Origin: Oscillibacter sp. | GTDB taxonomy: Bacteria; Bacillota; Clostridia; Oscillospirales; Oscillospiraceae | Direction of reading: 5' to 3' | Assembly: GCA_017446225.1 (NCBI GenBank) | Contig: JAFSRH010000051.1 | Location: forward strand, 1 to 32,513 | DNA: 32,513 bases | Notes under the pieces: model-generated | The model's input: the letters and a program-made list of their open reading frames with translations, nothing else | Databases searched by the model: none | Told to the model about the DNA's origin: nothing | Part shown: positions 1 through 32,513 of the stretch, one piece after another | Layout of the letters: each line of letters begins with the position of its first letter | Numbering within the stretch: position 1 is the stretch's first letter | Position numbers and translations under genes: made by a program

Positions 1-395
1 GGAGAACAAGGTCCCGAAGGCCCGCAGGGTCCGCAGGGCGAACAGGGTCCCGAAGGCCCACAGGGTCCGCAGGGCGTACAGGGTCCCGAAGGCCCGCAGG
101 GTCCGCAGGGCGAACAGGGTCCCGAAGGCCCACAGGGTCCGCAGGGCGTACAGGGTCCCGAAGGCCCGCAGGGTTCGCAGGGTGAACAAGGTCTGGAAGG
201 CCCACGCGGTCCGCAAGGCGAACAAGGTCCCGAAGGCCCGCAAGGTCCGCAGGGTCCACAGGGTCCGCAGGGCGTACAGGGTCCGGAAGGCCCGCAGGGT
301 TCGCAGGGCGTACGAGGTCCCGAAGGCCCACGCGGCCCGCAGGGTCCGCAGGGCGTACCCGGTCCCGCGGGTCCGCAGGGCGAACAAGGCCCCGG
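1..395 (+). repeat. 36-bp tandem repeats encoding G-X-Y collagen triplets
   Basis: The unit codes for (E/V)[11 protein letters not shown]. Units beginning GAACAG and GTACAG alternate across roughly bases 40-183, giving a 72-bp higher-order period. Later units diverge (GPRG, GLEG, an extra GPQGPQ insert), so the 5' copies look more recently homogenised than the 3' copies. Confidence 0.9.
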
Positions 396-807
396 CGGCA
401 TTCTGGAATACGCTGACTTTTACGCCATGGAATTCCAGCAGATCGCCCCCGGCGAAGATGTCGCTTTTCCGGAAAACGGTCCCGCTCGCGGCGAGAGTAT
501 CGCGCGCGCAACGGAACGTTCGTTTACGCTCGCACCCGGTACCTATATGGTACAGTTTGCGCTCAGCGTATCCGAAAAGGCGCAGGCCCTGTTGACTTTG
601 AACGGCGCGGAACTGCCCTATACCGCGGTGGGACAGGATTGCGGTATGTCCCAGCTCAGCGGCGTGGCGCTCATTACGGCGGATACGGAAGCGTCCGTGT
701 TGACGGTACGCAACCCGTGCCGGAATGACTGTCCGCTGATTCTGACGCCGAACGCGGGCGGCGCGCAGTCTGTCACGGCTCATCTGATCATCACGCGTCT
801 GCAATGA
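1..807 (+). CDS. Collagen-like repeat protein with BclA-type C-terminal domain (5' partial)
   Basis: The gene enters from the left in frame 1 without its start. Codons from base 1 to about 395 encode an unbroken run of G-X-Y triplets, mostly GPQ, GPE, GEQ and GVQ, built from 36-bp units. From about residue 132 it changes to a globular domain of about 137 residues that starts [11 protein letters not shown] and ends LIITRLQ. This layout is that of bacterial surface or exosporium collagen-like proteins, in which a triple-helical stalk carries a beta-rich (TNF/C1q-like) trimerising head. Known for the family: trimers displayed on spores or cell surfaces. Inferred: the same here. Anchor, signal and total length lie outside the window. 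The triplets carry almost no lysine, so helix stability would rest on Pro in X and Gln/Glu in Y. A hairpin follows the stop codon at once. Confidence 0.88.
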
Positions 808-810
808 AAA

Positions 811-842
811 ACACGCTCTCCGGTCCCGGCCGGGGAGCGTGT
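811..842. terminator. Hairpin after the collagen-like gene
   Basis: A 13-bp stem (811-823 with 830-842, one G-U wobble, 6-nt loop) begins 4 bases after the stop codon. On the plus strand it is followed by GAAAAC rather than a T run, while on the minus strand a T run follows it. As a plus-strand terminator it is therefore weak in sequence though strong in structure. Confidence 0.6.
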
Positions 843-850
843 GAAAACGC

Positions 851-879
851 TTGACAAAACGAAAAGAAATTGTCATACT
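851..879 (+). promoter_or_regulatory. Sigma-A-type promoter of the TPR gene
   Basis: TTGACA at 851-856, a 17-bp spacer, and CATACT at 874-879. A GGAGG/AAGGAG ribosome binding region lies at 894-906, just before the ATG at 909. Confidence 0.8.
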
Positions 880-908
880 ACACAAAAACGCGCGGAGGAT
901 AAGGAGCT

Positions 909-2168
909 ATGGAGTGTGTCAAGATACGTTTCGCGCCGGGGACGGAACCGTTTACGGCGCGTTCCGCGCTGAACCGCGCCGTCCGGGGCGTCAACCGGCT
1001 GGGACTGTGGCGGACGCTTTATCTTGATTTTTTCGCGTTCGCGGAACTTCCCGCGGAAGCGTTGGCGGAGACCGTGACGGATATTCCCGCGGAAGCGTCA
1101 GCGGAGACCGTAACGGATATTCCCGCGGAAGCGTTGGCGGAGACCGTAACGGATATCCCCGCGGAAACATCGGCGGAGACCGTGACGGATATTCCCTCGG
1201 AAGCGTTGGCGGAGACCGTAACGGATATCCCCGCGCCTGTGGAAAGTCCGTTTTTTGCGCTGTTGCTCTCGGCGTCCGTCCGCCGGGAAACGCTGGCGGC
1301 GCTCACGGCGCGGACGGGGGAAACAAGGATGTCTTTTGCCCCCCTTGCGCCGGAGGAGGCGGAGGAGGTATACCGGGAGGCGGTGGACACCTGTCGCGGA
1401 CAGGAAGAGGCGGTTTCGGAATTGTCAGCGGCCTGTGAACATTTGTCCCTGTTGTTATCCGACACGGGCCGCGCGGAGGAGGCGGAAACCCTCTGCCGGG
1501 AGGCGCTGGACGGCTACCGGAGACTGCCCGAAAGACACGAAGCGGTTGCCGGGACGGGCTATCATCTGGCGCGGATACTGTACGGCATGGGCCGCATGAA
1601 AGAGGCGGAAACGCTGTACTGTGAGGCAATGGACATTTACAGGGAGCTTTCCAAGCGGAACGGCGACTTTCAAACGCCGTTGGCGCGAACCTGTCAGGGT
1701 TTGGCGGCGTGTCTGGAAGCGCAGGGACGCCCCGAGGCGGCGGAATGGTTCCACCGCACCGCGCTGGACCTCTACCGGAAACTCGCGGAGCGGAACCCGG
1801 CGGCGTACGCGCCCCGCGTGGCGGCGGCGTGCGGAAGGCTGGCCGGACTGCTCAAGGCGTCCGGGCGGTTCCCGGAGGCCGCCGCGCTCTACCGGATCGC
1901 CTTGGACACCTATACCAAACTGGTACAGGACGACCCCGCGCGCTGGGAACCCGAATTAGGCTTTCTATACGAAAATCTGGCGGCGTTCGAGTCGGCGCGC
2001 TCCCCGGCGTCCGAAAGGGCTTTACTGCAATCGGCATGGATGCTCTATCAGAAGTACCCGGACTTCTCCGCGGAGGCCGAACGCATACAGGCCCAGCTCC
2101 GCGCGAACGCGCCTCACGCCGAAACGGGTTCTTTGACTTCCTCGCCGGAGTCCGCGGACGGCTCATGA
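909..2168 (+). CDS. TPR-repeat protein with an internal AETVTDIP tandem repeat
   Basis: 419 aa, with no signal peptide or membrane segment seen, so probably cytoplasmic. Residues 1-47 are of unknown type. Residues 48-107 are five 12-residue repeats (consensus [12 protein letters not shown]). From about residue 150 to 400 there are at least four tetratricopeptide units of about 42 residues with the usual pattern, for example [18 protein letters not shown] and [21 protein letters not shown] arrays are protein-binding scaffolds; the partner is unknown. The start is set by AAGGAG 3 bp before the ATG and by a promoter at 851-879. The last 55 bp overlap the 3' end of the sensor kinase gene on the other strand. 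The acidic, threonine-rich repeat block probably forms a flexible linker or stalk between the N-terminal piece and the TPR domain. Confidence 0.85.
1050..1229 (+). repeat. Five in-frame 36-bp tandem repeats
   Basis: Units start at 1050, 1086, 1122, 1158 and 1194. The variable position alternates Leu/Ser/Leu/Ser/Leu, so the true period looks like 72 bp. The reading frame is conserved throughout. Confidence 0.93.
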
Positions 2169-4606
2169 TAGAAACGCCTGAGAACGTCCACGAGCTTCGC
2201 AAGGTCAATGGGCTTTGCAAGGTGGTCGTTCATGCCGGCCTGAAACGCTTCCTGTTTGTCTTCCTCAAAGGCGTTGGCGCTCATGGCGACAATCGGAATG
2301 GAGGCTTTCGCCGTGTCCGGTATGGCGCGGATGGTCCGCGCGGCCTTCAGTCCGTCCATATGCGGCATTTGCAAATCCATCAGAATCAGGTCGTACGTTC
2401 CGGCGGGCGCGGACCGCACCTTTTCCACGGCAATGTCCCCGTCTTCCGCCGTGTCCACTTTCGCGTCGCACATTTCCAACAGCCTGACCGCGATTTCCCG
2501 GTTGACCGCGTTGTCCTCCGCCAGCAGAATATGCAGGCCGGACAGGCTCTCCCCGCCCGTGGCGTTGGCGCCCGTCTGCGCCTGACGCAGTTTCCGTACG
2601 TTCTGTTCCAATATCTGCTGTCCGTCCATGACTTCTATGTGCTGGTCGTCCTGTAACGGAAATTCCAAGTCCACGATAAATTCCGCGCCCTTGCCCTCTT
2701 CGGTCTCCACCCGGATCGTACCGTTCATCATCTCCACCAGTTTTTTTGTGATGGACAGGCCCAGTCCCGCGCCGGAAACCCCGCTCTGTGTGGTGTTGCG
2801 TTCGCGCTCGAACGGTGTGAACACGCGGGTCAGGAAGTCGGCGCTCATGCCAATGCCGGTATCCTTGACGCGGATGGTATAGGCTCCGCAGCCGTCACGG
2901 CTGGCGGAAGGCTTCTGCGAGAGGGAGAGCGTCACGGACCCGCCCGGAGGCGTGAACTTTACCGCGTTGGAGAGCAGATTAATCATAATCTGGCTCACCC
3001 GCAGACGGTCACAGACGACCTTTTCCTGACGGATTCCCGCCGATACGGAAAAACGGATTCTTTTTTCCGCCGCCTGTCCCTGTGTCATGGTGTAGACTTC
3101 CCGCAGAAGCCGGTTCAGGTTATACGGCCCGGGTTCCAGTTGCAGGCGTCCGCTGTCCAGCCGGGACATTTCCAGAATATCGTTCAGCATGCCCAGCAAA
3201 CTTTTACTGGAAGTCATGATTTTGTTCAGGTACTCCCGGACCACGCCGCGGTATTCCAGATTTTCCAGCGCAAGACCCGTAAAGCCGATGACGGCGTTCA
3301 TGGGCGTCCGGATGTCGTGAGACATATTCGATAAAAACCGGGACTTGGCCTCGCTGGCGGCCTCGGCTTTCATTTTCGCCTCCGTCAGTTCCACTTGCTG
3401 TTCTTGCAGGCGTATGTTCTGACGGTCAATCAGGGCGTAACTCTTCTGTAACTCGCGGGTATAGGCGTCCTTTTCGAGAATGCGCCGGTACTGAATCAGC
3501 ATATAGGCGAAGAGCATCACGAAAAGCGTCACGTTCAGGCCCGCCAGCGCCACCAGTCCGGGGTAATTTTCGGAAATCCCGCGGAGGGTTACCGGCTCGT
3601 AGCGGTGACTAACCCATTTCCGGTCCATTTTCTCAATGAACCCTTCTCTTTGAAGGTCTTTCAAGACCCTGTTGATGTCGTCCCGGAGCCGCTCGTATTC
3701 GGGCACAAGGGCCATGCAGGCGTACATATGCTGTACGGCGTAGCTGGGGAACACGCGGTGACTGTGGAGCTTCCGCAGAAAGACGTTGCCGACCTGAATG
3801 GGGCAGATCAGATAATCGAAATCGCCCTTTTTCACGGCCCGGAACATATCCGGGTAATTGGAAACGTACGTAATTTCATTGTCCAGCCCCAAGGCGGGGA
3901 ACAACTGCATGGACGCAATTTCCTTGTCGTAGAGGTCGCCCAGACGCGTGGCGGGTTCCTTCCCGTAGGCCACATACTGTTTGGCGGCCGTGGGAATGGT
4001 GGCAATGATGGTCTCATCGGTTTCCACCGCTTGCAGTTCCATGTTCAGGACAAGGTCGACTTCCCGGTTGGAGAGTTTGGTTCTGGCCTTGCCCCAGTCC
4101 ATCAGCTCCAGATCGACATTGACGTGCAGACGGTTGCAGACCTCATAAATGAGTTCCACGTCCAGCCCCTCATGGTTCCCGTTTTCGTCTATGTAGGAAA
4201 ACGGCTCGTAGTCAATATTGGCCGCCACACGAATGGTATCTTCGTAGCAGTTGTCGGGCCGGACTTCCAAGTCCGGCGGGGCGGTAAAGGCGTCCGAAAG
4301 CAAAAGATAAATCGTTGCCGGGAATGCCACGCCGATAAAGAGCAGGATAGAGGTTGCGATTACGATATTCCGCTTTTTACGGAAGAAGCCCTCCCTCTGC
4401 CAGCGGGGGATGAGGTCGCCGCGCGTGGGAAAGGGCAGGCGCGGGGAATCGGAATACGGCTTTCCGTGGCGGTCGGTCCACTCGATCAGCTCGCGTTCCG
4501 GCAGGAAAGGGTCGGACTCTCTGTCCCCGGATGGTCGGCGCTCTTTGGCAGGCCCCGTTTTTTTCCTGTTCATATGATTATTCATATTAAAACCCTCATA
4601 CATCAT
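2114..4606 (-). CDS. Hybrid sensor histidine kinase with extracytoplasmic SBP_bac_3 sensor domain and receiver
   Basis: 830 aa. Residues 1-80 are a charged cytoplasmic extension. Transmembrane segment 1 is near 81-103. A periplasmic-binding-protein type 3 domain spans about 115-335 ([19 protein letters not shown], then [11 protein letters not shown]), and transmembrane segment 2 is near 349-371. A coiled region follows, then HisKA with phosphoacceptor H430 in [10 protein letters not shown]. The ATPase domain has the N box [21 protein letters not shown] and GAGLGLSI. The C-terminal receiver has acidic E697/D698, phosphoacceptor D744 (LMDLQMP), S776 and K798. In this family ligand binding outside drives an H-to-D phosphorelay. 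No HPt protein or separate response regulator lies nearby. The start at MM follows AAAGGA, and the second Met is equally possible. The ligand may be an amino acid or other small solute, but this is not determinable here. Confidence 0.92.
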
Positions 4607-4656
4607 TCCTTTACGATATTCGTTTTTGAGGCAACCGCCGCAAAAAGAATGGGGCC

Positions 4657-4685
4657 ATTATAATACAAATATTTTCAAGTGGCAA
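4657..4685 (-). promoter_or_regulatory. Promoter of the hybrid sensor kinase
   Basis: On the minus strand: TTGCCA (4685-4680), 17-bp spacer, TATAAT (4662-4657), about 50 bp before the start codon. It sits directly downstream of the modC hairpin. Confidence 0.75.
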
Positions 4686-4700
4686 GAGAAATCACAAAAT

Positions 4701-4733
4701 TTTTGCTCCCCTTATCAAAAAAGGAGAGCAAAA
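4701..4733 (-). terminator. Terminator of the modBC-like operon
   Basis: About a 13-bp stem (left arm from 4701, right arm to 4733, one mismatch, A/T-rich loop) with an A/T-rich tail on the minus strand. It separates the transporter operon from the sensor kinase promoter. The 100 bp between this hairpin and the modC stop codon hold nothing else I recognise apart from a possible long-range GTTCCGT/ACGGAAC pairing. Confidence 0.65.
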
Positions 4734-4835
4734 ATCAAAATCGCGTCTTTTTTGTTCCGTTTACAGAGATTTTTTCGGAATACGAGTAAGAATACGGAAC
4801 TTTTTCCATGATAAAAAATTTTTCGCCGCGGAAAT

Positions 4836-5882
4836 TTATTGCAGCAGCAACACGTCCTGAGGGCCGATGGCAACCGTCACATGACGCTGATCCGGAGTGG
4901 TGCGCCATGTGGCGCTGTCAATTTCCATTCGCAGCAGCGGAGCGTTTTCGGCGGCCCCGCTCGGACGTAACAGCACAATGGTTGAGGAAACGTCCTCTAT
5001 GACCTGTTCCACCGCGGCCTCGAACGCGTTGACAAGCGCGGGTTCGGAAATGCGTACCTGATGGGCGCGGATCCCCACACGGTTTAAAAGCGGCGGAATC
5101 GGGTAGGCGGAGCGGAGCGTCACGCCCCATTCGGGGATGAACACGGCGTTATGGCGCGGAATCGCGCCGATGATGTTTTTGCACCCGGACAGTCGCGCCG
5201 CGCCTTCCGTGCCCGGATGATTTAACAGGCGTTCCGCCGATATGATTTCCTGAGACGCCCCGTTTTCCAGTACGCACACATAGGAACAGTTCCGGTACAC
5301 TTCGCCCCGGTCGTGGGAGGCCCAGACAACGGGACCGTCAAAGCCGTCCAGAAAGTCGGAAAGTTCCTGTTCCACGCCGGATTTGAGGAAACTGTCAAGC
5401 GTGGAAAGGGGTTCGTCCAGAATCAGGGCGGACGGGTGGGAGGCCGAAAGACGCGCCAGCGCGGTCCGTTGCCGTTCCAGTTCGGAGAGCTGACGCGGCT
5501 TTTTGTCGGCCGCTTCCGTCAGCCGGAAACGCCGGAGGAAATCTTCCGCCACGCGTTCGCGGTCCGCGCGGGACTCCACGGCGGCGGCGATGTTCCGCCG
5601 GACCGTGAGGTGTGGAAAGAGCGCGTAACCGGGTAACAGAAGGCCGATTCTACGTTTCCGCGCCGGGACGTTGATGTGACGGAAGCTGTCAAAGAGCGGT
5701 TCGCCGTCCAGCATAATCCGGCCCTCGTCCGGCTCCGTCAGTCCCGCGATACAGCGTAACGCCGTACTTTTGCCGCTTCCGGACGCGCCCAGAAGAGCCA
5801 GCGCGCCCCCTTCCCCGGCTTCCAGTTGCACGTCAAGACGGAAATTTCCCACGATTTTCACAATGTCTACGCGGAGTTTCAC
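4836..5882 (-). CDS. modC: ModC-like ABC transporter ATPase with altered Q-loop and signature
   Basis: 348 aa, the usual length for ModC: a nucleotide-binding domain followed by a small C-terminal TOBE-like part (IRAHQVRISEP onward). Walker A is GASGSGKST (32-40), Walker B LILDEP (153-158), and the H-loop His is 190. Two functional motifs deviate. The Q-loop, normally like FQEYALFPH, reads LLPGYALFPH, with Pro84 in place of Gln. The signature, normally LSGGQ, reads LSELE (132-136). Family role: powering molybdate or tungstate uptake with ModB and a ModA binding protein. It starts 6 bp after the modB stop codon, so it is co-transcribed. No modA is present in the window. The gene is full length and in frame, so it is either a functional variant or an early decaying copy. 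The symbol is assigned by family only. Confidence 0.8.
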   Translation of the reverse strand: MKLRVDIVKIVGNFRLDVQLEAGEGGALALLGASGSGKSTALRCIAGLTEPDEGRIMLDGEPLFDSFRHINVPARKRRIGLLLPGYALFPHLTVRRNIAAAVESRADRERVAEDFLRRFRLTEAADKKPRQLSELERQRTALARLSASHPSALILDEPLSTLDSFLKSGVEQELSDFLDGFDGPVVWASHDRGEVYRNCSYVCVLENGASQEIISAERLLNHPGTEGAARLSGCKNIIGAIPRHNAVFIPEWGVTLRSAYPIPPLLNRVGIRAHQVRISEPALVNAFEAAVEQVIEDVSSTIVLLRPSGAAENAPLLRMEIDSATWRTTPDQRHVTVAIGPQDVLLLQ

Positions 5883-5888
5883 AGCGCG

Positions 5889-6554
5889 TCAGCCCCCTTC
5901 CTGTCTCTCTTCCAGTACGCTGACCGCGATCAGGCAGACCCCCGACAAAAGAACGCTGAGCATGACCCAAAACAACGCGCCCTCCTCATTGCCGCCGCTC
6001 CAGCACTGGTACAGCGCCGTGGAAACGGTAGCGGTCCGGGCGGGGATGTACCCGGCGGCCATGGACGTGGCCCCGTACTCGCCCAGCGCCCGCGCGAAAG
6101 CCAGTACCGTACCGCTGATGACGCCGTAACGGCATATGGGAACCTGTATGTTCCAGAAAATCCACATCTCCGAGCGTCCCAGCGTCCGGGCCACATCGGA
6201 CAGGCCGGAGTCGAAGCGTTGAAAGGCCGTCCGGGCCGTCCGGTACATCAGCGGGAAGGACACCAGCGCGGAAGCCAGCGCGGCGGACTGCCACGTCATG
6301 ACCAGCCGGACACGGAACAACTGCCACATCCAGCGGCCGAACATATGCCCGGGGCCGATACAGCGCAGAATGAGCCAGCCAATGACCGGCGGCGGCAGGA
6401 CCAGCGTCAGGGTTAAAAACGCGTCCGACACGTACTTGAGGGGAGAGGGGGACAGACGCGTCACCCAGCGGGCCGCGAACAGGCCGGCGAAAAAGACCAG
6501 AAACGTGGATAGGCACGCAATACGCAGGGAATTGAGCAGGGGAAACCAGTCCAT
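5889..6554 (-). CDS. modB: Molybdate-type ABC transporter permease
   Basis: 221 aa from the chosen start MDWFPLLNSLR, selected because AAGGAGG lies 6 bp before this ATG; upstream in-frame Met codons lack a site. Several hydrophobic segments are visible (for example around LSTFLVFFAGLFAARW and ALFWVMLSVLLSGVCLIAVS). The cytoplasmic EAA loop reads ARTLGRSEMWIFWNIQVP and is followed by FARALGEYGATSMAAGYIP, which is typical of ModB. It forms the membrane channel with the ATPase encoded next door. It is driven by its own promoter at 6645-6673. The ABC partner ModA is not seen, so the substrate (molybdate, tungstate or another oxyanion) is inferred from family resemblance only. Confidence 0.85.
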   Translation of the reverse strand: MDWFPLLNSLRIACLSTFLVFFAGLFAARWVTRLSPSPLKYVSDAFLTLTLVLPPPVIGWLILRCIGPGHMFGRWMWQLFRVRLVMTWQSAALASALVSFPLMYRTARTAFQRFDSGLSDVARTLGRSEMWIFWNIQVPICRYGVISGTVLAFARALGEYGATSMAAGYIPARTATVSTALYQCWSGGNEEGALFWVMLSVLLSGVCLIAVSVLEERQEGG

Positions 6555-6640
6555 GGGGCGCCTCCTTATAGCTTGCGCAGGCCACGGGCAAGGGACAGGG
6601 CTTTCCCCCATGGCGGCCTGTCGTGCGTTTTCTTCTCCGC
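6555..6640 (-). other. 5' leader of modBC with possible hairpin
   Basis: About 85 nt lie between the predicted start of transcription and modB. GCCATGGG can pair with CCCGTGGC (one wobble) around an 18-nt interior, leaving the ribosome binding site free. It does not match the longer Moco-riboswitch layout that I know. Beyond the two promoters, I see nothing else in the 356-bp gap from modB to birA (6555-6910). Confidence 0.35.
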
Positions 6641-6644
6641 TCTC

Positions 6645-6673
6645 TTTATACCACATTTCCCGCCGTTTGCCAA
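6645..6673 (-). promoter_or_regulatory. Promoter of modBC
   Basis: On the minus strand: TTGGCA (6673-6668), 17-bp spacer, TATAAA (6650-6645). It is divergent to the birA promoter. Confidence 0.75.
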
Positions 6674-6813
6674 CAGGAAAATTACATTCTTTCCGCTTTT
6701 CCGCGTGACATTTCCGGAAATCCCGTGGAAAATATTGGTACTTCGCGCCGCGCCGATGAAAAAACAGAGAGAAAGCGCCGGAAAATTCCGGGAAAACCTG
6801 TGCGCATGGACAA

Positions 6814-6842
6814 TTTACAAGCCGGGAAAAATATGGTAAACT
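6814..6842 (+). promoter_or_regulatory. Promoter of birA and the chromate-transporter pair
   Basis: TTTACA (6814-6819), 17-bp spacer, TAAACT (6837-6842), leaving a leader of about 60 nt before birA. Confidence 0.7.
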
Positions 6843-6910
6843 GAAAATGGTTTATGATACGCGAAAACGGGCCGTCCGGAGGAGCCGGACCGTGACAAGG
6901 TGGGGAAGCT

Positions 6911-7909
6911 ATGAACAGTCGGGAAACCATTCTGGAACTGTTGCGGGACGGGCATACCGTCTCCGGCGGGGAACTCAGCCGCCGTTTGAGCCTGAGCCGT
7001 TCGGCCGTCTGGAAAGCGGTCTCGGGACTGCGCCGGGACGGTTACGACATTGAAGCCGCGCCCGGACGCGGTTACCGTCTGCGCGCCGCGCCGGACGTCC
7101 TCACGGAACCGGAAGTACGCCGCGCGCTGGGGGCCGTCCGCCTCATTGGCGGTACGATTCTTTGTACGGACGAAACCGCCTCCACCAACAGCGACTGTAA
7201 ATCCCTTGCCGCGCGCGGCGGGGCCAACGGTACTGTCATCATTGCCAATAGTCAGACCGCCGGACGCGGACGCCTGAACCGGAATTTTCAGTCCCCGAAA
7301 GACAAGGGAATTTATATGAGCGTCCTGTTGTACCCGGACCTGTCGCCGGAAGGCCTGTTTCCGCTGACGGCGCTGGCGGGCGTGTGCGTATGTTCGGCCG
7401 TGGAACGGGTGTGCGGGGTACGTCCGGGCCTGAAGTGGCCCAATGACCCCGTACTGAACGGTAAAAAGGTGTGCGGTATCCTGACGGAACTTTCCATGGA
7501 GGGGGAGAGCGGACGCGTGGCGTACGTTGTCACGGGCATTGGAATCAACGTGGCGCAGACGCCGGACGATTTCTCCCCGGAGGTGTCGCAAATGGCAACG
7601 TCCCTGTCATGGGAGCTGGGACGGGAAGTTTCGCGTCCGCGTCTGGCGGCGGCCGTAATTGAGGAACTCGACCGCGCTTACGCCGCCCTGTGCCGCGGGG
7701 ACCTCTCCGCGTATCTGGACGCTTGCCGGCGCGACTGCGTGACGCTCGGAAAACGCGTGCAGCTTCTCGCGTCCGCCGGAAGGGAGGAGGCCGAAGCCGT
7801 GGGACTGGACGACCGTTTCGGACTGATTGTACGGGACGCGTCCGGGACGGAACGCGTGATCCGCGCCGGGGAAGTGTCCGTACGGGGCCTGTACGGGTAT
7901 GTGGAGTGA
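6911..7909 (+). CDS. birA: Bifunctional biotin-protein ligase / biotin operon repressor
   Basis: 332 aa. Residues 1-60 form a winged helix-turn-helix (SGGELSRRLSLSRSAVWKAVSGL). The ligase core carries the biotinyl-AMP loop GRGRLNRNF (118-126; usually GRGRxGRxW/F), then SVLLYPDL, KWPND (175-179) and GKKVCGIL. A C-terminal SH3-like cap follows. The enzyme activates biotin with ATP and attaches it to the lysine of biotin-dependent carboxylase or decarboxylase carrier domains; the HTH-containing class also represses biotin genes. No bio genes or biotinylated proteins are encoded nearby. It is followed after 16 bp by two transporter genes and probably leads that operon. Length and domain order are normal. 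Confidence 0.95.
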   Translation: MNSRETILELLRDGHTVSGGELSRRLSLSRSAVWKAVSGLRRDGYDIEAAPGRGYRLRAAPDVLTEPEVRRALGAVRLIGGTILCTDETASTNSDCKSLAARGGANGTVIIANSQTAGRGRLNRNFQSPKDKGIYMSVLLYPDLSPEGLFPLTALAGVCVCSAVERVCGVRPGLKWPNDPVLNGKKVCGILTELSMEGESGRVAYVVTGIGINVAQTPDDFSPEVSQMATSLSWELGREVSRPRLAAAVIEELDRAYAALCRGDLSAYLDACRRDCVTLGKRVQLLASAGREEAEAVGLDDRFGLIVRDASGTERVIRAGEVSVRGLYGYVE

Positions 7910-7925
7910 GAGAACGGAGGCTTCA

Positions 7926-8504
7926 ATGACCAAAGAGCGGTTGAACATCTTGCGTGACCTGTTCGTGACGTTCGCGAAAATGGGCGCGATTACTTTCGGC
8001 GGCGGTATGGCAATGTTGCCCATTCTCCAGCGGGAAGTCGTCTACCGGCGGCACTGGGCAACGGAAGAGGAACTCATCGACTATTACGCCCTCGGACAAT
8101 GTACGCCGGGAATTATCGCTGTGAACACGTCTACGTTTATCGGACAGAAACAGGGCGGGATTCCGGGCGGCATTGTCGCCACGCTGGGCATGGTTTTTCC
8201 ATCGCTGGTGTTCATCTCCATCATCGCCGGACTGATTTCCAATTTCTCCGACATTCCGGCGGTACGCAACGCCTTCGCGGGCATTCAGGTCTGCGTGTGC
8301 GTCCTGATTTTCAACGCCACGCTGAAACTGTTGAAAAAGTCGGTGATTGACCGCCGGACCGCGGTCATTTTCGCGCTGGTACTGGCGGGAAGCGTGGTCG
8401 TGAATCTGTCGCCGGTGTGGTTTGTACTGCTTTCGGCCTGCGCGGGCGCGGCCCTGAAGGCGCTGGAAGTCCGGGGCATAGGAAAAACGGAGCGTGAGAA
8501 ATGA
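7926..8504 (+). CDS. Chromate transporter family, N-terminal-type half (short CHR)
   Basis: 192 aa. The start at 7926 is chosen because GGAGG lies 6 bp upstream and because the family usually begins close to the FxxFxKxGxxxFGGG region. The sequence shows FGGGMAMLP, YALGQCTPGIIAVNTSTFIG and several hydrophobic segments in the second half. Known: short-chain CHR proteins act in pairs of antiparallel halves and move chromate or related oxyanions; their physiological substrate in gut anaerobes is unclear. It overlaps the next gene by 4 bp (ATGA), a sign of translational coupling. Confidence 0.9.
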   Translation: MTKERLNILRDLFVTFAKMGAITFGGGMAMLPILQREVVYRRHWATEEELIDYYALGQCTPGIIAVNTSTFIGQKQGGIPGGIVATLGMVFPSLVFISIIAGLISNFSDIPAVRNAFAGIQVCVCVLIFNATLKLLKKSVIDRRTAVIFALVLAGSVVVNLSPVWFVLLSACAGAALKALEVRGIGKTEREK

Positions 8505-9103
8505 TTCTGCTGAAACTGTACTGGGAATTTTTCAAAACCGGCCTGTTCGCGGTCGGCGGCGGTATGGCCACCCTGCCCTTCCTGAAAAACATCGGGGAGA
8601 CCACCGGATGGTATACCTACGGAGACCTGATGAATATGCTGGCGGTTTCCGAGTCCACGCCCGGCCCGATTGGCATTAACATGGCCACTTACGTGGGCTT
8701 TACGGTCGCCGGCGTGCCCGGCGCGCTGGTCGCCACACTGGGAGAAGTGACGCCTTCCATTATCGTCATTTTGACAGTCGCGGCCTTTCTGCGGAGCTTC
8801 CGGGAAAATCCGTGGGTCGAACGCGCGTTTTACGGACTGCGTCCGGCGTCCACGGGCCTGATCGGCGCGGCCTGCGTCAGCGTGTTTCTGGAAGTCCTGA
8901 CGGGAATCCGTATCGCCGGAAACAGCCTGATCAACCGGGTTTCGGTCAGCGGGGAAACGCTGTTCCTGTGGCCGCAGCTCCTTTTGGCGGCCGTTCTGTT
9001 TCTCCTGACGAACGCCGTCCCGAAAGCGCGCGACCTGCACCCGATTGTATTTATCGCTTTCGCCGCCGCGATTGGAATTATGTTCCGTTTCGCGGGGGCC
9101 TGA
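8501..9103 (+). CDS. Chromate transporter family, C-terminal-type half (short CHR)
   Basis: 200 aa, the partner of the preceding gene and overlapping it by 4 bp. It carries the matching family motifs VGGGMATLPFL and SESTPGPIGINMATYVG, followed by GVPGALVATLGEVTPS. It is hydrophobic through to the C terminus. It presumably forms a heterodimeric transporter with the 192-aa product. No terminator hairpin follows, and the next promoter begins 26 bp after the stop codon. Confidence 0.9.
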   Translation: MILLKLYWEFFKTGLFAVGGGMATLPFLKNIGETTGWYTYGDLMNMLAVSESTPGPIGINMATYVGFTVAGVPGALVATLGEVTPSIIVILTVAAFLRSFRENPWVERAFYGLRPASTGLIGAACVSVFLEVLTGIRIAGNSLINRVSVSGETLFLWPQLLLAAVLFLLTNAVPKARDLHPIVFIAFAAAIGIMFRFAGA

Positions 9104-9129
9104 TTTTGAAAATGTTCACAAAATCCGCC

Positions 9130-9158
9130 TTGACGCGCGGCCCAAAACCCGCTATGAT
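9130..9158 (+). promoter_or_regulatory. Promoter of the Big_2 protein gene
   Basis: TTGACG (9130-9135), 17-bp spacer, TATGAT (9153-9158). Confidence 0.8.
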
Positions 9159-9170
9159 AGGGCCATGAAC

Positions 9171-9191
9171 CGGGGACAGGCCCTGTCCCCG
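9171..9191 (+). other. Palindromic hairpin at the 5' end of the Big_2 mRNA
   Basis: GGGGACAG (9172-9179) pairs with CTGTCCCC (9183-9190) across a 3-nt loop, extended by one more C-G pair. It starts only a few bases after the predicted transcription start and lacks a T run, so it resembles a 5' stabilising hairpin or a protein-binding site more than a terminator. Confidence 0.55.
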
Positions 9192-9233
9192 CCCACCCTG
9201 CCACGCGGATACACGGAAAGGAGCCGTCATATT

Positions 9234-10067
9234 ATGGAACAGGATTACCCGCAAAAACAGCCGCAAAAACAAGGCGGCTCCGCGTTCATTACCTTCTTAC
9301 TGGTTTTAATCATTCTGCTTCTCTCGGGCATTCTGATTTACCTCCGCTACGGGGACCTGATCATGAACCGGCTTTACCAGTTCACGGACGGGAAGATCGG
9401 CGCGGAAACAGGGGTTACGTCCCTGCCCGGGCGCGCGCTTCCCCAGCCCGCGGATGACGGCCTCTCTGATGAGCTTCCGGACAGCGGCGAACTGCCGGAC
9501 GATATCGAACTGACGGAACCGGAACCCGTACCGGAATCCGAGCCGGAGCCGGAACCCGAACCGATTGTACTGGACTACGCCGCCGCGAAAGCGCTTCCGG
9601 ACGGTATCGCGCTCAGTACGCATGACTTCACGGTCCGGACGCTCGGCGAAAGCGTGACGATACGGGTCAAGGGCGGCAGTGACGGCCCGTTTACGTGGGT
9701 GAGCGAAAACCCGTCCGTAGCGTCCGTGGACGAAAACGGCGTCATCACCGCCATGTCCCACGGGACCGTGAACGTCATTGTGACGGACGGCGTCAAGAAA
9801 GGGCTGTGCGTTGCGCGTATGATTACGGGTTCCACGTCTACCGCCGCGAAACTGAACACCTCCGACTTTACCCGTACCGTGGAAGAGGGCGAGTACCAGT
9901 TGAAGGTGTCGGGCGTGGAAACGAAAATTACGTGGAGCAGTGAAAACCCGTCCGTGGCGTCTGTGGACGAGAACGGCCTTGTAACGCCGCTCAGCAAGGG
10001 ACAGGCCCGCATTCGGGCCGCTTGGGACGGCGGATATTTAATCTGTGTCGTACGCGTTCCCGGATAA
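9234..10067 (+). CDS. Membrane-anchored protein with two Big_2 (Ig-like) domains
   Basis: 277 aa, starting at MEQDYPQKQ; AAAGGAG lies 10 bp upstream, and longer in-frame starts have no site. Residues 17-36 form one transmembrane helix with no cleavage site evident, so the protein is anchored with its C terminus outside. An acidic Pro/Glu linker (EPEPVPESEPEPEPEP) spans about 94-110. Two Big_2-type domains follow (about 125-205 and 208-277), sharing the identical stretch SENPSVASVDENG. Bacterial Big_2 domains are common in cell-surface and adhesion proteins. No catalytic domain is present, so the ligand and role are unknown. A strong bidirectional terminator follows. Confidence 0.85.
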   Translation: MEQDYPQKQPQKQGGSAFITFLLVLIILLLSGILIYLRYGDLIMNRLYQFTDGKIGAETGVTSLPGRALPQPADDGLSDELPDSGELPDDIELTEPEPVPESEPEPEPEPIVLDYAAAKALPDGIALSTHDFTVRTLGESVTIRVKGGSDGPFTWVSENPSVASVDENGVITAMSHGTVNVIVTDGVKKGLCVARMITGSTSTAAKLNTSDFTRTVEEGEYQLKVSGVETKITWSSENPSVASVDENGLVTPLSKGQARIRAAWDGGYLICVVRVPG

Positions 10068-10080
10068 CCGGAAAAAAACG

Positions 10081-10110
10081 GCCCCGGTCACAAGACCGGG
10101 GGCTTTTTTT
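10081..10110. terminator. Bidirectional intrinsic terminator
   Basis: GCCCCGGTC (10081-10089) pairs with GACCGGGGGC (10094-10103, one bulged G), followed by seven T residues. The minus strand also has a seven-T run after the stem, so it serves both the Big_2 gene and the convergent oxidoreductase gene. Confidence 0.9.
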
Positions 10111-10144
10111 GTAAAAACGTGTCTTTGGTCCGCCGGAACGCCCC

Positions 10145-11128
10145 TTACGCGTCATCCGAAGGGAAGCGGATACCCGCCTGTTTTCGGGCGTCCGTGAGCA
10201 GTCCGGCAACGGTCACGCTCTGTTGCAGAAGCGTGTCACAAAAGGCGCGGTCGCCGCCGTCAATGGCACGGGCGAAGCGTTCAAACTCCGGTTCCATACG
10301 GTGCCCGTGGAAGTCGTTCCGGAACTTCTCCTCGCCGCCGTTGAGCCGCAGTGTGACGGGTCCGCACAGGTTCGCCGGGGTGTCCTGTACGATACAGCCT
10401 TTTACGCCCTGTATCACGCAGTGACAGGGAGAGGCCGAGTCTTTCGCGGCCACGCTGACCGCCTGAAACGCGCCGTAATCCAACAGGGCCGCGCCGCTGG
10501 TGTCAATGCCGCGCTCGATGTTGGCGCGATAGGTTACGGAACGCGGCTTCCCGAACAGTCCCACGATGTAGTGAAAATTGTAAAGGTTCAAATCCATCAG
10601 CGCGCCGCCGGATTTCGCGGGGTCAAAGGAAACGGGCGTTTCTCCGCGCGCGAAGGCGTCATAGCGGCTGGAATACTGGCTGAAATTGCACTGGACAAGT
10701 TTCACGGTACCGATTTCCGGGAGAAAGTCCCGTACCGCCTGATAATTCGGGTGAAGGCGGGTCGTGACGGCCTCAAACAGAAGCCGTCCCCGTGTCCGGG
10801 ACAGTTCCGCCAGTTCCGTTGCGTCCCGTACGTTATCCGTGAGCGGCTTTTCCAGAATGACGTGTTTCCCGGCGTTCAAGGCCTGTTTCGCCATGGAAAA
10901 GTGCAGGGAATTCGGCACCGCAAGATAGACCGTGTCAACCTCAGCGTCAGAGAGCAGTTCCGCGAAGTCGGCGGTACCTTTCGGAATCCGGTACCGTACG
11001 CAGAGTTCCCGCACGGTTTCCGCGGAACGGGGCGTTCCGCACAGCGCGACAATGTCCATGCCGAGTTTCCGCAGAACCGGCAGGGCCTCTTTCGCAATCA
11101 TACCCGTTCCGGTCACGCCGAGTTTCAT
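10145..11128 (-). CDS. Gfo/Idh/MocA-family NAD(P)-dependent oxidoreductase
   Basis: 327 aa. The N-terminal Rossmann fold has GTGMIA (7-12), and the family Lys lies in EKP (93-95). The C-terminal half has GGALMDLNLYNFHYIVGLFG, the usual alpha/beta substrate domain. Family members oxidise or reduce sugar and polyol derivatives with NAD(P); the substrate cannot be told from the sequence. The start is set by AAAGGAG 8 bp upstream. It follows rpoC on the same strand with only a hairpin in between, and the ribosome binding site begins almost directly after the hairpin's T run, so any transcript probably comes by read-through or from within rpoC. Such placement beside rpoC is not part of the conserved operon. 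Confidence 0.88.
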   Translation of the reverse strand: MKLGVTGTGMIAKEALPVLRKLGMDIVALCGTPRSAETVRELCVRYRIPKGTADFAELLSDAEVDTVYLAVPNSLHFSMAKQALNAGKHVILEKPLTDNVRDATELAELSRTRGRLLFEAVTTRLHPNYQAVRDFLPEIGTVKLVQCNFSQYSSRYDAFARGETPVSFDPAKSGGALMDLNLYNFHYIVGLFGKPRSVTYRANIERGIDTSGAALLDYGAFQAVSVAAKDSASPCHCVIQGVKGCIVQDTPANLCGPVTLRLNGGEEKFRNDFHGHRMEPEFERFARAIDGGDRAFCDTLLQQSVTVAGLLTDARKQAGIRFPSDDA

Positions 11129-11144
11129 AGTTGCGTCTCCTTTC

Positions 11145-11172
11145 CAAAACGGGGACCCCGCGCGGGGTCCCC
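11145..11172 (-). terminator. Hairpin between rpoC and the oxidoreductase gene
   Basis: On the minus strand GGGGACCCC (11172-11164) pairs with GGGGTCCCC (11159-11151) across GCGC, followed by GTTTT. It lies 20 bp after the rpoC stop codon and directly in front of the next ribosome binding site. Confidence 0.85.
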
Positions 11173-11191
11173 TTCCTGTTTGCGGGCGCGT

Positions 11192-15253
<4,062 letters not shown>

Positions 15254-15265
15254 GGTCCGCCTCCT

Positions 15266-18200
15266 TTAGAACAGGTCCGCCTCGTCCGGCTCCATCTGAT
15301 CGAAGTCGTCCGCGTCCTCGAAGTCCTTGGAAAAGTCATAGGAATCCGTGTCAGACGCGTCCGGCTCGTCCGTGTAATCATCGCTCAGGCCGATATCGGC
15401 CCCCGCATCGGGCGGGATGTCCTGCACGTCAAAGCCCGCGTTCTGGAACTCCGCCGCGTCATCGTGGCGCCGGTTATGCCGTTCGGTATCGGCGTCCATC
15501 CGGGCCAGATTGAACGTATCCATAGCGTCCTCATCGTCTTTCAGCTCAATGGGGTTGCAATCGGCGTCCAGCACCTCAATGTCGAGACAAAGCGACTGCA
15601 ACTCTTTCACCAGCACTTTGAACGACTCCGGAACGCCCGGCTGCGGGACATTGTGCCCCTTGACAATGGACTCGTACGTTTTCACGCGTCCCGTCACGTC
15701 ATCGGACTTCACCGTGAGAATTTCCTGCAAGGTATAGGCCGCGCCGTACGCTTCCAGCGCCCAGACTTCCATCTCCCCGAAACGCTGTCCGCCGAACTGC
15801 GCCTTGCCGCCGAGCGGCTGTTGGGTGACGAGCGAATAGGGACCGGTGGAACGGGCGTGAATTTTGTCGTCCACCAGATGATGGAGCTTGAGGAAGTAGA
15901 CATAGCCGACCGTGACTTTATTGTCGAAGGGTTCGCCGGTACGGCCATCGTAGAGGACGGACTTTCCCTCCGGGTCCAGACCGGCTTCCTCAAGCATGGC
16001 GGAAATATCCTGTTCGCGCGCGCCGTCAAAAATCGGCGTGGCGACTTTCAGGGGCGCATCGGATTTCAGATTCCGGATTTCGTCAATGTCGGCCTTTGTG
16101 ACGCCGTTAAAAATCGGGGAGTCCATGTTGACGGGCAGACCGGCCTTGAGTTTCAGGCCGAGTTTCTGCGCGGCGTAACCGAGGTGGACTTCCAGCACCT
16201 GTCCAATGTTCATACGGGACGGGACGCCCAGCGGATTGAGTACGATATCAAGCGGGGTACCGTCCGGCAGGAACGGCATATCCTCTTCCGGAAGGACGCG
16301 CGAGACCACGCCTTTGTTCCCGTGACGGCCGGCCATTTTGTCGCCGACCTGAATCTTCCGCCGCTGGGCGATATAGACCCGGACCACCATGTTGACGCCG
16401 GGTCCGAGGTCGTCCCCGCCCTCACGGGTGAACACTTTGGTGTCCAGTACGATTCCGCTTTCCCCGTGCGGGACTTTCAGGGACGTGTCGCGGACTTCCC
16501 GCGCCTTCTCCCCGAAAATGGCCCGGAGCAGACGTTCTTCCGCGGTCAAATCGGTTTCGCCCTTCGGCGTGACCTTGCCGACCAGAATGTCCCCGGACTT
16601 GACTTCCGCGCCGATACGAATTACGCCGTTTTCGTCCAAGTCTTTCAGGGCATCATCTCCGACATTGGGAATGTCGCGGGTAATTTCTTCCGGTCCAAGT
16701 TTGGTGTCGCGGGAGTCGATTTCAAACTCTTCAATGTGGATGGAAGTATAGAGGTCCTCCCTTACGAGGCGTTCGTTGAGCAGAACCGCGTCTTCGTAGT
16801 TGTAGCCCTCCCACGTCATAAAGCCGACAAGGATATTTTGCCCGAGCGCGATTTCCCCGTTTTCCGTGGACGGGCCGTCCGCCAGAATCGTGGCGGAGAT
16901 TTCCCGTCCGTCCGGGCCGATTTTCTTGCCGTGCACGCGGTCGCCCACGTTCACAATCGGGCGCTGATTGATACAGGTCGTGTGGTTGGAGCGTAAGAAC
17001 TTGATCAGCTTGTAGGACTTGTGGGCGCCGTTGTCGTAATCCACGCCCACGTGACAGGCGTCCACGTCCGTCACAACGCCGTCCCCCTCCGCCAGTACCA
17101 CGATTTCCGAATCAATACAGATTTTGTGCTCCATGCCGGTGCCGACAATCGGCGCGTGAGGCCTGAGCAGGGGCACGGCTTGTCTCTGCATATTGGCTCC
17201 CATCAGGGCGCGGTTGGCGTCATCGTTCGGAAGGAAGGGTATCATGGCCGTGGCGATCGAAACCATCATGCGCGGGGAGACGTCAATATAGTCCACGCGC
17301 TCCCGGTCCACGACCACGATTTCGTCCCGGTGGCGGGCGGTGATACGCGGGTTTTTGAGGCGTCCGAACTCGTCCAGCGGTTCGGCCGCGGGGCCGACAA
17401 TATAATTGTCCTCCTCATCGGCGGTCATATACGTGATGGCCTCCGACACGCGCCCGGTCTCCTTGCTGACGGCCCGGTAGGGCGTCTCGATAAAGCCGTA
17501 TTCGTTCACGCGGGCGTAGGTGGCCAGATAGGAAATCAGGCCAATGTTGGGGCCTTCCGGCGTCTCAATGGGGCACATACGCCCGTAGTGGCTGTAATGC
17601 ACATCGCGGACTTCCATATTGGCGCGTTCGCGGGAGAGGCCGCCGGGTCCTAACGCCGACAGACGCCGTTTATGGGTCAGTTCCGCCAGCGGGTTTGTCT
17701 GGTCCATAAACTGGCTCAGCGGACTGGAACCGAAAAATTCCTTGATGGCCGCCGTCACGGGCCGGATGTTAATCAGGCTCTGCGGCGTGACGCTCTCCAA
17801 GTCCTGCGTAGTCATGCGCTCCCGGATGACGCGTTCCATACGGGAGAAGCCGATCCGGAACTGGTTCTGCAACAGTTCGCCCACGCACCGTAAGCGGCGG
17901 TTGCCCAAGTGGTCGATATCGTCCTTGATGGAAATGCCCCGCGCCAGACCGTTCATATAGTTAATGGAAGCAAGGATATCGTCCACCATGATATGTTTCG
18001 GGACAAGGCGGTCTTTCTGCAACAGAATCTGGTCCTGCAAGTCCTCGCCGCTGTACTTCCGCAAGAGTTCCTGTAACACGTCATAACGTACGCGCTCCTT
18101 CAGGTTGCACACTTCCAGCGGGTCGAAGTCCACGAAACGGCTCATGTCGCACATCCTGTTGGACTGTACCCGGATTTGGGTACCCTCCACGTCAATGACG

Positions 18201-19177
18201 ACCTCGAACACGCCCAGCGCGTCTAATTTCTGCGCCTCTTCCTGCGTCATGACGTGCCCGGACTCGAAGAGGATTTCCCCCGTGGACGGGTCTACCGCGG
18301 GTTCGGCCAGCGCGTGGCCCGTGATTCTCTGCCAGAGCGACAGCTTCCGGTTGAACTTGTACCGGCCGACAACCGACAGGTCGTAACGCCGGGGGTCAAA
18401 GAACAGGTTGTTCATCAGGGTTTCGGCGGCCTCCACCGTGGGCGGCTCGCCCGGACGCAGTTTCCGATAGATTTCCAGCATCGCGTCCTCATAGGTCTTG
18501 CACGGGTCCTTTTCCAGCGTGGCGGCAATGCGGGGGTCATCGCTGAAACGGGCAAGGATTTCGGCATCCGTTTTCAGTCCCAGCGCCCGGATCAGACAGG
18601 TAATCGGAATCTTGCGGTTCTTGTCAATCCGGACCCAGAATACCTCGTTGGTGTCGGTCTCGTACTCCAGCCACGCGCCCCGGTAGGGAATAATTTGACA
18701 GCTCAGGATGGGAAAGTCCGTTTTAATGTCGATTTCCCGGCCGTAGTACACGCCCGGGGAGCGGACAATCTGCGATACCACCACGCGTTCGGCGCCGTTA
18801 ATGACGAACGTGCCCGAGTGCGTCATGAGCGGGAAGTCTCCCATAAAGAGTTCCTGTTCCTTCATGACATCGGTTTCCTTGTTGCGCAGACGGGCCTTGA
18901 CTTTCAACGGCGCGGCGTAAGTCGCATCGCGGGCTTTGCACTCCTCCACATCGTAACGGGGTTCTTCGTCCATTTTGTAGTCAATGAACGTGAGTTCCAA
19001 GTTGCCCTGATAGTCGGTGATGGCGCCTACATCGGCGAACACTTCCCGGAGACCCGTTTCAAGAAATTCCCGATAGGACTTCTTTTGAATCTCCAAAAGG
19101 TTCGGCATGGGAACCACTTCCTCATACCGGGCAAAATTCATTCGAGGCGTGTTTCCGTAGTGTTTGATTTTGGCCAT
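15266..19177 (-). CDS. rpoB: RNA polymerase subunit beta
   Basis: 1303 aa from MAKIKHYGN, chosen because AAAGGTGG lies 8 bp upstream; a GTG four codons earlier would place the same site against the start codon. The rifampicin-pocket region [19 protein letters not shown]...[13 protein letters not shown] has the usual Asp, His and Ser residues of sensitive enzymes. The active-centre motifs ([28 protein letters not shown]) and the C-terminal [18 protein letters not shown] are intact. It ends in a strongly acidic tail of about 50 residues. It forms the polymerase core with RpoC. The gene is not preceded by rplL or rplJ as in most Firmicutes; an unrelated two-gene cassette lies upstream, and rpoB has its own promoter at 19433-19461. 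Confidence 0.98.
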
Positions 19178-19245
19178 CTGCCCATCCACCTTTCCTTACT
19201 GAACCGTCTGCTGTCAGGAAACCTTTTACGCGTCCGTGACCATGG

Positions 19246-19275
19246 AAAAAAGCCGCCTATCCGGCGGAAAGCCGG
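19246..19275 (-). terminator. Candidate transcription attenuator in the rpoBC leader
   Basis: On the minus strand CCGCC-GGATA-GGCGG is followed by CTTTTTT, a short intrinsic terminator. It overlaps an alternative stem, TCCGGC-TTTCC-GCCGGA, formed just upstream. The two cannot form together, as in terminator/antiterminator pairs. It lies about 70 nt before the rpoB start. It could also simply terminate transcripts from the upstream cassette. Confidence 0.55.
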
Positions 19276-19351
19276 AGAACGGGCAGCGTAATTTCATAGA
19301 TCGGGCACGTGACACACAAGGGAACGTTGTTAAAAAAATGTTGCAATCCTC

Positions 19352-19380
19352 TTGCATTTTCCCGGGGAACGTGCTATAAT
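19352..19380 (+). promoter_or_regulatory. Plus-strand promoter inside the rpoB leader
   Basis: TTGCAT (19352-19357), 17-bp spacer, TATAAT (19375-19380). No convincing ORF follows. It points towards the rpoB promoter. Confidence 0.7.
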
Positions 19381-19432
19381 GAGAAAAATTTAAAGTGGGT
19401 TGTTAGACGATTCCGCAACTCAGAAGTGATTT

Positions 19433-19461
19433 ATTCTACCACGCTAAAACAGATTTGTCAA
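19433..19461 (-). promoter_or_regulatory. Promoter of rpoBC
   Basis: On the minus strand: TTGACA (19461-19456), 17-bp spacer, TAGAAT (19438-19433). This gives a leader of about 250 nt before rpoB. Confidence 0.8.
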
Positions 19462-19529
19462 GTCTTTTTTGTCGGCCTTTTTATTTTTATGGCGCCAACG
19501 GGTGATGATTTCAATCAAGTTCCATTTAT

Positions 19530-19563
19530 GGAGAGGGAGACTCACGGCCTTCCTCTCCTTTTT
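19530..19563 (+). terminator. Intrinsic terminator on the plus strand
   Basis: A 10-bp stem (19530-19539 with 19549-19558, one G-U pair) and five T residues (19559-19563). The T run is on the plus strand, so it does not suit the minus-strand gene that ends at 19568. Confidence 0.75.
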
Positions 19564-19567
19564 AGGC

Positions 19568-20848
19568 TTACAAACTCTGCGTTTCTTCGATGCCTTTTAA
19601 TTTCTGCCACGTTTGGTTGATTGCAAACCGGGCGGCAATTACGCTTTCGGGGACACGGTCTCTGTTTGCGGCTTTTACTGCGGTGATTCCGCTTCTAATC
19701 ATGGCGAACCATTGAACGGCATTGATTGCGCACGGGTTTCCGCTGACCGGAGGCGAAACCAATTTGATAACATTTCCCGCCGTTGCGACTGTGTTCGCAA
19801 TCAGTAGCATTTTTTCCTGTTTCAATGTTTCCTGTAACTTCCGGTATTCCCGTTCCGTATTTTCCGAAAACGCGCCCTGAAACACGTGTTCCGTTCCGGT
19901 AATCCGGAGGTACGCGCAAATGAGCAGGTCCTTGACTACCACAGGAACGGACATGGACGCAAAATGACGTAAATCATACCCGTCCCGATACATATTTTCC
20001 GCGATTTTTGCAAGAGAATCGTCCGAACCGTCCCCGACAAAAAATTGTGTCAGGAAAGCTCCGGGAACGGGAAGTCCCCGTGCTGTGCAGAGGTCCGACA
20101 GAAGATGTCCAATATAATAGAACACTGCCAGCAGTTTTTGTGACGTGTCTGTCTGCCAGTTCAGCAGAATTTTGATTTTCCCGTCATTCCCAATACAGGT
20201 AGTCGTTCCCATCAGTATGTCGGCCACCGCAAAGAAGAGGCCCAGAAACGGATCATGGGAAAGACTTCTTAAACGGTGGTTATTCGGGTACATAATGTTT
20301 TTGACGGCGGAAATATCATAGGGCACTTTACAATGTTCCGACAGCCATTGGAGGATGGAATTTAATTCCCCGTCACTGTCTTTCCCGGCTTTTCGGAGCA
20401 GTCCGGTCAAGATACTGCCATCAAAATTTTTGCCGCCCCGCCAGATAGTTACCACTTCCGGCGTACCAACAAATACCATGTCAATCATCACGGACAGCAG
20501 TCCGGCCACGGCGGAAAAAATGATTTCCTCTGTTTGGAGTTCCGGGAATATTTTTGCTTTCGCGTATTCCGAATTAGAAGCGAAATACACGGCGTCAATA
20601 TCGGAATTCAGAGAACCGGCCTCAACGGAAAGCGGCCGGGGCAGTTGCACAGTCAGTTTCATATGTTCCGCCAGCTTTTGGGTTTCGGCGAGCAAATCAT
20701 TGAGTTCGCCGCGAAACTCTGCGCCACTTTGCCGCATGATATCGACTTGATTTCCCAAATCCACCGTATCCATTACCAGCGGGTTCAGTTTGTCGTGAAA
20801 AGCAAGGATTTCTCCCTTTCTATGTTTGTCCATTCCCCGAAACCCCAT
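19568..20848 (-). CDS. Uncharacterised protein with His/Asp motifs resembling YdjM-type membrane hydrolases
   Basis: 426 aa, not recognised with certainty. Helical throughout, with hydrophobic stretches near 110-127 (FSAVAGLLSVMIDMVFVG), 200-215, 240-250 and 300-313. Two motifs stand out: NHRLRSLSHDPFLG (190-203; H191, H198, D199) and IGHLLSDLCTARGLPVPG (246-263; H248, D252). Their order and spacing recall the HRxxTHS and SHLLLDLxTPxG motifs of the DUF457/YdjM family, a putative membrane-associated hydrolase family, but this is by eye only. It starts 8 bp after the stop of the 355-aa gene, with a poor ribosome binding site, so translational coupling is likely; ATG at 20833 is an alternative start. 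Base composition is visibly more AT-rich than in neighbouring genes, which fits acquisition by transfer. Confidence 0.75.
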   Translation of the reverse strand: MGFRGMDKHRKGEILAFHDKLNPLVMDTVDLGNQVDIMRQSGAEFRGELNDLLAETQKLAEHMKLTVQLPRPLSVEAGSLNSDIDAVYFASNSEYAKAKIFPELQTEEIIFSAVAGLLSVMIDMVFVGTPEVVTIWRGGKNFDGSILTGLLRKAGKDSDGELNSILQWLSEHCKVPYDISAVKNIMYPNNHRLRSLSHDPFLGLFFAVADILMGTTTCIGNDGKIKILLNWQTDTSQKLLAVFYYIGHLLSDLCTARGLPVPGAFLTQFFVGDGSDDSLAKIAENMYRDGYDLRHFASMSVPVVVKDLLICAYLRITGTEHVFQGAFSENTEREYRKLQETLKQEKMLLIANTVATAGNVIKLVSPPVSGNPCAINAVQWFAMIRSGITAVKAANRDRVPESVIAARFAINQTWQKLKGIEETQSL

Positions 20849-20856
20849 TTCCGTAA

Positions 20857-21924
20857 TTACTGCTTTGCCGCTCTGCCCATCGCATAAGAGGACTGAAAGC
20901 GATTCATGTCCTGATAGGCTTCGCGCAAATATTGGAGCGTCTTTTTTAACGCGTCCATCGTTTTTCGGTCGTGCTCTCTGTTCAATTTCATTTCATCAAG
21001 CTGTCTTTGCAGTTCGTGGATCTGCTCTTTCAACCTTGACATGACAAGTTGCGCGTTCTGTACGTCCGCTTGTGAGTTCAGCAGAATTTCACGCATGACA
21101 ACATCAAGTTTGGCAGTTTGTGTCAGCATGAGATCAGGAAAATTCTTTGAAATTGCGCCGACAGCGGAAACCATGGCCCCGCCTCCCGCCGCGCCCAGAA
21201 TTGCGCCGCCGCCTACAATAGCCGCCACGCCGCCCGCCATGCCGGTCCCACCCGCCGCGATTGCGCCGCCGCCGAGATAAGCCAGACTGGCGGAAACCAA
21301 CGCCGCCCCGGAAAATCCCGCGAAATTGGAACCGACCAACGCAACCGCAATGGGTCCGGCAAAAACTCCGGCCGCCGCGGCAGCCACACCGGCAGCCGCT
21401 ATCACGGATAACCCGCCAAGAGCAACATTTTTCACGCCTCCCGAAATGCGAAAACGCGCCTGTTGATAGGCTTTCTGGAAACGTTTTATATAAGAAGGAT
21501 CCATTAGTCCGCTGTTCCGGGCGAGTTCTTCCAAATAGCCAGTCTGTGGCGTATATTTCAACTTCGCGTATTCCTGATTTTCTTTTTGGGCGTCTTTGTC
21601 GCCTTTGTCCGCCGCAAAGGGAAAGTAGGGAGTAAACAAAGACGCCTCCATCATCACCAGGTAAAACCAAATTCTGTTGATTCCATCATCACAACGCTGA
21701 ATCATGTACGGAATTTCGAGTTCCGGGTAGAAATGGACTTCTCCCGTCTCTTCCAGAAGTTCCCGCCAATGACGAATCCAGCGTACTTTTTCCGTCCAGT
21801 GTTTTTTGGCTCCTTTCAGAGCTACAGCCGCGTCCTTTTCAGCTACAGCCAACTCAATGGCATACAGGACATTCAACTGTTTCTGATTCAGTCCGAACAT
21901 ATCCATGTAACTGACCGTGTCCAT
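20857..21924 (-). CDS. Uncharacterised membrane protein with Gly/Ala-rich hydrophobic core and C-terminal coiled coil
   Basis: 355 aa from MDTVSYMDMF, chosen because GGAGG lies 7 bp upstream; the longer in-frame Met lacks one. Residues 1-160 are a soluble, tryptophan- and aromatic-rich domain without a recognised fold. Residues 162-258 are almost entirely Gly, Ala, Val, Ile and Ser with repeated GxxxG/GGG spacing (for example AYLGGGAIAAGG and IVGGGAILGAAGGG), able to form two to four close-packed membrane helices. Residues about 288-335 look like a coiled coil. The architecture suggests an oligomerising membrane or pore protein. It leads a two-gene operon with its own promoter (21972-22000). 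I cannot name the family. The composition is more AT-rich than the surroundings. Confidence 0.8.
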   Translation of the reverse strand: MDTVSYMDMFGLNQKQLNVLYAIELAVAEKDAAVALKGAKKHWTEKVRWIRHWRELLEETGEVHFYPELEIPYMIQRCDDGINRIWFYLVMMEASLFTPYFPFAADKGDKDAQKENQEYAKLKYTPQTGYLEELARNSGLMDPSYIKRFQKAYQQARFRISGGVKNVALGGLSVIAAAGVAAAAAGVFAGPIAVALVGSNFAGFSGAALVSASLAYLGGGAIAAGGTGMAGGVAAIVGGGAILGAAGGGAMVSAVGAISKNFPDLMLTQTAKLDVVMREILLNSQADVQNAQLVMSRLKEQIHELQRQLDEMKLNREHDRKTMDALKKTLQYLREAYQDMNRFQSSYAMGRAAKQ

Positions 21925-21947
21925 CTTGATTCCTCCATCTTTCGTAT

Positions 21948-22015
21948 ATCGCATATGATGTGGCACTCATTACTTTACCATGGATGTTCGATTCTGTCAA
22001 TCGCATGATGTGCGG
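21948..22015. repeat. Direct-repeat pair flanking the cassette promoter
   Basis: ATCGCATATGATGTGGC (21948-21964) and ATCGCATGATGTGCGG (22000-22015) are imperfect direct repeats about 51 bp apart, roughly five helical turns. One touches the -35 box and the other lies just past the start of transcription. This fits a repressor operator pair that loops or binds cooperatively. Confidence 0.5.
21972..22000 (-). promoter_or_regulatory. Promoter of the two-gene membrane cassette
   Basis: On the minus strand: TTGACA (22000-21995), 17-bp spacer, TAAAGT (21977-21972). Confidence 0.8.
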
Positions 22016-22041
22016 CAGTATGTAGCGTTTTTGAATCGGCA

Positions 22042-22070
22042 TTGACAAACGCCTGTCTATGGTGTAGACT
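22042..22070 (+). promoter_or_regulatory. Promoter of the EEP-family gene
   Basis: TTGACA (22042-22047), 17-bp spacer, TAGACT (22065-22070). It is divergent from the cassette promoter, with about 40 bp between the two -35 boxes. Confidence 0.8.
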
Positions 22071-22157
22071 GTCCCATTGTGTGAGAGCGTATGCAAGAAA
22101 CAATGGAGGCGGCTCCATATTTGCGAAACCTTTCATTTAAAAATAAGGGGGTATTTT

Positions 22158-23237
22158 ATGAATCATGCGCAGAAAAAACGGTGGTGGCTGATACCGCTGG
22201 GAATTGTCGCGGCGCTGGTATGCGTAGCGGCCGCGTACGCGGGGTACGTTCTCCTGAGCTACTCCCGGATTCCGGACCTTCAGACGCTGACCATCGAAGG
22301 GACCGCCGGAGCGCCGGCGTTGATTGACACAGAGTACACCGCCGTATCTTATAACATAGGGTTCGGGGCCTACACGCCAGAGTTTACGTTCTTTATGGAC
22401 GGCGGCTCCCAAAGCTGGGCCGAATCGAAAGAAAGCGTCATTGCGTGCGTACAGGGCGCGGCGGAAACCGCGCTGTCTTTTGACCCGGACATCGTCTTGT
22501 TTCAGGAAGTGGACACCGACTCCACCCGCAGTTATCACGTGAACCAAGCGGAACTGATCAACGACTTCTTTCCCGACTTTGACAGCGTGTCGGCCATAAA
22601 CTACCATTCCGCTTTCCTGATGTACCCTCTCTGGCAGCCTCACGGCGCGTCCAACTCCTGCCTGTTGACGGAGAGCGCCTTTGACATCACATCCGCGCTC
22701 CGGCGGAGCCTTCCCATCGCAACCGGCCTGAAAAAACTGCTGGATTTGGACCGCTGCTACTCCATCTCCCGGATCCCGGTCGAGAACGGAAAGGAACTCG
22801 TTGTAATCAACGCCCACCTCTCCGCCTACGGCACGGACGCCAGTCAGGGGGAAGCGCAGTTGGAAATGCTCTTTGCGGACATGGCGGCGGAATACGAAAA
22901 GGGCAATTACATCATCTGCGGCGGCGATTTCAACCACGATTTCCCCGGCAATTCCAGAGAAACGCTGAATCCGGACACGGACCGCATTTACAGTTGGTGC
23001 CAGCCGCTTCCCGTTGACATACTGCCGGACGGCTTCTCCCTTTGTACGGATTACGCCGAGGGGCTGGTCGCGTCCACAAGAGACACGGACATTCCCTATG
23101 GACCGGACAGTTTTACCGTGGTTTTAGATGGCTTTATCCTCTCGGACAATGTGCGGTGCGACTATAATCAGGTGGTGGACACCGGATTTCTTTACAGTGA
23201 CCACAATCCCGTGGTGTTACGCTTTGTCCTTCAGTAA
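22158..23237 (+). CDS. Membrane-anchored endonuclease/exonuclease/phosphatase-family protein
   Basis: 359 aa from MNHAQKKRWW, with AAGGGGG upstream. Residues 9-33 form one transmembrane helix after a positively charged N terminus, so the catalytic domain faces outside. EEP-fold residues are visible in order: N66 (SYNIGFG), E117 (FQEVD), H220 (INAHLS), D257/N259 (GGDFNHD) and D348/H349 (SDHNPV). Family members are Mg-dependent phosphodiesterases: DNases, sphingomyelinases or inositol phosphatases. The substrate is not decidable here. It is divergent from the membrane cassette and may share regulation with it, but GC content and codon use look like the host's. A 15-bp hairpin follows the stop codon. 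Confidence 0.88.
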   Translation: MNHAQKKRWWLIPLGIVAALVCVAAAYAGYVLLSYSRIPDLQTLTIEGTAGAPALIDTEYTAVSYNIGFGAYTPEFTFFMDGGSQSWAESKESVIACVQGAAETALSFDPDIVLFQEVDTDSTRSYHVNQAELINDFFPDFDSVSAINYHSAFLMYPLWQPHGASNSCLLTESAFDITSALRRSLPIATGLKKLLDLDRCYSISRIPVENGKELVVINAHLSAYGTDASQGEAQLEMLFADMAAEYEKGNYIICGGDFNHDFPGNSRETLNPDTDRIYSWCQPLPVDILPDGFSLCTDYAEGLVASTRDTDIPYGPDSFTVVLDGFILSDNVRCDYNQVVDTGFLYSDHNPVVLRFVLQ

Positions 23238-23254
23238 CGGTTCCCGAAAATCTC

Positions 23255-23287
23255 AAACAGGCGGCAAGCGTTGCTTGTCGCCTGTTT
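23255..23287. terminator. Hairpin between the convergent EEP and treC genes
   Basis: A 15-bp stem with one G-U pair and a GTT loop (23255-23269 with 23273-23287), U-rich at the base. It probably ends transcription from both sides. Confidence 0.75.
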
Positions 23288-23307
23288 GTTATGCCGTAAA
23301 GCGGAAG

Positions 23308-24948
23308 TCAGCTCAGGACGGCGAAGGCCTCATAGGGGCGCAAAGTCAAACCGCCGTTTTGAAGCCGTTCCATCTGGTCCGCCTTGTCATTGCACAGCAG
23401 GACGGTTCCGGCATTCAGCGTAAGCGCCGCCCGTTCCTCCTGTCCGCCGAAATTACAGACCACGGTCAGCCGCTGTTCCCCGAGGGTCCGTTCGTACGCG
23501 AACACGCGTACGTTGCCGGTCTCCAAGAAGCGGATGCCGCCGTTTGCTATGATGGGGTACTGTTTGCGGAGACGAATTAACGTCCGGTAATAGTTCAGGA
23601 CGGAGTCGGGGTCGCGCTCCTCCGTTTCCACGTTGATGAAGCGGTAGTTGTCGGGGATTTCCAGCCACGGGGTACCGTTCGTGAATCCGGCGTTATGGCG
23701 CGGGTTCCACTGCATGGGCGTGCGCGAGTTGTCGCGGGAGCGGCGCGCGAGGACTTCCAGCGCCTCCTGTTCGGAACTGCCGCGTTCCCGGAGAATCTGA
23801 TAGTAGTTAATGCACTCCACGTCATTATACTGCTCAATGTCCGTATAGTGGGCGTTGGTCATGCCGATTTCTTCTCCCTGATAGACGTACGGGGTGCCGC
23901 GCAGAAAGTGGATAAAGGTCCCCAGCATTTTCGCGGAGCGTTTCCAGTACGTCCCCTCATCCCCGAAGCGGGAGACAACGCGCGGCTGGTCGTGGTTGCA
24001 CCAGAACACGGCGTTCCATCCGCCCTGACGCGACATTTCCTCCTGCCACTCCCGGAAAATCTGATGAAGGCGTACCAAGTCCGGATCCATCAAGGCCCAC
24101 TTGTCGCCGTTTTTGTAGTCCACTTTGAGGTGGTGGAAGTTGAAGCACATGGCGAGTTCGTGGCTCTCCGGGTTGGAGTAACGGATACAGTTTTCCAGCG
24201 TGGTGGAAGCCATTTCCCCGACCGTGACCAAGTCCTCAATACCGGTATCGGTGACCATTTCGCGGATGAACTCATGGATTCGCGGGCCGTCCTTGCAGTA
24301 ACTCGAACCGCTTCCGGGTCCGCACTCTTCCAGATGTTCCGGCTTGGAAATGAGATTCAGGACGTCAAAACGGAAGCCCTTGACGCCTTTGCCCAGCCAG
24401 AAACGGATAACGTTCTTGAGTTCTTCGCGGACTTTCGGATTTTCCCAGTTCAAATCGGGCTGTGACTTGTCGAACAGGTGCAGATACCACTTGTCCAAAT
24501 CGGGGACGTACTCCCAAGCGGGGGTGCCAAAACTGGCGGTCCAGTCAAGGGGCGGGCCGCCGTTCACGCCGTCCCGGAAAATGTAGTAGTCCATGTACTC
24601 CGGGTCGCCCGCGAGCGCCTTCCGGAACCACACATGGTCCCATGAGGTGTGATTGAATACCATGTCGAACATGAAGCCGATACCCAGACGTCCGGCCTCC
24701 TCGATCATGTCCTCACAGTCGCGCATGGTACCGAACAGAGGGTTGACGGCGCAGTAATCGGCGACATCGTAGCCGTTGTCGAACATGGGGGACGGGAAGA
24801 AGGGCGTCACCCAGATATAGTCCACGCCCATACTTTTCAGATACGGCAGTTTGGCCCGAATGCCGTTCAGGTCGCCCACGCCGTCCCCGTTGCTGTCACA
24901 GAACGACTTGACGTAAATCTGATAAACCACGCTGTTTTGAAAGTCCAT
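23308..24948 (-). CDS. treC: Trehalose-6-phosphate hydrolase (GH13)
   Basis: 546 aa, normal length. GH13 residues: DMVFNH (95-100), nucleophile D195 in GFRFDVLNL, acid/base E245 in VGEMAS, and D320 in WCNHDQPR. Long stretches read like B. subtilis TreA as I recall it (FHHLKVDY, GTPYVYQGEEIGMTN, SRDNSRTPMQW, TLRPYEAFAV). It cleaves trehalose-6-phosphate in the cytoplasm to glucose and glucose-6-phosphate, following uptake by the PTS gene directly upstream. GGGAGG lies 8 bp before the start. A strong hairpin separates it from treP. Oligo-1,6-glucosidase is the main alternative, but the neighbour makes the trehalose role far more likely. B. subtilis calls this gene treA. Confidence 0.93.
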   Translation of the reverse strand: MDFQNSVVYQIYVKSFCDSNGDGVGDLNGIRAKLPYLKSMGVDYIWVTPFFPSPMFDNGYDVADYCAVNPLFGTMRDCEDMIEEAGRLGIGFMFDMVFNHTSWDHVWFRKALAGDPEYMDYYIFRDGVNGGPPLDWTASFGTPAWEYVPDLDKWYLHLFDKSQPDLNWENPKVREELKNVIRFWLGKGVKGFRFDVLNLISKPEHLEECGPGSGSSYCKDGPRIHEFIREMVTDTGIEDLVTVGEMASTTLENCIRYSNPESHELAMCFNFHHLKVDYKNGDKWALMDPDLVRLHQIFREWQEEMSRQGGWNAVFWCNHDQPRVVSRFGDEGTYWKRSAKMLGTFIHFLRGTPYVYQGEEIGMTNAHYTDIEQYNDVECINYYQILRERGSSEQEALEVLARRSRDNSRTPMQWNPRHNAGFTNGTPWLEIPDNYRFINVETEERDPDSVLNYYRTLIRLRKQYPIIANGGIRFLETGNVRVFAYERTLGEQRLTVVCNFGGQEERAALTLNAGTVLLCNDKADQMERLQNGGLTLRPYEAFAVLS

Positions 24949-24966
24949 ATGGTAAGCCTCCCGTCT

Positions 24967-24997
24967 GAAAAACAGGGGCCGCGCGCGTGGCCCCTGT
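24967..24997 (-). terminator. Hairpin between treP and treC
   Basis: On the minus strand ACAGGGGCC (24997-24989) pairs with GGCCCCTGT (24980-24972), followed by a T run, a canonical intrinsic terminator. Only about 5 bases separate the T run from the treC ribosome binding site. Confidence 0.85.
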
Positions 24998-25010
24998 ACG
25001 TTCGTTCGTA

Positions 25011-26978
25011 TTATTCCGCGTGTCCGACAATGCCGCTTCCGGCCTGCACGTCCCGTCCGGCGTCAAAGCGGAATTTCGCGTACCCGCCGTCATCCGTGAC
25101 GACCATCATGGTAATGAGGGGGTGTCCGGCGGCCTTGATTTTGACCGGGTCAAAGGTAATGAGGGGTTCGCCCGCCTTGACGCGCTGTCCGCGCCGGACA
25201 TGAATCCGGAAGCCCTCCCCGTTCATGCCCACGGTGTCAAGGCCGATATGCAGAAGGATTTCAATCCCGTTCGGGAGCGTCAGGCCGAGGGCGTGATTGC
25301 TCCCGTCCATGGTCTGGGATACCGTGCTGTCCGCCGGGGCTAACAGTACACTGCTGGTGGGTTCAATGGCAATCCCATCGCCAAGAATCTTTTCGGCAAA
25401 CGTCTGGTCGGGTACCTGTTCAATGGCGACTGTTTTGCCGGTCAGGAAGGCTTTGAAATCGACCGGGGCATGGGCGGCTTTGGCCTCCGCGTCAAACACG
25501 GCGGCTTCCGCGTCCAGACGTTCGGCCTCCGCCTCCGCGGCGGCTTCCGCGTCCAGTCCCTTCCTGTGCCCGATAAGGTAGGTCAGGATAAACGGCACGA
25601 CAATGGCAATGGCCATACAGAGCGCGAAGGAGGCCATGTACTCCGGACGGATGGACAGAATCCCCGGCAGACCGCCCACGCCGATCGCGGTCGCCGTCAC
25701 GCTGCTTGCCGTGCTGACGATTCCGGCCAGACAGGACCCGCACATACCGCATATGAACGGGAATACGTATTTAAGGTTGATACCGAACATCGCCGGCTCC
25801 GTGACGCCCAGATAACAGGAAATACAGGACGGAATGTTCAATTCCTGCGCGCGGGCGCTCTTACGCTGAAGCGCAATCATACCCAGAACCGCGCTCCCCT
25901 GCGCGATATTGCTAAGGGCAATCATGGGCCAGAGCATGGTTCCGGCGTGGGCGGTGCCCTGTGAGGCGGAAATCAGTTGCAAGTCAATGGCGTTGCTCAT
26001 GTGGTGCAGACCGGTGATGACGAGCGGAGCGTAGAAGAAGCCGAAGATGGCCCCGAAGATCACCCGGAACGACCCGCTGATACCCGCGTATACCACGTCC
26101 GAAATCACCGCGCCGATTTTCCAGCCAATGGGGCCGAGCACGAAGTGCGCCGCCATGACCGCGCACAACAGGCTACAGAACGGGACCAGAATCATGGACA
26201 CGACTTTCGGGGAAATCTTTTTAAAGAACCGTTCAAGGTAGGCCAGCGTGAAGGCCGCCAGAATCGCGGGGAGAACCTGCGCCTGATAGCCGATCATGTT
26301 GACTTGAATAAAGCCGAAGTTCCACTGGTTGATGGTGCCGTTGGCGAGCGCGTCCGCGACCGCGTAAGCGTTGGTCAACTGTCCGGAGACAAGGGTCAGA
26401 CCGAGGATAATGCCGAGCATTTCCGTGCCGCCCATTTTCTTCATGACGGTCCAGCAGATACCGACCGGAATGCCGACATGAAAGACCGCTTCTCCGAGCA
26501 GCCAGAGAAAATGATCCACGCCCGCCCAGAACTGGCTTTGACTGACCAGCGTGGCCCCGTTAAAGACTTCCATGCCGTCAATGACGTTCCGGAAGCCGAG
26601 AATCAGGCCGCCCGTGATGATGGCCGGGATGAGGGGCGCGAAGATTTCCGCCAGAGAGGTCATGGCCTTCTGCAAAATGTTCTGGTTCTGCTTGGACATG
26701 CTCTTGACTTGGTCCTTGGAGACGCCGGAGACGCCGGAAACCGCCGTGAAGTCGTCATAGAAATCCGCGACTTCATTGCCGATGATAACCTGAAATTGTC
26801 CTGCCTGCGTAAAGGTGCCTTTGACGGAGGGAATGCGCTCGATACGCTTGATGTCGGCCTTTTTGGGGTCCATCAGTACGTACCGCATACGGGTAATGCA
26901 GTGGGAAACCGCCGCGATGTTTTCGCTTCCGCCGATTGCGGAGAGCAGTTCTTTTGAGTCCTCTGTGAACTTGCCCAT
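25011..26978 (-). CDS. treP: PTS trehalose-type EIIBCA transporter
   Basis: 655 aa from MGKFTEDSKE, with GAGGAGG upstream. EIIB has phospho-Cys 27 in SHCITRMR. EIIC is the central membrane domain of about ten segments, with GLHHMSNAIDLQL. An Ala/Glu-rich linker (about 480-520) leads to EIIA, with His562 (NHALGL) and phospho-His577 (LLHIGLDTVG). The protein takes up and phosphorylates a disaccharide, using HPr through its own EIIA; the adjacent treC indicates trehalose. The fused EIIA means no separate EIIA-glucose protein is needed. It is regulated from a promoter with palindromes that fit a GntR-type TreR, although no treR gene is in the window. The other candidate substrate is sucrose or a beta-glucoside. 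Confidence 0.92.
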   Translation of the reverse strand: MGKFTEDSKELLSAIGGSENIAAVSHCITRMRYVLMDPKKADIKRIERIPSVKGTFTQAGQFQVIIGNEVADFYDDFTAVSGVSGVSKDQVKSMSKQNQNILQKAMTSLAEIFAPLIPAIITGGLILGFRNVIDGMEVFNGATLVSQSQFWAGVDHFLWLLGEAVFHVGIPVGICWTVMKKMGGTEMLGIILGLTLVSGQLTNAYAVADALANGTINQWNFGFIQVNMIGYQAQVLPAILAAFTLAYLERFFKKISPKVVSMILVPFCSLLCAVMAAHFVLGPIGWKIGAVISDVVYAGISGSFRVIFGAIFGFFYAPLVITGLHHMSNAIDLQLISASQGTAHAGTMLWPMIALSNIAQGSAVLGMIALQRKSARAQELNIPSCISCYLGVTEPAMFGINLKYVFPFICGMCGSCLAGIVSTASSVTATAIGVGGLPGILSIRPEYMASFALCMAIAIVVPFILTYLIGHRKGLDAEAAAEAEAERLDAEAAVFDAEAKAAHAPVDFKAFLTGKTVAIEQVPDQTFAEKILGDGIAIEPTSSVLLAPADSTVSQTMDGSNHALGLTLPNGIEILLHIGLDTVGMNGEGFRIHVRRGQRVKAGEPLITFDPVKIKAAGHPLITMMVVTDDGGYAKFRFDAGRDVQAGSGIVGHAE

Positions 26979-27041
26979 GTTCTTCCTCCTCCTCACATCT
27001 TTTGAGCGTTCATGCGCCCGGCCCGGGCGTGAGACGGGTTC

Positions 27042-27070
27042 ATCTTAACCGGTATATACAAAGTTGTCAA
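27042..27070 (-). promoter_or_regulatory. Promoter of treP-treC
   Basis: On the minus strand: TTGACA (27070-27065), 17-bp spacer, TAAGAT (27047-27042). The spacer contains a GTATATAC palindrome. Confidence 0.82.
27052..27059. promoter_or_regulatory. Candidate TreR operator core in the tre promoter spacer
   Basis: GTATATAC is a perfect 8-bp palindrome, flanked on the minus strand by TTT on one side, close to the TTGTATATACAA operator known for B. subtilis TreR. Confidence 0.5.
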
Positions 27071-27089
27071 GGCTGGACGCGAAAAAATA

Positions 27090-27104
27090 TGTACAAATTG
27101 TACA
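27090..27104. promoter_or_regulatory. Second palindromic operator candidate upstream of the tre promoter
   Basis: TGTACAAATTGTACA is a perfect palindrome with 7-bp arms and a single central base, lying about 20 bp upstream of the -35 box. It is of GntR-operator type. Confidence 0.5.
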
Positions 27105-27175
27105 AGCCGGAATTGTGCATATTTTTGTTTTGGGAAATTGAGCGGAAAGCTCACGTTCCCGCCGTACGGTTTCGG

Positions 27176-27204
27176 TTGACATTCCCCCGCAACCCGCCTA
27201 TAAT
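27176..27204 (+). promoter_or_regulatory. Full-consensus promoter of mscS-metY-metA
   Basis: TTGACA (27176-27181), 17-bp spacer, TATAAT (27199-27204). Both boxes match the consensus exactly. Confidence 0.9.
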
Positions 27205-27252
27205 GGCATTCGGTCGCCGGAAACAGTCCGCGACACAAAAGGAGAGTGTATT

Positions 27253-28101
27253 ATGGGTACTATGTCCACTTCCATTCTTGATACGTCTATCGGGGGGTAT
27301 TCGCTCGCCCGCCTCCTTACGGCGGGCGTGACGCTGGTGGTCTGTCTGCTGATTATCCGCGTCATCATGAAAATCCTGAAGCGGCTTTTAGCGAAAACCA
27401 GTTTGGACAAGCGCGTTCAGGGCCTGATTGCCAATATCCTGAAGTACGCCATGTACGTCCTGACGGTCATCATTGTGGCGCAGGGACTGGGCGTGAATAT
27501 GTCCTCTTTCGTGGCGTTGCTGTCGGTCCTCTCCCTCGGAATCACGCTTGCCGCGGAAGATATCCTCGGCAACTTCGCCGGGGGACTGGTCATCTTCTCC
27601 ACGCACCCCTTTGCCATCGGAGACTTTATCGAGTCCTCCGGCACGACCGGCGCCGTGGAGGAAATCGACCTGCACCATACCAAACTGCTTTCCCCGGACG
27701 GTTATCACATTTTCGTCCCCAACAAGGACCTCGCCGCCTCCCGGATTATCAACTACACCGCGCTGGGACGCCGCCGCGTGACCGTGAAAGTCACGGCCTC
27801 CTATGACGCGCCCACCGAAACGGTCATGTCGGCGCTCCGCACGGCCGTGGCCCGGACGGAAAATATCATGGCCGACCCCGCCCCCGGCTACTGGCTGACC
27901 GGTTACGGCGCCAGCTCCATCGAGTACACGATTTTCTGCTGGACACAGGCCGCCAATTACTGGACCGTGCTGTGTAACCTGAACGCGGCGTTGCGTCCGG
28001 CGTTTGAGGAAGCGGGCGTGGAAATGACGTACGACCATCTCAATGTCCACCTCGTCCATGACGGGGCTGACAAAGTGGAATTGAACAAGCCAAAGGCTTG
28101 A
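27253..28101 (+). CDS. mscS: MscS-family mechanosensitive ion channel
   Basis: 282 aa, usual small-MscS length. Three transmembrane segments lie near 17-40, 63-82 and 87-112. The pore-lining third helix is Gly/Ala-rich (LSLGITLAAEDILGNFAGGLVIFSTHPFAIGD). The beta and C-terminal domains follow (GYHIFVPNKDLAASRIINY). These channels open on membrane tension and release solutes on osmotic downshock. AAAGGAGAG precedes the start. It is transcribed from an exact-consensus promoter and followed after 23 bp by metY, so it is probably the first gene of that operon. A small 6-bp hairpin covers its stop codon. Confidence 0.93.
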   Translation: MGTMSTSILDTSIGGYSLARLLTAGVTLVVCLLIIRVIMKILKRLLAKTSLDKRVQGLIANILKYAMYVLTVIIVAQGLGVNMSSFVALLSVLSLGITLAAEDILGNFAGGLVIFSTHPFAIGDFIESSGTTGAVEEIDLHHTKLLSPDGYHIFVPNKDLAASRIINYTALGRRRVTVKVTASYDAPTETVMSALRTAVARTENIMADPAPGYWLTGYGASSIEYTIFCWTQAANYWTVLCNLNAALRPAFEEAGVEMTYDHLNVHLVHDGADKVELNKPKA

Positions 28102-28124
28102 GCAACGAAAGGAAGTGTTCTTTC

Positions 28125-29411
28125 ATGTCCGAACGTCACATCGAAACCGTCTGCGTACGCGGAGCCTACCGGCCCAACAACGGCGAACCCCGGCAGATTC
28201 CCATCATCCAGTCGACCACGTTCCAGTACGCCACCTCTCAGGATATGGCCGCGCTGTTCGACTTGGACGCAAGCGGCTACTTTTACTCCCGCCTGCAAAA
28301 CCCGACCTGCGACATGGTCGCCGCGAAAATTACCGCCTTGGAGGGCGGAACCGCCGGTATGCTGACCTCTTCGGGACAGGCCGCGAATTTCTTCGCCCTG
28401 TTCAACCTCGCCAACTGCGGGGACCACTTCGTGTCGGCGTCCTCGATTTACGGCGGCACGGTGAACCTGTTTGACGTCACCATGCGGAAGATGGGCATTG
28501 ACGTCACGTTTGTGCGCCCCGACTGCACGGAGGAGGAACTGCACGCCGCCTTCCGTCCGAATACCAAGGCCCTGTTCGGGGAGACGGTAGCCAATCCGGC
28601 GCTGACCGTGCTGGATATTGAGCAGTACGCCCGCGTGGCCCACGCCCACGGCGTCCCGCTGATTGTCGACAACACGTTCCCGACTCCGGTCATGTGCCGC
28701 CCGATTGAGTGGGGCGCGGACATTGTCACGCACTCCACGACCAAGTATATGGACGGGCACGGCGTGGCCGTGGGCGGCGCGATTGTCGATTCCGGCCGCT
28801 TCGACTGGATGGCCCACGCCGACAAGTTCCCCGGCCTGTGCACCCCGGACGAAAGCTATCACGGCATCACCTACGCCGAAAAGTTCGGACAGGGCGGCGC
28901 GTTCATCACAAAGTGCGTCGCGCAGTTAATGCGGGACTTCGGCTCCACGCCGTCCCCGCAGAGCGCCTTCTACCTGAATCTGGGGCTGGAAAGTCTCCAT
29001 CTCCGTATGCCCCGGCACTGCGAAAACGGACAGGCGGTCGCGGAATTCCTCTCCGCCCGCCCGGAAGTGGAAGCCGTGCACTACTGCGGACTTCCGTCCG
29101 ACCCGTACTACGCCCTCGGACAAAAATACCTGCCCAACGGTTCCTGCGGCGTGGTGTCGTTTGAACTCAAGGGCGGACGTCCCGCCGCCGAAACGTTCAT
29201 GCGTTCCCTGAAACTGGCCGCCATTGAGACCCATGTCGCGGACGCCGTGACGTGCTGTCTGAACCCGGCCACGTCCACCCACCGGCAGTTGACGGACGAA
29301 CAGCTTGTGGCCGCCGGCGTCCCCGCCGGACTGATCCGCATGAGCTGCGGACTGGAAAATAAAGAGGATTTGATCGCCGATATGGCACAGGCATTGGACG
29401 CCGTCCGCTGA
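28125..29411 (+). CDS. metY: O-acetylhomoserine sulfhydrylase (PLP-dependent)
   Basis: 428 aa, the long form typical of MetY/Met17. The PLP Schiff-base Lys207 is in HSTTKYMDGHG, the cofactor Asp182 in VDNTF, and the substrate region in YSRLQNPTCD. It makes homocysteine from O-acetylhomoserine and sulfide. The next gene, metA, has the acetyl-CoA-type residue, which supports O-acetyl- rather than O-succinylhomoserine as substrate. AAAGGAAG lies upstream of MSERHIE; an earlier in-frame Met overlaps the end of mscS and has no site. A terminator hairpin follows. Methionine gamma-lyase is a less likely alternative because of the length and context. Confidence 0.92.
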   Translation: MSERHIETVCVRGAYRPNNGEPRQIPIIQSTTFQYATSQDMAALFDLDASGYFYSRLQNPTCDMVAAKITALEGGTAGMLTSSGQAANFFALFNLANCGDHFVSASSIYGGTVNLFDVTMRKMGIDVTFVRPDCTEEELHAAFRPNTKALFGETVANPALTVLDIEQYARVAHAHGVPLIVDNTFPTPVMCRPIEWGADIVTHSTTKYMDGHGVAVGGAIVDSGRFDWMAHADKFPGLCTPDESYHGITYAEKFGQGGAFITKCVAQLMRDFGSTPSPQSAFYLNLGLESLHLRMPRHCENGQAVAEFLSARPEVEAVHYCGLPSDPYYALGQKYLPNGSCGVVSFELKGGRPAAETFMRSLKLAAIETHVADAVTCCLNPATSTHRQLTDEQLVAAGVPAGLIRMSCGLENKEDLIADMAQALDAVR

Positions 29412-29426
29412 GACCACACACCCCCG

Positions 29427-29459
29427 CGCCGGACAGTGATTCCCACTGTCCGGCGTTTT
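29427..29459 (+). terminator. Hairpin between metY and metA
   Basis: An 11-bp perfect stem (29427-29437 with 29445-29455), a 7-nt loop and TTTT. metA begins only 35 bp later, with no recognisable promoter between. Confidence 0.85.
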
Positions 29460-29493
29460 CTATATCCATACACACGTACAGGAAGTGATCGAT

Positions 29494-30441
29494 ATGCCCA
29501 TCAAGATTCCCAACCGCCTTCCGGCGACCGCCACCCTGACCGCCGAAAACATCTTTGTCATGACGGAGACCCGCGCCGTGAAACAGGATATCCGCCCTCT
29601 GCAAATCCTCCTGCTGAACCTCATGCCCACGAAAATAGAGACCGAAACCCAACTGGCCCGCGTACTGGGCAACACGCCCCTGCAAATTGAGCTGGAACTG
29701 ATCGCGCCTTCCGGGCATACCGTCAAGAACACGGCGCAGTCTCATATGCTGGCCTTCTACCGGACGTTTGAGGACGTGCGGGAGCGTGACTTTGACGGCC
29801 TGATTATTACCGGCGCGCCCGTGGAGCTGCTGCCCTTCGAGGACGTGGACTACTGGCCGGAACTGTGCCAAATCATGGAATGGAGCAAGACGCACGTCCA
29901 TTCGACTTTGCATATCTGCTGGGGCGCGCAAGCGGCGCTGTACTATCACTACGGCATACAAAAGCGTCCGCTGGAGCGCAAACTTTTCGGGGTGTTTCCC
30001 CATCGGCTGGAGGACAGAAAATTCATACTCTTCCGGGGCTTTGACGATGTGTTTCAGGTCCCGCATTCCCGTAACACGACCGTGGACCGCGCCGACATTG
30101 AGGCCGTGCCGGAACTGAAAATTCTGGCGGCGTCCGCGGAAGCGGGCGTGTACGCGGTCAAGACGGATCAGGGCCGGCAGGTCTTTCTCATGGGGCACGC
30201 CGAGTACGACCGCGACACGCTCAAAAAGGAGTACGAGCGCGACTTACGTGCCGGAATCGACATCCAAGTCCCCGTGAACTACTTCCCCGACAACGACCCT
30301 TCCCGGGAACCGCTGGTGACGTGGAGAAGTTGCGCCCATCTGCTTTACGCGAACTGGCTCAATTACTGCGTCTATCAGACGGTGCCCTATGACCTCGCGG
30401 ACATCCGGCGCGGTATCCGGACCCATGACAACATGGAATAA
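29494..30441 (+). CDS. metA: Homoserine O-acetyltransferase (MetA type)
   Basis: 315 aa, normal length. The start [10 protein letters not shown] follows AGGAAG. The catalytic nucleophile is Cys142 ([15 protein letters not shown]), with His235 and Glu237 (MGHAEYD). Residue 111 is Glu (GAPVELLPF). In the MetA family, Glu at 111 goes with acetyl-CoA and Gly with succinyl-CoA, so this is an acetyltransferase despite the common annotation as succinyltransferase. It supplies O-acetylhomoserine for the preceding MetY. No SAM riboswitch or T-box is visible in front of the operon. Confidence 0.95.
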
Positions 30442-30454
30442 GCGTCCGGCGAAC

Positions 30455-30490
30455 GCAACGCCTCCCCCGTGTATTCGAGGGAGGGGTTGC
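30455..30490 (+). terminator. Hairpin after metA
   Basis: A 12-bp stem with one mismatch (30455-30466 with 30479-30490), then TATGTTAAAATTTT. The T run is weak. Confidence 0.6.
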
Positions 30491-30545
30491 TATGTTAAAA
30501 TTTTCCATAGACTAAGGAATTTTTCAAAAAAAGTGAAAAAAGCTA

Positions 30546-30574
30546 TTGCAAAGCGCGCGCGGCTGTGGTATACT
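30546..30574 (+). promoter_or_regulatory. Promoter of the rimP-nusA operon
   Basis: TTGCAA (30546-30551), 17-bp spacer, TATACT (30569-30574). Confidence 0.8.
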
Positions 30575-30600
30575 TCCCTTGTCAGGAAACGAACTTCATG

Positions 30601-30629
30601 GAGTGGACCGCGGGTCCGCTCTTTTCTTT
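30601..30629 (+). terminator. Leader terminator (attenuator) in front of rimP
   Basis: GAGTGGACC (30601-30609) pairs with GGTCCGCTC (30613-30621), one wobble, followed by TTTTCTTT. It sits in the leader 20-50 nt after the predicted start of transcription and about 60 nt before rimP. In B. subtilis, NusA controls its own operon through a terminator in this position. Confidence 0.7.
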
Positions 30630-30690
30630 CGCATTTATACGGGAATCCGGCAAGGGTACGGCGTACCCGCTTTACGGTGGAGGAATCGCA

Positions 30691-31152
30691 ATGAGCAAAG
30701 TTACGGAACTGACGGCCCGACTGGCCGCCCCGCTGGCCGCGGAACGGGGCTGTACGCTCTGGGACGTGGAGTACGTCCGGGAGGCCGGGACATGGTATTT
30801 ACGCGTCCTGCTGGACAAGGAGGGCGGCGTGGATATCCTTGACTGTGAGGCCATTTCGCGCCGGCTCTCCGACCGGCTGGACGAGATCGACCCCATTGAG
30901 GGGAGTTACACACTGGAAGTCGGGTCCGCGGGGGCCGAACGCGCCTTGAAACGTCCGGAAGATTTCGCGCGCTTTACAGGCAGTCCCGTGCTCGTCAAGC
31001 TCTACCGCGCCTTTGAGGGCCGCAAGGAGTTTCCCGGCGTCCTGACCGCTTACGACCCCGCGACCGGCGCGCTTACTGTGGATGTAAACGGGCGCGCGTT
31101 GACGTTCCAAAAGAAAGACACCGCGCTGGTACGTCTGCGCGTGGAATGGTGA
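30691..31152 (+). CDS. rimP: Ribosome maturation factor RimP
   Basis: 153 aa from MSKVTELTARL, with GGAGG 7 bp upstream. Typical RimP features: LWDVEYVREAGTWYLRVLLDKEGGVDILDCEAISRRLSDRLDEID, then YTLEVGSAGAERALKRPEDFARFTG, where the family usually has SPGL(D/E)RPL; here it is SAGAERAL. The C-terminal SH3-like domain follows (FPGVLTAYDP). It assists maturation of the 30S subunit. It is first in the conserved rimP-nusA operon, 53 bp before nusA. Confidence 0.93.
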   Translation: MSKVTELTARLAAPLAAERGCTLWDVEYVREAGTWYLRVLLDKEGGVDILDCEAISRRLSDRLDEIDPIEGSYTLEVGSAGAERALKRPEDFARFTGSPVLVKLYRAFEGRKEFPGVLTAYDPATGALTVDVNGRALTFQKKDTALVRLRVEW

Positions 31153-31205
31153 ACGGTCATTTCGTGGCAGTACGGGAAGTATCACTCGATAAGGAGATTG
31201 AATTC

Positions 31206-32513
31206 ATGAAAGGCAAAGGCATCAGGGGCAAAAAGCAGAAAGAACCCGCGGGAATGAATCCTTCCGAGATTTTCACCGCGCTGACCATGCTGGAAAAAGA
31301 ACGCGGCATTCCCAAGGCGTTTATGTTGGAGAAAATCTCTCAAGCCATTGTCGCCGCCTATAAAAAGGACCATCCCGACACCGAAAACGTGGAAGTGGAA
31401 GCCGATGAGACGGCCCAGACCTTGCGGATGTTCGTCAAAAAGAACGTGGTCGATGAAGAGGACTACGTGGACCCGTTCAACGAAATTCCGCTGGAAGAGG
31501 CAAAACGAATTTCCGCGCTCTATGAAATCGGCGATACGGTCAACATCCCCGTGGACAACGTGGAGTTCGGACGGATTGCCGCCGGAAACGGCAAACAGGT
31601 CATCATACAGGGCCTGCGGGAAGCCGAACGCGGGATGGCCTTTGAGGAGTTCAATTCCAAACAGCACGAAATTCTGACGGGCACCGTCACGCGGATTGAC
31701 CCGCGGAATCAGAACGTCACGCTGCGTATCGGGACCGGCGCCGAGGCCACGGACGCCGTATTAACCGCCGGGGAACAGATTCCCGGAGAGGAGCTTTCCG
31801 AGGGAATGATGGTCAAGGTCTACGTGGTGAACGTCAGCCGGGCCACGCGCGGGCCGCAGATTCTGATTTCCCGGACGCATCCCGGACTGGTACGGCGTCT
31901 GTTTGAGCTGGAAGTGCCGGAAATTTATGACGGGACCGTTGAGGTCAAGTCGATTTCCCGGGAGGCCGGGAGCCGTACGAAAATCGCGGTGGCCTCCACG
32001 GACGAACAGGTAGACCCGATCGGGGCCTGTGTGGGTCCGCGCGGACAGCGCGTGAACCACGTCACGGAAGAACTCCACGGGGAAAAAATCGACATTATCA
32101 AATACTGTGACGACCCGGCGGCGTTTATCGCGGCGGCGCTGGCCCCCGCGGAGGTGGACAGCGTGACATTGGCCCCCGAGGGCAAGGCGTGCCGGGTACG
32201 GGTGCCCGACCATCAGTTATCGCTTGCCATCGGACGCGAGGGGCAAAACGCGCGTCTTGCCGCCCGCCTGACGGGCTACAAAATCGACATCAAGCCGCGC
32301 AGTTATGACGATTCCAAGGAACAGGAAGCCGAAGCGTCCGGCACGGAGACCGCGGAGGCGCCGGAAACAGCGGACGTAACGGAAGTGACAGAAGCGCCGG
32401 AAACAACGGACGTACCGAAAGTAACAGAAGTACCGGAAACAGCGGAAGTACCGGAAGTAACAGACGTACCGGAAACAGCGGACGTAACGGAAGTAGCGGA
32501 CGTAACGGAAGTA
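31206..32513 (+). CDS. nusA: Transcription termination/antitermination factor NusA (3' partial, with repetitive tail)
   Basis: 436 codons are open to the end of the window with no stop. AAGGAG lies about 10 bp before ATG 31206. The N-terminal RNA-polymerase-binding domain starts near residue 17 (MNPSEIFTALTMLEKERGIPK). The S1 domain begins near 155 (HEILTGTVTRIDPRNQNVTL). KH1 contains VDPIGACVGPRGQRV, and KH2 contains AIGREGQNARLAARLTGYKIDI (ends near 365). From about residue 375 an acidic tail of T/E/V/P/D repeats (such as VPETADVTEV) runs off the window. B. subtilis NusA ends soon after KH2, so the tail is an addition. NusA controls pausing and termination and probably acts on its own leader here. 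Confidence 0.97.
   Translation, partial: MKGKGIRGKKQKEPAGMNPSEIFTALTMLEKERGIPKAFMLEKISQAIVAAYKKDHPDTENVEVEADETAQTLRMFVKKNVVDEEDYVDPFNEIPLEEAKRISALYEIGDTVNIPVDNVEFGRIAAGNGKQVIIQGLREAERGMAFEEFNSKQHEILTGTVTRIDPRNQNVTLRIGTGAEATDAVLTAGEQIPGEELSEGMMVKVYVVNVSRATRGPQILISRTHPGLVRRLFELEVPEIYDGTVEVKSISREAGSRTKIAVASTDEQVDPIGACVGPRGQRVNHVTEELHGEKIDIIKYCDDPAAFIAAALAPAEVDSVTLAPEGKACRVRVPDHQLSLAIGREGQNARLAARLTGYKIDIKPRSYDDSKEQEAEASGTETAEAPETADVTEVTEAPETTDVPKVTEVPETAEVPEVTDVPETADVTEVADVTEV
32340..32513 (+). repeat. Degenerate short tandem repeats in the nusA tail
   Basis: Codons GAA GTA, CCG GAA ACA and GCG GAC GTA ACG recur in shuffled order, encoding (E/D)V(T/P)E(V/T)-type units of about 4-9 residues. The block continues past the window edge. 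Confidence 0.85.

Follow-up and report, generated by a model that had tools for sequence, protein, structure and literature searches.

The described systems closest to the locus treated here are Bunzi and PDC-M09, a candidate system of PADLOC that consists of an A and a B protein. Bunzi is encoded by two adjacent genes on one strand, and on a Lactococcus plasmid its two proteins, BnzA (4e-125) and BnzB (2.7e-150), are found side by side. A TerB domain is listed for the system in an entry of PMC10952713, and an entry of PMC12926258 lists its mechanism as unknown. For PDC-M09, no mention was found in the open-licence PMC papers that were searched.

The window, meaning the whole stretch of DNA that was analysed, is the complete contig G000:C17, which is 32,513 bases long and belongs to a 2.18-Mb draft genome. 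Between rpoB and an EEP-family gene it carries a pair of genes, A and B. This pair was probably acquired horizontally and is probably a membrane-bound anti-phage module of the Bunzi type, with a BnzB-family subunit joined by a partner other than BnzA; its activity and mechanism are what we infer from the comparisons below. The locus has the following features.

15266-19189, minus strand: rpoB, flanking the B side of the pair
19433..19461, minus strand: promoter-like site between B and rpoB, from the promoter scan, close to the left end of the accessory segment
19568..20833, minus strand: gene B, intact, encoding a 421-aa BnzB-family protein from the ATG at 20833
20857..21924, minus strand: gene A, intact, encoding a 355-aa membrane protein (ATG 21924, stop 20857)
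21972..22000, minus strand: promoter-like site upstream of A, TTGACA-17-TAAAGT with TG before the second hexamer, 10/12 matches
22137-23237, plus strand: EEP-family gene (Pfam Exo_endo_phos 2.3e-7), flanking the A side of the pair

The first-pass annotation described two adjacent minus-strand genes, and both were confirmed as intact open reading frames at 19568-21924. A precedes B, the two are closely spaced, and a GGAGG can be read in the sequence seven bases 5′ of the ATG of A. The 8-bp gap first given for the pair holds if B begins at the alternative ATG at 20848, which would yield a protein of 426 aa with the same stop end at 19568. From the ATG at 20833, the gap is 23 bp. The pair had also been credited with its own consensus promoter. 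A site with 10/12 matches does lie upstream of A, but the scan of the region returned four sites against a mean of 3.1 in shuffled sequence. As this number is hardly above that of the shuffles, the promoter of A is plausible by position only. The lower GC content noted for the pair is firmer: the A-B span has 50.1% GC, compared with a minimum of 54.1% and a mean of 59.1% over the rest of the contig, as read in 510 overlapping windows of equal size. The GC3 values follow the same trend, at 0.54 for B and 0.55 for A against 0.70-0.81 for eleven other genes.

The likeness to Bunzi resides in B. Against the PADLOC models, this protein matches BnzB of the Bunzi system over residues 97-379 (E 3.1e-46). 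A profile built from 42 B relatives aligns by hhalign with the BnzB of the Lactococcus plasmid at a probability of 99.95% (E 8.7e-38, 305 columns). Pfam, NCBIfam and PHROGs gave no useful match for B. It had been annotated as a hydrophobic protein with His/Asp motifs, and both the motifs and four hydrophobic stretches were found. D173, H186, H193, P195 and G198 are invariant in 76/76 homologues, as are H243, D247 and P257 in all 75 of the homologues that have a letter at these positions. The Asp and His residues of this set map to two regions of the gene.

20255..20317, minus strand: B residues 173-193 (D173, H186 and H193), putative active site; each residue in 76/76 homologues and in 18/18 pattern-free rows
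20093..20107, minus strand: B residues 243-247 (H243 and D247), putative active site; each residue in 75/75 homologues and in 18/18 pattern-free rows

Part of this conservation is built in, since 58 of the 76 rows came from a contig scan whose search patterns contain H193 and P195 or H243 and D247; the first pattern is matched by 51 of these 58 rows and the second by 15. Neither D173 nor H186 is part of a pattern, and the 18 rows chosen without patterns show no variation at any of the five Asp/His residues. The invariant set suggests a metal-binding active site. In the AlphaFold model (mean pLDDT 85), B is mostly helical with an N-terminal helix of 46 residues, and no clear structural match was found among PDB or viral structures.

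Protein A is, as first annotated, a Gly/Ala-rich membrane protein, with a hydrophobic segment at approximately residues 164-260 and a helical C-terminus.

21145..21435, minus strand: A residues 164-260, Gly/Ala-rich membrane segment containing LGGGAIAAGGTGMAGG, common to PDC-M09A; low AlphaFold confidence
20899..21138, minus strand: A residues 263-342, helices, coiled-coil-like; weak Pfam coiled-coil matches, helices in the AlphaFold model

The coiled coil originally claimed for A thus stands as modelled helices, with its Pfam matches being weak. PADLOC assigns A to PDC-M09A, a candidate defence protein, over residues 152-312 only (3.7e-14). With hhalign the probability is 98.7% over 119 columns, which comprise the glycine-zipper membrane segment and what follows it. 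In the AlphaFold model of A, the N-terminal domain (about residues 11-160) is all-helical and predicted with confidence, the membrane segment is poorly predicted, and the C-terminus is helical at fair confidence. No PADLOC match of A to BnzA was obtained at E up to 1, and two hhalign comparisons with one BnzA sequence gave 3.6% and 6.5%. A TerB domain was found in A neither by Pfam nor by hhalign (1.7%), and the Lactococcus BnzA is likewise without a Pfam TerB match. At the level of sequence comparison and prediction, A supplies the glycine-zipper membrane segment and the helical C-terminus of the pair, and B keeps the invariant Asp/His set. Relatives of the A N-terminal domain also occur as stand-alone proteins of 136-146 aa (L204:6644-7054, minus strand; L205:6061-6501, plus strand; L206:6448-6873, plus strand). 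In all three genomes, which belong to one family, the adjoining gene is of PLD type and cardiolipin-synthase-like.

The distribution of the pair is sporadic. B is present in the genome of the window and in 0/36 other genomes of the genus, 16 of which are at least 90% complete. A scan of the family returned any B-like match in only 5 of 200 genomes, the window's own included, the other four being partial and distant. On these counts (B in 1/37 genus genomes, a B-like match in 5/200 family genomes), a housekeeping pair of the family is rejected, and the pair is not conserved at this locus across the family.

The same distribution bears on the proposal that the pair has no role in defence and is instead a host enzyme of membrane lipids or envelope stress. 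Here, B would be a YdjM-like metal-dependent hydrolase and A its regulatory membrane partner. The YdjM family (PF04307) resembles B in being made up of membrane proteins and in the motif order HR...H...H...D only; the best local hhalign alignment lays HR...GHLLSD..T..G of B on HRG...H..D..N..G of YdjM. The position of the stand-alone N-terminal-domain relatives of A, next to a cardiolipin-synthase-like gene in the three genomes of one family, would also fit a lipid function. However, B has no Pfam YdjM match at E up to 1, and the alignment is not significant, with a probability of 1.7%. The patchy presence and the BnzB homology further speak against housekeeping, and a host enzyme of this type is considered quite improbable.

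The first-pass annotation also held that the pair interrupts the usual neighbourhood upstream of rpoB, which the comparison did not confirm. By eye, gene content upstream of rpoB varies between the 12 same-genus genomes inspected (L130-L141), and so no fixed neighbourhood was seen for the pair to interrupt. In 12/12 of these genomes, L130 covering only ~2.4 kb, no relatives of A, B or the EEP gene were found upstream of rpoB. Insertion into a conserved rpoB neighbourhood was likewise set aside, as the upstream genes differ and the EEP gene is on another contig in the nearest relative, G008. DNA similarity to G008 extends to 19474 and is picked up again, on another contig, from 22173. The A-B segment is placed at a rearranged junction (19474 / 22173), and no clean empty site for it was found. 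It may be that rpoBC lies at a rearrangement hotspot in this genus.

The two genes recur together elsewhere. Scanning genome contigs with the alignment of B identified 60 loci. The B match reaches E 1e-38 or better in 26 of them (L040-L064 and L083), and in 26/26 of these A is located upstream of B on the same strand. These include two loci, L046 and L050, on the same contigs as L033 and L027, one in which B is divided between two ORFs (L058) and one with a short A ORF of 166 aa (L052). The possibility that the genes do not co-occur outside the window is thus set aside. In Roseofilum (L060), two tandem A genes (218-1267 and 1461-2429) precede one B, with a gap of 0.8 kb. The 34 weaker B loci gave no match to A except L072, at 1.9e-4. 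A first group of 21 weaker loci, including L025, has a glycine-zipper protein of 170-234 aa upstream in 20, with L068 cut by the contig end. The second group has 14 loci; among the 13 tested, four (L090, L091, L092 and L098) encode a strongly Gly/Ala-rich protein upstream.

Fusion of B to A occurs in five genomes (G254, G293, G525, G523 and G805), and the fusion loci are L030, L031, L034, L035 and L209. A search with A in 295 genomes of the order, at E below 1e-25, returned the window's pair, one other pair, two fusions and one broken fusion. Among 291 genomes of the class, the full-length matches were the window's pair, one other pair and one fusion. At L036:9980-12178, similarity to B and A is spread over separate ORFs and the end of A is lost, which gives the locus the appearance of a disrupted relative of the B-A fusion. 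Distances between A proteins and between B proteins are correlated over 30 loci (r = 0.87, with 0/2000 permutations as high), a value to which kinship of the hosts can contribute. In the B tree, the window adjoins Pseudoflavonifractor capillosus (48% identity, support 97/94) and an Erysipelotrichaceae member is nested among mostly Oscillospiraceae rows, a pattern that is no proof of transfer. As judged from gene order and alignment, A and B form a recurrent unit that is sometimes fused.

The fusions are also relevant to the suggestion that the pair is an addiction module with no anti-phage role, in which one subunit is toxic alone and is held by the other. Two adjacent genes on a low-GC segment, with relatives of B on plasmids, would be compatible with such an arrangement. 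Nonetheless, proteins of 355 and 421 aa that are found as one polypeptide in five genomes are a misfit with a free toxin and a labile antitoxin, and this explanation is held to be very improbable indeed.

Defence genes are found near some relatives of the pair. The neighbours of L062 include DrmA and DrmB of DISARM, and those of L063 include PglZ and BrxL of BREX along with a type IV restriction enzyme. Type IV restriction is also found beside L055, SspB and an SspD-like protein beside L041, and a type I methylase beside the fused B-A gene of L035. These assignments come from a set of 10 proteins selected by eye at six loci, of which nine matched and one (L044) did not; with such a hand-picked set and no matched control, the matches give no frequency estimate. 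A Priestia plasmid has a type I restriction operon upstream of the pair, and two small genes separate the operon from it. No obvious defence neighbour was seen by eye at L045 and L061. Of the 24 loci displayed, six have WYL regulators no more than 1 kb from the pair. These regulators were singled out by eye and then verified with Pfam, and the background is 48 matches in 39 genomes of the order. The window's own draft genome gave no WYL match. According to a passage of PMC9122601, BrxR-type WYL regulators are located together with known defence systems in about half of cases (48%).

The flanks of the pair in the window itself differ from these loci. Ten ORFs scanned there gave generic-domain matches to defence models only and none that was convincing, the strongest being a GlgB-like model for a trehalase-type gene (6e-33) and a MADS model for an ABC-type gene (7e-16). 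By Pfam, the surroundings consist of TPR, two-component, ABC, chromate transport, MscS and methionine genes. They look ordinary, and the window is no defence island. Clustering with defence genes or mobile elements thus applies to some relatives, through the hand-picked neighbours and the plasmids, and not to the flanks of the pair in the window. The abortive-infection or membrane-stress reading of the first-pass annotation is retained to the extent that the pair is sporadic, transferred-looking and of a defence-type membrane kind, with matches to the BnzB and PDC-M09A models and with relatives near defence genes, WYL regulators and on plasmids.

B homologues were also found on 491 of 72,556 plasmid records, of which 436 are called conjugative, and on 3 phage records. 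In two human-gut phages of Ca. Heliusvirales (L161 and L162), BnzB-like genes are situated near the record end beyond the endolysin, among hypothetical genes, and in L162 the BnzB-like gene is followed by a PDC-M09A-like gene. Phage-carried exclusion or defence is possible for these genes. On the E. coli IncHI2A plasmid NZ_CP098384 (L159:8025-9987), a small glycine-zipper protein and a BnzB-like protein are encoded ~6 kb from ter (tellurium) genes. Since ter operons are described in a passage of PMC8123226 as implicated in phage inhibition, phage effects of L159-like plasmids may have more than one source.

The plasmid and phage records raise the alternative of an exclusion system, whereby the pair would act at the membrane to keep out a second phage or plasmid without killing the host, and would spread as plasmid or prophage cargo. 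The largely conjugative plasmids and the site of the gene past the endolysin in the two phages are in keeping with this. Yet A is found on one plasmid record only, and only one of the plasmid matches extends over 80% or more of B. Most pairs of the window's type are on contigs not known as plasmids, some of them beside restriction, BREX or DISARM genes, and the Enterobacterales plasmid region inspected holds the form with a small partner. Exclusion is accordingly regarded as unlikely.

For an anti-phage module of the Bunzi type, the following scheme is proposed. A would anchor an A-B complex in the membrane, and the helical domain at the N-terminus of A, which may be a membrane- or lipid-related sensor, would respond to infection or to disturbance of the membrane. 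Coiled coils could join B (residues 12-57) to A (residues 263-342). The Asp/His set of B would function as a metal-dependent hydrolase acting on a membrane or nucleotide substrate, an idea that derives from residue conservation. Activation would then damage or depolarise the membrane, such that the infected cell is stopped before phage release.

A broader proposal can be offered tentatively. The BnzB-family proteins might constitute an undescribed class of membrane-associated metal-dependent enzyme, with Bunzi, the PDC-M09A hybrids, the plasmid pairs with a small partner and the present cassette belonging to one defence superfamily. A constant catalytic B would be combined with glycine-zipper partners that can be exchanged and that determine both what is sensed and the mode of attack on the membrane. 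The cassette separates the constant part, B with its five invariant Asp/His residues, from the exchangeable membrane partner, and in this way the residues to mutate are named. As A has no BnzA match, a search rule that requires both BnzA and BnzB would miss the cassette, and modules of the BnzB type may thus be undercounted.

Compared with Bunzi, the cassette has a BnzB homologue and the same layout of two adjacent genes on one strand. A Gly/Ala-rich hydrophobic segment like that of A is also visible in the sequence of the Lactococcus BnzA. The difference lies in A, which is without a detectable BnzA match and has 355 aa against 536 aa for BnzA. The small-partner pairs, e.g., that of the IncHI2A plasmid L159, encode a BnzB homologue of ~460 aa with a glycine-zipper protein of ~165-235 aa upstream. 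This partner is without the N-terminal domain of A, and that of L159 matches the membrane part of BnzA (1.6e-6). With PDC-M09, the likeness is the match of A to PDC-M09A, in which the membrane segment and the helical C-terminus are shared and the N-terminal domain of A is not. B has no PDC-M09B match, and its hhalign probability is 3.6% to the L037 protein, itself a PDC-M09B (3.7e-213). Natural hybrids with BnzB beside PDC-M09A are seen at L038 and in phage L162, and also at L208 by profiles built in this analysis. With A lacking a BnzA match and B a PDC-M09B match, the cassette would be filed as neither system, and it appears to be a new form within the Bunzi kind: judged from the sequences, it is Bunzi-like by its B subunit and closer to PDC-M09 by its A subunit.
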